A stretch of 64,000 nt of DNA from positions 248,001-312,000 of the forward strand of contig BQUP01000001.1 in the NCBI GenBank assembly GCA_022835595.1. The letters run 5' to 3'. Below the pieces are notes generated by a model. It did no database searches and was not told the DNA's origin. It saw only the letters and a program-made list of their open reading frames with translations. Positions 1 to 64,000 of the stretch are shown in pieces. The first letter of the stretch is position 1; every line of letters starts with the position of its first letter. The position numbers and the translations under genes are program-made. The stretch comes from Cystobasidium ongulense. Taxonomy: Eukaryota; Basidiomycota; Cystobasidiomycetes; Cystobasidiales; Cystobasidiaceae.

Positions 1-311
1 AAACCGTCACAGCGGCGTCTTTATCGTGCGCCCGTGCACCATTAATTTTCATCCCTGAGCAGTCCGTGTCCTCATAGTTTCCTGCATTGGTGACTTGATA
101 TATTGTACCTGCATGCGGAATACTAGCCAAGCACCAATTGCGCAATAGAATCGCTCAGTCGTTGAAAAAGGCATATACACCTTCGGAGCTTTGTGATTGC
201 TCGCACTTGATATATCTTGCAGACTTCCGACTGCTGGTGTTTTGCGTAACTATGGTACATTTACTGTTTGCACGAACGTCGAACTTTCAATTCCTTGATA
301 TTTTCGCTGAA
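1..311. other. No gene seen at the window edge
   Basis: This stretch lies downstream of the TFIIB gene, which ends at 312 on the minus strand. I see only short open frames without recognisable protein content. It probably holds the TFIIB 3' UTR. Confidence 0.5.
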
Positions 312-1623
312 CTACTCGACTTTCTCCTGTACAGATGCAGCCGGTATTCTAGACAGATCCGCGACGAGAGATCCAGCTGCTCTTTCTGTGAACCACTTTT
401 CGCTTAATAATTGATCTTTCTTAGTATAGAGAATTCTGCACGCGAGCCATGGATGACAATCAGTATCACTTGTACGAGTCTCGCCACAAGCTTTTGAGTC
501 AACACTCACTTGTACACTGTCCGCAAGGTACTGTCACTGATGCCAACTACAGCACCTATCTCCTTGACAGTCTTTGGCACGCCAAACGCGTGACATGTGA
601 AGTACACACACGCAGCAGCGACTGACAAGGGTGATCTTCCAGCAAGGATGCCAAACTCGTCTATGTTCCTGACAACCTCCGTAGTAGCTGACTGTACAGC
701 TGGCGGTAGACCGAGATGGTTACCGAAGCGTGAAACGATGCCAGCCGCAGACGAAGCGTGAGAGGAAGTTGACGAAGCGGCAGTGCTCGTACCAAAAGCT
801 TGCGAAAGTCTGCTGAACGCTTGTCCAATCTCCTTTTTTGGGACTCCTGATAGAGATACTATCTCTTTAAAGGTTCTGCCGACCTTTTGGTCTCTGCAAG
901 CGATGAAGATGCACGCAGCTACGATTGCAGCCTGCTGTTTGCTCGTTGTAGTTCCCGCTTTCGAGCGAAAGACATGTTCCTCATCCTGACGTTTGAACAG
1001 CTGTTTTGCCGAATCCGAGACTGTTCGAGGTAGAGATATTCGGTCGCACATCTCGCTGATCTCCGCGTATGCATTGCTCAGCGTTTGCTCGCCCGATTTT
1101 TTGGCAGCCGCTTGAGAAGCTCGTTGAAGCGACTTGGCAACACCGGTATTATTGTCACGGAAGGATATGACGGACGAGAGCTGGTCGGCCCCTGATAGGA
1201 GGGGATCTCCTGGGCCACCGACACGAGATGGGTCATCGCCTTCTGAATCGGCAAAGGTACGCCCTGCATGACCATAGGCAGGCGAGTCAGTATTGTCTTT
1301 GCTGTAAGAAGAGCATATCAGCTAATAGTGGAGCCCACATTCGCTCCTCGTATCGACGATCTTGTCGCCTAGGACCTGCAAATGGTGTTTGCACAAAAAA
1401 GAGGCTTCCAAGGTCAACCTCGCTACCTTGTTTGCACATAGAGAACGAAAAAAGCTCAACGCACCAGACCACAGTTTCCGCATATGAGATCACCACTGGC
1501 GAATTGCTCAATGAGATAGCCTTGCTCTCTGCAGTCTGGACAGTTGACGCGGACGTTGAGATCAGGTCTGAAGTCGTCGCTGACTGCGCTGGCGGCGGGT
1601 GCTCTGCTGGGGTAGGCCTGCAT
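312..1623 (-). CDS. SUA7: Transcription initiation factor IIB (TFIIB)
   Basis: TFIIB bridges TBP on the promoter to RNA polymerase II and helps choose the start site in the nucleus. Four exons read on the minus strand: 1623-1465, 1375-1339, 1263-510 and 435-312, giving 357 residues, close to the usual fungal length. The N-terminus holds the zinc ribbon, with Cys pairs in VNCPDCRE and ICGNCGLVLGDK, followed by the B-reader-type segment DTRSEWRTFADSEGDDPSR. Two cyclin folds follow; the second contains VCIYFTCH-like helices (AAACVYFTCHAFGVPKTVKE) and ISDSTLRTVYK at the last intron. The start is the ATG at 1623, the first in frame before the ribbon. The gene is divergent from YTH1, about 500 bases away. 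The acceptor of exon 4 was chosen because it joins TVYK to ILYTKKDQLL, as in other TFIIBs. Confidence 0.95.
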
Positions 1624-2125
1624 GGCGCTCGAGGAGAAGACGAGAGGGTGTGTAGGTATTCGAATGTATACTAAAGGCTACAGGGAGGTATTCAAACGGG
1701 TCTATGAGGCGAGTCTGGCGGGCTTTTGGAATAGACAGCGGGCTGTTTCCAGACCTTGGACTCGCCGGAGGTAAATGAGCGTAGATGTGGGACGTGTATG
1801 CCGTCTTCTGAGACTCGGGCAGCGCGTAGTGTGCTCGTTCTGCAGGCAGTTGTTGAGATGGTGGTTGGTGTTGGAGCAAGACGAGTGAGGTTGCTTGTTC
1901 AGCTATTTTGTGCGGCTGGCGAGCGTGGCGAGCTTGATTATAATTGCAAACTCGCAAGGCTGACGCAGCAGGGGACCTCGGTGGCCATCTAGAGAAGCTT
2001 ACTCAGCTCAAAGACAACTTGTACAGCTGTGAAAGCTTCGACGAGCAGCTTCCACTTTGACTCCAAGACGGCTTCCTCGATCAACCTCTTGCTTCACCTT
2101 GGAGCAACTCGCAACGAAGCACAGC
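1624..2125. promoter_or_regulatory. Shared upstream region of TFIIB and YTH1
   Basis: About 500 bases separate the two divergent start codons. I see open frames on both strands but nothing that reads like a protein. The position implies promoters and 5' leaders for both genes; no specific site is recognised. Confidence 0.5.
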
Positions 2126-3365
2126 ATGAAGGACGGCGTCAAGCAGGCAAGCATGGCCAAGATAGCGTCCACATCTGCACTGCCGTATCGGAAACCCTCA
2201 AAGCCGCTTGCCGCTGCGTCCGACGTGATCACCTTTCCAAACTTCAAGCATACCGAACTGCTGCTCGAGTCGCGGATAAAGACAGAGATCCAGCCAGCAC
2301 TCAAGCTCGACGCAGACAACCAGATATGCAAAGCCTTCTTATCCCCGAGCGGCTGTCCTCGTGGAGCTGCTTGTCCTCTCCGCCATACCACGCCCTCGAC
2401 GGCAAACTACGTAGTGATACCACAACCTACGACGGTCCAAGGCAGGACAGTCTGCAAGCATTGGCTTCGTGGACTCTGCAAGAAGGGTGCAGACTGCGAG
2501 TTCTTGCACGAATACAATCTACGCAAGATGCCGGAATGCTACTTTTTTACAAAGCATGGCTTCTGCTCGTCCGGCGATGAATGCATGTACCTACATATCA
2601 CTCCACATCAAAGAAGGCCAGAATGCCGCAGCTATACTGCGGGCTTTTGTAGGGCAGGTAAGAGTGTATCATTTGATGCCTAATTATGACTATCTCTGAC
2701 TTGGATCATTACTGCCGTCGTTGTAGGCCCGTCATGTCCCAATAAGCATATCCGGAAAGTACCTTGCCCCCTCTACCTCGTCGGCTTTTGCCCTTCGGGG
2801 CTTGACTGCTCCTTCGCACAGTGAGCTTACTCAATTGAAGACTCATCGATATGATACTGACAGCTTTTCCGGCATCGCAGTCCACCATTCCTCCTTCCAG
2901 ACATTGAACGTATAGCATCCCATTCCTTCGAGCGCGACAGCGACAATCCACTATATCGACATGCAGCCAGAGAAAGAGATCGTGGTCACAATAATGGTAG
3001 ACCGATAGCAAGCTACATGGATGGGAATATGGTCGATGGAGATGGCATGATGGGAGACCGGCGGGCGGGTAACAAGAATGCAAGAGGGATGGTCTGTTTC
3101 AAGGTACGCAATACTGCTTGTAATACAGCAAACATCTACTTCGGTGCTAACTGACCCTGTTATTATCGATGTCCTCTCATACAATACTCGGTGCTACAGT
3201 GCGGGCAAGAAGGTCATCTAGCGAACCAATGCCCTAATCCTTCAGTGCCAGGAAATGTAAGTCGTGTTATTTGTTTTCGACTCTCACGGTATATCAAACG
3301 CATACTGACTAATACTACAGCGCGGAGGCGTGGAACGCGGTCCAGGAGGCAGACCTATGGCTTGA
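2126..3365 (+). CDS. YTH1: mRNA 3'-end-processing CCCH zinc-finger protein, CPSF30/YTH1
   Basis: YTH1 (CPSF30) is a subunit of the cleavage and polyadenylation factor and binds pre-mRNA near the poly(A) signal. Five CCCH fingers are visible across two introns: [59 protein letters not shown], the split finger beginning [12 protein letters not shown], and [24 protein letters not shown] zinc knuckle ([14 protein letters not shown]) near the C-terminus is split by the intron at about 3104-3200. The knuckle is present in animal and many fungal CPSF30 proteins but absent from budding yeast Yth1. The start at 2126 is the first real ATG in frame; the frame upstream is open from 2057 only through a TTG. 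Five exons give roughly 315 residues, and the stop is TGA at 3363-3365. Confidence 0.93.
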
Positions 3366-3687
3366 AGGGCGATCATCTGAAGCAAGCACAATGCAATTCC
3401 CGCAAAAATAACTGATTTCATCAACACATAATGTCCTTGTTGTTGTAACAACAAAGTACAGAAGAATACTACACTATTGTATCACCTGGCCGGATGCTTG
3501 AGGCTCCAATTGCCGAAGCCAGCAGTCTTGCCACAACTTCGACTATCAAATAGTGCACGTTACTTCAGCAAGCCGGTGGTCCATGTCTACTGACAACACG
3601 TGAGATGCCTACGAGCAACTACAATGCTGTCACGTAGCAGAACTCTGCTCTCTAAGCTGCTCTCTCCACCCTCTGTACATGGTTAGA
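3366..3687. other. Intergenic, no gene seen
   Basis: Convergent 3' region between YTH1 and the minus-strand hypothetical locus. It should hold the two 3' UTRs. No coding signal or structured element is recognised. Confidence 0.45.
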
Positions 3688-6141
3688 TCAGCGGCAGTCC
3701 TTTTCACAAGAAAACCCGCCACGTACTGCTACCTTTCGAGTCATTGTCGCAGTCTTGGCTTCTAAGTCGAGTCGATCAATCGTTTTGCCCTTCCTGTTAG
3801 TCCAGGCATGTCCGAACCCATTTTCGACCGCTTTTTGCCGTTTGATAAACCCAACCCATGTACAGTCAGGACAACTGTGAAACTTGACATACTTCCAGCG
3901 GTTCTGGCGCAACCATTCGAGGGCTTTGTTGGGAGAACATTGCGTCCGACTGGTGCCAGAACCCTTCGAGGGACAAACAGATGTCGGTGTGGATCTTGAA
4001 GCCAGCAGGAACCACCCCCAACGACATTTACGAGATCAACAGCGGTCATTGGACGACCCACGGTTGAAGTAAGTCGAGGGAATCCTTCTCATCCTTCTTG
4101 GATGCGAGGACCGTCATGCAAGGGCTCTGCAAGATGCGCGGTATCTGGGCTAGGATGTGACGCTTTAGATTGGAGTTGATCTGTTTTTTCCTGCTCCTTC
4201 CATAGGCAGTATACTTCGTGGGGTCGTTGACAAAGTTCCGCATGCTTTGGATTGTTGCTGCAAGTCTATTGCGATAAGTTTACTATCCTCTCCAAAATTA
4301 AGTATCACCATCTTCATCTGAGAGCACGGCGTTGATGGGAAAGCTAGATCGATTTTCTGAAAAGTGTCGAGATCCAGGGCGACGTTGACGATTCTGTTCT
4401 TAACTGCTGGATTGAGAAGCGAACCCCAATGCTTGGATAAGGTGTTCGGATCGCTTGCACGAACTCTAAAGTAGATGGGATGGTTGGCATGTGACCATTG
4501 ATGAACCGCTTGTTCTCCAAATTCGGCGGTAAACTCTTGTGCGAACTGATAGAATAAAGAAAGCAGTGGAAGAACGATAAACAGCAATCTGCGTGGTACC
4601 TTCAAGGGTATATACGCCAATCACCGAGAGGACAACGATGGAAGGTGGAAGTGTGAGTTACAGAGACAGATCCAGTGACGGCAGTCGCAAGCGCTGTGGC
4701 AGATATACGTAGAGTTGGCATATAGTGACGAACATGTATGCGTGTGATACGCATGGTAGAGAGGGTGCTGCGAAACAAGTTACTGCTTTGAAGCTACCGC
4801 GAACTGGTGTCGGAGGCAGTATCGCCGGTAGGCAGCAGAGGTGATGCAGCACTCAGAGGAGTGCGTGCAGGCGTACAGGCAGACTCATCAAATCATGAGA
4901 ACAATCTGACGGTGCTGGATGCCGAACAGATGCTTGCTAACCAGTTGCGCTGCTGCTGTCCCAAATCTCGCGGACGTTCTGCCGCGAACCCGGCCAAGAT
5001 AGGCTCAGCTTTAGGTACCCCACATTGCGTCACGGCGTCGTTTCATATGCTTTTCCATCTGCGTCCCGCGAGCAACGAAAAGGCAGTCGAGCCACTACTG
5101 TGTTCTCGTTTCAAGCATGATTGAGTCGTGACACCAGAGTAGAAGATCCTCGCTCTAGTTTGACCGGCCGCTGTCTTCTGTTTCAAATCTTCAAGCTGAG
5201 TTTGAACCCACGCTGTATCGACAGGGTATTTTGACTCCATCGATCGCAACACGAGTTCGAGTTCCATAATGGGTAGTGCCGGTGTGCATCTGAATTAGAG
5301 AAGCAAGCACGTCTTAGTCACAATTTTAGAAGGTTCTTCAGGATCGTTATCTTCCCAAGCGCTATTATCCTGAGGTTTCTTCTTAGGAGGATCGTTATCT
5401 TCCCAAGCGCTATAATCCTGAGGTTTCTTCTTAGGAGTATCGTTATCTTCCCGAGGGCTATCATATTCCTCTGACGCAGGAGTATCTTCGCCAGCGGCAG
5501 CATCCTGAGTAGATTGCTTTGGTGCAGGAGTATCTTTGCCAGATATGGTATCTTGCGCCGACGCACTTTCAGTAGGAGTTCTCCCGGAAGCCACAGCGAC
5601 AGGGTATTTTGACTCCATCGATCGCAACACGAGTTCGAGTTCCATAATGGGTAGTGCCGGTGTGCATCTGAATTAGAGAAGCAAGCACGTATTAGTCACA
5701 ATTTTAGAAGGTTCTTCAGGAACGCTTACCTAAGATAGAATTGAAAGGTGACCTTTGCGCCGTTTGCTTGATGTTCGCGGATGTCCTTTTCATTTTCCCT
5801 GCGTAGAACGGTTGGGAAATTAGAAGGTTCGAAGGCTTTGCCATCGCCAGCCATCGCCAGCATAGTGCCTACGACAGTTATGTCGTCTACAGAGCTTCTT
5901 GATTCGGCATACGATTCTTTCTAGCGCCTCTGCCAACCTCTGGATCATCATACGTCTTAATTGGTACTAGTAAGAGCAATTCAATTAGGAAGGAGTAAGG
6001 ACAATTCAGCTGTCTTTGGAGAAGTCGTACTCACTGTTCGATACAATATGAAATTAATGGATTGATGAGTTTTTGAAATGCTTGAAGCATGCGTCTACCA
6101 TGTGTAGGCTTATGGATAGTGATAGCTTTTGAAATAGTCAT
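3688..6141 (-). CDS. Unrecognised multi-exon gene with duplicated exon segment
   Basis: No family is recognised and the full gene model is uncertain. A convincing 5' part starts at the ATG at 6141 (MTISKAITIHKP), with a GTGAGT donor after 6035. Its second exon carries the segment DDITVVGTMLAMAGDGKAFE and ends TFQFYLR at a GTAAGC donor (5730). A 62-base intron (5668-5729) leads into an exon beginning CTPALPIMELELVLRSMESK. That exon then runs through a 16-residue repeat rich in E, D, K and P. A second copy of the exon start lies at 5287 downward and continues into KYPVDTAWVQTQLEDLKQKT. Open segments farther along (4620-4165 and about 4020-3688) contain EFTAEFGEQAVHQWSHANHP and FHSCPDCTWVGFIKRQKA, the latter with a CxxC. 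Whether all segments belong to one transcript, or the duplication broke the gene, cannot be decided by eye. Confidence 0.35.
5219..5343. repeat. 125-base direct repeat, copy A
   Basis: This copy matches 5597-5721 with a single visible mismatch (cttag here, attag there). On the minus strand it spans the 3' part of an intron, its CAG acceptor and the first part of the following exon. The near identity points to a recent duplication. Confidence 0.9.
5343..5460. repeat. 48-base coding minisatellite
   Basis: Two full 48-base units (5343-5390 and 5391-5438) and the start of a third follow head to tail. On the minus strand each codes for 16 residues of the form EDND(P/T)PKKKPQD(Y/N)SAW. The period is a multiple of three, so copy changes keep the frame. 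Confidence 0.9.
5597..5721. repeat. 125-base direct repeat, copy B
   Basis: Partner of 5219-5343, offset by 378 bases. In this copy the intron donor (GTAAGC at 5729-5724) lies just outside the repeat, so copy B is the one with a complete visible intron. Copy A lacks the matching GT at the same place. Confidence 0.9.
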
Positions 6142-7262
6142 TATGATCCTAGGGTAGTAGTTGGACTTTTAAGTATGTTATTAAGGATTAATTGAGTGGA
6201 GTGGGAGTGTAATTAGTTGTTGAGAGCAAAGACAAGAGACGTGCCCAGGATCCTACCTTCTTTTATAGGCAAAAAGTGGAAGGCATACGATTGGAAGGCT
6301 GATTCATCTTGGAAGAGGTAACTACTTTTAGTCATGTCCGACAGCTCATATGTGGATGCTTCCATCAGGTGGATATGAGAAGGATGGACATGAGAAGGTC
6401 GATACTTCCAAAATTAGCAGAGAAGGGAAGCTGAGAAGGTGAAAGTTCTAGCCGCCATGTTTTCGATGCGGGGACTAGAGAAAGAGAATTAGTCTAGGCA
6501 AAGCAAGCGAGAGTCGCAGTAGCGAACTCACTATTGCAGATATTCTTCATAATTGTGTAGAAGCGTGCCCGCTTTCTACAAGCAGTAAGGGCAGATCAGT
6601 CAAGACAGCAAGCAAGGGCAATGAACGTCAGAAATATCACCAATGAGAAAGCTCGGCAATCACGCAGGGAGTGTACGAATGAAGGACTTATATTGCTCAG
6701 ATTGGCTGGAGCATTGATCAAAAGGTAGAAAATCTAAAGAAAGTTACAAAAAGCAGCAATTTCTCCCTAATCAGTCAAAACAGTAACGCGATGAAGTGAA
6801 AGAAGTGGGAATAATGCACAGCGAAAAGGAGGAAGGATTGGGTGTTCGGACTTATCAAAAGCCCTTTTTGATTGGTTTCTGGAATGTTTATCGAACACAG
6901 GACAAAAAAGGAGGAAAAGATCTTAAAGTTGAAGGGTCTTGTTTCTTTGTTGTAGTAATATTCAATTCACACATAGAATCCTGTTGTTGTAGTGTTTACA
7001 AGGGAGCGATAGTATGCTAGCCTCCCATTGTTGTGTGGATGTGGTACCGAATGTTGTATTTAATTGGACAAGCAGCTTTTTTTGGTGTTGATATGGTGTG
7101 CAAATCAACGTATCAACGTAGTGGAATTCGGTAGTAGTTGCTTGCTGCATGGAAAGTTTGAAGGTGTTCCTGAAGTCCGTTCTCCAATATTCTTACACAT
7201 TTTATCTAAACATATCTCTCGTCGGCATAGCACATTCGGCTTTCTTCTCTTCGCAATGACTT
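6142..7262. other. AT-richer intergenic region
   Basis: About 1.1 kb lies between the 5' end of the hypothetical minus-strand gene and the 3' end of the bZIP gene. It is visibly richer in A and T than its surroundings and contains only short open frames, such as one at 6796-7020, without recognisable content. It likely holds the promoter of the hypothetical gene and the bZIP 3' UTR. Confidence 0.45.
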
Positions 7263-9449
7263 TCAGCTAGATCGAATATCTTCCGACCATCCAGCAGCCA
7301 TTGCTCTCATCATCCAAACCATCTTCTCATTCTCCAACAAATTGACCCTTTCAGTCAATTGTCTAATACTATCCTCAAGGCCAGCTAGGTGCTCAGCTTT
7401 ACGAGCTCTGGAACGCCTAGCAGCAACTGTATTTTGTCGTCTCTTTGCTTCAATAGACATCTCAATAGCTTCTTTGAAGACTCCCTCAATTTCGTCGCCA
7501 TTCTCATCAAGATTTGCATTTCCATCTTCTTGCTCAGTTGGATCAACGATAGACACTGATCGACGAACTCGCTTGTATACTTCAGCTTGAGCTTTGATAG
7601 CCGCAACTTTGCGAGCAGCGGCAGCAGGTACAGCACGCTTGGAAGTTTTAGACTCTGGGCCGTAGTAGGTCCTCGGCTGTGTAGGAGCGTCGACTGGCAA
7701 AGGAGCATTGGAAGAATGTCTAGTGCCGTTGAATCGTCCGCCTGCAGGAGTTGCAGAAGCAGTGGATCGACGCCTTTTCTTCAAGCTCTGTCCCTGTTGC
7801 TCATCATTCTCTTCATCCTCATCAACCTCATCCACGGCACCAAAAGCAGGGGAGTCTCTGACACGCTTCTTGCTCGCCTTCTCTAGGTCGGAAGAAGAAG
7901 CGGGCTTGACCTGATCATTGAAAGGAGGTGTAGTACTGGTCTTGTCAGGCAAGGGAAGAGAGAGTTCCTTGGGTGAGATGGTGTGTAACGACGAAGCTTG
8001 CTGCAGTGTTGTATTGTTTGTGCTCTGCTGTAGTGGTGATTTCTGAAGTTGCTGCTGAGGGAAGAGGGAGATCGAGCCTAGGTCTAACTGACCCCACATA
8101 GGAGAGGTAGTCAAGGAAGTAGCAAGATCGTTGCCATCATCCGGAATGAGAGCCGGTGTGTCAACTCCCGAAAAGATAGGAGAGTTGTACAGCAAGCCAC
8201 CATTTCCCATGTTGTTGAGGACAAATGGAAAATTGGACATCGCATCAAAAGCAGGCGAAGCTGCAGATGAAGATGAAGAACTTGAACTATTGCGAGTTGG
8301 CATTGGCTGGTGAGAAACAGAGATAGAAGAAGCATCGAGCATACTGTTTGCAGATGAGAAGTTGCGGAAGGCATTTTGGAGAGGTGGAGAGTTTGAGGTG
8401 TTGTTGAAATTCATTGGAGAACCGACAAGAGGCAAATTGGCGAAGAAAGAGTCCTTGTTGTTGTTGTTGTTATCGGAGCTGACTGGAAGCTGAGCAGAGA
8501 AATTATCGAAAGCTGCAACCTGATCATTGAGGAACGAGGCGGCCAGCATGTCTGTTTGACAAGGAGAGTACGGCAAGTCAGACAAATGTTGACAGATGGG
8601 ATAATACCAATGATGCAACTCACCGAAATCAAAGTCTGCAGCAGACTTGTTGAGTCCTGCTCCTCCGAAGGTCGACGAAGGACCGAAGGAGGAGAGCAGA
8701 GCAGTGCCGTCACGTGGAGTCTGAGGAGACGAAGACATGACGTTTTTGCTTTTAATGAGGTGATTCGAAATATTGAATCCTTGTAGTTGTTGAAATACCG
8801 TGTTATCGATTGCGTTCGATATAGATTGACCGTTGTCCTGGACGATAGTACTTTCGGCTAGTGCAGAATTTCTTGTATTGATATCGTTGCTGAGCAAGCT
8901 TTCGATTGGGTTGTTGGTAATGCTATTTGATTGATAGTATTTGAACCACTGGTCGAAGCTGTTGCTGTCGTTGTTGTTACTATTACGAGTGTGACTGAAG
9001 TCGACGCCTAGGGCGTTTTGCTGGTATTGATTTAGGGTGGTGTCTTTTGGCGTGAATGGTGGTTCGTTGAGATCGTCGGACAGGCCAGTGTACGAAAAAA
9101 GAGGTGAGAAGAATGGCGAGGAAGAGTAGTCAGAAGCAGGGATGCAGGCATTAGTAGGGGGAGAGTGGGATTGGTTGCAGACGTGGTGGGGTCGAGAGGT
9201 ACGAGGAGAGGAAGAAGAGCGCAGGTTGTAAGCATGGGAGGAAGACGACAAGGACGAAGGATGAGGAGCAAGCCTTACGGGTAGGGACAGGTCTGTCGCG
9301 AGAGACAGGTAGCTGCTGGTGCTGCTGCTTGGGAAGGCACGCGTCGTCGAGGCTTGGTTGGTTATTGGTGTTTGACGACACGGACAGGGGTATTGCTGGA
9401 GTTGTTGTAGCTGGGGAGCGATGGGGGGAACCATTGTGAATGAGGCCAT
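7263..9449 (-). CDS. bZIP transcription factor, possibly Gcn4/CpcA type
   Basis: A nuclear DNA-binding protein of about 704 residues once one intron is removed. The basic region near the C-terminus reads RRQNTVAARRSRARKAEHLA, matching the NxxAAxxSR core of bZIP proteins. It is followed by a short leucine zipper (LEDSIRQLTERVNLLENEK). The NTVAARRSRARK form resembles yeast Gcn4 and CpcA, where the bZIP is also C-terminal. The rest is low-complexity Ser/Asn/Gln-rich sequence with acidic and aromatic patches (FSNFPFVLN, MWGQLDLGSISLF) of the kind seen in activation domains. An intron at 8552-8623 (72 bases, GTGAGT to CAG) is a multiple of three and has no stop, so it hides inside the open frame. 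The start is the ATG at 9449. A tiny upstream ORF lies in the leader. Confidence 0.85.
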   Translation of the reverse strand: MASFTMVPPIAPQLQQLQQYPCPCRQTPITNQASTTRAFPSSSTSSYLSLATDLSLPVRLAPHPSSLSSSSHAYNLRSSSSPRTSRPHHVCNQSHSPPTNACIPASDYSSSPFFSPLFSYTGLSDDLNEPPFTPKDTTLNQYQQNALGVDFSHTRNSNNNDSNSFDQWFKYYQSNSITNNPIESLLSNDINTRNSALAESTIVQDNGQSISNAIDNTVFQQLQGFNISNHLIKSKNVMSSSPQTPRDGTALLSSFGPSSTFGGAGLNKSAADFDFGELHHWYYPICQHLSDLPYSPCQTDMLAASFLNDQVAAFDNFSAQLPVSSDNNNNNKDSFFANLPLVGSPMNFNNTSNSPPLQNAFRNFSSANSMLDASSISVSHQPMPTRNSSSSSSSSAASPAFDAMSNFPFVLNNMGNGGLLYNSPIFSGVDTPALIPDDGNDLATSLTTSPMWGQLDLGSISLFPQQQLQKSPLQQSTNNTTLQQASSLHTISPKELSLPLPDKTSTTPPFNDQVKPASSSDLEKASKKRVRDSPAFGAVDEVDEDEENDEQQGQSLKKRRRSTASATPAGGRFNGTRHSSNAPLPVDAPTQPRTYYGPESKTSKRAVPAAAARKVAAIKAQAEVYKRVRRSVSIVDPTEQEDGNANLDENGDEIEGVFKEAIEMSIEAKRRQNTVAARRSRARKAEHLAGLEDSIRQLTERVNLLENEKMVWMMRAMAAGWSEDIRSS

Positions 9450-11018
9450 GATGGGCTAGAAAGCTGTGGAGCTGGGTGAGTTTGCTGATGGTATCCGAAG
9501 ATAGAGAGACCGGAGAAGGGCTGTGATTGGCTGACTGGGAGTAAGCGCAGGCGGTGGACGGGTGACCGTTTATAGGGAGAACATCGTGGGCAGGATGTCG
9601 TGGGTAGTGTGTGCTAATCGGAGGCTGAATCGGAGCAGCTGGTGTGCTCCTGGATGGCTAGACGGTCTTGCTGCCTGCTCGACGTGTGTTGGTTGGTTCC
9701 TTGGGATTGGCTCAACCGGGAGAGCTGAGAACGAGGTGAGCGGCAGACGAGGGGACTGCGAGCAGGTCGCTGTCTTGATGCAGTGGTGTGCGGAGAGTGC
9801 GATACTCGACCTGTGGATAGGCGATGCTGATGCGGTGGTGGTGTGGTCAAAGCAGAGCGAACCGTGGCCGCTGTCGCCTCTTCGGAGCTTTGAAGTTTGA
9901 AATTTGGACGAGTGTGACTCCAGCTCGCTCGCTCGCTCGGCTGATCGAACGAACCAACGCACTCGCCGAGCCTTGCTTGCCTTTCTCGAGCAATACCGCA
10001 CATGGTTACTACTATCGAGCAAGCTGGCAAGAAGTGGTCAGTAGCACTACTGGCGGGGGATCGTTATCGCACAGCCTCCTTCCTGCCACCGAAAAGCCGG
10101 GCACTCTGGTGAACAACCACCTCTTTCCTACCTTGCTTTTAATCTTCAATCATGTTGACAGCTCTCGGTGAAAGCTTGCCCCAGCAGCGACCTGTTTGGA
10201 GTGTGGATAGCAGGGACCGCTGCAGAGAGGACATCAACGGCATCGACTTCTTTGTACCTGGTCCACCTCGTCTCCTTGTCTTGCTGCACGTGACCTTTTA
10301 CGAGATTGCGGTCCATGCAGAAACCGGTTACCGTTGGAGCTGCTCATTCTCCGATAGATCCAGTCTGGACACCAGTACATCAGGCAAGATGCATTCGCGT
10401 CGCATAAAGCCAACCATGCAGGCAGCTTGCCAACAAGTTATCGATAACTTGGCCCACACTCTTCGCATACCGCTGAGAGGCGGGGTCAACAAGCTGCGAG
10501 GCACAACATACCGTACCATCAGGGCAATCAATCATCAGTCACCGTTCTTATAAGTACAGCATGCCAGCTTAATACTGGGCCGAACAATAAATAATGTACG
10601 GTAGTAACGGTACCGTAATTTGCAGCTCGATCATTCAAAAGGTGATTGCAGCCAGCATACCTCCACTCCGCTTGCACACCTGCCGAACGACCCGAACAAT
10701 AAGATTTACATGCTACAGGCTGGACTTTGTTGACATGCTATCTACTGCTGCTTCCTCGAAATTGCTGTTCCACCCGTCGCGGCTCAAGGCAGAAGAATGC
10801 ATGCTTGAAAAGTTCGGATGCCGCTCGCGTGAAATTCAGAGATGGGCGATTGTTGTTGTTTGCTACTTGGAGGGCAAGCAAGCAAAGCGCTTGTGCTAAC
10901 TACCACCAGCCTATTGCTAATTTCGCGACGACGACTACCAAGCTTCAACTGCCGCTTTATGCTACAGAATCGCTCCCTTCGTACTCTTGGAGATCATCAA
11001 AGCTGAAAGCTCTCCACA
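9450..11018. promoter_or_regulatory. Divergent upstream region of the bZIP and first PriA-like genes
   Basis: About 1.6 kb separates the two divergent starts. It holds the short bZIP uORF, a GCTC tetranucleotide run near 9925-9938, one CACGTGAC motif near 10284 and TACGGTA/TACCGTA motifs near 10508 and 10597-10620. An ATG-started open frame of 133 codons on + (10152-10553) shows no recognisable domain and may be chance. No firm gene is seen. Confidence 0.4.
9570..9584 (-). promoter_or_regulatory. Five-codon upstream ORF in the bZIP leader
   Basis: Reading the minus strand upstream of the bZIP start, the nearest ATG is at 9584 and opens a tiny ORF, ATGTTCTCCCTATAA (Met-Phe-Ser-Leu-stop). It ends about 120 bases before the main ATG. 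No other ATG occurs on this strand between 9585 and about 10000. Gcn4 and CpcA mRNAs are controlled by such very short uORFs; whether this one lies in the mRNA is inferred. Confidence 0.5.
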
Positions 11019-13689
11019 ATGATGGGACGGCATATCCTGTTGTCAATCATCCTGTCGCTATCCGTGCTCTTGCCAGCTGCCAGAGCTCAAGGAACGGGAA
11101 CAGTCTGGTCAACTCTTATTGGAACAGATTCATCCCGTGCTGATTTCTATCCTGAAGTAAGCAGCCATTCTTTTGGAGCCTAGATAATATTTAGAGAGCA
11201 AACGCTAACGATGAGCCCCCGCATAGGGCTTCACTGGATTTGTCGACCCTGCCAATCCCGAGCAAGAGTGCAAAAAGTGGTGGTGGGTATCCATTTCATT
11301 ATGCAGGGCACAGATAAGATTCCCTGGATTGTGCTGATGTGTTTCGATTATCCACGTGCTTCATCGGGCAGCCTGTCTATCGCGACATGTACAATGTTCC
11401 TTTACTATACAGATGATACAGGGACCTGTGTAAGTGGAACTACCCACATCGCATCAGAGCGTCTCAATTATCCTGCTTGGCTCACTCCTTTCGCACGGAC
11501 TTGGTCTACGATTGCCGTATGTCGTTGGCAATATTGCAGTATATTAAGACCGGTTCACCCACCAACGTGATCTATCAAATCAACGATCCCGAATTGCCGT
11601 ATGCCCTCGTGATACGCGATCTTCCATGTGACGTGTGAGCTCTATCCTTCCCGCCTGTCTCATTTGCCGTTTAAAATTGTGCAGATTTGGATAAAGCAGT
11701 TCCCGCTGACACAAAGCACTTTTTACTTTTGCCCTTCAGATCGTTGTCACTCGTCAGGCCGTTTCTCGAGGGCACGGATGTAGAACCGCAATGCATCGAA
11801 ACGAGAGGCAATACGGACGATGGAGAGGATGAAGTTCCTCAAGGAGGTCAGTTTGGGCGCTTTTTAATCCCTTTCACAGACTTTTCACAGACAGCAGCTG
11901 ATACGCTTGTGACCAAATAGCTTTGAATGAGCCATGCTTACCGGAGAACATTTGTCTCAATGGAAATGTATGCGACGTTCTCGCGGACGGCTCTAACATC
12001 TGCAAATCACCCTTGAATGGTGACTGCCGCGATATTTCGGACTGTAGCTATACCACAGCCAATCCCGAATTGGAATGTACATTACAAGGAGGTACCAATG
12101 ACAACCGAATCTGTGCTATAGTTCCTCGGGGAGGTGGGTTTAAGGCCTAACTTTTCCAATGCTTAGCGCATACCAGCTGATGCCACGTTGTGTCCCACAG
12201 ATTTGAACGAGCTATGCTTAACGGACAACACTTGTCGCAATGGAAACATTTGCGATGTCAACGCGGACGGCTCTACAATCTGCAAAGTCCCCTTGAGTGG
12301 CGTGTGTCTCAATGTCTCCGACTGTAGCTCTACCATAGCAGATCCGGACTTGGAGTGTACAATGCAAGGCAATAGCAACAGCGGAGTCTGTGCTATAGTC
12401 CCTCGGGGAGGTTAGTCTGGAATTCTTAAACTCCTCAAGCTCTTTTCTCACCTCAGCTGATGCCACCATGGCGACGACAGATCTAAATGAGCAGTGCTTT
12501 GCGGATAACACCTGTTTCAATGGAAACGTATGCGATACCTTTGAAGATGGCTCTACGATCTGTAAAGTACGCTTACGCGGCGTATGCAGCGACGTCTCGG
12601 ACTGTAGCTCCACCATAGGAAATCCAGAATTTTTGGAGTGTGTACCACAAGCGGGCACCGGTACTGGAATCTGTGATAGAGTAATTCGAGGAGGTTAGTT
12701 TGAGACCCACTCCTACATGCTTCTGAGACAGCAGCTAAATGCGATTGTTGTGACAGGATGGAATCAGCCTTGCTTTGCGGATAACACCTGTTCCAATGGC
12801 AACATATGTGAAGTCTTCCAGGACGGCACTACGATATGCAAATCGCCCTTGTATGGCCTCTGTTTTGACATCTCCGACTGTAGCTCTACCTTAGCAGGTC
12901 CAGACTTGGAGTGTAATAAAGAAGGAGGCAGCGACTCTGGGTACTGTGCTGTGATTCCTCGGGGTGGTGAGTCTGGGATCCAACATCTTCACAGCTCTTC
13001 TCACACTATCTAATACCACCTTGTGACGTCAGCTTTGAACGAGCCGTGCTTACTGGACAGCACCTGTTCCGATGGAAATGTATGCGACGTCTTGACCTAT
13101 GGCCCACCTATCTGCAAGTCATCCTTGAATGGCTTCTGTAGCGATCTCTCGGACTGCAGCAATACCATAGCAGATCCAGACCTGGCATGTACGCTACTAG
13201 GAGGTACCGATGGCAATCGAGTCTGCGCAATTGTAGCTGCTGCGCCGCCTGGTGCATCACAAGTTGCGCAAAGGAGAAAGAGGAACACGATCAAGGCTAG
13301 GATGGATGCGATGTTGGAAAACCAATGCCCAAAAAGATTTATCGCTTGTCCTATCCAATCAGGCCAGAACTTTGAATGTGTCAACCCTCTGGAAGAAGTG
13401 AGTCTGAACCTCCTCTGAGGCCTGCTATTTACAGAGAACTGACATGAGGGCTTGGTGTTTAGCTTGCACACTGTGGTACTTGCGGAAATGACTGTCAAGA
13501 AGTACCCGGAGTACACAAGACTGGAGTTTCGGTGAGCACTTATCATCAGCTGCGCTGGAATAGCAGAGTCGCAACTAACACTAAATGTACCCCAAGTGTT
13601 CACAAGGAGAATGTCTGATCTACCGGTGTAGGAAGGGATTCAAACGAGTGGGAAACCAATGCATCGCTAAGAGCAGGAGAGCACGTTAA
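11019..13689 (+). CDS. Secreted cysteine-rich PriA-like protein with five tandem 8-Cys domains
   Basis: Twelve exons give 608 residues. A signal peptide (MMGRHILLSIILSLSVLLPA) is followed by a conserved N-terminal module containing CLSIATCTMFLYYTDD. Five repeats of about 70 residues come next, each in its own exon: 11921-12133, 12201-12410, 12481-12693, 12757-12966 and the start of 13033-13397. Each has eight Cys in the pattern PC..(N/S)xC..GN(V/I)C..ICK..C..SDCS..C..C. Every repeat exon is entered from a phase 1 intron. The last repeat runs into an AQRRKR dibasic site, then a C-terminal domain with CPKRFIACPIQSGQNFECVN, HCGTCGNDC and CLIYRCRKGFKR. That layout resembles the PriA family of basidiomycete cell-surface proteins. 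Function is unknown; a cell-wall or extracellular role is inferred. The paralogue lies 1.5 kb downstream. Confidence 0.85.
11921..13250 (+). repeat. Array of five tandem domain-encoding exons
   Basis: Five homologous exons of 210-213 bases, the last one extended, are separated by introns of about 63-70 bases. All splice junctions flanking the repeats split a codon after its first base, so each unit can be gained or lost without shifting the frame. Repeats begin (L/W)N(E/Q)(P/L/Q)C and end near VPRGG. The repeats have diverged in sequence, so the amplification is not very recent. Confidence 0.9.
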
Positions 13690-15164
13690 ATTTCGAAATG
13701 TTGACGAAAGTGGTCGCTGTTGTTATCTGTACCATGCCTTGTGAACTAGTAGTACGGTAGTACCTTAGTCATGTTATACTTATTGGTGGCGGATCTAGGT
13801 ATGCCTTATGCATTCTACCAGTGCATCTCTGATGTTTGCTCGGACACTGATTGATTTGTAGAACTGAGGTACAGTAGTGATCAGTATTTGATATGGATTT
13901 GCCTTTCACCAATAATAAGCATCTTGCAGTTTGTGGCGAGTACGAGATCCTGCAGGACCACGCCTGAACACACGCACGCTCTGGCCTCGAGAGTAAATTC
14001 AGTGCCGACAAATAATATCACCGTAATTCACGAGCTCATATGGAATTATGAATGCTAGACACGTCTTTGAGATTTGTGAAGACAGAAAATGCGGCATGCA
14101 AATGCGGGTTAAGCCCAACCCACGCGTGCGCGCTACGAATGCCTGAGCTAATTTCGAGTTTTGCCGCCGAAGCGGGCGACCTTGCCGTCAATTCACTTCG
14201 GCCTAGGCCTAACGGCACTCACCGGTGCAGCCCTCATCTCTGCTCCAACCTCCAATCAGAAAATGGATTTCGACATATTTCTCGACCGTCGAAATCGCGA
14301 ATAACTGTAAAGACGATGCATACGGTAGTCCCGTACTCGTCCGTGTTTACCAGCTAGGCTGCGGGTCTCCCAGGGAAGAAGAACAGGCGTACGGTACGGT
14401 ATCTGCTAAAAGGCTTGGAACCTGGACGGAGACCGACCAGAAAATCCTCACCGCAGCTGACCTACGATCTAGCGTGCTTCAATCTGTCTTTTACTGGACT
14501 TCATCCGTTGTCAATGTGCTAAATTATTATCGTGACAGTTCCGTCCGAACGGAGTCCCGGGCAACTCTGCCGTTAACTATTCATAACGGTGAACACTCCA
14601 ACCCCAGCAAAGTTACATGGACAAAAATATAGCGCAGCTTTCTAGGCATCCGTACCTTGCACGCGAGCTATGATAGAAAGAGAGGTCTATGAGATGTTCA
14701 GTCTAAAGACTTGACGGGTGATCCACTGCCTGGCTGTCGCCGTCCCCGGACACTAACGGTACCTGTCACTGAAAATGCCATGCGCTCTAGCTCAACCTGT
14801 AAGATTTGCGGATACCCGACCGGAAGCACGTTGTGGCAGAGCACGAATTGTCAACAAACATGAAGAAACAAACAAGAGAGAAAGGTATTCGATACCAGTG
14901 GGGTAGGAGGGGGTTAGATCTTCTTCCTCTTTGTTTCTTCACAAATGCACTTGAGACCTTCAGCATAAATCAATAGTTCGCTTAGTTTGCATTCCTTCAC
15001 CACACTCATTTGAATCCACGCTCTCTATCTATCAAAGATCCTGTCCATCCCATTCCATCCTGCTAGTATCTAGCATCCTTATACAAGCCACACACAAGGC
15101 ATCAAACCTCAATCACAGTTGCGCAATCCCATAAAATCTCCAACCAACGCTCTCCTCCTTCATC
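13690..15164. other. Intergenic between the PriA-like paralogues
   Basis: About 1.5 kb without a convincing gene. It contains several TACGGTA-type motifs (near 13752, 14322 and 14390). A pyrimidine-rich, A/C-rich leader of about 200 bases precedes the second paralogue. It should hold the 3' UTR of the first and the promoter of the second gene. Confidence 0.45.
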
Positions 15165-16735
15165 ATGAAGAGCTATCTCATTTCATTGGGTCTCACCCTG
15201 GCTACGGCAACGAGCAGTCTCCTTGTTGCTGCTCAGGGCACTCAGTGGTCGACAATTGACGGTACCGATTCTTTCGGTGCAGACGTTTATCCCGAGGTGA
15301 GTGGATGGGTTGAAGGTATATCCTGTATCACCAGAGATAATGCATCGCAGATGGACACATCACCCATTTTGCCAATGCTCATCTATCGTTGCATCACATA
15401 CCACAGGGTTTCACCGGCTCAGTAGATTCTACCAACACCGAGCAGGAGTGCAAAAGTTGGTGGTAAGCTAGTTTATCTACATTCTTTGCCGTTTGAAGCC
15501 CGCGCAAGAACTATACTGATCCCCTGTCTCATGCTACAGCTTGTCAGTCGCGACCTGCACAATGTTCCTGTACTACACAGGCAACTATGGAATCTGTGTA
15601 AGAGGAAGACAGACCTGTTGCTGATTAGCTAGCTTACTGACCGACCTTTGCATGCAGTACATCAAAACAGGCAATCCCTCAAATGTCGAATACCAATACG
15701 GTGGTCCCAGTGCGCCTTATAATCTAGTTATTCGAGATATGGACTGCCCCACGTAAGTCTATCCTCCTTTCATCGTACGAACCGCGACACTTGCCTGCTT
15801 CTATATATCGGTGTCCTGACGTTCTCTGCACCACCGACCCTGACCATATACATACCGCTCTGCAACATTGCTTTCCCCGATTCAGAGCACTGGCCCTTAC
15901 TGGCGCATACCTGGGTGGAGCCGAAGGTCCTGCATGCACTGCAACCGTAGGAAACAATGCTGAAGGAACAGATGAAGTACCTCAAGGTTGTAAGTAAATT
16001 CTTCAGCACATCAGCGCTCTGCCATGCCAAAGTCTTGCACGATCATTAGGCTAAGAGTTCTCATATTACCCCTGCTAGCCCTCAACGCTGAATGTTTCGA
16101 CGATAATACCTGCCTGAACGGAAACGTTTGCGATACGGTACAAGGCAGTGTTAATGTTTGCAAAGCACCTCTGGGAGGCAATTGCCGCGAACTTCCCGAC
16201 TGCAGCAACAGCATCGCAGATCCGGATTTGGAGTGCACTTTGATGGGAGGAACCAATGATAATCGAATTTGTGCCATTGTTGCCGCTGTCGATCCCCCAG
16301 CACCAGGAGCGTCACAGCTAGCACAGGCCCAGAGGAAGAAGAGGAGCATGTTGAAGGCTCTCTCGTCAAGGAGCTTCGCCAACCAGTGCCCAAAGAAGAC
16401 GATCGCGTGCCCAACCTTGTCAGGCAACAACTTCGAATGCGTCAACCCGAAGGAGGAGGTGAGTCTGGGACTTTGGAGAGAACTTATCGAGGACTATGCT
16501 AAGTGAATCATGGTTATTCTCAGTTGGCGCATTGTGGAACTTGCGGCAACGACTGTCAACAACTTGAGGGCGTCCACAAGACCGGAGTCATGGTGAGGGC
16601 TTAAGCAAGCTTAACAGAAGTGAACTGCATTCTAATCCGATAGGGCTTTGCCTACAGTGCTCTTCCGGCGAATGCCAGATTTACCGATGCCGCAAAGGCT
16701 ACACATTGGCGAACAATACCTGCGTGCCTGTTTAG
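15165..16735 (+). CDS. Secreted cysteine-rich PriA-like protein, single-repeat paralogue
   Basis: Eight exons (15165-15296, 15407-15462, 15540-15597, 15658-15752, 15886-15989, 16079-16458, 16524-16592, 16658-16735) give 323 residues. The signal peptide is MKSYLISLGLTLATATSSLL. Exon lengths and phases of the first four exons match the neighbour at 11019-13689 (56, 58 and 95 bases for exons 2-4), showing descent from one gene. A single 8-Cys repeat (LNAECFDDNTCLNGNVCD onward) is followed by an AQRKKR dibasic site. The C-terminal PriA-like domain contains HCGTCGNDC and CQIYRCRKGYTL. The long leader rich in C and T before the ATG resembles that of a well-expressed fungal gene. The molecular role is unknown; cell-surface location is inferred from the signal peptide and family. 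Confidence 0.87.
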
Positions 16736-17176
16736 CTCGATTTGATTTAGCTTGACGGGATTATCTGGGCCGTACAGCTACGAACGAGCCATATCGCGGG
16801 TCCGGCAATCAGTTCGTCAAAGGGTGGTATCAGTCTCGGTTCCTCGGACAAAACGGTGTCTGCCCGGAGCAGTCTTCTCCTTCTACAGTGATGTGTTTGC
16901 GTGCTATGCATGTCTGGGCGTAGCGTAGGTGTCTTGTTGTAGCAGGAGTGCAATAGCAGCTTTTGGGCATTGTACACCATTCGTAGCATTCGTAGAGTCC
17001 GCAGCAATGGACAGTATATCATGTTAGAGGGCAGTCAAGGTCGGCTGCTCAAGCTTAGAGAATCGCATCTTTGCATCTTGCTGCGATTGCTTTTCCGACT
17101 TCCAGAGTGTTCAAGTGGCTGTTGAAGCCTGACCGACTCAACTCACACTGCATCACTTGCATATCCTCAAACTACA
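16736..17176. other. Intergenic upstream of HSP10
   Basis: About 440 bases holding the 3' UTR of the PriA-like gene and the HSP10 promoter. The only element I can point to is the heat-shock-element-like sequence at 17100-17112. The open frame on the minus strand here has no recognisable content. Confidence 0.4.
17100..17112. promoter_or_regulatory. Imperfect heat shock element upstream of HSP10
   Basis: TTCCAGAGTGTTC fits TTCnnGAAnnTTC with one mismatch (GAG for GAA). It lies 65 bases before the HSP10 start. Heat shock factor sites are expected here, but a single imperfect match could be chance. Confidence 0.35.
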
Positions 17177-17689
17177 ATGGCGAGCTTATCTACATACAGA
17201 CAAGCTTGTAGTCGCTGACTTACCTTGGTCGTTCCTCCTCCAGTCGCTTTCAGTCAAGAGCATTCGATCCGTCATGCCCCTCCTCGACAGGGTGCTAGTT
17301 CAGCGCATGCAGCCTCAGCAGGTGCGGCTTGAAAGCTTTACCAGCCATTCTAGACACGATGTGCTGACGTTCTTGCTGCTGCTCTGCCTCTCGCTGCTCT
17401 CGCCGCCCGACGCTTCCACTTCATCCTGCTTTTTTTGCTCTTCGGACCTTTCTAGAAAACGGCATCAGGCATCTTCTTGCCCTCGTCAGAACACAAGGCT
17501 CTTCCAGAGGCACAGGTCGTCGCTGTAGGACCAGGTGCAAAGGACAAGGATGGCAAGGTCCTCGAAATGAGCGTCAAGGCCGGCGACAAGGTCCTCCTCC
17601 CCAGCTTTGGCGGGCAGTCGATCAAGGTCGGCGAAGACGAGTACACCTTGTTCAGAGATGCTGAGATCCTAGCCAAGCTTAGCGAGTAA
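17177..17689 (+). CDS. HSP10: 10 kDa mitochondrial chaperonin (HSP10)
   Basis: HSP10 caps the HSP60 ring and helps fold imported proteins in the mitochondrial matrix. Three exons (17177-17207, 17254-17321, 17456-17689) give 110 residues, the usual size. The conserved start of the fold (MPLLDRVLVQR) is followed by KTASGIFLPS, the mobile-loop region. Further on are AQVVAVGPGAKD, GDKVLLPSFGG and the end LFRDAEILAKLSE. The ATG at 17177 gives MASLSTYRQAF before KSIRSVMPLLDR, matching the short presequence of yeast Hsp10. Translation could instead begin at the Met before PLLDR. The first intron, 46 bases from GTAGTC to CTTTCAG, is the weakest part of the model. Confidence 0.93.
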
Positions 17690-18252
17690 ATGTAAGTGTT
17701 ATGGTGCTACCAAAAAAGTTTCCAATGGGGAGATTCTGATGTATGCTTTGCCATCGCTGCAGATGCGCTGTCGTCTTTGATATCGATATTCGTCCCAACA
17801 TTGTCATTCTACGCCCGCATGTCGTTATTAAAAGCAGAAATAAAGAGCAGAAATAAAGATTTGAAAACTACCACTCCAATGATCATGCATATTTGACCTC
17901 GTGAAGCTGCCGTGATCAGCATGGCCCGGTCGACTTTTTCACATGCTGGCGCAGCGGAATTGTCACTGCGTTCCACTTCGTAAAGACAGAAGAAAGAGAG
18001 TTCTGTGAAGATAACAGCGATTGTCTCAACTGACAAGAGCAGGGTAAGCTGTGAAGATGAGTGTCGACAGTTGCACGGCGGCCGAGGACTATCCACCTTC
18101 AATATCGCGTGGCTTCCGGGTATTTGCCTAGCAGGCACTGTCGAGCTATCTCCAATATTCCAGAGAGCCCACACTCGGTAAAGGCTCTAGCTTGATCTAG
18201 CTCTTGCATGTATGATTTTTAACCTGCTACCCACCAATACACGCACTCGACT
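17690..18252. other. Intergenic, no gene seen
   Basis: About 560 bases between HSP10 and the DUF300 gene, both on +. It should contain the HSP10 3' UTR and the next promoter. A minus-strand open frame at 17809-18174 has no recognisable domain. Confidence 0.4.
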
Positions 18253-20831
18253 ATGGGTGCGAATCAGTCGTGTCCAGATGTAAATACCACTATACCCGAA
18301 AACGGAGCACAATGGAGTGAGTCTGACCCTCATTCATTGGTTGAACTTTCGTCGAAAGCTAGCTCACACACTTGCCTCCAGGTCTATCCAGCGGCAAGTG
18401 GGACAATGTCAAGCTCGGCTGGCTTGTAGCTGGTCTGTCAACGCTGCTAGTGAGTCAACAAATGGCGGTTCAATTCCGCAGTGGCCTTGACTGTTCAATC
18501 CTCAACCAGACATCAGTGATCTGCATATATGCTACGTATCGTCACGCTCGCAACTACCATCGACCAAAAGGTATATTTTAGGCTTTTGCTGTCTGCACTA
18601 GTCCGCTAAGCTTACGGTCTTATCGTCAGAACAACGGCAAATCATTCGCATCCTTTGGATGCCCTGGGTATTCTCCATTATCAGCTTCTTCTCCTATCGT
18701 TACTATCGAAAATATATCTATTACAAGCTTGTCATCATCGTATACGAATCTTTCTGTCTGACTGCTTTCTTGGCACTGATGCTGGCTTACATTGGCTCCT
18801 CGACGGAGGAGCAAATGAAAGTCATGCAATCCAAGGATAAACGACCGTTGCCTTGGCCCTTTGGTGTGAGTCATGACTTTTCTCTACAGCTTGAGCCTAA
18901 CTGACCTGTGGAGCTCTGTCCAACAGTGTATTCGCTACAGGTACAGTTCCTGTATCCAATGACCAGAATCTCGCCTGTATCTCACGTCTACCGTTTGGCA
19001 GGCCAAGCAAACCCTACTTCCTCTATGCCCTTAACGGGAGTGTCTTACAGTATGCATTTGTGCGACCGGCAATGTCTATAATTGCGATGGTGTGCGAAGC
19101 AGAGAAAGTCTTGTGTGCAGTAGGTCAAGCAAACCTTTCGTGGTAGCTAGAGCGGCTCCTGACAACCTTTCCCACGCAGCACAAGTTCAGCATTGTGAGT
19201 CCTTTCCTTCACATTACCCTAGTTAAACGGTCCTAAGCCCTGTCGTTCCTACAGTATTACGCGCATCTATACTTGGAGGTCGTCGACTTTACCAGTATAA
19301 GCATTGCACTTTATGGTCTTGTGGTCTTGTACACCCTGGTCAAGGAGCGTCTCGAAGGCAAGCGACCGATGACCAAATTCGCGGTCATAAAAGTCGTAGT
19401 CAGTCGGACTCGGACTTATCACACTCCGCCCTGCTTTCTTTTTTCACTGACACGGGTTCAATTGTGTACAGGTGGCTCTCACTTACTACCAAGCGTTCCT
19501 CTTTTCTGCCATGGCTTCAAATGGTGTTATCAAGGCGAACGGTAAGTCCTGCTATGTCACATAAGCTAGATTACGAAGCTCAATACGCCTACAACAGCGT
19601 ACTGGAGCAAGAGCAACATTTCAAATGGCTTGAATGCCATTGTCATTTGCGTCGAGGTACATCTGCTTCGCCAATGTTTAACCACAGCCCGTCAGCTGAC
19701 CCGATCATTAGATGGTCTTTGTTTCCGGTCTCATGTTCTGGGCGTACCCAGCCAGTGATTATATAGCAATCACAAAGGAAGAAGGAATTCCTCCGACGAA
19801 ACCGTGGAGAGCGTTAGGCCAGGCGTTGAACTTCTTGGATTTCGTTATGGAGGTAAGTCTGTTGCTACGGCATCGCACATTTGGTTCTCAAACTAAAGTC
19901 CTGAGCGCAGGGCTGGCGAGCTCTGCTCTTCTTCAAGACTTGTTGGCAAACCAGAAGGAAAGCAAACGGAGCTGGTGGTGCAGTAGACGAGAAGCTCGGC
20001 GAGGACTATGATAGGGATACCAACCTCGACGCTTATCACGCCTTCAACGGACCGCCTCGACCTCAATCGGCAACTGCATCTAAATTCGAAATGTTTGATG
20101 TCGGTACCGAAACCCACAGCGGCCGCGTACAGTCACTTGCATACCGACAGCCAAGCGACTTTTCACGGGTAGGGAGCTATCTCGAAATGGATGAAGACGT
20201 TGGACGGAAAGCACTGATCCCCACAGGCAGGAGATCTGGCCTTTTCGGACGAAAGTCTGCCGATACAATGCCAAATTCACCCTCGTCGCTCGGACCAATT
20301 AGCTCGTGTCGAGCGGCAGTCACTCGCTCACCTGCAGCCGCAGATCAAGTACCAGAGGAGAAGAAACCAGTCTACTACAAACAGCCGTCTTCACCTGTAT
20401 ACCGGTCCTTGTTGGCTCCAAGAAACGCGACCTCATCAAGCCGACGTGTTGCGAGTCAATCTCTTCCGACAGCAAGCGACCTTCAACCCATGCGAGAGAG
20501 CTCCTTTAGTATGGTCCCTAATCCGGACAGTGACCGCCATGCGCCCATGAGATCAGCACTTTCGGGCAGACCATTTGCGAAAGCCACGTTCCAACAGGAG
20601 ACAAGGAGCGATGCAACTCGCGAACAAGAATGCGTAGACTTCTCTCCATCGACTTCTAGTGTTATTGCTGCAGATAATGGAGTCGTACGAGCGTTGCAGT
20701 ATGCTGCGTCTGGTCAGGTGGACTCTTCCAATGTCCCAGGACATGATGGCGGTAAAGACAGACCCAGGTCAGCCAGGGTCATGGCTTCGACGCTGCCCGA
20801 GATTGGCCAGTTCTCGCCTCTCAGGTTCTAG
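18253..20831 (+). CDS. TMEM184/DUF300 family multi-pass membrane protein
   Basis: The family (organic solute transporter alpha/TMEM184, DUF300) consists of seven-helix membrane proteins. Roles are proposed in transport and vacuole or endosome function, but the fungal members are little studied. Many short exons encode the membrane part: KLGWLVAGLSTLL, RILWMPWVFSIISFFSYR, YESFCLTAFLALMLAYIG, YLEVVDFTSISIALYGLVVL, a helix in ALTYYQAFLFSAMA, and VEMVFVSGLMFWAYPA. The RIxxMxPxxxxxS-type segment after the first helix and the YExF motif are typical. The last exon (about 19913-20831) adds roughly 300 hydrophilic, Ser/Pro/Arg-rich residues, a long cytosolic tail common in basidiomycete members. The start is the ATG at 18253 (MGANQSCPDVNTT) and the stop is TAG at 20829-20831. 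The protein is about 700 residues long. Confidence 0.85.
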
Positions 20832-21091
20832 CACGAAGCAGCATGCGCCCAGCACGTTCTGCAACAAAGGTTCGCAGGCATTCTGCAGACCACGTACTAG
20901 ATTTCCAGAACCAAAGCGTGCATCAGATACCCCGTCGATTGCTGAGTATTGTTTGCTAATAATGCAGAACCACTTAACAATGTACATCTCTGATACCCTA
21001 TACCTAGCCTAACCACACGAACAACGACTATTTCTGTTAATTATAATTACCATACCTTGGACCTAGTGCCAATATTTTTCTCTTCACCGGA

Positions 21092-23069
21092 CTAAGGCAG
21101 GGGTTCTTTTCCATCTTCACTTAAAGGAGGGCTAATGATGCCTCTGGCCTCTTCATTCTGAGCATCTTTCTTGTTCTTGTAACGGTAGTAAAGCGCCAGA
21201 GAGACAGCAGTAATGAGAGAAACAGCGAGGATCACAACGTCGATGGTTAGAGCTCGGTGATAGCGGGGTTTGTCGTCGGAGCGGAATAGCTGTGCTGCGT
21301 AAATACCCGCCATGTTGGCCGCCATGATGATCCTAATGCGTTGTTTGACATTAGTCTAATTTGCAAGGCCAAAGTTTGTGTTACGCTTACATGGCCATAG
21401 CGACCGCCCGCTCTTCACTGTTTCTAGCTTTGAGAGACATCCATGCCACGTTCAGTGGATGAGCCACGAACATCATGATTTGTACCAGCACCATAATTCC
21501 ATACTTTTGATTCCTGTTGTTGGAGTCTGTATAGGCACGTAGGAGTATTTGGAACAGAAGGTTGAGAGTAAGAGCGAAGATCGTGGTAGCACCTCGCAAA
21601 TTGCTGTGCAAGTCGATCTTAGCTCAGTTGACGTCTCCACGCCTGCAAGACTGCTTACAAATGATCCGACAGGTAGCTTAAAGTGACTGCTATGGGGATC
21701 TGGATCCACAAGCCTACGCTAGCCAGGGCGTTGCTCTTCAACTTCTCAAAGCCGAAACTGCTGATGATAGTTGGAGTATACGAGCCAAGAGCGGAAAGAG
21801 GTCCATTGTTCGTGAGAGTGATCAAGACGTGAACACTGTAGACGGACAACAGTTCGCACATCAGCCGTGACCGCGAAATACAAATTGCGGTGAAAAGGGG
21901 TACGCACTAAAGAGGCCAGTATGACAATGCTGACTTGAGTGCCTTTCCAGAGATATGCTTCTTCTTTTGTGACTTGGCCGGGTCGTCCTTCCAAACCCTG
22001 TATCGTAAAATGTGCAATTCACGCTCGGTGAACAAAGAAAATTTGGGAAGGAGGAAACTGGTTGGCTTCTGGAAAGAGTCGGGGAGAAGCAAAGCAAGAA
22101 CGAAGCCAGACACAACGGTGAAGAGGCCCATCACGACGAAAAGCCTAGATATGCATGGAATAAGCTTGATTCCTTCGGATCGCCACTCTGGTCCTGCAAT
22201 AAGGACTCACCAGAACCAACCCGGCTTGCCGCCGATGCCCCTCATCTGGAGGATTCCATAAGCGAGCAGATTTGATGTTGCACCTGCGGACAAGTTTCCA
22301 ACGAAGAAGATCATGACACGCTTGGCTGTTTCCTTGCGCGTGTCTACGGACCAAAAATCAGTTAGGATTATACATGAGCCTCCTGTAAGTCTGCTTTCAA
22401 ACTTACACCAGGTACTCAAGGTGTAAAGCGCGCCAGGAATGTAACCAGACTCGGTCAGGCCAAGAAGCAACCGCGTTGCCAAGAAACCGCCGTAGCTGCT
22501 TTGAAATGCTTGAAAGGTGCTAACGAGACCGAAAGCTACCACTTGTGAACTAAGCCACTTGCCGGGACCAATTCGGTAGAGGAGAAGGTTCGACGGCAGC
22601 TCAAAGAGAACAATACCCAAGGATAGAAGTTGCTGTCCAATATTGAACTGATTTTGCACGATACCCACGTCTTTGAACTGAGGGGGGCTTCGTTAGTTCC
22701 AAATTAGAGCCTGCTTGTGCAACCATAGAACACTCACCAATGTATCGGTTATAGCATTTGATATGTTTCCTCTGTCGAGTTCTGCAAAGACGACAGTCGC
22801 GTGAGAATGCATCGATATGAGCATGCAGGAAAAAGAACACACGTAGGCAGAAAAAGCCTAACATGAGCAATGGCATGATCGTAAAGTCGAGCCTGGTAAT
22901 AGTCACAGGACTTAGCCACTTTCCTTGCTGTGCCAGGTGGATACGTTCGAGCTTACTTTCGTTTTGCCTTTGCCTCTTCCTGTGGAGTCCAATCAATCTG
23001 AAATGCCTCGACTTCGGCAACGTCGGGCGTACCAACGAAGAAGGACGCATCGTCCTTATCGCTCGACAT
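21092..23069 (-). CDS. MFS permease of the DAL5 anion:cation symporter family
   Basis: A plasma-membrane major facilitator of the fungal allantoate-permease family, whose members carry allantoate, nicotinate, pantothenate, vitamins or sulfonates. The N-terminus is MSSDKDDASFFVGTPD (ATG at 23069). Helices follow in DFTIMPLLMLGFFCL, GIVQNQFNIGQQLLSLGIVL and FELPSNLLLYRIGPGKWLSS. The motif FLATRLLLGLTESGYIPGAL matches the DAL5 family signature. Later helices include FTVVSGFVLALLLP, ATTIFALTLNLLFQILL and VVILAVSLITAVSLALYY. The gene is split by about seven small introns and ends at 21092 with a charged tail. It is head to head with the TauD-type dioxygenase at 24139, which hints at a sulfonate substrate; that is inference. 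Confidence 0.87.
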
Positions 23070-24138
23070 GATGGTATGCAAAGGATAGTGTTGTGGAGAC
23101 GAGCAGGGAAGATGTGTTGAAGCCAGATAACCACAGAAGAAGGGGAAAGAGCGACAGGAGTGCAAGAGGCCAGCAAGTGAAAGAAATGTCTCGTTGCAAG
23201 ACAGTCAGTTCTACCGGTGCCTTCCTCAAGTGTTGAGTCTGCGAAATACTCCTCAAGATCGCGTGCTAGCAGTCCAGTATGGTCTCGATGGGTGAATACG
23301 GTACTGAGTTCTGCCTTTCCCTGCTGAAGATGTGCCCAACTGAGCGCAAGGCGTCATTTCAAGATCTATACTCGGAACCAAGTCAGCCCAGCGAATAATA
23401 AGGCTGCGTTTGTGAGGTGCTGCAGGCGATAGATTAAGGCTTTGGCGTCGAACACCTCAAGGCGACAAATTGCCAACCGATGGCGTGCTGCCACTTCATG
23501 TCTTGCGGATTGCGGCTACCCATGCAGGCCAGCTTTTTAAATACCAGTTCCGCCTATAATTAAAACGAGCTCTTTGGATGATAAGGCAACCAGGTATTGG
23601 TCTGAAACTGTAGTCATTCATGTGTCTAGAGTGGCAATTGCACCATATAATGCGACCGATCACTTGTTTGGCGGCAGAGTGGCGAATTCGGCCTGGACTA
23701 TGGCGTGATGGACGTATCGTTTCTAAGGTTCTTCTCGCTTGATACTAATGCCAATTAGACAAATCGTGCGCCGTGGCTTTGGAGCCCGCAGCTTTGCCAG
23801 ATGCCCGAAATTTTCCCAGTCTCAGAAACATTGCCGACAGCCTCCTGTTTCGTGCGAATGGTGCCATCAGTCTGCTACATAGACTGGATAGGAATCCAAG
23901 CTGGCACCGCTATTGCCTTTAAGCACAGCGAAGGCGCAATCATATGCTAGAGCCCGAACGAATGAGGAGGATCTGTAAGAGCGGGGCGCACCGGCCTTTG
24001 GCGGGATTCAGCTTGTTCGTGTGAACGTTTCTCAGAAAAGCACTGCAGGGGACCTACCGTATTGCTTCTCTTGTCTTGACTCCATATCTATCGCACTTTC
24101 GCTGTTCAACGCACCTAGCCGAATACATCTTCCTGACC
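23070..24138. promoter_or_regulatory. Divergent promoter region of the permease and dioxygenase
   Basis: About 1.07 kb between the head-to-head starts. No coding segment is convincing. The arrangement would allow shared control of both genes; I cannot name a specific binding site. Confidence 0.45.
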
Positions 24139-25529
24139 ATGTCATCCACATCAACCGTTACCACCTTAAGTGATATTACCGCCAGGTACAGCACCCTCAG
24201 GCTGCAGGTCAGCGACGAGGGCAAAACTCGACTCTCTGGACCCATTCAGAATCAAGGCTCTCTTGACTCTTTCAAGCACCACGAGCTTAGCTCGAATATC
24301 GGTAGAGAATATGGACCAGACTTTCAGCTTAGAGATCTTCTTGAGGCCGATGATACTATCTTGAGGGACTTTGCCAGTGTCGGCAAGTCGACATGCGATC
24401 TCCCTCTACCAGGCCGACTCTCCAGCTAATTACTTCATGTGTTGTACAGTCTCGTCGCGGGGAGTGTTGTTCCTAAAGGCGCAAAAGATTAGCGCAGAAG
24501 AAATGCAAAACTTCCTGAAGCGATTCCATACCGTTGCGGGTGCACCCAAATCCTCTGGTCTCCACATTCACCCTTCCATCAACGTAAACGGAGGCAGTAG
24601 CGAGGGCATCAAGATCCAGAAGATCAGTTCCGAGGCTCAAAAGAAGGCCGGTGGAAACTTTTGGCGTGCTGATGGACGCAAGTTCTGGGCTTCAGAAGGC
24701 TGGCACTCTGAGTAAGCTTTGTCCTTTTGAGAAATTGGAGAGGAAGAACGAAAGTAACCTAATGTCGTTCGTGCAGCGTTTCTTGGGAGAAGGCTCCGGC
24801 CGATTACTCCATGCTCAAGCTCGTCAAAATTCCAAAAGCGGGTGGCGACACCATGTTCGCCTCTGGAGAAGCTCTATACGAACGGCTGTCTCCCTCTTTC
24901 GCATCTTATCTCGAGACTCTAGAAGCCGTCCATGCCGGTACTGCTTTCCTCGAGGAGGTTCAGCGCAATGGCGGTGGACTGTACCAGGGCGAGCGAGGTG
25001 TAAGCTTTGTCGCGGAACTCTCCATCAATCGTTCTTAACTTACATCCTGTATTTTCTCGCAGTCGCCTTTCAACTCCAACCAGGATCTTGCTGCCGTCCA
25101 CCCGGTTGTCCGCACAAATCCTGTGACTGGAAAGAAGGCCATTTTTGTCAACCGCTCCTTTACCAAGCACATTGTCGGCGTCACAGTAGGTTCCAGCGTC
25201 CCGTTTTTGAGTATCTTCTGCGGCTAAGCATGTTTAATACAGCCCTTCGAGTCAGAGTTGATCCTGAACTTCTTGTATACCGTTCTTGTAAACAACCACG
25301 ACATTCAGGCGCGCGTTCGTTGGGAACAGGATGATCTAGCCAGTGAGTCCTTTTGATCTCTTGCCCAGATGTAGCGTCTTTGTCTGACGGCCTTTTGCGA
25401 TTTGCAGTCTGGGACAATCGTAATACCTTCCACTCTGCTACTTTCGACTTTGATGAAGAGCGTCTAGGCGAGAGAGCTTGCTCTGTTGGTGAAGTGCCAT
25501 TCTTTGATGCCAATTACGGCAAGAACTAG
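24139..25529 (+). CDS. TauD/TfdA-family Fe(II)/2-oxoglutarate dioxygenase
   Basis: Members hydroxylate small acids such as taurine, alkyl sulfonates or 2,4-D, using Fe(II), oxygen and 2-oxoglutarate; yeast Jlp1 uses sulfonates to release sulfite. The ATG at 24139 opens MSSTSTVTTLSDITARYS. The conserved SSRGVLFLKAQKISAEEM follows the first intron. The facial triad is visible: the HxD in WHSD (created by the intron at about 24713-24777, joined to VSWEKAPADYSML) and the distal His in NTFHSATFDF. The Arg that binds 2-oxoglutarate is probably that in GERACSVGE. Conserved NRSFTKHIVGV and IQARVRWEQDDLAIWDNRNT lie between. Six exons encode a protein of normal family length. The substrate cannot be read from sequence; sulfonate is suggested by the neighbouring permease. 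Confidence 0.9.
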
Positions 25530-25902
25530 ACGCGAGGGAGGCTTCGGCCGGTCACCTCGACGTCAATGTAGCTTAGGACGATAGTGGAGAGTCATCAGAA
25601 TGGTAGAATAGCCGTGTAACCTGTCTAATGAAGCAGTTTGGAGCATGTCATTGCATCCCGCAGGTCTCTTGCATCGTAAGGCTTTGCCTGGATCGTCAGG
25701 CGTTTGCGACTCTTGCATCCAGCCCCGGGACGCTCCAGTCGAGCCTGTCTGCGAGGCGGCAGGCCAACGCGAACACTGTCGTCGCAGGTCTGACACTTGC
25801 AAGGCTGGACGAGGTGTGAAAGCAGTCGAGGTCGGTCGCGGTGTCGGGAGCAAGAAGCGCTTCGATTGCCTGCTCCAGCTTGCTCTTGTCAAGCAGGCCA
25901 AT
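25530..25902. other. Intergenic, no gene seen
   Basis: About 370 bases between the dioxygenase stop and the next ATG on the same strand. The frame upstream of the next gene is open from 25645 but has no ATG before 25903, so I treat it as leader. Confidence 0.4.
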
Positions 25903-26935
25903 ATGGGGACACTTCCAGTCGAGATACTGGACCTGCTGCGGTTCTTCTCGCCCGCCTCCAACTGCCCATCGCAGCCTCTTCCATTCCATAGGCTGGCTCT
26001 GTTCGGCGCGTCTGCCCCGTCAACACCCCTCCACCTTGCGCTTTCGTTTGCTCAAGGCAGAGGAGCAGCGGCAGCCCGTCAGACAGCAACAGGGCCAGAC
26101 GACAAGTTGCCGCATGAAAAGCACGTATTGCTGCTATGCACATCAAGAAACAAGCTCTTTGAAGGGCTAGTGCTGGAAAATGAAGAATACCTGGCTGTTC
26201 ACGGTGGCGATCCCAGTATTGCGCGTATATTGGAACAGAATGTGGAAATGAAATTCATGGACACAATGGCAAAATGGACCTTTTTTTGTTCTGCTGTTTC
26301 CGCTGGAGGCCAACGATATACCTCTTCCGACGAAGGACGAGTTCTGAACCTCAAGAACCCACCTGATCTGGTTATCGTTTCTGGCCTGAGTCTATTCCTT
26401 GACGAGAACAGGAATCAAGGGTAGGTCTTCCAGTTTGTATGCTCACTGATACTACCTATACTAATGCTCTATCTAGGGCCGGCATTGAAACCTACGCTTC
26501 CCTGGTCGCATCAACGCTAGCCGCCTTTCCATCCAGTACACGCTTTGTATTTTTTGATGACCCGTCCGAGCAGCACGTCACGCTTCCTCTCCTACCGCTT
26601 CAACATCAGAGCCAGCTTCGGCAGATCCAAAGGGACAAGAGAGGAAACACTACATCGCCCGAAAAGCCCAATACTGGCCCTGAGCCTCGCAGCATGGAAC
26701 TGCAGAGTATGATGGAATACTTCTGCGATGGCGTGGGCGAAATAGCTCCGGAAGGTGGATCGGAAGATGTATTATGGTATTGCATGCGTATCAAGAAGAC
26801 CGCAGCTTATATACCAGTTCAGTGCGATACATCTCGGTCGTGGGGGGATCTGGACAGACGGTATGCAGTGCATCGAGGAGAGGATGAAGCAGGGCACAGC
26901 GGGCGGGAGCGCTGGACCGTTAGATTCACCTGATG
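25903..26935 (+). CDS. Unrecognised protein, possible RecA-like fold
   Basis: I do not recognise this family. Two exons are clear: from the ATG at 25903 (MGTLPVEILDLLRFFSPASN) to a donor GTAGGT at about 26421, then from GAGIETYASLVASTLAAFPS. The pattern of a beta-strand (HVLLLCTSRNKL), a long helical middle, a hydrophobic strand in DLVIVSGLSLFLDEN and another in TRFVFFDDPSEQH resembles the core of RecA/Rad51-like or Elp6-like folds. No Walker A motif is visible. The C-terminal end is uncertain: the open frame ends near 26935, but a different frame there (downstream of YIPVQ) is also open, so a further intron is possible. The gene lies between the dioxygenase and RAD21 on the same strand. Confidence 0.55.
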
Positions 26936-27284
26936 TACATAACCAGCCGCTCATATAGCCACATCGATGCATCAGGGCAGTTGCAACACACACTTCACGT
27001 CTACTTTCCATTTTCAGCCTTGCCACATCCCAGCGACGCGCCTGGCTTTCGCGTCAGACGACCAGAGCGACGGCTTGACTCTGCAGCGACACGACGAGAC
27101 GAGGAGCGAGTGGTGGACAAGCGTGAGGAGACAGTACACTGGAGCTCTCAGGTGTAGTCTACACACTCGCCAGGAGCCAGGCTCTCCCTCAGGGTGCGCG
27201 GAAGCCAGCACGAGGGCGACAAGCAAGACCACATCCACACGCCAGCCTGTCAACAGCATAAAGACCACCCACAACGCAGACACC
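26936..27284. other. Intergenic upstream of RAD21
   Basis: About 350 bases that should hold the 3' UTR of the preceding gene and the RAD21 promoter and leader. No element is recognised. Confidence 0.4.
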
Positions 27285-30200
27285 ATGTCGTTCTTCTCTG
27301 ATCAGGTAAGTCGTGCTGGGTCTCGGAGGCAAGTCGGACCAGGCCTCACCTTCCACTTCCCACTTCGCAGGTCTTGAACAAGAGGGGGCCGCTGGGAAAA
27401 GTATGGCTAGCCTCCCATCTCGAGCGCAAGCTATCCAAGTCTGCCCTACTACAAACAAACATCCCAAACTCAGTCACTGCTATCCTGGGCGGCGCGGACG
27501 ACGCGGTGGTCCCAGTCATGGCTCTTCGCCTGTCCGGCCAACTTCTGCTCGGCGTAGCGCGCATCTACTCCAGAAAAGCAAAGTACCTACAAGACGACTG
27601 CTCTGAAGCGTACTTGAAGATTAAACTTGCTTTCAGGACTGCTCCCAACACTGGGGGACTCGCGGGGGGCAATGGCGCGCGTGCACGCGGAGCAAGGGGA
27701 GACGTCGATATGGTGGAAGACGACGCAGGCAGAGCGAACATCAACCTCAACCTCGGCGGCGACGCAAGAGGTGCCAATGATTTTGATGTGCTTTACAATG
27801 CAGAGTTTGGCGGATTCGGTATCTGGTAAGTCTTGAAGGTTCTTGCTACGAAGAACATCTCGATCTGACATTGCTATGCTCGCATCGCAGGGAGAACTTC
27901 AATATGAATCCCCTAGCCGCACCTCAATCGACTGGCAAAGATAGATCAAATCGCATCACTGTTGCCAATCCAGCAGATATTACACTGCGCGAAGACCATA
28001 ATCTTGATCTGGATTATGACCGGACAATAGACCTCAACTTCGGGGACGAACTCGGTATTGGCTCACAAGAGTACCGTGCAAGAAGTGTAGAGACAGAAGG
28101 AGGTGTAGGATTCGGTGACGATTTCGAGCTTGGGCTGGATCTTGACCTTGAGTTGGATCTTGGTTTGATGGACGATGATCCGCCACTTGGTGGACGCGAA
28201 GGAACTGAAGCTACAGAAGACGGACGGGGCAGGGACGAATCTCCGGCTACGCACGTCGCAAGACAGCGGAGCAAAACAAATGGAACAAGCCGAGTAGCGT
28301 CCATCGCTGCACAAGCTAGAGAATTGTCAGAAGCGCCGTCTGAAGCCTTGTCAGAGGTACCATCAGTCGAACTTGGAAGAGATGCAGCTACACCTTTGAG
28401 CATCCGACATTCCGATATACTAGGGCAAGGTCAACAAGGTGTCGACAATTCGATGCTCAAGGGTGTTGATCAAGGCGATTCCTTCGACATGGATCTAGGA
28501 GGTCCAGACTTTGCACCTGCTGGAGATGATACCACCTTCGACTTTGGGGGTGATCAATACGATACTTCCTTACCTCAAGATGGTCAACACAGTATGTCTA
28601 TCTAGATCGCGCACTTATGAGCAAAGCTTACAATTTCTTACAGCACCACGCGGCCCTTCGCGATCCGTCTCACTGCAACCAGAAGCAGGCTTGCAGGCGA
28701 CAGATGAAGACCTAGGCAACGATGCACCTGCTGCAGACGGTGATGAGACACAAACGCAAATCGACATGACACCGAATACAGCTGCCCGTGTTGCAGATGC
28801 GGCAGCTTTAGGTTCGGCTCAACGCAAGCGAAAAGAAAATGTAGAGGGGGCTGCAGCACGCACTAAGCCTGCCAAAGTACGCAAACAGATTGTGGATAGC
28901 GTCACTGAGCTCGTCGAGCGAGGAAGAGGATTGGCTGGACGCGATAGTCAAAGCCAAGGTACTGTTGGCGGCGGAGGCTTGTCCTCCAGGGAAGAGCGAA
29001 TGGCGCAAGGACTACTCAAAGAGCCCAAGTATTTACCGGCTACAACAGTCGAAATGCGGTTCCAGGAAATTTACGACAACCCAAACAAGTATTTCTTCGC
29101 TGGTATGGCTGGATTCGCTACCAATGGAAAGAATGCACCCGTCAATACTTTCTATGCCGGTCCACCCGGGATGCCCGTACAATTACAGGCACTCTTCCAA
29201 TTCCGAGTTGGCGATAAAGGCCAAATCCTCGGTAGCAAGAGAGTGCCCGAGGTTACTGTAGAGGATTTGGACGAAGACAACACAAACCGACGAAAGCGAG
29301 CGAGGTCATCCGTCGTGCCTGACGTCGAACTCGGACGAGACCGCCAAGATTCACTCACACATGGCGAGGGCGACGTTTTATTCGATTTCGGGGGTGCTGC
29401 GGACAACTTTGACGACTTCGGGGCCGGAGGCGACTCCGCGAACGACTTCTCGCTGGATCTGGGCAACATGTCTCCTGGAATCGACATAGCCAATGCAGCT
29501 GCTGCTTTGGAGAAGACACCTTCTAGAATAGCAACACCCCATCCTACTCCTTCACCTGGCATGCTGGATGCTAGTCTTCAACTCAACTTCGACAACATCG
29601 ACCGTGCAAACGGCTCAATACTTGCTGTCTTTGACGATACGCCGTTACCAAAGACGAAGAACGTTTCGACACCCGCTGGGACTGGACGTGCCGGCAAGAA
29701 TGGCTATCTATCAGTGCCAGGAACAAGGCAGAGTGGGATATCGGAAGAACAATCTATGCTTGAAGAGTCGGTGCATTCAGCCAGTATCGCTGCCTCTCGT
29801 GGCAGGATGGGAGGATGGAACAAAAATACTGTCAAGGCGTTGAAGATCTTGGAACACGAGCTTGGACCAGCCCCGTCACATCAAGAAGAAGATGCCGGTG
29901 AAGCTGAAGGGGAGGCCAAGACAATCAGCTTTCAAGACTTGTCGGAAAAGGTATGTTTATGCTGATTCCGTAAGATACAGACAAACGTGCTGACCAAGCT
30001 TGTTCTCAGGCATCTCGCAAAGCGGCTGCGTCGATGTTCTTCGAAATGCTCATTCTCGGAACCCGCGACTGCATCAAGCTCAAGCAGCCAGAAGCGTACG
30101 GAGATATATCCGTCACCAGCAAAGACAAGCTTTGGCAAGTTTGTGATGGGCTTAATCAGCTCAGCATGGATAACGACGAGGATGAAGGTTCGCAGAGACC

Positions 30201-30339
30201 ATCCAGACAGGCTACACCGATGGACGGTAGCAGTGAGGCTGGCGAGACACCTACCCGGCAAAGTCAAAGTCGAACGCGCGATAGCACGCCGGCGGTCTCA
30301 TCTGCGCGGTCTCGGAGGACAGCACAGATGTCAATGTAG
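27285..30339 (+). CDS. SCC1: Cohesin kleisin subunit RAD21/SCC1
   Basis: The kleisin closes the SMC1-SMC3 cohesin ring and is cut by separase at anaphase. Five exons (27285-27305, 27371-27825, 27891-28591, 28644-29950, 30010-30339) give 937 residues. The N-terminal Rad21/Rec8 domain is unmistakable: LNKRGPLGKVWLASHLERKL, MALRLSGQLLLGVARIYSRK and LKIKLAFRT. The C-terminal winged helix reads TVKALKILEHELG and, after the last intron, SRKAAASMFFEMLILGTRD. The middle is acidic and disordered, with a striking Asp/Leu run (LGLDLDLELDLGLMDDDPP). After the winged helix there is an unusual tail of about 75 residues rich in Ser, Arg and Thr, ending AQMSM. RAD21 rather than meiotic REC8 is preferred from the general layout, not from a specific motif. 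Confidence 0.92.
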
Positions 30340-30674
30340 GAGGCTTGGCAAGTCTCGGTCTACTACAAAGTGCGGGAATATCGCGAACTTCTTGACGATG
30401 ATAGTGTGTGTGTGTCGATTGATGCTACGAAATATTACGACAGGCTTTTTTGACTTAATTTATTTGTTGTAATCATATGTTCTCTACTCGTATTAGCCTA
30501 ATTGATACCCTATTACATTCGAGCAAAGATTATTCTCCTGTTGTGAATGTTTAGCTGAAATGGAAGAAGTCCCACAAATAGGTAGTTCGCACGCCACCCA
30601 GTCGATCAACTCTGCATGGCGAGGAATATAGCTGATGATGTCTGTTACCGAGCCTCTAACCATCAACAACTTGT
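30340..30674. other. Intergenic, no gene seen
   Basis: About 335 bases between RAD21 and the DMT transporter. It includes a short GT run near 30405 and AT-rich sequence compatible with the RAD21 3' end. No other feature is seen. Confidence 0.4.
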
Positions 30675-32653
30675 ATGGCTGCTCTCGACCATGGAGACTC
30701 CACGGCTACGATGGTCTCGCCGTCGACGCCGAAGCAGCAGTCGGCAGCTATACGAAGCTCTGCCGCATCATCCGTTCCAAACTCGCCTGCCCGCTCGATA
30801 AGAAGAGTAGACGACTATGGCGACACGCTGGAAATGTACGACTCTCCGAGACACTCGCATGAGAGCTCAGTATCTTTGCTGCATGGCCAACACTCTCGCA
30901 ACAGCTCGGCGGGCTCGTTCGACTCGTTTGTTGGGCCAGAGCGGAGCTTCGCGCCAGGCCTCGCTTCGCTGGCTGAAGAAGACAATATCGCTATATACGA
31001 CGAGAATGGAGATTTTGATAATGACGACGAGTTCCCTCATCAGGTAGAGCGGAGAAATAGCCTGCACAGCAAGATTCAAAGTGATGCTGCCACAGGGCAA
31101 GCATCCAATTCGCAACGGAGACGCACTCGGCATCGCAAAAGCTCGTCTGTTGTGCCACTAGTCGTACAGGAGAGCGCCTCAAAAGCTGCCATATACGTCA
31201 AAGAGAACAGAGGTCTGTTGATGATAGCTGCTTCGCAAGCTGCCTTTGCAGCGATGAACGCAATGGTGAGTTGCTTGACGCTATTTTGGGGGCCTGTGTG
31301 TTCCCAACATTCATCGGCGTTCCAGTCACACAGAACTCTGACTTGAATCATTTCGCTACAATGCAGGTCAAAATCATGACCTCGAGCGAAGTTGCAGTGC
31401 CTATATGGGAACTCATCTTCACGCGTATGAGCATCACGTGGTTCTTCTGCTATCTATACATGAGAGTTAAAGGTGTAGAAGACCCATTATTGGGTCCAAA
31501 AGGCATTAGAAAATGGCTTGTTGTCAGAGGTAAGCCTTCAATGTTGCTTTCCTTGAGGAATACTTGCACTTCAACAAGTAATTGGCTTCACAGGCTTTGT
31601 CGGTTTCTTCGGGCTCTTCGGCAGTTATTACTCCCTACAATTCCTGTCACTGTCCGATGCAACTGTCCTCGCATTCTTGTCTCCTACCGTTACTGGCATA
31701 CTGGCAGCTGTCTGTCTCAAAGAGCCTTATACCCCTAAAGAAGCAATTTCCGGCCTCATTTCATTGGGAGGTGCCATACTCGTTGCTCAGCCTAGCTTTC
31801 TTTTCGGCTCTCTGGCTGAAGAAGAAGACCCGGAAGAACGTCTGGTGGCAGTCGGAGTCGCTCTCTTTGGTGTCTGTGCTGCGTCCGCTGCATATGTAAC
31901 AATACGACAGATCGGGAAGCGAGCACATGCATTGCATTCAGTCACATATTTTTGCATAGTGAGCACTAATTGTAACAAGTGATGCTTTAATGATGCTGAG
32001 GTTCGCAATAGGGCTGCGTCTGTACATCGATACTCATGCCAGTCTTCGTCAAAAGTCAAGAAGTCGTCCTTCCATACAAGCCAATCTTTTGGGTTTATCT
32101 CACCGGCATCGTAAGCGTCTACTGTCAAGCTTCAGCGTACTCTCTCCTAACACGTCTATCTATGCAGGGCATCTGCGGCTTCATTGCACAATTCCTTATG
32201 GCCAAAGCTCTTCAAATCGAACGAGTTGGGCGTGCACTTTTGGGAAATTACACACAACTACCTTGGGCATTGCTGCTCCAATACTTTATCTTCGGCGAAG
32301 TCATGGATCTTCTGTCTACGCTCGGTGCAGTCATCATCATGGGATCAACATGCTGGGTTGTCCTCACGCGCCAGAAGGATAAAGTCGAGATTGTCAAGCA
32401 AAAAGAACGCACTCTCAGCTTCAGCGGGAGTGTGGCTGGAGGTGATTTTGCTCGAGACGAGTTTGATTCGGACGAGGAAGATGGAGTCAGTGCTGGGCGT
32501 CCGCAAAGACCAACCCAAGTGGGAGGATCCGCTCGTTACACTGCCATCAGCGATCAGGAGGTAGTCGGCATGGAGGCTGGTCTGCTTCCCAATGGCCTAG
32601 CCTCTGCGCAACTGTCCGGAACCGATAGCAATCAAAAACAAAGCCCCGTGTAG
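30675..32653 (+). CDS. EamA/DMT-superfamily transporter (SLC35G-like)
   Basis: A multi-pass membrane protein of the drug/metabolite transporter superfamily. Five exons (30675-31265, 31367-31529, 31594-31958, 32012-32110, 32168-32653) give 567 residues. The first about 165 residues are hydrophilic and Ser-rich. The EamA part begins NRGLLMIAASQAAFAAMNAM. The first repeat contains ELIFTRMSITWFFCYLYM, GFVGFFGLFGSYYSLQFL and LSDATVLAFLSPTVTGILAA, the last being the classic EamA signature. EPYTPKEAISGLISLGGAIL follows. The second repeat contains GICGFIAQFLMAKALQIERV and LLLQYFIFGEVMDLLSTLGA. The tail is acidic and cytosolic. Substrate is unknown. The start at 30675 was chosen over an ATG at 30635 in another frame because it is continuous with the transporter. 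Confidence 0.88.
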
Positions 32654-33333
32654 ATCTTGAGGCTCCACCATTGCTCGAGGCCCGTGTGGTGTGTCGGCAA
32701 GCCCATCTTCAAGAGCGAGAGCGCTCGTCTGTTCTGCAGCATTTGCGCAAGCATTCAACACAAGTCCAAGATGATGGCGCACTCGGTCTAGTGAGCGACC
32801 GTATGAAATACGCGATGTACATGGATTGTACCAAGGCTGTTAACATTTTACTTCTACATTCGCCCACATTTGATAACTGTAGCTATAGTTGTAGTTTCTA
32901 GTCATTATATACAGTTTTCTGTAGACATGTGACTCAATTAGTCCGCCACCAGTGCTATGCTCCGGACATAGGCTTCGAGCGGGCAGGTCACCGTGACCCA
33001 GCCCAGCCAGCTGCGGTCAGAGCCTGTGCACAAGTACGACTACCATTCGCAAGTACACAGATCCCGGCAAGTGGAAACTTGTTGGGCTTGTTTCGCCACC
33101 TTCTTCATACGTGAGACACACGCGTAGCCGCGAATCTCTCGACAGCTCTTCTCTTGCACCCGACATTTCGCAACCCACAGGCATACATCGCTTCAGCAGA
33201 GTTGATTCTTGCATTCACTCGCGAACATCATCAAGCCTGAAGAGACAGACTGCTTCCAAAATCTATGGCAAGGCTGATCGGGCATACGTAGGGATATAGC
33301 TGCACGGCCAGATTGGCAACCGTCTCTGGCAAT
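32654..33333. other. Intergenic upstream of the BCS1-like gene
   Basis: About 680 bases without a convincing gene. A TGACTCA site, the Gcn4/AP-1 consensus, lies at 32930-32936, about 400 bases before the next start. Its use is not known. Confidence 0.4.
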
Positions 33334-35912
33334 ATGAGCAGCTCTCGTGCTCTTCAACGTATGGGCGGTGCGGGCTTCGGGGGCATGGGCCAGTTTGGAG
33401 GAGCCTTTTTGCTCATCAATGCGCTGTCTGGCAAGATATACGAACTCATCAATGAAGCGAGCCAGGTGATCACAAAAGGCTACGAGACTGGCGGTGTACT
33501 AGGGTTGGCTCGCTCAGATGAGCTGAGAATACTTCTTAGAAGGTATTTATGGTTGCTTTCCTTGGTGTTTGCATATGAGAGGGTCAGATGGCTCTGGAGC
33601 TTTCTGAATGGCTTCAAAGCATTAACAAAGTGTATGCAATCGATTGTGTTCAGCATCACTATCTTCACTACAGCATATATTGAATAAGATGATTACTCTT
33701 CTCCCATTACAGACCTGTACATCGATGCTACCTTGAGAACTGGAGATCAAGCCTACGAATGCAAATGTTATACACTCAAATAAGCTCTTCCACAATGCTG
33801 ACTCGGAGGTCTGATGTACAGGGATTCTAGCTTACTGGGAGCATTCTAGCGGGTTCCGCAAGAAAAGTCGCGACTTCATCGTTGAGACAGGTGCAAAGAG
33901 CTCAAAGAGACGCGCCGTCCAGGCCATGCTTCACGGTGGCGGAGAGACCATGTCAGTCCTACCTTTCCCAGCGTTTCCCCTCTTGCACAAGGTGCCTCAA
34001 ACTATGGATGTTGCGCGCGCAGACCTTCTTTTCGGACTGCCGGCCCACCCCCTAAGTTTGGGTACAAGCCTGGCCATGTGGACCCTGTCCAAGCTCCAAG
34101 TGTGATACACCTCGTGTAGATGGGGCGAAACCGAGACAAAGAAGTCACGCAGTTAGTTAATTCTTCTTTCATTCCTCGTAGTTACTTGGACGCTCAGGTA
34201 TCAACGGATTCCGACATACAAACTCGAATTACTCCAAAAGACGGTAAGTACACGTGCAAACGACTATAGATCTCGCCTTTACTGAGTGCAGACTGAATTT
34301 CGCAGAAGCGGAGCAATGGTGTAAGGTCTCTCTTCATAAGCCTTCAAGGAGATGGCTTATCTGATATTGCTCATTGTCCTCAGTCATTAACGCAGGCACT
34401 GTCTTCAGATTGCGAAGAAGAATGCAAACAACCCCTCCAAATTGGATGACGGGTGCCGAATCTTCTCAAAATCCAGTTATTACGATTCGCTGCTACTCTC
34501 TCACTCGTAGGCCACTCTTCAAGCTTCTCAAAGAAGCCAAAGCTGTCTATGAGCGAACTCGCCCTCAGATGATCACAATCCGAGTGCTCGACGCTCGCGG
34601 TACTTGGCGCAGGATAGCTTACAAGGCGCGAAGACCTTTAGCGAACATCATCATGGAAGCGAGCGTACGCGACTCCCTGCTCGAAGATGCTCGAGAGTTT
34701 CTCAAATCTGAAGACTGGTATGCTGCTCGAGGCTTGCGCTGGAACCGGGGTTATCTCTTGCACGGCGCTCCAGGAACGGGCAAATCTTCAACTATACAAG
34801 CCCTTGCAAGTGAACTCAAGCTAGATGTGTATATAATCTCCATCAACTCCCCCATGATGAGCGACTCCATCCTAACATCAACAATGAGATCCATCCCTCC
34901 TAAAAGTATCGTCGTTATGGAAGATGTAGATGCTGTTTTCTCTACTCAAAAGAGAGAGCTGGCCAATGTTCCAGCTGCTCCAGGTAGAGGGCCAGTCATG
35001 GGCATGTATCCAGGCATGAGAATGGGGATGCAAGGCGGTGGTGGCGGCGGATCCATCAGCTTGAGCGCTGCGCTGAATGCCATCGATGGAATCGAATCCG
35101 CCGACGGTGGGCGTATCTTGATGATGTCTACGAACGTAGAGCTGTCAGAGCTCGATGCTGCTCTCACACGACCTGGCCGTGTCGATCTCTTCATCAACTA
35201 CAAGCGAGCTACTCGAGCCCAGGCTGAAGAACTATTCAATATATTCTATCGACCCGCACAGGCTGATGAATCGGAGTTGGAGGAAGAGCTTGTTGAACAA
35301 GATATTGACGCTCTCGAAGGGTTGGAAACGCCAGATATTCAGGAAAAACATTCCCCATCTTTGTTACCATCACTTGACTTCAAGTCTGTCGTGCAAAAAG
35401 CTACACGAAGCAAGCCGAACAGTCATCATCCTTTCGAATTACCATCTCATGTCACGCAGAGCAAAATTGCGGAATGGGCGCAATTGTGGGCTGCACAGCT
35501 TGAAGATGAACAGTTCACTATCGCAGAGCTGCAGGGCATGCTGTTGTTCTACAAGAAGGACCCAGAGACAGCTGTGAAGGAGATGTCTGGCTGGGTTGCC
35601 AAGGAACTCACCAAGAGGGAGGCCGAAGCTGAAAAGGAAAGGCTAAGACAGGAAGAAAAGAAAGTGCAAGCTGAGGCAGCTTCTTCTGCTCCTGCTCCTG
35701 CTCCTGCTGTCGTCATTGCAGGCTCAGCGCCGGTCAGTACGAGCAAGAAGGAGGGAAAGAAGGCCAGCAAGAAGGAAGATGAAAGGGAAGACGACAAAAA
35801 GGAGAAAGCAGAGGAAGCATCGCATCCCGTAGTGAAGCTGGGAAAAGTTCTCATTGACATTCAGGCCGAAGATTCCGCTTCTCTCTCGTCCGGGAGTGAC
35901 GCTCTTGAATAA
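33334..35912 (+). CDS. BCS1-type mitochondrial AAA ATPase
   Basis: Bcs1 proteins sit in the mitochondrial inner membrane; Bcs1 itself moves the folded Rieske protein across it for complex III assembly. The N-terminus (ATG at 33334) has a membrane-spanning segment in LWLLSLVFAYERVRWLWSFL. The BCS1 N-domain follows in small exons (AYEWILAYWEHSSGFRKK, DFIVETGAK, then WTLRYQRIPTYKLELL). The AAA module is clear: RGYLLHGAPGTGKSSTIQAL (Walker A), SIVVMEDVDAVF (Walker B), MSTNVELSELDAALTRPGRV (sensor 1 and arginine finger). An insert of Gly/Met-rich sequence (GMYPGMRMGMQGG) lies between Walker B and sensor 1. A long Lys/Glu/Ala-rich tail follows, so the protein is longer than yeast Bcs1. One intron appears to be GC-AG (33761-33821). 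Some middle exon borders are not resolved. It may be a BCS1 paralogue rather than the true orthologue. Confidence 0.85.
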
Positions 35913-36236
35913 ACTTGGGTCAAAGCACATGAACTCCATCGTTGCTATCGGAAGCAGTATCAGTACAATGTAGAATGGCTGGTCTCCCTTTTCGCAGTCT
36001 TGCTTGCAATATCAGATGTAGAAAATGATTGTCGACAACAGCGCTTTACGCCAAGTCCGCCGGGCTAGTTACGCTGAAACTTCCCATTTGACTGTGTAAT
36101 CTACTGCTTGCAGTGCTTGCCGTGTTATGTTGCATTTCCCGGCGAGCTAGGTGGTACAGAGGAAAGAAAAGCCCGACTTTTAAAATGTACTTTTCGAGCT
36201 CTGCAACTTGCTTTCTGATCATCATCAACCAGCAAG
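35913..36236. other. Intergenic, no gene seen
   Basis: About 320 bases between the BCS1-like gene and PRP46. It should hold a 3' UTR and a promoter; no specific element is recognised. Confidence 0.4.
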
Positions 36237-38067
36237 ATGGCAGCGACGCAAGCAGCACCCCAAGCAGCTGCAAGCAACGGGCAAGAGCACACTCTGCCGC
36301 CTCTGGATGCACTTCTGAAGAAGTCTGTCCTGCGCACCAGAGTGCTTTTCAGCTCGAATGATCCGCTGTTTTTGAACGAGAGCGGCCCATCATCAGCGTC
36401 AGCGTGAGTCTCCAGGCGTTGGCACAATTGTGCTACTGCAAAGGCCAGACGCTGATAGATTGCCTTACCATACGTCCGTCAAACCTCTATTACCTGGACC
36501 GTTGCCCTCGATCTCGTCTTCAATGCCGCATACACACTTGATGGCGCGAATCCTCCAGCTCAAAGGCAAGGGTAGCAAGCAAGATAGATACAGAATACAG
36601 GGATCTTACAACGCTACCTGCGGCCGTTGCTGCACAGCAAGGAGGAGCAGGGCCAGCAAGGCCGGGTGCAGCAGCCACTCCAGCAGCGGCGGTTCCAGCG
36701 AGCGCTGGCACGAAGCGAAAATTAATCGAGGGTAAGGGAGCGCCTGGAAGCTGTGACAGCTATACATATCACCTTCTATCGTATCTCTGGTACTGGGGTC
36801 CAGCTCGCTGACTTGCTCTGCCTTTGCTCTGGCGTCTGTGTATACAGGTCCTGGTGGCTCAAGTTCAGCAATCGTCGACGAAGTAGCGTCTGAAAAAGCG
36901 TAAGCCGGGCAGCATTTTGACTACTGTACTGCTAGCTCGGTACGATTTGGCTCACTTTCTCATACTTGCCTGCAGACTCGTCAGGCAACAACAGCAACAC
37001 GCAGCACACGCTCAACCCACACTTCTCTCACAATCACTCATCAAGCGCAAAGAAGCAAGATCCATCAAACCAGATTACCACCCACAATGGAAGCTGTCAA
37101 GAGTCATTTCAGGTCACTTGGGATGGGTGCGAGCGGTTACTGTAGAGCCTGGTAATCAATGGTTCGCAACAGGTGCCGGAGACAGATTGATCAAGGTGCG
37201 TAGTTCTCGTCTGAATGCTGGTCAAAGAATTTCTGGCTGATCTTTTCGTCCTTCCTATTGTAGATTTGGGATCTAGCGTCAGGAGAACTCAAGCTATCTC
37301 TCACAGGACACATATCAACAGTACGCGGTCTTGCGGTTTCACCGCGACATCCATATCTCTTCTCGGCTGGTGAAGACAAGATGGTCAAATGCTGGGATTT
37401 AGAACAGAACAAGGTTATTCGCCATTATCATGGCCATCTGTCAGCGGTCTATTCTATGGCTCTGCACCCCACTCTCGATGTTCTCGTGACCGGTGGACGA
37501 GACGCAGCTGTCAGAGTTTGGGATATGCGGACGAAGCAGGCGATACATGTTATGACAGGACACACAGCAACTGTTGCCGACGTGAAATGTCAAGATAGCG
37601 ACCCACAAATTATTTCAGGCTCAATGGATTCAACAATCCGTCTGTGGGATTTAGTCGCTGGAAAGACCATGACACAGCTCACTCATCATCACAAATCCGT
37701 TCGAAGTTTGACTATACACCCCACGGAATATTCATTCGCATCAGGTTCAGCTGGAGGTAACAACATCAAGAAATGGAAGTTCCCAGATGGAGATTTCGTC
37801 TTCAACTTTGCTGGTCACAACAGCATTATCAATACTGTGAATGTCAACGAAGATGGCGTTTTCTATAGCGGAGCCGATGATGGAAGTCAATGCTTCTGGG
37901 ACTGGAAGACTGGGCTACCTTTCCAGACTATTCAAGATAAACCACAGCCTGGAAGTTTGGATGCGGAATCTGGAATCTTCTGCTCTACTTTCGATAGAAG
38001 TGGATCGCGCCTTATCACTGGGCAGGCAGACAAGACGATCCGTATATTCAAGGAGGTCACAGAATGA
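36237..38067 (+). CDS. PRP46: Pre-mRNA splicing WD40 protein PRP46/PLRG1
   Basis: PRP46 (PLRG1/PRL1) is a core subunit of the Prp19-associated NTC complex in the active spliceosome. The N-terminus (ATG at 36237) is low-complexity with [20 protein letters not shown], then Ala/Pro-rich sequence, split by several introns. The linker [20 protein letters not shown] leads into seven WD repeats. These include [60 protein letters not shown] and [20 protein letters not shown]. The last is [20 protein letters not shown], ending IRIFKEVTE at the stop (38065-38067). The order of sites ([20 protein letters not shown] in the second blade) matches PRL1 proteins. The exon borders before about 36900 are approximate. 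Confidence 0.93.
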
Positions 38068-38539
38068 TGGCAGCGTTAATGTGGTGGCGGTCACTTGTAC
38101 TCATTGTATGCTGAAATGTAGCTTGATCTGTTGCAGTCATGCTTTCTGTTAATGCCCCTTTCCAGTTACCGAACGTGTAAGGCAGTCCCTCGCCGGTCAG
38201 TCTGTCTGACGACACACGAGGTGGTCAGAGATGCGAGCATCTGTTTGCATGTTTGCGAATTACATACGCTTGATAGAAGACTGTTATCTTGACTTGGGTA
38301 TTTTTTCCAAGCCACATCACTCAAAAACAAGATCCTGCAATTCTGCCGAGACAACTCAAGATACCGGGCTATGCAGACGCTAGAGCATTGGCTTGCTGAA
38401 GCGTACTTCCCACTGTAGATATGAGAGAAGGATCAGCTGACGGTCTATACTGTATACGCCGCTGGATAGGAGCGTAAGCTTACTCCAGCTCAATATTGCG
38501 ACAACTATTTGGGAAAAGGAAGAAAGGAATATAAGTCAT
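38068..38539. other. Convergent intergenic region, no gene seen
   Basis: About 470 bases between the 3' ends of PRP46 (+) and the aldolase (-). It should hold both 3' UTRs. No structured element is recognised. Confidence 0.4.
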
Positions 38540-39691
38540 TCACCCGAGGCCTACGGTTGGCAGTGCTCGCAGCTTACTGTCTCCTCCAATATTGATGAAC
38601 TGGAAACCCTGTGCAAAACGGGCGGCTGCTTGTTCTGCACTAATGCAAAATATGCCCGACAGTTTTCCAGCTTTCTCAGCCGCATCGCGGATAACCTCGA
38701 TAGCTTCTTGAACATCGGCGCAGTCCATATGATTCTTTGCTCCGTTGCCCATCGAACAGGCGAGGTCATTGGGTCCAATAAAGAGCATGTCTGTAGACCA
38801 TGTGTACTCCAAAAGTCAATTTACACACCTTCCCATTTGTCAGACAGCGTGCCTAAACGAAGCTCACCGATACCAGGTACAGATGCGATTTCATTTGCAT
38901 TCTTGAGCCCAAGTGGAGTCTCTATTTGCACAATGACCATGGTAGTCTTGTTGGCTGTGGCGAGGTATTCGGGCATGCTCTGACCAAAGTGAGCTGGGGC
39001 GAAGGGAGAGCCACAGCCTCTTATTCCCTGGGGCGGGAACTTGCACATTCTGACTACAGCTTCGGCTTGTTCCTGTGCACAACCTTCCAAGGTAAGACTT
39101 TCGGAGCATGGAGGATAGGGTTTACAATACGATTACCTACCTTCGTCTCGACCATGGGCACCATGACACCGAACGCGCCCGCGTCGAGAGCACGCTTGAA
39201 GAAAGCAAGCTCTGGTGCTGGCACGCGTACGATGGGTGCAGCACCTGTGCCAGCTATTGCGGGTATCATGTTGTGCATTTCGGTATCGCCGATTGCTCCA
39301 TGCTCTGCATCAATGAGGATCCACTGCATTTAAGTAAACAGGATGGTGACCGACAATGAATTAGCGACGGGTTGACCGGGCCATCTATAAAGGCACAAGG
39401 CGCATACCTGGTATCCGAAGCTTGCGACAATCTTTGCAAGGCCAGGTCTGCAGGCATTTCCGCAAAATGCCGATAAGCCTGACGCTGCTGATAGCTGGCT
39501 GGAAAGCTAGCCGTGACAGGAAGCTCCGGGACTCACCCAGGGAACTGCATCCACGAGCCCCAGACGGGCTTCCTTCCAGAGACGCCAGGTCTGCCAGCCT
39601 CGCACGCAGCAGCTAGAGCTTGTGCGCCTGTCAGCTGCGAGCGAGGTGCGCCTGTCGCTGCCGACGGAGCAGCTGGTCCATAGCCGGCCAT
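38540..39691 (-). CDS. HpcH/HpaI-family class II aldolase
   Basis: These enzymes cleave 2-keto-3-deoxy or 4-hydroxy-2-oxo acids to pyruvate and an aldehyde, using a divalent metal; the cellular substrate here is unknown. The ATG at 39691 opens MAGYGPAAPSAATGAPRSQL. Conserved parts follow on four or more exons: AKIVASFGYQ joined to WILIDAEHGAIGDTEMHNMI, then APIVRVPAPELAFFKRALDA, GAFGVMVPMVETK, TTMVIVQIETPLGLKNANEI (metal-binding Glu) and MLFIGPNDLACSMGNG (metal-binding Asp). The end reads ALPTVGLG before the stop at 38540. The protein has the length expected of a fungal HpcH protein. Neighbouring genes do not suggest a pathway. Confidence 0.9.
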
Positions 39692-40446
39692 TTTGTTTGA
39701 GGGATAGTGAGAAGGAAGGTTGCTGTTGTTAAGACGATGAGCGGTAAGCGGGCGTTGCACCGACTATTGAAGGATGGGAGATTCGCTATCGAGTCTGACC
39801 TACTTGCTTGCAGCGTGTTGCAGTCTTCCTGAATTCCATCGCTCGTCCATGTCTTCCTCGACTCCGCCTTGCCCGAATTGTCGATCACGCTGCTATCGGC
39901 ACAGGCCGACGAACCGACGCGGCAAGACGGACGGCAAGTAGGTACGCTGTAGCCTCACCTGACCTGAAGTGGCCGATCTTGCTGCTGGTAGGATGGATAG
40001 CGTGCACCAGTCCAGCCTGTTGTAGTCTGGCAGCCTTCTAAATAGTCTTTCCCGCTTCGGCCGTACGTTCCTGGGCCTGTGCAGACGGACGGCAGATTCA
40101 ATTCTCGTTGAACATACATGCAGAGTGTTGGACAAGCCCGATACCCATTACATCCATGAGAGTTACCACAAGATGCGAGTAGAACGGGCTTACCAAGCCT
40201 TGCGTATCCACATAATCCCTGCTTGTGCTGGGGTAAAGCTTGCATCTATTCTACATATGTCTGGACTGGCATAACGGTACAACGACTTGCTTCTCATCCC
40301 ATAACTTTGCTCTGTGTGGCTTTACGATATATCCGTTTGATTGACTCTCCGCCAATTTGGAGCCCACACTCCAAGTAGCGGGTTTGAAAATCCGAGTGGT
40401 GCACTACACGAGTAGCGGAGAAGCTATCGTTTTATGGGATGGCGAG
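39692..40446. other. Intergenic, no gene seen
   Basis: About 750 bases between the aldolase start and the KEX1 stop, both on the minus strand. Open frames on both strands are short and have no recognisable content. It should hold the aldolase promoter and KEX1 3' UTR. Confidence 0.4.
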
Positions 40447-43009
40447 TCACTCTCGTCTAACATTAACTCCCACGTCATCAAGCAACTCATCGTCGTCTTC
40501 GACAGTAAACAGGACCCGAGCAGTCTCATCTATCGAGTCCTTCTGCGTGCGCTTCTTTCCGGTCGCTGGTTGAGGATAGAACCGGTCATGCCCAGATGAT
40601 CCATCTCTACCTGGTGTCCTCAAGGGACTTCCAGGCCTGTTCTCGGCTGGAAAATGTCTTGCTCTTCTGCCGTGATAAGTCGACGAGCCGGGAGGTGGCG
40701 AAGTACCTATTTTACCAAGTCTATATCCAGATTCTGATCTAGCCATAATATGATGCTTATTTTCCGCGTGTTTCGGCATCCATCCCTTTCTTTGATGCCT
40801 TGTTCTCGCACGCCAGCGCAAAACACCATAGATAGCCAAAGTGACTGTAAGGACGATCAGAAAGAGTACGGCTGAACGCCGTGGTCCGTATACCAGCTCC
40901 CTCTCTTTATCTACAGGTTGTCCTTCTGATCCCGCCTTATCGACCGCATCAGAAGCAGCTTTGTCAACTGCAGCGGCTTGCTTTTCCAACTCGTCCTTAA
41001 CGCTTTCCAGAGTCTCGCCTTCGGGAGAGATCTTGCCAAGCACATTGCCATCGCCTTGACCTATTGTAGACGGAACCTTGGATCCGGCTCCTGCTGCATT
41101 GAGAGTGTCTATGCCCGTGAAACGAAGTAAGATGTCGTGCGCTTCGTATGGCTTATCAATTGGCACCTGCAAACACACATCGTCAGCATGCTTGTTTGGT
41201 AAATGCTAAATAAGTGTAAGTGACTCACCATATGGCCTGCCTCCTTTACAATCACCCATGTCAAATTCCTGTCCTCTCTCCAGCTTCCCGCCAATGTGCC
41301 ATTAACGAACCAGTCTTTAGCAGTAGCATTTTCTCCAAATCCAACTGCCCCGTTCCACCTCAGGTCATTGATCATACTCTCAATTCCGACCCAGTTGCAC
41401 ATCAAGTCAGCATCTCCAGCGAACAGTAAGATAGGCATAGTTTGCAACAATTCTGGAAGTAATTCAACCGAAGGAAAAGAGTGCGGACTCCACATTTGAT
41501 TGCCAACAGTATCGTTGCATTGTTGCCAAGGTGAAGATTTCCGCAATGCATGGAAAGAGTCGAGGACGTCTTCGCGCTGGAGGTAAGGCGTAGCATAGTC
41601 TAATCCAGGTGGGTATTCGCCGCAAAAGGCTGCAGGTCTGACATCATATTCGTTGATGCAGTATTTCTTAGTGTCGAAGCTGTGAGAGTGCAATGTCAAC
41701 AGGTGCCATAGCTCAGAGAATGACATGAGATGGCAGAGAAGGGCGGCATACGTAGTCTTTGCTGCTCTCATGACGCCTTCGATTAGCCGCTCGCAAGAGC
41801 CAACAAGTACATGATGTTGACCCGCAGTACTGTTCAGATCCATCTCGCAACCTTGAAGTGTAGTCATGACCTCTTTGACCTCTTGACTTTTTGTCTCCTT
41901 CAAGAATCCACGTTCTTTGGCATATTCGACGTAGCCTGGGTATTGATGAGTGGGCGAGAACCACCCATTGCCCATGAGAAGGCCTTTCAGTGTTTTAGGC
42001 ATAGCCTTATTTGAACTGATGGCCCTTGCGAGATAGGGTATCGTTGTACCAGCGTATGATTCGCCAGAGAGGTAGGTCTGAAGATGAGAGGCGGCATGTG
42101 CGCGATATTAGCAAGGCTCATCAATGAATGTACCTCTTTCCAGACTTGCATCGACACTTTCATACTCCGGGAATACCGAGTAGAAATTTGACAGGAAAGT
42201 CACAATCTGCTCCGCTGCCTGTCAAGTTAATTCAAGATTAGATTGTGCGCAAGTTAAACTGGCCCAGTTGTATTCCAGTCAGTCAATGCAAGACTCACCG
42301 GAGCCAACTCCCTGACAGCTTGTCCTTTATTGATGTAGCTATATCCAGTACCAGCAGGTTGGTCCACGAATAAGACGTTTGCATATTCGTTCCATTTGCC
42401 GGGATTGTCACGTAATGTCGCTTGCGAACCTTTGCCCTGTACGGTTATAGGTCCTACTTCAAGCAGGGCTCCATCGAAGGAGGAGCAGCCGGGGCCTAAA
42501 CCCGACAAACGATGCTCAGCTTTGCTGTGTCCCGTATAGAGGATCAAAACAGATTACACCTACCTCCATTGAACCAAATCACGAGTTTCTGTCGATCAGC
42601 TACGTGCTTCGCTTTAACGAGAAGCTGTGTAGACAAGGCCAGCTTTAGCTCTCGGGAAGCTTGTCGCATTGCATCAAAATGTGCTCACAAAGAACAAATG
42701 AGCATCCGAAACAGCGTCGTCTGGCATTACATCTCTTGATTGTGCGTCAAGAGCGTATGAGGCTGGAAGGTGACCAGAGTACATAGGTGCCAGGAGGAGA
42801 TTGGAGCTCGATGCGGCTGGCAGCGCTGGCACATAGAATGAAGCTGCTGATACAACATCATTGCCGCTATCGATCTTGCTGTTAGGCCTTGTGCTATTGG
42901 CATCGCGGTGCTGCTGAAGCTGGCTTCGCTCATGCTGTTCATGCTGTTCAAGAGCCTGGGCTCTTTGAATGAGCGAAACGAGACTTTCGGACCCTCGAAG
43001 GTGGGCCAT
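40447..43009 (-). CDS. KEX1: Serine carboxypeptidase KEX1
   Basis: Kex1 is a trans-Golgi membrane carboxypeptidase that trims basic residues left after Kex2 cleavage of secreted precursors. The S10 family core is clear: SFYVPALPAAS and MYSGHLPASYALD, then [35 protein letters not shown], the nucleophile in SGESYAG, GLLMGNGWFSPTHQYPGYVE, the Asp in LLFAGDADLMCNWVGIE and the His in WVIVKEAGHMV. A Golgi-type transmembrane helix (SAVLFLIVLTVTLAIYGVLR) and a long basic cytosolic tail end at 40447, as expected for KEX1 and not for vacuolar carboxypeptidase Y. The start is uncertain. The ATG at 43009 gives MAHLRGSESLVSLIQRAQAL, which is not a typical signal peptide, so an upstream exon may exist. Confidence 0.88.
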
Positions 43010-43565
43010 CTACTTGCGCATGGAGAGTGCGGCAAGCGTTATATTGGGCGTTTTGGTACGTATTGGCTGTTTGTAGGAGTGAAGGCCAGTCGAGCAACTG
43101 CTGAACTCCGCTGCGATCACCTTTCCACCTCCAAAGGTCAGATTCTCGTGCTTCTACAACCAAGGTATACGATACCTAGCTAATTCATGCGCGTAATGTC
43201 TGTCAGCTATACTGCGGCATGCCAGGGTGCCTGTCAAACAATCCTGAACAAAAAGACGTGACTTCAACGATAATCCACTTTGCTGGTGGGTCACGAGTCG
43301 GACTTCGAGACCTTGCTGCAAGGCGGATTTCCCAACATCTCTAGTGTGGTACACTGAGCAGCGTATCTACTAGTATACTCCACAAAGGGCATAATATGTG
43401 CTCAGGACCCAATAAACCGTCCTCCTTTCGCTAAGCTAGCAGAAGCACGATGTACGCATATACAGTCTTCTATTAGACAAAGACCCCATGGGTCTGTATG
43501 CGTGCTTGAGCCCATGGTAACGTATTCCAGTCTTTCGAGGTCCATATAGAGGGTCCTTCCAGCTC
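43010..43565. other. Unresolved stretch upstream of KEX1
   Basis: About 550 bases of minus-strand upstream sequence. It may contain the missing KEX1 first exon and promoter. I could not find an exon with an ATG and signal peptide that joins in frame. Confidence 0.35.
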
Positions 43566-43855
43566 TCATTGTGCGTTTGGGAAATGTAGTACGGAAAATG
43601 CTCTAACCACCTGAACTAATAGCCGGCTCTTGGAGTGGACCCATCGCAAACTTACCACAGAGACAGGCAGAGTATATTCTGTGTCGGCTAGAGTCGACCT
43701 TGTATATACTGAACTCACTGAATACTGCTGGCTATTTGCGCAGTAGCCTTTTCGTCTGACTTTATCGAATGGTACGCATTTTCCTGGCAGTCGCGTACAA
43801 GAAAGCAGCCAAAAGGCAAGAAACAAACGATTTGCCAGGTCATGGTTGATTTCAT
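43566..43855 (-). CDS. Possible small secreted protein, three exons
   Basis: A tentative gene not recognised as any family. Exons 43855-43719, 43678-43656 and 43615-43566 join in frame with GT-AG junctions (donors GTGAGT and GTAAGT, acceptors CAG and TAG) to give 69 residues. The start MKSTMTWQIVCFLPFGCFLV looks like a signal peptide or membrane anchor. The remainder is short and contains only a few Cys (DCQ, ACLC). Both introns would be 40 bases, shorter than others in this window, which weakens the model. Its ATG lies about 190 bases from the divergent start of the PLP enzyme at 44047, consistent with a shared promoter. It could instead be noise or a fragment of the KEX1 5' end. Confidence 0.25.
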
Positions 43856-44046
43856 CTTGCTTAGATTTGGTTACTGTGTCATGTAGGCATGGGCAATCCG
43901 ACGCTTGTTACAAGTGATTGTAGCGATGCCTGAAGTGTTCCGCTGTCTGTCCGGTGAATTCCCGATCATGCACCAAAGTGACAGCTTATCTCCTCCGACA
44001 GCTACTCACCACAGCACCCACACCTGACACAGGTATCAGCCCCAAC

Positions 44047-46112
44047 ATGGCATCTACATCTGACAAGAAGAAACCTTTCGACCTAGCCTCCTTGCTCATG
44101 TCCGTGCCGTACTGAATCCAAAACAGACGATGGCTTTCCGTTGACTCTTGATCTTTCTGCAGCCATGCAGACACGCTAGATGATGAAGAGATTCCAGTAG
44201 GAGTGCCGATAAGGTGTGTAGTGACGGCTCCCTCCTCTGCGATGCTGTGAGACGGGGAGCTGAATAGTGCGCCCAGTACATCGACGACCTTCCGGCATCC
44301 ACTTCCTTCGACTACCGGACAAGGAGCAGGCAACTTCACCGAAGATAAAGGTGTGCTGTACCCAGATAAAGCTGAGGGCTACACTGGCACCGAAGGAGAT
44401 GATGCTCCACCGTATGACCCGCAACAGCCGGACAGGCATATCTATTCCAGATATACTCAGCCTGTTATGACTAGGGCCGAGAAGGTACTTGGTGCTGCTC
44501 TAGTGCGTTTCTCTATACCTTGAGGGCGTGTTTGGAATCATGGCCGATATAGCTAATCCAAACAACCGTTTGTCCCGTGCTTAACAGAACGGGCACGCCA
44601 TCATTTTTACTACAGGTCTTTCGGTTGGTCCCAATGTCTCCGCTTATAAAGATTTCAGGCTGATTCTGTCATGTATCCCTGCCTCTGCTCGTACCTCTCC
44701 ATCAGTCTATCTTGGCAGCTTTGCTACTCTATCAGCCTGAGGTAGTCGCCATCTCAGAAGGATATCACGGTACCCACTGCACACTAGATATCTACACCCG
44801 CACACGGGAAGGAGTCAAGATCATCACCATAGACGACGACTTTACTCAATATAAGGACAAAAGGCTGCTTTGTTGGCTAGAAACACCTGTGAATCCCACA
44901 GGACTTTGCAGAGACATCGAGAAATGTAAGATCGTCGCCCTTTATGAGGACACATACTGTGGCCACTTTCTCCAATTACTCATTCCGTTGCACTTTACAG
45001 ATGAGAAGAAAACGCACGCTATCCCCCATGGTAAACTTGCGATAGATTCAACTTTCGCTCCTCCTCCCCTGCAAGATCCCTTTGAGTTTGGTGCGGATCT
45101 GGTTATGCACAGCGGTACAAAGTCAGTTCAGCGCACCAGGCCTCGTCATTACGGCCTTCGCTAAACTCTGTCAATCCTTGCGATTATACAGGTACTTCAA
45201 CGGTCACTCAGATGCTCTGTTAGGTGTTCTCGCAACTAAAAGCAAGGAAGAGTGGCTCAAAGTTAGTTCTCCGCACTTGTTCCACGACCATTGTGGAATA
45301 CTGACTCCATGCAATTTTCGTGCAGCTATGGGAGATCAGGACGTACTCTGGTATGGTGCCTGGTTCGCTTGAAGCATGGCTTGTGCTTCGATCAATGAGA
45401 ACACTCAACTTGGTAGGTTTCGTTGCTTGCAAAGGCACGAATATCCACCGCGGTCGGCTGATACTGGGACTATAGCGTGTCGTTCGGCAATCTACAACCG
45501 CCACGGCACTAGCAACATGGCTCAACGAAGTAGCGACAAATGCTCCACAAGCAGGACAGTCCTATGACGGCTGTCCCGGAGGAGTCCTGAAAACAGTTTG
45601 GCATGCAGCACTGCAAGGTCTAGATGGAGCTACGGGCGACGGTTTCAATCCACTTGCTGGAAGTGCCGTTGGAGACGAGAAGACTATCAAGAAACCCCAG
45701 ATGAACGGCGGTCCCGCTTGTTTCGGTCTTCTGACTACAAAGAAGGAATACGCTACTTGGTTACCGCACAAGCTGAAGCTCATGGTGGTAAGTTTCCGTC
45801 AAATCGCATGACAGAGGTCAAAGATCTAGTAGCTAAACCAATGCTTCCTCACCAGCCTGCTACCTCCCTAGGTGGAGTGGAGTCCTTGATTGAGCACCGC
45901 ATTCTCTCGGACGCAGGTGCCGATCCTTGCCTCAGTAAGTCGTTCACTCTGTGTGCAGCGCTGGACTGGGCAGATACTGACGAGCATACCTTCTTACCTC
46001 TTCAGTCCGACTCTCCATTGGATTAGAGGACTTGGAAGACCTGAAGGAGGACTTCAGAACTGCTTTCAAGCAGCTTGTATCTTCAGGCGCAGAGAGGACT
46101 AGCAAGCTATAG
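44047..46112 (+). CDS. Trans-sulfuration-type PLP enzyme (Cys/Met metabolism family)
   Basis: A fold-type I PLP enzyme of the cystathionine gamma-synthase/lyase family, acting on sulfur amino acids. The N-terminus is built from small exons (MASTSDKKKPFDLASLL, then HADTLDDEEIPVGVP and STSTTFRHP). HIYSRYTQPVMTRAEKVLGA follows, carrying the conserved YSR-type phosphate-binding segment. Next are AIIFTTGLS, VAISEGYHGTHCTLDIY (the residue stacking on PLP), LLCWLETPVNPTG and AIDSTFAPPPLQDPFEFGAD. The PLP lysine is in VMHSGTK, followed by YFNGHSDALLGVL, then MVPGSLEAWLVLRSMRTLNL. The last exon has SIGLEDLEDLKEDFRTAF before TAG at 46112. The closest layout I know is the yeast YHR112C/cystathionine gamma-synthase-like group; synthase or lyase activity cannot be settled by eye. 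Several N-terminal junctions are tentative. Confidence 0.88.
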
Positions 46113-46326
46113 TCTAGTACGGGATCCAATCATTGTATCAATCAGATCCAACATGAAAGAGATTAGAATAATACTGTTTGAAGGACTTATTTATGCAATG
46201 TCTACAATCAATCAAGTCTCTTTGTCCGCGTCTCCGTAATTTACTACTTCTCGCATCCATCACTTGCCACCATACTTTGTTCCTGCACCTACTGTGTAAC
46301 GCTGTATTGAGCACGACCCGAACAGC

Positions 46327-47953
46327 ATGGCCGCGACAAGACTGCCCACGCTGAAGCGCATACCGCACGAAGTGTGGGAAGAAGGGACATCTCGTGGAAT
46401 TAGGATTGGGCAATGGGAAATAGAGACTCGCAAGCAGGCAATACTGAATGCCAGCGAGATTGACGAGTGAGCGAGGCTGATCGATATCCTCGGTGCAAGA
46501 GCAGGACCGATAGCTGATGGGACTGGTTGATGCATTGCGGGCAACAGAGCAACAGCGACACTTGATATACCCCTTCCTGAAATCACCTTCGGTAACAATT
46601 TGGTCTCTCTGAAGCGCAAAGGCAAACAGCGCGCCCTCGAGAATCACCAGAATGACAATGTTGCGGGACAAGCGGAAGAAGCGTACAGCGAGTTCAAGAG
46701 TATCGTCTTCAATGGTCTAGATGCACTTGCACAGGTAGATACAACAGGAGAAGATACTATCAAAGTCTCTTATGCGGATGAATGGGCAAAGAGCCGTAAT
46801 TTGGAAAGCGCAGGCGGTGACCACGAGAGCACTAGCACATCAGTCATTGAGACCGTAAAAGATTACGACTGGACGTACTCTACGACCTACTCCGGAACGT
46901 GCGAAGGATCTTTAGTAGGTTTAGTTGCCGTGGTCCCCACTCTGCCTGGCACATGATACTGAGGCTATACCCAAATTGCCACAGTCCTTTCGCCCTGCAC
47001 CTCCACAACATGATGGAATACCCTTATCCAAGCTTGCAAGGCAGGATGAACCCATCCTCTTCTTTGATGAAGTCACTTTGTTCGAAGATGAGCTGCACGA
47101 TAACGGGGTTGCGAATCTGACCGTCCGAATTGTGAGTCCACTCAGCCCTAGAACCGAAGCAAGATTGGCATCTGCACTCGGTGCATAGACCTTGTGGCAT
47201 GAAACAATTCAGCTCAGATACGCATCCGAGGCGAGGGCGCCTATGCCCTTGTGCCAGCTGCCCTCTCTCGCTCAAGCGACATGGAAGTGAAACAATATCT
47301 GCTTCTCCCAGCTGACATGCTACATCTGTTCTCAGCGAGTGATGCCTTCGGGCATGTTCATCCTCTCTCGCTTCTTTTTACGAGTGGATAATGTCCTCTT
47401 CAGAATTCACGATGTTCGTTTATACCATGATTTTTCGAGTGGCGAGATTATTCGGGAAACCAAAGGGAAAGAAGCGCCTTATGATGCTGTCAAAAAGGTA
47501 CTTGTTCATTCCTTCCCTTCATGAGTGAATCTAGCATGAGGCTAACAGCATCTATCTTGACCGTTTCAGCGACTGCCGCGAGAACGCGCAGATGATTTGA
47601 CGCCTCTTACAGATCACAACTGGATCGCCAATGTTCTAGGTATGCTGGAGAATGATGCGGCACCGTCGACACAGGAAAGCCCTCTATCAGACATGTCAGC
47701 ACGAAGCACGTCTCGTGTTCCGCCTGGTTCTACCGCATCCAGTAGTGCCGTACCTACCGTTGCTCCTTGGGCGAGGGCACCAAGACAGGCGGTTGCAAGC
47801 AACATGAACACGATGCCTGCAAGCAGGGTGCCTGGTCCAGCGAGCTTGCCACGAGATGCTGCAGTGCTGGCAAAGATTCGGTCAAACACATACGGTGCAA
47901 AGAGGTCTTGGACTGGATTGGAAACTAGGCTAGAGGTCTTGCCACTGTTGTAG
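46327..47953 (+). CDS. TIP41: TIP41-like regulator of TOR/PP2A signalling
   Basis: Tip41 binds the Tap42/PP2A phosphatase module and is a negative regulator in the TOR pathway. The ATG at 46327 opens MAATRLPTLKRIPHEVWEEG, followed by IRIGQWEIETRKQAILNASE at the first intron. The family signature follows: LDIPLPEITFGNNLVSLKRK, FNGLDALAQVD, IKVSYADEWAKSR and VKDYDWTYSTTYSGTC. The second half has EPILFFDEVTLFEDELHDNG, then after an intron RVMPSGMFILSRFFLRVDNV and IHDVRLYHDFSSGEIIRETK. These match Tip41 in order and spacing. A Ser/Thr/Pro-rich tail of about 100 residues beyond the domain ends at TAG 47951-47953. Exon junctions around 46915-46930 are approximate. Confidence 0.93.
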
Positions 47954-50778
47954 ATCTAGGCTGCCACCTACAAGCCCGGTAAGGTAGCTGGGTACAATCG
48001 CACAAAAGAGAACCAACCCTGGAAGGTGTTGTGAGCCCTGACCTCTCCGTCGTAAATTAACAAATGTAGTATATTGTTGTAATACTAGGCAAGGCGAAGC
48101 GTCTCCGTCGGGACAATCGAAACGCAGAAGTGTAAACCTTGCACACAGTAGATTTGCAGAGAGAGAGGTGTCACATATAATTTCTACAACCAGCGCTTTA
48201 TGCTTTGCCAGTCATGAGAACGAGAAAAGCGTTCCACCATGCGTGAATGAGAAACGACGGGTGCTGTATATCAGGAGTAGGCCAGAACTCTGAATAATAT
48301 TACTGGGCATCCTCCGGGGGCTTTGCCGCACCGGAAGGACTGACTCGTCAGAGCATCAGGACGATCTTTTCCCTGGGACCCTTCACCGCGGCTATGATGT
48401 GTCGCCTCCAACGATCTGGGCCGGACTAGCAATATTATAAAAGAGTTGCGACCCCATCGACTTGCTGCTTGCTTTCGCTACCTGTCCGCACACCCATCGC
48501 TCGTCGCTCTGAAATATCAAGCTTCAAACACCGCCCATTGGGACCTTGGAATAGAGCCACTTTCACCTAAGACCTACCTCAATAGCACAATCGCATGCAA
48601 TTGTCGTACAGATCAATTAGGTCGTAAAGACCTCGCCTTTGCTCGTCCAGCCTAGGAGCAAGCTCGCGGCAAGGTCTATACTTCCAAATGCAAAGGTACC
48701 ACCCTAGGCACAATAACCGGTGTTGACCGACAAGAGATGGGCAGGATAGGGGTGAGTCAGCCTCCTGAACTGCAAGGAATGGCCAACCTCTTGCGATACG
48801 ACAACTTGAGAGACCTCTCTCGCCCGCCTTCGATTGCAGGGTACAGCCCACTGCATGTGGTCTTGATGAAGAAGAAGGAGCAGGGGGATGAGGATGAGGA
48901 GGGACAGGGCAGGGAATGGGAATGGGACTGATAGAGTGAGATAGTCAACCAGACAGTTAACGGCATACTGGCCTCACGCAGGCCCGTCACGCCGCTAATA
49001 ACTTCGCAGAAATTCCAGATCCTCCGATACTTGTACATCGCCCGTACAATCGCACACAACAGTGGCGATTTAGAATTCCCGTTCAAAGAGCAGCAGATCA
49101 ATATTACTGCATTTTCCTGGGCTGTCAAGGAGGAGAAGGTCTCGTCAATGAAAAGCTGCATCCACTGCTTAGCAGTACCGTGGTATACGGCTATCACGCA
49201 AGGTGTCTCTCCTCCGATCGCCACCAAAACTCCCCCATGACCGGTGTGTGTCTCACGACCTCGACAGCTCTGTCATCAATGATTTGCGAAGAGGAGTGAT
49301 CGTCAGCCACCGCAAATCCATCATGATACACAGACCCGGTAAGGACTTGAGCGTCGACCTCCGGTAGGCATTGAGGTCGGCCAAAATGGGGCTGGACACA
49401 CTCCCGTAGTTGCTGCTAAGTCGGCCGCAGACACAAGAGAGGAAGACAACAGTCAGATAGCAGCCCCGGGCGTTGGACTATCTTGCACGGCGATTTCTTG
49501 CATGTACTCACTTCACTATAGGAAAGCCGTAGACAGACATTCCTCTGCTAAAGAATCGGCACTCGGACTCTCTCGGTGAGGCTCGACGTTCCAGCAGGAT
49601 ACGGCCTTGTGGGTCAGTAACTATGCCTATCCCTTACTGGCCGGTAGCAGCAGAACAAGAGGTGGTAGACCCGTCCCCGCCCAAAAATGCTCCTGGTGGC
49701 GTTGATATCCGTGTGTGGTGGTGGCAAAGCCAGTGAGCCTGAGACAAACCTTTCTTCCTCCCTCTGTGTGCCGAAATGGAGTGGAGTGCGCTGGCAGCCT
49801 CTTTTTTGTGGCGTGCGTTGCAGGTGTAGCCTGAAAATCGTGCTGATTACCTTCTTTTTTGGTCTGTTCTGTTGTCTGCATTTTCAGGCGTTGACACATC
49901 CTACTATCTGCAGCGTACGGTACGGTAGAGCCATTCAGGACTCCTATCGGCCAGAGTAGAGTACGGAGGCCTGTTCTGGAGCAACATTTGAACGTAGTGG
50001 GCGGGCCTGGTCTACTTTCTCGTCGTTGTGGGTGGGGCAGCTGGCTGGGGAGCACCTCGGCTATGGCCTGCAAGCGGGCGTATGGACGTGCATAGATGGT
50101 TACAGCAGCAGCAGCAGCAGCATCGTAGTAGTCCTGAGGAGAGAAGCTTCTTACTCAACTGGGATCCAATACCGCCCGACAGCTAGAAGCGGCACCAACA
50201 AACGCCACCGATTTAATATCCCATCAAAGCCATTATCATCATCTCGAGGCTTGCCAGACGGGGCAGCGACAGGAAAGGGAAGGAAGAAGTAAAGAAGGAA
50301 GCAAGACGCATCCCGACTGCCGCACTGCTCTATTCCCTCGTCGCCTGTCAGGCGAATCGACGCTTCATCTCAGGCAACGGAGAAGACTCTCCGGCCTCGC
50401 GACGGCTGAGCGAACGAGCTCGCATGAAACTGCGACCGAGATATCGAAAGCGACGAGAGAATCTATCTGCGAGGCAGTACCGTACTCGACTTGACCGCAG
50501 ACGTAGCTCCTATAATTATTATCCATCGTATCGTACAGCAGCCCGAGTCGCTTGCTGGACACTGGCTGGCTGGATATCGCAAGCTGATCCTCTTCTGAAC
50601 GGTCAATTCCCCCAGGGCCGTTCAAGCAGGACCGTACAACGAAGCCGGTCATCAATCAACGCACAATTTTGCCAGCAGTGGTGAAGAAGGGAAGATTGCA
50701 CTGGCAAGACAAGACACAGGAAGAGCTATATATACAACACAGAGTACCGACAGCCACTGCTGCACCGGTACCTTAGCC
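47954..50778. other. Long gene-poor region upstream of the Zn2Cys6 regulator
   Basis: About 2.8 kb without a gene I can support. Between about 48950 and 49350 all three plus frames are open for long stretches, and one reads DLDSSVINDLRRGVIVSHRK, but no ATG, splice path or family emerges. An AGC trinucleotide run lies near 50104-50120 and a doubled TACGGTA near 49915. The last 400 bases before 50779 are probably the promoter and leader of the regulator; the remainder may hold an unrecognised exon set or a non-coding RNA. Confidence 0.4.
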
Positions 50779-53700
50779 ATGGATCACATCGAGTGGGAGA
50801 GCGATCCAGCGAACCCTCGTAGTTCAGTGATGGACACTTCGTCGGCAACACCAACATCGTCAAGCAATCCGCGCCAGACAGACGGCCAAGCTCCCCAGCA
50901 GTCGCAGCAGCAACGGTACTTCAATGACCAACCCCCACAAGGCAGTCAGGCGGCCCTCCCAATTCCAGCTCGCCATAACGCAGGACTGCCCGGTACATAT
51001 GCGAGTGTGACGACTTCCTCGTCGTCCGTACAAGAGTCTGCTTCGAGGACCGATATGCACACCCACGAGCCGCAGTATGGTCATCAGTATACCCATGGTC
51101 CATTAGCCTCGTCTGCTGCTGGCCCAAATTGGACTTACGAAGGTCAGACAGCGCCGCCGCCGCAGGCTCCCTCCTTTCAACAGTACACGCCAACAGCCTT
51201 TTTACATCGACTATCGCCAGCAGACGATTCTCAAACCTTCGGACAGTCCCCCAGCGCCTTCCCTTATGATGCGTCACAGGCCTGGGCTTCGTGGCCTCAA
51301 GCCCAAGGGTCACAGCAGCCACTTTCATGGAATGACTATCAAGCAAATTCAGTCCTTTCATCCACGTTCGTCTCCCGTCCTTCAACCACCAACACCGCTG
51401 CTTCTGGCGGCAGTAACAGTGCCTTGCAAGGTCGACGTAGCTATCAAGACCAAGCGCTAGGGCGGCTCGACATTGCGCCTCCCCAGGAAGCGTTCGAGCA
51501 GTACCCTCAATCTCGGCAGCGGCCACCACCCTTCCCGTCTCAACAGTATCAGGCACAACCCATACAGCAAGGCTTGCAGTTTGCTCCGACGGAGCCACAG
51601 TCTCCCTGGGCTGCTGAACAGACGGCAGCTTCTATCCTGCCGCTTCCTCCTTATGCGATTGCCCCACAACAACTAGATGTTCCAACATGGTCGAAACTGT
51701 CTGGGATAGAAACGAGCCCCGTCACGGCGCCAGTCGCTGACTTGCCATCTACTTCCGTCCCGTCTAAAAGGCGGATCGCTCAATCAGCCTGCGAAACCTG
51801 CCGTCGGAAGCGAACAAAATGCGTTACGGACCGAGGCCAAATAGGCTGTAATGTATGCAGAAGCTTGCGGATTCCGTGTCTTTTCTCGGGAGTAGACAAA
51901 CGCAAAGAAAGCGTGCGTGTCTTACGAACTCGTCTAGCTCAGCTAGAAGACCTGGTCAGCAAACTGCAGAGTTGCGATGAAACAGATTTGCGGGACATCC
52001 TTTCCAAGCTCCGGAATGGTGTTGAGAGCCCTCAGGCCGAGAAATCAACTTGGCTCGCTGCTGTTGCATCTCAAAAAGTGTCTCCATTAAAACCGTTCAA
52101 GATGGAAGGAGTAGCCGACCCAAAATTAGAGGACGTACTAGATGGAAGCGGGGACGAAACGACATTCAAGAGGTCTGCCACAGCGCCGCACAAGTCAAAG
52201 TCTAGGGGAAACGAGCTAAATGAAGGCTCTAAAACAAGCAAAGGGAAAAACATGAAGCCAGACTCCTATGGCTCCGATGCGACGGAAAACACGCTGATAG
52301 AGCTTACCGATCGGTAAGTTTACTCAAATTACTACGCTATGCTCAATTTTGCTCAATTTTATATATATCTGATGCTGAAATCGCCAACTCTATAGGTTGA
52401 CAGTGGACGCTAGTGGTGCTATTCGTGCTGAGAGCGCAGCATCGAGTCTTGCCTTTGAGCCTTCGCAAAGTATAGGGTCGGAGCAATCCACGAGCGAAGG
52501 GGACACAACCAAGTCTATCAGTTCCGGCCGTTCTGGCCATCTGGAAATTGTCATAGGCCCAGGAGTTGAACTTCCCGAAGGTACAACCACAGAGACAGTA
52601 GAACATCTTCTCAATACCTACTTTCTTTGGGAGCTCCCGCTACATCCAGTTATTAGCCGACCGGCCTTTCTCAAGCATATGGCCGATGGACAAGGCGTTT
52701 ACTTCAGTTCTATGTTGCTCAACGTGAGTTCAGCCAACACCGTCCGCTTCTGCCTTGCTGAAAGCTTCGCTGGGAGCTGACACACCATTTAATCCACCAG
52801 GCGATACTCGCTTTTGCCTGTACTTTGTCGGATCGCTTCGTAGAGTGAGTGACCCCGACTGGCTGAACCTTCTTCGTACGGAATGCTCACTTTATGTCTC
52901 GTGCCTACTCGTTTCCTCTCTACCTCCGCACCCTGGACCCACACACGAAACAGCCATCAAGCTCGAGCCGATGCACACACTGCTGGAGAAGACTTCTTTA
53001 CAATGGCGGACGATCTGCTCACCGAAGAAATAGACGGTGCCGTCGGACCGATACGCGTCCCCATCACAACGGTGCAAGCATTAATCTTATTAGTCTCACG
53101 CCTTTTATCTACTGGAAACCAATTGAAATCTTGGATGCTTATGGGCACTTGCGCTCGTATGGCTCTCGAAATGGGTCTACATCTTGACGCCCAAGCCTTT
53201 CTTCGAGGTAACTCGCAGTCTAAATTACATGTTCTCACCCGGAACGATCTCTATGTCCGTGCCAAAACCTTTTGGGCGGTGTGGATATTCGAACAAGAGT
53301 AAGCCGCCAAATCCCAAGGGACGCTTGTGAGATATGGCTAACAATATTGCACTGCGTTTTGTCACAGAATGTGCTCCATATTTGGGCGAACAGGCATTCT
53401 GCGCGATATCGTTATCACCTCGCCCTTCGTCGAGTCCATCGACACTGATTGGAGCAGGTTAGAGGACCTTGAATGGAAGTACACGAAGATGGACGGACTT
53501 TTAGCAGATTGGGACCCTGAGTTCGTAGGCTGCGTGCCCACTAGTAAAGGGCGACTCAATCCACTCTGTACGTTTATCGCTATATCCGTTCCGCGCAGAC
53601 GGTCGCACTGACGCCTTTTCCTGCGCATCAGGGTCAATGTCAAGGCAGATTGCAACCGTATTCGCCCACTCTATGCGTCTCATATACTACCAGATCGCTA

Positions 53701-54832
53701 TGGATTCGTCGCGTAAGCCCGAACAGGTGCAGATGGCCTTGGACAAAGTCATGCATCGCACGCGAGAACTCGTGAAGACCCTACCTCCAATTTCGATACT
53801 TGACGGTGACTCCAAGGTATTGAAGGAGAACGAGGCACCGCCACATAAGTTGATTTTCTTGCAGTAAGTGTTCGAACATCCACTGCACATAAAGGCCTGG
53901 GATGTTTACTTAGCTTACTTTTCATCGATCGCTTCAATAGTCTGTTACTGCACTCGCATATCATACTCATCAACCGACCTTTCATGACAGGGTCCGCATA
54001 TGCGGAAAACGCAGACAATAACCCAGCACTGTCTTCACCTTCCGCTGGTGCAGCTGAAGACTGTCCGCGCTCTCGGTGTATTCAATCCGCTCAGACCATT
54101 GTCGACCTATTGCGCAAATGGCGCTCGGTTTTTGATGACGACCTAAGAACCATGTGCATTGCCGCCGCGCACATCCTCATGTCTGCTGGTACCATTTACC
54201 TAAACGAAATCAGCAGCGTTATTAGTACAAAGGCCACAAATGCTGTTGGTGGTGGCGATTCGCAAATGTCGAAGAAAGGAAAGAAAGAAAGTCGGCATGT
54301 CCACGATTCTCATCCGCTAGAATACGACTATAAAGGGAGACGAGAATACGGGAAGAAACAATTGCGAGAAGGCGTATATCCTTTGTTGCAAGCCATGGGA
54401 AAGTACCGCCCAGCTCCCATAGAGCTTCTAGGGAGACTTAAAGCGGCTGAACGTGAGCGAGAGAATCTGGTAATGCGTCACGGTACGAGTCAAGAGGCTC
54501 GAGGAAGCAAAGCCGAAGAACCTCGAAACAAAGCAGAAGAACCTCAACCAGATCTCCCAAAAACTTCGGAGCATGCTAGAGATGAGACAAATTCTACGCC
54601 ATCAAGACAAAGTTTACCTGGGTTGCCTGCTGCAGCTTCTAACCTTCTGCCGGACCAGTCAGAGTTTGCCTGGCACGTTCCTGGCCTGACGAACCCGGAC
54701 GTAGCACTTTTTTCCTCCGATCTTCCACCGCTACTATGGGATCCCGAACTCGTCGACACTCTTGCGACTACTTCTCCCTATGCGAATAATAGTCAAAATT
54801 ATCAGGACGGCTCTATGGATTACGCGATGTAG
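50779..54832 (+). CDS. Zn2Cys6 fungal transcription factor
   Basis: A fungal nuclear regulator of the Gal4-type class. The first exon (50779-52315) encodes a long Gln/Pro/Ser-rich N-terminus, then the binuclear zinc cluster CETCRRKRTK, C, CNVCRSLRIPC, with the C-x2-C-x6-C ... C-x2-C-x6-C spacing. A dimerisation-type heptad segment follows (RVLRTRLAQLEDLVSKLQ). Later exons carry the fungal-specific TF domain: HLLNTYFLWELPLHPVISRP and FLKHMADGQGVYFSSMLLN, then GNQLKSWMLMGTCARMALEM, which is the middle-homology core, and FWAVWIFEQE. The C-terminal part has FDDDLRTMCIAAAHILMSAG and an acidic and aromatic end (FSSDLPPLLWDPELVDTLAT) like an activation domain. The total is roughly 1,000 residues. 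The target genes are unknown, and the internal zinc cluster is far from the N-terminus, as in XlnR/AmyR-like factors. Confidence 0.88.
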
Positions 54833-55253
54833 CCTCAAGATTAATTAAGATTAGTGCTTTCGTGAGGAGTGACAGTCATAAGGAAGGGGTCAAGACCCGA
54901 TAGATTCCATTCTTGTAGCCTGAAAGTATCGTAGTGATCTTGGGGACCATTTGTGCTGCAGTCATATCAGTTTAGCCATATACCGCGGTATCTAATTACC
55001 GTCGATTACAATTATGAGGGGTATCTGCTGCAAGCGGCGTCATTCATACTTTTCAAGATCTTGTTGTTATGTAGAATGTTACATTTGAATTTACTGCTCA
55101 ATTAGACGTTATTTCAGAAATTTCCCCAGCTCTAAACGAATGACACGCAGACCTTTCACGAGATAAGACAAGTAACGACTCGTGCAACTTTTGAGTACTG
55201 ATATTTGCCTCCAGTTCTATGTTCGGTTCTGGGGTACAGCTTCTGATAAGCAT
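54833..55253. other. Convergent intergenic region, no gene seen
   Basis: About 420 AT-rich bases between the 3' ends of the Zn2Cys6 gene (+) and MET2 (-). It should hold both 3' UTRs. No element is recognised. Confidence 0.4.
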
Positions 55254-56894
55254 TCACCAGGCGGTTACATCCGCTTCCGCCTCCCCAAACAGACTCTCCT
55301 TTTTCTCTTTCAATTTCTCCTCCACAGTTTCTTCGATGTCCCCTGTAGCTAACAATCCCTTGGTTGAATAGATGTCAGGCAAATGCTCTCTCAGATGGTC
55401 CAGTATATGCTCGTTGATCTGCTCGAACTCTAGCAGGAAGCCATCATGCCCTTCTGGTGAGTCAATGACAACTAATCTTGCCTTTGGAAGGCTTGCTGTG
55501 AGCTCCTTTTGCTCTCCTAGAGTGAACAGCGCATCACTCGATATGGCCATGACGAGTGCGTGGGAAGGAGCTTCGTTAAGTGGGTGCCAATCTGGATTAT
55601 CGGCGGGAGACGGCCTCCCCCGACAAACATCATGCGAGTCCATCTTCCGCGTGATAGCGATATAACAATTGGCATCGAACCTCGAGACAAACTTGTCGCC
55701 TTGATAGCGAAGGTAACCCTGCGCAGAGTACACAAGAGGTTGACGGCCAGCTCCGGTCAGGCTCGTAGACTTTGATGATTCACTTGGAAGATCTGCAATA
55801 ATTTTAGAAGGAAGGGATGCACCAGTAGGTGGTAAGGTTGATACTGAAGCAGTTGACCCTGTCCGCCGAGGCCGGTATCCATCATTGTGTGCATGTCGGG
55901 CCTGCTCTGCTGGCGTTGACGGCGTGCTGTCTTCTTCGCCTGAATTGGCTTCCAATACACCATTTTTGAGTATCGTAGTGGGACTAGGCACCCTTCGCTG
56001 TTGCTCTTTCCTGCCGAATCTGCTCTCGAATGAATCTCTACTTCGGTATGTAAGAAGGGCTGCCATTCTTGCTGCTCCAAGTCCATATTTAGGTGGATCT
56101 TCGTCCGTATAGTAGCCCTCCTCGTAGTTTGGGTCTGAGTAAATGGATTGTCGTTGCGCTTCGCCCCATGATATGCCCCAAGCGGAATGATGTGGCGATG
56201 TCGCCATAGGGATAATGTTGCGTACGTAAGGTGGTGGATAGCATAATGCCCATTCAAGCACCTGCATGCCACCCATGGAGCCGCCTATTACTACCGCTAC
56301 ACTCAGTACGCCAAGGTAGTCGAGCACGATTCGGTGCAGCCGAACGTCGTCTCGTATGGTTGCCAGAGGGAATTCCGGACCCCACCGACGGCCTGTAGAT
56401 GGGTTGATAGTGACGGGAGAGGAACTGCCATACGGAGAGCCAAGGACGTTGCAGCAGACTATAAAGTACCGCGAAGGATCGAAGGCAAGTCCACGGCCCA
56501 TCATTGGCCCCCACCTGTGAAGCCAGAGCACGTCAGACAGGAACAGTAATGATTTATTACAGATGTGTACGCACCAGTCTTCGACGTCTGCGCTCCCTGT
56601 CAGTGCGTGGCATATGACCATGCAGTTGTCCCGTCTCTTGTTCAATTTACCCCAGGTCTTGTAGGCGACCTGCACGTCTTGCAGGACGTCGCCATTCTCA
56701 AGTTCAAAGTGGTCGATTGTAGCGATTTCTTGCGAAGCTATCAGGCGAGAATACCTGTTCGACGGCTGTGGATCCGGATGCGACAGCCTGTATTCGATGG
56801 TTTTCGAGCTGCCGGCGGCTGCAGTAGTCACAGGCAGCTGAGCAGGTTCCGGCGACAGCACTGCGCCTGCTCCATGCGCACTAGACTGAGCCAT
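55254..56894 (-). CDS. MET2: Homoserine O-acetyltransferase MET2
   Basis: MET2 transfers acetyl from acetyl-CoA to homoserine, feeding methionine synthesis. Two exons give 526 residues from the ATG at 56894 (MAQSSAHGAGAVLSPEPAQL). The alpha/beta-hydrolase core is clear: VQVAYKTWGKLNKRRDNCMV, CHALTGSADVEDWWGPMMGR, FIVCCNVLGSPYGSSSP, the nucleophile in VVIGGSMGGMQVLEWAL, YVRNIIPMATSPHHSAWGIS, the acid in AISSDALFTLGEQKEL and the His in VVIDSPEGHDGFLLEF. A Ser/Thr-rich insert of about 100 residues (around EQARHAHNDGYRPRRTGS) before YLRYQGDKFVSRFDANCYI is usual for fungal enzymes. The single intron (56515-56574, 60 bases) is a multiple of three and lacks stops, so the frame looks unbroken without splicing. 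The upstream frame to 57257 has no supporting homology. Confidence 0.95.
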   Translation of the reverse strand: MAQSSAHGAGAVLSPEPAQLPVTTAAAGSSKTIEYRLSHPDPQPSNRYSRLIASQEIATIDHFELENGDVLQDVQVAYKTWGKLNKRRDNCMVICHALTGSADVEDWCVHICNKSLLFLSDVLWLHRWGPMMGRGLAFDPSRYFIVCCNVLGSPYGSSSPVTINPSTGRRWGPEFPLATIRDDVRLHRIVLDYLGVLSVAVVIGGSMGGMQVLEWALCYPPPYVRNIIPMATSPHHSAWGISWGEAQRQSIYSDPNYEEGYYTDEDPPKYGLGAARMAALLTYRSRDSFESRFGRKEQQRRVPSPTTILKNGVLEANSGEEDSTPSTPAEQARHAHNDGYRPRRTGSTASVSTLPPTGASLPSKIIADLPSESSKSTSLTGAGRQPLVYSAQGYLRYQGDKFVSRFDANCYIAITRKMDSHDVCRGRPSPADNPDWHPLNEAPSHALVMAISSDALFTLGEQKELTASLPKARLVVIDSPEGHDGFLLEFEQINEHILDHLREHLPDIYSTKGLLATGDIEETVEEKLKEKKESLFGEAEADVTAW

Positions 56895-57095
56895 GGTCTT
56901 GAAGGCCTGCAAGTTGTATCGGGAGAAACGCGGATTGGCTGAAGCAGAGCATGAAGCTGGTTTCGAGTACAGTAGCCGGTTCTCTCGACAAGGTGGTTGA
57001 TCGAGAAATTCATTATCACTTGTCTTCTTGACTTGCTCTGCTCTGCTCTGGTCTGCTTGCGTATCTCGGGCACCACGTCGACGATAGCTGCTACA
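56895..57095. promoter_or_regulatory. Short bidirectional promoter of MET2 and the GNAT gene
   Basis: Only 201 bases separate the two divergent ATGs. It includes a run TCTGCTCTGCTCTGGTCTGC. Both leaders and promoters must fit here; no known Met-pathway site such as TCACGTG is seen. Confidence 0.5.
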
Positions 57096-57757
57096 ATGGC
57101 CGCCTCCACGCCAGTGCCAGAGTACCAGATTGTGGCCGCTCCATTCGACTCGGCTCTCTTTGAGCATGTTCGCAGGATCCGGATAGATGTCTTTGTACAC
57201 GAGCAAGGCTATCCCATGGAGGATGAGATGGACGAACACGATGCAGATTGCTTTCACATGCTCCTCCTACATCGGACGTCCACATCAAAGTCTGAATTTC
57301 CCGAACTTGAAGGCTACGAACCTGCTGGAACCCTCCGCTACTTTCCACCACCAAAAAACAAGATTGGACGAGTTGCGGTGCTCAGGAAGTTTAGAGGGAA
57401 AGGCCTGGGTGGTATAATGATGAATGGCCTCGAAGCCATGCTTAAGGGAGAATTCGTGGAAGCTCCCAAATTCCCTGGTGGCAAAGCTACCGAGATCAAG
57501 ATGCATGCACAAGGTGTGTAGCCCGGTCTCGATAAGGATACCGCGCAAGGGCTTGATCACAGCTAGCTGACCACACTGTCTTCGTTTGTAGTTCCGGTCG
57601 TTCCTTTCTACAAGAGTTTAGGATACGCCACCGAGGGAGACGAGTTCATGTGAGTACTTGTTTGCTCGTGTAGCAGGGTCCGTACGCTTACCGGGTGTAT
57701 ATGGCTTGCAGTGAAGACGGTACTCCGCATATTGCGATGCGAAAGAGCCTAGTCTAG
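57096..57757 (+). CDS. GNAT-family N-acetyltransferase
   Basis: An acetyl-CoA-dependent acetyltransferase of the GCN5-related superfamily, about 185 residues, in three exons. The ATG at 57096 opens MAASTPVPEYQIVAAPFDSA. The N-terminal IRIDVFVHEQGYPMEDEMDE is typical of the ElaA/YjcF-like subgroup. EPAGTLRYFPP precedes motif A: IGRVAVLRKFRGKGLGGIMM, with the pyrophosphate-binding R-G-K-G-L-G loop. Motif B follows across the intron: KMHAQ joined to VPVVPFYKSLGYATEGDEF, and the last exon is IEDGTPHIAMRKSLV. The acceptor substrate is unknown. The upstream frame is open but without an earlier sensible start. The stop TAG (57755-57757) lies inside a hairpin-forming palindrome. Confidence 0.9.
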
Positions 57758-57839
57758 AGAGAACTCCTCTCTAGAAAATACTTTTATCACTCACATTACT
57801 TGAAGTCTTTTCTAGAGAGGTACGCTCTCTAGAAAAGAC
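57753..57839. repeat. Pair of palindromic hairpins at convergent gene ends
   Basis: Two perfect stems lie close together. The first is TCTAGAGAG (57753-57761) with CTCTCTAGA (57767-57775) around a 5-base loop. The second is GTCTTTTCTAGAGAG (57805-57819) with CTCTCTAGAAAAGAC (57825-57839), also with a 5-base loop. The inner arms also pair with each other (CCTCTCTAGAAAA at 57766-57778 with TTTTCTAGAGAGG at 57808-57820). They sit between the GNAT and aldehyde dehydrogenase 3' ends. Confidence 0.85.
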
Positions 57840-57954
57840 CGCATAAATCAAGTGAACTGTAATATTATTAAGTATCGATCATAGCAGTGACAGCGAGACG
57901 CAAGTCAGGGCTACAGTGTTGCATATTGACAAGACATGGTCCTTTATTGGCTAT

Positions 57955-60057
57955 TTACAACTTGATTGGCCATTCGAGTGGCTCACCGTAGTAGTGATGG
58001 ACAGACTTGGTCGTTAAATACTCATCTATACCCTGCATACCGAGCTCCCTTCCATAGCCGGACGACTTCATGCCTCCGAAAGGCACTTGCGCATGTAGCA
58101 TTACATACTGGTTCACCCAAGTCGTACCAGCTTTGAGCTTTCTGGTTACTCGCTGCACCTGACCGTAATCTAGAATAAGTTAAGTACAAAAAGACAGTAT
58201 CAGTCACTTTGTCTTGTGCACAGCGTCGCGATGCACTCTTATTTTGGAAGAAACACAAGCCTCACCATTGCTATGAACGGCTGCGGCGAGCCCATATTGC
58301 GTGCCGTTCGCAATCTTGAGCGCTTCTGCTTCATCCTTGAACTTGATGATGCACGCAACCGGTCCTGTACCATCATCGCATCGTCAGTTAAAACCACAAC
58401 AGGATCTTTCGAGAGTGTTCGAAAACATACCAAAGATTTCCTCTTTGACAATCTTCATGTCCAAGGTAACATTGCTAAAGACGGTTGGTTGGACAAAGAA
58501 ACCCTTGTTCCCAATACGTTCGCCTCCGGTTTCTACCTTTGCGCCTGATTTTTTACCTTCTTCAATGTATGATATTATAGTGTCGAATTGTCTCTTGTTG
58601 GCCTGAGCTCCTTGGAAAACTTCGGGATCTAGTGGGTCGCCTACTTTGGGTGCATTGGTCGCTTTGACGAAAAGTTCAACGAATTTATCGCTGGTGACAA
58701 TAGCAAGCACTCAGTCAGGGCTCTGTAAGAAGCTGAAGATCTTAAACTCACTAGACAGTATCCTGTACCAGAATACGGGAGCCTGCTGTGCATGATTGGC
58801 CTGTGTTTGAGGGAAAAGCATCGAGTCTATCAATTAGCACCGACCTCGTCACAAAGACCACGAGATTAGTAACCTACCTGCATTCTCGAAAATACCAAAG
58901 GCAGCCCATTTAGCAGCTTCTTCCAGATTAGCAGATTCGAATACGACATTTGCACTTTTACCACCCAATTCGAGAGATACTTTTTTCAGATTACTCTGAG
59001 CGGCAGCAATAGCAATTTGTCTTCCTGTATTTGTTGATCCTGTGAATGCTATTTTGTCGATGTCCATATGGGTAGAAAGAGCTTTGCCGACTGTTGTACC
59101 TAGTCCATTGACGAGGTTGAAAGCGCCGGCTGGAAAGCCGACACTGTCTAGGATCTCGGTAAACTTGAGGGTGGAAAGTGTGGTGGACTCGGCGGGCTTG
59201 AATATGATTGCACATCCTGCTGCTAGAGCGGGTCCGACTTTCCTGGAAAAGGCGACAGTCACTTAGTATTATCTTTTGTGGATAAGCAAGTTCAAAGCGA
59301 CTTACCAGCCTAACATGACCAGTGGGTAATTCTACAGCGAGTCCATCTCAGCATTGCAACTCGAAAAGACAGAGAGGCACATTACGACGAACCCATGGGC
59401 ATATCTGAGCGCAAACACCAATAGGCTCCTTGCGGGCTACAGCATACTTGCTCTTGTCGTCCAGTTCGATAACCGTTCCGTGGATCTTGTCGGCGGCACC
59501 TGGAGGAATCAACCAAGGGGCGGAGCATACGTATCAGCAATGCACCCTCTAAGGAACGACACTGAAGCAGTCAAAAGGACCACGCACCTGCATAATATCG
59601 CAAGCACGCTGTGAAGTCTGCAATGTCTGCTTTGCACCATGCGATCGGCTTTCCAGCATCTGCATGGAGGGGCAGAAGTGCAGTTTGGAGAGAAGCAAGA
59701 GCGCGTTAGGACACTCGTACAACCACGAAGTAGGATATGAGATGGTGACTACTGACCTAGCGACTCCAGCATGGCTAGATCATCCGTGTGCTTGTCGACG
59801 GCATCCGCAAGCTTGAACATGAGGGCCCCTCGGTCCGTACCAGGCATCTCGAGTCCCCAAGTCGTGTCCAGACATTCTCTGGCTGCAGCGACTGCCTTAT
59901 CGACATCCTCATCTGTTGCTGTTGATATGCTGCCGAGAACTTCTTCCGTTGCGGGATTGATGGTCTCCAATGGCTCCCCGGATCCTTGGACCCATTTGCC
60001 GTTGATGTAAAGCCCTACTGGGACTTGAATGCCACTGACGGTGATGCTCTGTGACAT
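57955..60057 (-). CDS. NAD(P)-dependent aldehyde dehydrogenase
   Basis: ALDH superfamily enzyme oxidising an aldehyde to an acid. The ATG at 60057 opens [20 protein letters not shown], followed by the substrate-independent landmarks [20 protein letters not shown] and, over many small exons, [27 protein letters not shown] and [20 protein letters not shown]. Next are [31 protein letters not shown], the general-base Glu in [14 protein letters not shown], and the nucleophile in [14 protein letters not shown], where the intron border joins NAG to QSC. The end has [34 protein letters not shown] and [20 protein letters not shown]. It resembles fungal cytosolic ALDHs; the exact substrate is not evident. 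The gene has at least seven introns and is convergent with the GNAT gene. Confidence 0.93.
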
Positions 60058-61058
60058 GCTGTACGATTTCTTTGCTGATTTTCTTCTTCTAGAAGAGAAT
60101 AGGCGGTTCTTTCTCAGCGGGTCCTGTTTGATGGTCGGTAGAAAGTCTAAATCAAATCAAATCACTGAGGAAGTAAACTGGGGACGGCCGGCTCACTAAA
60201 TTAATGTTATGATAGCTTAGAAAGAGCGTAGATTGAGATATTATGTAGGTATCTGCTCGATTACTAGACCAGAGCAGAGAACGCTGTCAGAAGGTTGGTT
60301 GGCAGATGCAATAATATATTAAGAAGCCGAAAGAACAATCTGCAAAGATAAGCAAAAAGCGGGTTTGGCAGGCAGGCAACAATGCAAGGGGAGATAGGAG
60401 AGATCAGGTAGACTCAGAACACAGTCTGTGTGGTATAGCTAAGGGCTGGCTCGTCGCCTGTCTCTCATTACTCACTACTGTAAAGTTACCTACTCGATAA
60501 AGCACCTCGCTTGAAGGCGGATATCGCGGATATTATCTTCGACAAGCACGTGACACATCGGCAGCCGAGGCTTTGCCACCATTATCCAGTAATTTGCCCG
60601 TGAGGATCTAGTCTCGAGCCGCCCTGTTGGTGCTGACAGGTCGCGATGGCTGCCTGCGCGTACGTACGCTGATGGTGTGGTAACAGTTTGGGGCCTACCT
60701 GTCCAGTCCAGCTATTACCGTAAGCCTCATGTTTCGAATGGCGGCGGGATAGAGAAATCCGTAGCACACCATTCATAGCCACGGCAGTATGGGTTGCAAT
60801 TGTCGACGTGTACGGTAACGTTATGTCGCTCGCCAGCCAGCCAGACGGAGAGAATAGCTAGCTTATAAGGAGATCATCCTGCCTGGCCCGACTGACTCAA
60901 GCGGCAATTGACTCTCGGCTTTCTTGCAGGATCACCAGCTGTCACGGTCTGTTGTTGCATGTGCATCGCGGTGCTGTAGGTAGAGGTGGCATTATATTAT
61001 CGAAGCTTGAAGCTTGGGAAGCCCGCGACTTGGCTTTTCACTTCAAACCACGTCCACC
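60058..61058. promoter_or_regulatory. Divergent upstream region of ALDH and the F-box gene
   Basis: About 1 kb without a convincing gene. It holds a CACGTGAC motif (60547-60554), a TACGGTA motif near 60812 and a TGACTCA (Gcn4/AP-1 consensus) at 60893-60899, about 160 bases before the F-box start. Use of these sites is inferred only from their sequence. Confidence 0.4.
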
Positions 61059-63306
61059 ATGCCGGCGGACTCTCCCCTGCTTGTCCTGCCCAACGAGCTC
61101 CAGCTCGCCATCGTCGAGCACCTCCGTCAGCCGCAAGACATCCTCCATCTCGGTTCCAGTTGTCAAGCACTTCACGCCATCGCAATTTCCGACGACGTCT
61201 GGCGACCTCGCGTGGAGGCCTTGGTCCACCGCCATGCACGAACAGACACCTTTGCGCTTTATGCAGCATCGTCGACCTCTGCCAGCTGGAATCCCGGCAC
61301 TGATATCTACGCCAGGCTCGTCGATTGCCTTCTGGGCGATGGCGCAAAATACCTAGGTGAGAGAGAGAGCAGCATGAACACAGCTGAAGGGCTATATCTG
61401 CAGTGCAGTGCTGACCTGCAATGTGCCATTCCTGCAGGCTGGTGGGCAAGCACACAGCCCTATCGAGGTCGGCTAATCCGCACATCGATTCACCTTCGCC
61501 ACGATACCGGCTCGCTCGCCATAGTAGCAGAAGAAGCACATTGCATCAACGCTTTCGAGACCCAGCCAGCAATGGGTGAGAAACGTCCTAAACGATGGAA
61601 GCCTGCTGCTGCCCACTGGCATAACCCTGGAGGGTTATCGTATAGGTACGGCAAAATTATCCGTTTACACCTACTAGTTCAGCCAGGCTGAAGTATTTAT
61701 TGGACGTGCCAGACTACCCATCAATCATCTATCTCCACATGCAGGGCTATCGGTCGACGTCCTCTACCCAGTCTTGCAATTCACACCCATCTTCTGCCTC
61801 ACTCCCGAACGCGGCTTCACCTTGATCTCGACAGACGATGGCTCGCCCAAGCCAAGTCTTCCCATATCAGTTCCGCTTAACCATGCATTTCGGCGCGAGC
61901 TTGAAGATACCTCTGGTACTTCTGAACATCCCCCATCCCGATATACAATGGAAAGTGGACCCTCTTTCCCTGGGCATGATGCTTTAAGTGCAGGACTGCT
62001 GCGAAGTGTCGCAAGTTGGGATGACGCTACCGGAGAGGAGGGCTCAAATCTGCAGAATGATACAAGCAGTGCCGTTTATTTGCAAGGGGACATGCTCACG
62101 GCACCCTCTTTTACACTCAAGGCCCGCCGTGCAGCGTCTGTTGGGGACGAAGTACCATCCTCTTCGGGGAGGTCTGCGAATAGTCAACGGCCGGCACACG
62201 CCGGTGACCGCATGGACTTCATCTATCAGTCGCGCCAAGAGGTACCTCTCCCACCGACACAGCCACCCATCTTGCTTTCAAACCCCGGAGGCAACCAATT
62301 ATTTCGAGCTTTCCTAGAAGGGATCGGCGCAGTATTGCCACAGCAAATGCGGGATGCTCTCTTCGACGAGCCCGATGAGCGTGATCTACAAGAGTACTTC
62401 TATCCTATATCACGGTGTCCGTTACCAGATGACAAAATCAAACCAAGACCACTATCTAAACCCGTCTTAGCTGCATCGTTAGAGGGTCTTTGGGTAGGAT
62501 GTTATTCCACGCACGGTTACGAATTTGGAATCATCAATGTCCGCAATGCGTGGATACCTACGGAAGCCAGTAGAGAAGGTTCCAGTATCATCGAGCAATT
62601 CTACCACGATCAGCGCTTACAAGAGGGGAACGCTGATTTATCGGTAAATCGGGAGCCATTAGCACCTAATTTAGCTGGCAGTACAAGAGTGCTGCGTACC
62701 ATCATAGAACTAGTCAAAGTAACAGGTGATGTCAATGTTCCAGCCGGCCAGGTCAGTTGGTGCGCTGTGTTACCGCGTCCCTTTGATCAAGACTACACGT
62801 CTGCCTCATCGGATGCAAGCGATGAAATAACGGAAGAAATCGAAGATTTGGATATCAGTAATATTGCGAATATAGAACTACCCACCGTTCGAAGATCAGA
62901 TTGGCAAGAGTGGTCAGATGCCCCACCTCATACGGCTGAACAGCATTATGGACTACATAATCCACCGAGATGGGACGAGGGATCCTTTGAAGCCGCCGGT
63001 CGAATCGCATTTACTGGATTCATCGATACTCGATTCATCGATGCTGTTGCTACTTTCGTCAGAGAGGATACCGGAGAGGTGGATGAAATCCGTATTACCT
63101 GGTATGTTATTTGCCTCATGACCGTAATAAATGCGACACTCCTTGATGACCACTTTGTTTTACTGCATTTAGGCATGAAATGGTAAGGTATCGGATTGTG
63201 ATTGAAAGGCACTGAGGCTAACGAACGCTATTCATCCTCCTTCCTTTCTCTTCTGTCGTCTGTGCAGGGCAAAGTCTCTTGCTTCCGTCGTTGTCACCTA
63301 GATTAG
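61059..63306 (+). CDS. F-box protein similar to FBXO31
   Basis: F-box proteins link substrates to the SCF ubiquitin ligase through Skp1. The ATG at 61059 opens MPADSPLLVLPNELQLAIVE, with the F-box running through HLRQPQDILHLGSSCQALHA to SDDVWRPRVEAL (about residues 5-55). After the next intron the protein reads WWASTQPYRGRLIRTSI. A disordered Ser/Pro-rich middle follows. The C-terminal half (SLEGLWVGCYSTHGYEFGII, then LVKVTGDVNVPAGQVSWCAV and GRIAFTGFIDTRFIDAVATF) resembles the lipocalin-like domain that FBXO31 uses to bind substrates. The last two small exons give HEM and GKVSCFRRCHLD, ending at TAG 63304-63306; this end is tentative. Targets are unknown. Confidence 0.82.
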
Positions 63307-63505
63307 GTGGCTTCATGCCGGCCGCCCTTTTAGACTCCGCCTACAAGCCCATCCGGTGAAATGGCAGTGGCCCAAGACGCGGTTTACTTCCGCAAGACCG
63401 AGAGTATTGAAAATCGTCGCAGATAGCTGGACGATCCCTTCACTGTCTTGCAACTTGGTCAATCACTAAACAGGGAGGGCTCATGCATCCGCCCGGAGCG
63501 AAGTG

Positions 63506-64000
63506 ATGTATTTATCCGTTTCTAGGCCACATAAGCGCATAGCCTTGCTAGTGACTACAACGGCACTGTCTTTACAATTTGTTCGAGCCTCGTCAAACTC
63601 AAGTCCGTCCACGACTCTTCCAACCCAATCAAGCAATCAGTATACCCATCAGCCACGGCAAATTAATTTTCCGGAAGTCAGGCATGGGCTTGAAGGCACG
63701 GTCGCTGGAGGACAGATAATCAAGATTGAATTAGAGATCGACCAAGCTGGGCAGGAGATTAGTGCTCCGTGCGCTGCTGCCGGTTCACCTACTTTGCTGC
63801 CCATCTCTCCATTCGTCAACCGTACTGAGAGTACAGATGCAACAACAACTGTCACGTTACCCAATGGGGACTTAGTAGAGATTGAACAGCATGTCAACTT
63901 TGCCTTTGGAATGAGCACTCGACCTACACTTCCGAATACTGAAGCAGTGGGCGGAGCATCGCCTGCGCCTCCCCATCTTATATCGATTTCTCTCCCTTCT
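63506..64000 (+). CDS. Secreted protein, 5' part only, runs off the window
   Basis: An uninterrupted reading frame of 165 codons from the ATG at 63506 to the window end. It starts MYLSVSRPHKRIALLVTTTA and continues LSLQFVRA, a convincing signal peptide with n-, h- and c-regions. After it come Ser/Thr-rich residues, then FPEVRHGLEGTVAGGQIIKI and ELEIDQAGQEI, a segment that could be beta-rich. One Cys is seen. No family is recognised. The gene continues beyond 64000, and an intron inside the visible part cannot be excluded. Confidence 0.6.
   Translation, partial: MYLSVSRPHKRIALLVTTTALSLQFVRASSNSSPSTTLPTQSSNQYTHQPRQINFPEVRHGLEGTVAGGQIIKIELEIDQAGQEISAPCAAAGSPTLLPISPFVNRTESTDATTTVTLPNGDLVEIEQHVNFAFGMSTRPTLPNTEAVGGASPAPPHLISISLPS

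What the first reader, a model, noticed from the sequence alone, without database searches (positions are those of the whole stretch)
11019..13689. Exon-amplified eight-cysteine domain in a PriA-like secreted protein
Five homologous exons, each coding one 8-Cys module and each bounded by phase 1 introns, have been multiplied inside one gene, while the neighbour keeps one copy. The modules sit between a conserved N-terminal part and a PriA-like C-terminal domain. I know of no description of this module as a modular extracellular repeat. It could be a variable surface or matrix protein.
Basis: partly seen in the sequence, partly recalled or inferred. Interest (0 to 1): 0.75.

Follow-up and report, generated by a model that had tools for sequence, protein, structure and literature searches.

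The report
Repeated Dickkopf-like modules in fungal protein
A fungal-type secreted protein of a known adhesion and matrix family appears to have had one small disulfide-rich building block copied, intron included, until it carries five, while its neighbour gene still has one.

Summary
Gene A (11019-13689, 12 exons, 608 aa) encodes five 8-cysteine modules; neighbour gene B (15165-16735, 323 aa) encodes one. Four modules are their own exons with phase-1 introns on both sides. The fifth sits in a 365-nt composite exon, like the single module of B. Architecture: hydrophobic N-terminus, PAN-like region, modules, conserved RxKR, CPL1-like domain (PF21671). This places both in the PriA/CPL1/Cfl1 group, described in papers as basidiomycete adhesion and matrix proteins.

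(1) The 3' tails of modules 1-4 resemble the end of exon 5, not the tails of module 5 or of B, and the introns are alike. The copied unit was probably end of exon 5 + intron 5 + module, so copying itself made the symmetric exons. (2) The module has no Pfam or NCBIfam family above threshold. Its cysteine spacing and predicted hairpins suggest a Dickkopf/colipase-like fold, but no search score for this is significant.

Function is inferred from the family; splicing and strain variability are untested. New variant of a known kind.

The parts
11019..13689 (+). gene A, 12 exons, 608 aa, five 8-Cys modules
   Evidence: open spliced model with GT-AG introns
11227..11634 (+). exons 2-4 of gene A, which carry the PAN-like region (protein residues about 58-93)
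   Evidence: PAN_1 22.4 bits, cut-off 21.4, for the N-terminal segment alone; not listed in the whole-protein scan
11740..11846 (+). exon 5; its 3' end (GTTCCTCAAGGAG, VPQG) is the likely source of the module tails
11847..11920 (+). intron 5, phase 1, part of the copied unit
   Evidence: similar to introns 6-9
11921..12133 (+). exon 6, module 1, phase 1-1, 213 nt
12201..12410 (+). exon 7, module 2, phase 1-1, 210 nt
12481..12693 (+). exon 8, module 3, phase 1-1, 213 nt
12757..12966 (+). exon 9, module 4, phase 1-1, 210 nt
13033..13397 (+). exon 10, composite: module 5, RRKR linker, start of CPL1-like part; 5' phase 1, 3' phase 0
13272..13283 (+). RRKR, possible kexin-type cleavage site (residues 514-517)
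   Evidence: motif scan; cleavage is inferred
13371..13656 (+). CPL1-like domain PF21671 (residues 547-598, over exons 10-12)
   Evidence: 34.0 bits, cut-off 27.4
15165..16735 (+). gene B, tandem paralogue, 8 exons, 323 aa, one module
   Evidence: PF21671 37.1 bits
16079..16458 (+). exon 6 of gene B, composite: module, RKKR linker, start of CPL1-like part
16333..16344 (+). RKKR, possible kexin-type site of gene B (residues 234-237)

Best explanation
Genes A and B are tandem paralogues of the PriA/CPL1/Cfl1 group. Each encodes a secreted-type protein: hydrophobic N-terminus, PAN-like region, 8-Cys module(s), a conserved RxKR, then a CPL1-like domain. After the two genes parted, a unit of about 280 bp in gene A, made of the last bases of exon 5, intron 5 and the module, was duplicated in tandem until there were five modules. 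Each copy brought the donor and acceptor ends of intron 5 with it, so each extra module became a symmetric 1-1 exon adding about 70 residues in frame. Each module probably folds as a Dickkopf/colipase-like pair of disulfide-bonded hairpins (C1-C3, C2-C4, C5-C7, C6-C8). The likely role is a wall-associated or matrix protein in which the modules lengthen the protein and multiply weak binding sites; kexin-type cleavage could separate the PAN-module part from the CPL1-like part. Shown: gene models, repeats, domain calls, similarity of introns and tails. Inferred: the order of events, fold, disulfide pairing, secretion, cleavage and function. My odds for the single steps: family about 0.9, copied unit about 0.8, fold about 0.55, matrix or adhesion role about 0.5.
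For: Architecture: PF21671 above cut-off in both; PAN_1 (A) and PAN_2 (B) just above cut-off for N-terminal segments alone; RxKR at the same place in both. Coding: no in-frame stop in 5 of 5 modules of A against 1-7 in the other two frames, and mismatches by codon position 194, 171, 278 over 691 codon comparisons; dN 0.22-0.41 and dS 0.54-1.19 in the 10 within-A pairs. Timing: dS could not be computed (saturated) in 5 of 5 A-to-B module pairs and in both flanking regions. Unit: among 66 pairs from the 12 of 18 introns compared, z>3 in 8 of the 10 pairs of introns 5-9 of A and in 3 of the other 56. The 13-nt tails of modules 1-4 match the end of exon 5 at 11, 10, 9, 9 positions; the tails of module 5 and of B's module match at 5 and 6; with 12 nt of intron added all four score 18 of 25 and 0 of 3485 unrelated GT sites reach 18. 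Fold: Cys intervals 6,6,10,8,6,11-12,11-12 against 6,6,10,10,6,6,5 for eight of the ten Cys of Dkk4 CRD1 (residue numbers in passages of PMC6078440); strands 16-19, 25-29, 50-56, 62-68 and a helical turn near 38-41 in the model fall in the same order and, for the first three elements, at matching offsets to those of Dkk4. Foldseek ranks 1 and 2 are a chain of a DCC-Draxin complex and Dkk-2 (2jtk). Role: Cfl1 is called a cell-wall adhesion protein that is also released into matrix (passages of PMC4047104), and its homologues a family specific to Basidiomycota (passage of PMC3380952).
Against: No transcripts. The fold link is not significant: Foldseek E 0.12 and 0.6, TM 0.28-0.34, rmsd 8.2 and 10.7 A, 0 of 149 matches at E 0.001 or less, and ranks 3-6 are MSP1 C-terminal and EGF-like domains, so EGF-like scaffolds compete. 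Dickkopf_N reaches E 0.15 at best, in 2 of 6 modules, tied in number with DUF7107 among 11 sub-threshold families, and stays far below its cut-off for two typed consensuses. In the PDB profile search seven CPSF subunit 4 zinc-finger chains (best E 0.0026) rank above Dkk-2 (E 1.7); I take these as cysteine-spacing coincidence. The model is of middling confidence (75.5; the five models 75.5, 74.9, 62.5, 57.1, 56.9), a second model on exon 10 is poor (53.0), and the two halves of the module are not alike by profile (18.6%, 9 columns). The tail match alone is modest: 8 of 3485 unrelated GT sites reach 9 of 13, one reaches 11, and the four tails are not independent. Gene conversion within A could also keep modules alike and make the amplification look young. 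Module trees are weakly supported (32-77). No EGF or amyloid region as told for Cfl1 was tested.
Confidence: 0.55

Rival explanations
1. Shield or host-facing secreted protein: the array coats the hypha and binds host or competitor molecules, as the repetitive U. maydis protein Rsp3 is said to do.
For: Repetitive, Cys-rich, secreted-type; Rsp3 is cited as blocking mannose-binding maize antifungal proteins (reference title in passages of PMC10098057). Net charge of modules is -5 to -7, compatible with a binding surface.
Against: Organism and life style unknown; no sequence comparison with Rsp3; the CPL1-like context is shared with non-pathogenic functions such as filamentation and flocculation.
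Confidence: 0.2
2. Splice-regulated array: exons 6-9 are skipped or chosen so that one gene makes proteins with 1 to 5 modules.
For: Exons 6-9 are symmetric and multiples of three, so any subset keeps the frame.
Against: Introns are short (63-74 nt); from general knowledge (recalled) such introns in fungi are recognised as units and skipping is rare. No evidence of regulation was found.
Confidence: 0.15
3. The symmetric module exon is ancestral and gene B (and module 5) lost its 3' intron, rather than gene A gaining symmetric exons by copying.
For: Intron loss is common (recalled); two genes do not polarise the change firmly.
Against: Tails of modules 1-4 resemble exon 5's end, and tails of module 5 and B do not (5 and 6 of 13) and are like each other (AIVAA).
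Confidence: 0.15
4. The module is an unrelated small knottin or EGF-like scaffold, not Dickkopf/colipase-like.
For: No significant match; Foldseek ranks 3-6 are MSP1 and EGF-like domains, rank 8 is J-atracotoxin (28 columns, probability 0.66); Gamma-thionin and EB also appear below threshold.
Against: Four of seven Cys intervals equal those of Dkk4 CRD1 and secondary structure follows.
Confidence: 0.4
5. The array is a decaying or non-coding repeat.
For: No transcripts at hand.
Against: 5 of 5 modules open with all Cys kept, dN below dS in 10 of 10 pairs, canonical splice sites.
Confidence: 0.03

Closest known systems
PriA/CPL1/Cfl1 group (Pfam PF21671 CPL1-like; IPR038955, PTHR35192 according to passages of PMC12864254)
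   Same: C-terminal CPL1-like domain above cut-off, Cys-rich, secreted-type
   Different: PAN-like region and 1 or 5 8-Cys modules before it; no such array turned up in my ten paper searches, which reach only one open-licence library and show listings
Dickkopf CRD1 and colipase-like folds (PF04706; Dkk4 CRD1 from passages of PMC6078440)
   Same: Four of seven Cys intervals identical; two hairpins with a helical turn between in the model
   Different: 8 not 10 Cys, longer second finger, no significant sequence or fold score
Phase 1-1 extracellular modules of animals (recalled)
   Same: Small disulfide-rich domain in a symmetric exon, repeated in tandem
   Different: The symmetric exon seems to be made by the duplication inside one gene
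Rsp3 of Ustilago maydis (passages of PMC10098057 only)
   Same: Repetitive secreted fungal protein
   Different: Not compared by sequence

Membership tests
PriA/CPL1 proteins | CPL1-like domain PF21671 above cut-off | tested here: met
   34.0 and 37.1 bits against 27.4
PriA/CPL1 proteins | secretion signal | tested here: inconclusive
   hydrophobic N-terminus in both by hydropathy only
PriA/CPL1 proteins | basidiomycete source | not testable with these tools
   record unnamed, no genome held
Cfl1-type adhesin | EGF motif and amyloid-prone region (told in a passage of PMC9786196) | not tested
   only a sub-threshold cEGF match in B was listed
Cfl1-type adhesin | adhesion, flocculation or matrix signalling | not testable with these tools
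   needs experiment
PAN domain | Pfam PAN profile above cut-off | tested here: inconclusive
   above for segments alone: PAN_1 22.4 (21.4) in A, PAN_1 21.7 (21.4) and PAN_2 22.9 (21.1) in B; whole proteins: none in A, below cut-off in B
Dickkopf_N / colipase-like | PF04706 above cut-off | tested here: not met
   best E 0.15; 12.5 bits against 25
Dickkopf_N / colipase-like | ten Cys, five disulfides | tested here: not met
   8 Cys in 6 of 6 modules
Dickkopf_N / colipase-like | two-finger fold | tested here: inconclusive
   hairpins in a pLDDT 75.5 model; Foldseek not significant
Phase 1-1 module exon | module bounded by phase-1 introns on both sides | tested here: met
   4 of 5 modules of A; not module 5 nor that of B

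The most novel reading that the evidence does not exclude
The module is an unnamed Dickkopf/colipase-like two-finger domain of fungi that became a true modular exon repeat independently of animals: tandem copying of an exon end, an intron and part of a composite exon made symmetric exons de novo, giving a matrix protein whose module number can change freely in frame and may vary between strains.
Probability: 0.3. Interest if true: 0.6.

Novelty: new variant of a known kind. Interest (0 to 1): 0.42.

Why it matters
If right, it shows a simple route by which a non-modular gene acquires symmetric, freely addable module exons: copying across an exon end, a phase-1 intron and part of the next exon. 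That route would not need exon shuffling between genes, which is usually told for animal matrix proteins (recalled). It would also put a Dickkopf/colipase-like scaffold into a fungal adhesion and matrix family whose binding mechanism is open, and give a testable handle: module number against adhesion or matrix behaviour.

Tried and rejected
Relatives of the module were sought in 84,980 prokaryote species genomes and in IMG/VR: 28 and 30 pattern matches, none confirmed. PADLOC and NCBIfam gave nothing for 6 modules. A phmmer search of two joined modules against the PDB gave 0 hits. A CPSF subunit 4 resemblance was rejected as cysteine-spacing coincidence: the window's own CCCH zinc-finger gene at 2033-2683 gave the weak tblastn hits at E 0.15-0.51. 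An internal duplication of the module into two halves was tested by profile and not found. The viral fold library gave nothing at E 0.001 or less. The bacterial promoter and terminator scan is not informative for this DNA. PMC3606632 proved irrelevant: its 'pri a' is a table footnote. U. maydis 'Cpl1' is cerato-platanin-like by passages of PMC10098057, a name clash.

Full report
Gene models. I built two spliced models by hand from the sequence and checked them by script. Gene A runs 11019-13689 with 12 exons and gives 608 aa; gene B runs 15165-16735 with 8 exons and gives 323 aa. All 18 introns are GT-AG. One search placed one exon end of gene A two bases short; one search is the corrected model. 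The neighbour is in the same orientation. Over exons 1-5 and the last three exons the intron positions and phases of A and B agree: phases 0, 2, 0, 2, 1 before the modules and 0, 0 after them.

The repeats. Gene A has five modules and gene B one; all 8 cysteines are invariant in 6 of 6. Modules 1-4 are separate exons of 213, 210, 213 and 210 nt with phase-1 introns on both sides. Module 5 shares a 365-nt exon with the linker and the start of the C-terminal domain, as the module of B does.

Are they coding? Each of the five modules is open in frame while the other two frames have 1-7 stops, and third codon positions differ most (278 mismatches against 194 and 171 in 691 codon comparisons). dN is 0.22-0.41 and dS 0.54-1.19 over the 10 within-A pairs. 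Branch-site-like CTRAY motifs lie 23-24 nt before the acceptor in four of five introns; intron 8 has CTAAA at -22. No transcript evidence exists here.

How the array arose. Introns 5-9 of A resemble one another: z>3 against 200 shuffles in 8 of 10 pairs, compared with 3 of the 56 other pairs (12 of the 18 introns were compared). The last 13 nt of modules 1-4 resemble the end of exon 5 (11, 10, 9 and 9 of 13), whereas the equivalent tails of module 5 and of gene B match it at 5 and 6. In protein terms modules 1-4 end VPRG or IRG-like, exon 5 ends VPQG, and module 5 and B continue AIVAA. The tail match alone is modest, since 8 of 3485 unrelated GT sites reach 9 or more and one reaches 11. With 12 nt of intron added, all four copies score 18 of 25 and none of 3485 unrelated sites does; gene B's own exon 5 boundary scores 16, which 3 of 3485 unrelated sites also reach. 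The simplest history is that a unit of end of exon 5, intron 5 and module was duplicated in tandem inside gene A. Each added module then has intron 5's donor behind it and intron 5's acceptor before it, so it is a phase 1-1 exon by construction. dS between A and B modules could not be computed in 5 of 5 pairs (saturated), nor in the two flanking regions, so the amplification looks younger than the split of A and B, unless gene conversion has kept A's modules alike. Trees of modules or units are weakly supported (32-77), so I claim no order of duplication.

What the protein is. PF21671 (CPL1-like) is above cut-off in both proteins. The N-terminal segments alone score just above cut-off for PAN profiles, but in the whole-protein scan none was listed for A and those of B were below cut-off. 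Both have a hydrophobic N-terminus and no other hydrophobic stretch by my threshold, and a conserved RxKR between modules and CPL1-like part; A has further dibasic pairs at 534, 594 and 605. By passages in papers, PF21671 proteins form the PriA/CPL1 group (PMC12864254), Cfl1 of Cryptococcus is a wall-associated adhesion protein also released into matrix (PMC4047104; PMC8654403; PMC6162697), and its homologues were found only in Basidiomycota (PMC3380952). The matrix role of gene A is inference from this family.

What the module is. No Pfam or NCBIfam family reaches threshold. Dickkopf_N is the best or joint best weak match, in 2 of 6 modules and for both typed consensuses, at E 0.15-0.58. The spacing between cysteines is 6,6,10,8,6,11-12,11-12. 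In Dkk4 CRD1 the paper gives disulfides 41-53, 47-63, 66-80, 73-85 and 79-90 (passages of PMC6078440); without the 66-80 pair the intervals are 6,6,10,10,6,6,5, so four of seven are the same. The AlphaFold model of module 1 (six-row alignment, pLDDT 75.5) has strands at 16-19, 25-29, 50-56 and 62-68 and a helical turn near 38-41; Dkk4 has strands at 52-54, 62-64, 83-86 and 89-92 and a helical tendency at 76-78, which correspond with offsets of 36 (first finger) and 38 (turn); the second finger is longer here. Foldseek ranks a chain of a DCC-Draxin complex first and Dkk-2 second. That this chain is Draxin, and that Draxin is Dickkopf-like, is recalled. Neither is significant (E 0.12 and 0.6, rmsd 8.2 and 10.7 A), and MSP1 and EGF-like domains follow at ranks 3-6. 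The PDB profile search ranks CPSF subunit 4 above Dkk-2. I hold the Dickkopf/colipase-like reading at about 0.55.

Membership. The proteins are members of the PF21671 group by the one defining feature I could test. The module is not filed as Dickkopf_N: its profile cut-off and ten-cysteine layout were tested and not met. It may still be built like one.

Verdict. A real, coding-looking, intron-spanning tandem amplification in a known family, with a plausible and checkable origin for its symmetric exons and an open fold question. Interest 0.42; new variant of a known kind.

Noticed in passing
window 2033-2683 (+): CCCH zinc-finger gene (PF00642; reads like CPSF30/Yth1), which gave spurious weak matches to the modules.
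   Followed up: partly
window 17456-17689 (+): Chaperonin 10 (PF00166) exon just downstream of gene B.
   Followed up: no
window 506-1321 (-): TFIIB repeats (PF00382).
   Followed up: no
window 34365-35912 (+): BCS1-like AAA ATPase (PF08740, PF00004, PF25426).
   Followed up: no
window 41109-42107 (-): Serine carboxypeptidase (PF00450); by my reading Kex1-like, of interest beside proteins with RxKR sites, but no link was tested.
   Followed up: no
window 13532-13596: Intron 11 of gene A resembles intron 5 of gene B at z 3.6, one of three unexplained intron pairs outside the array; probably chance.
   Followed up: no
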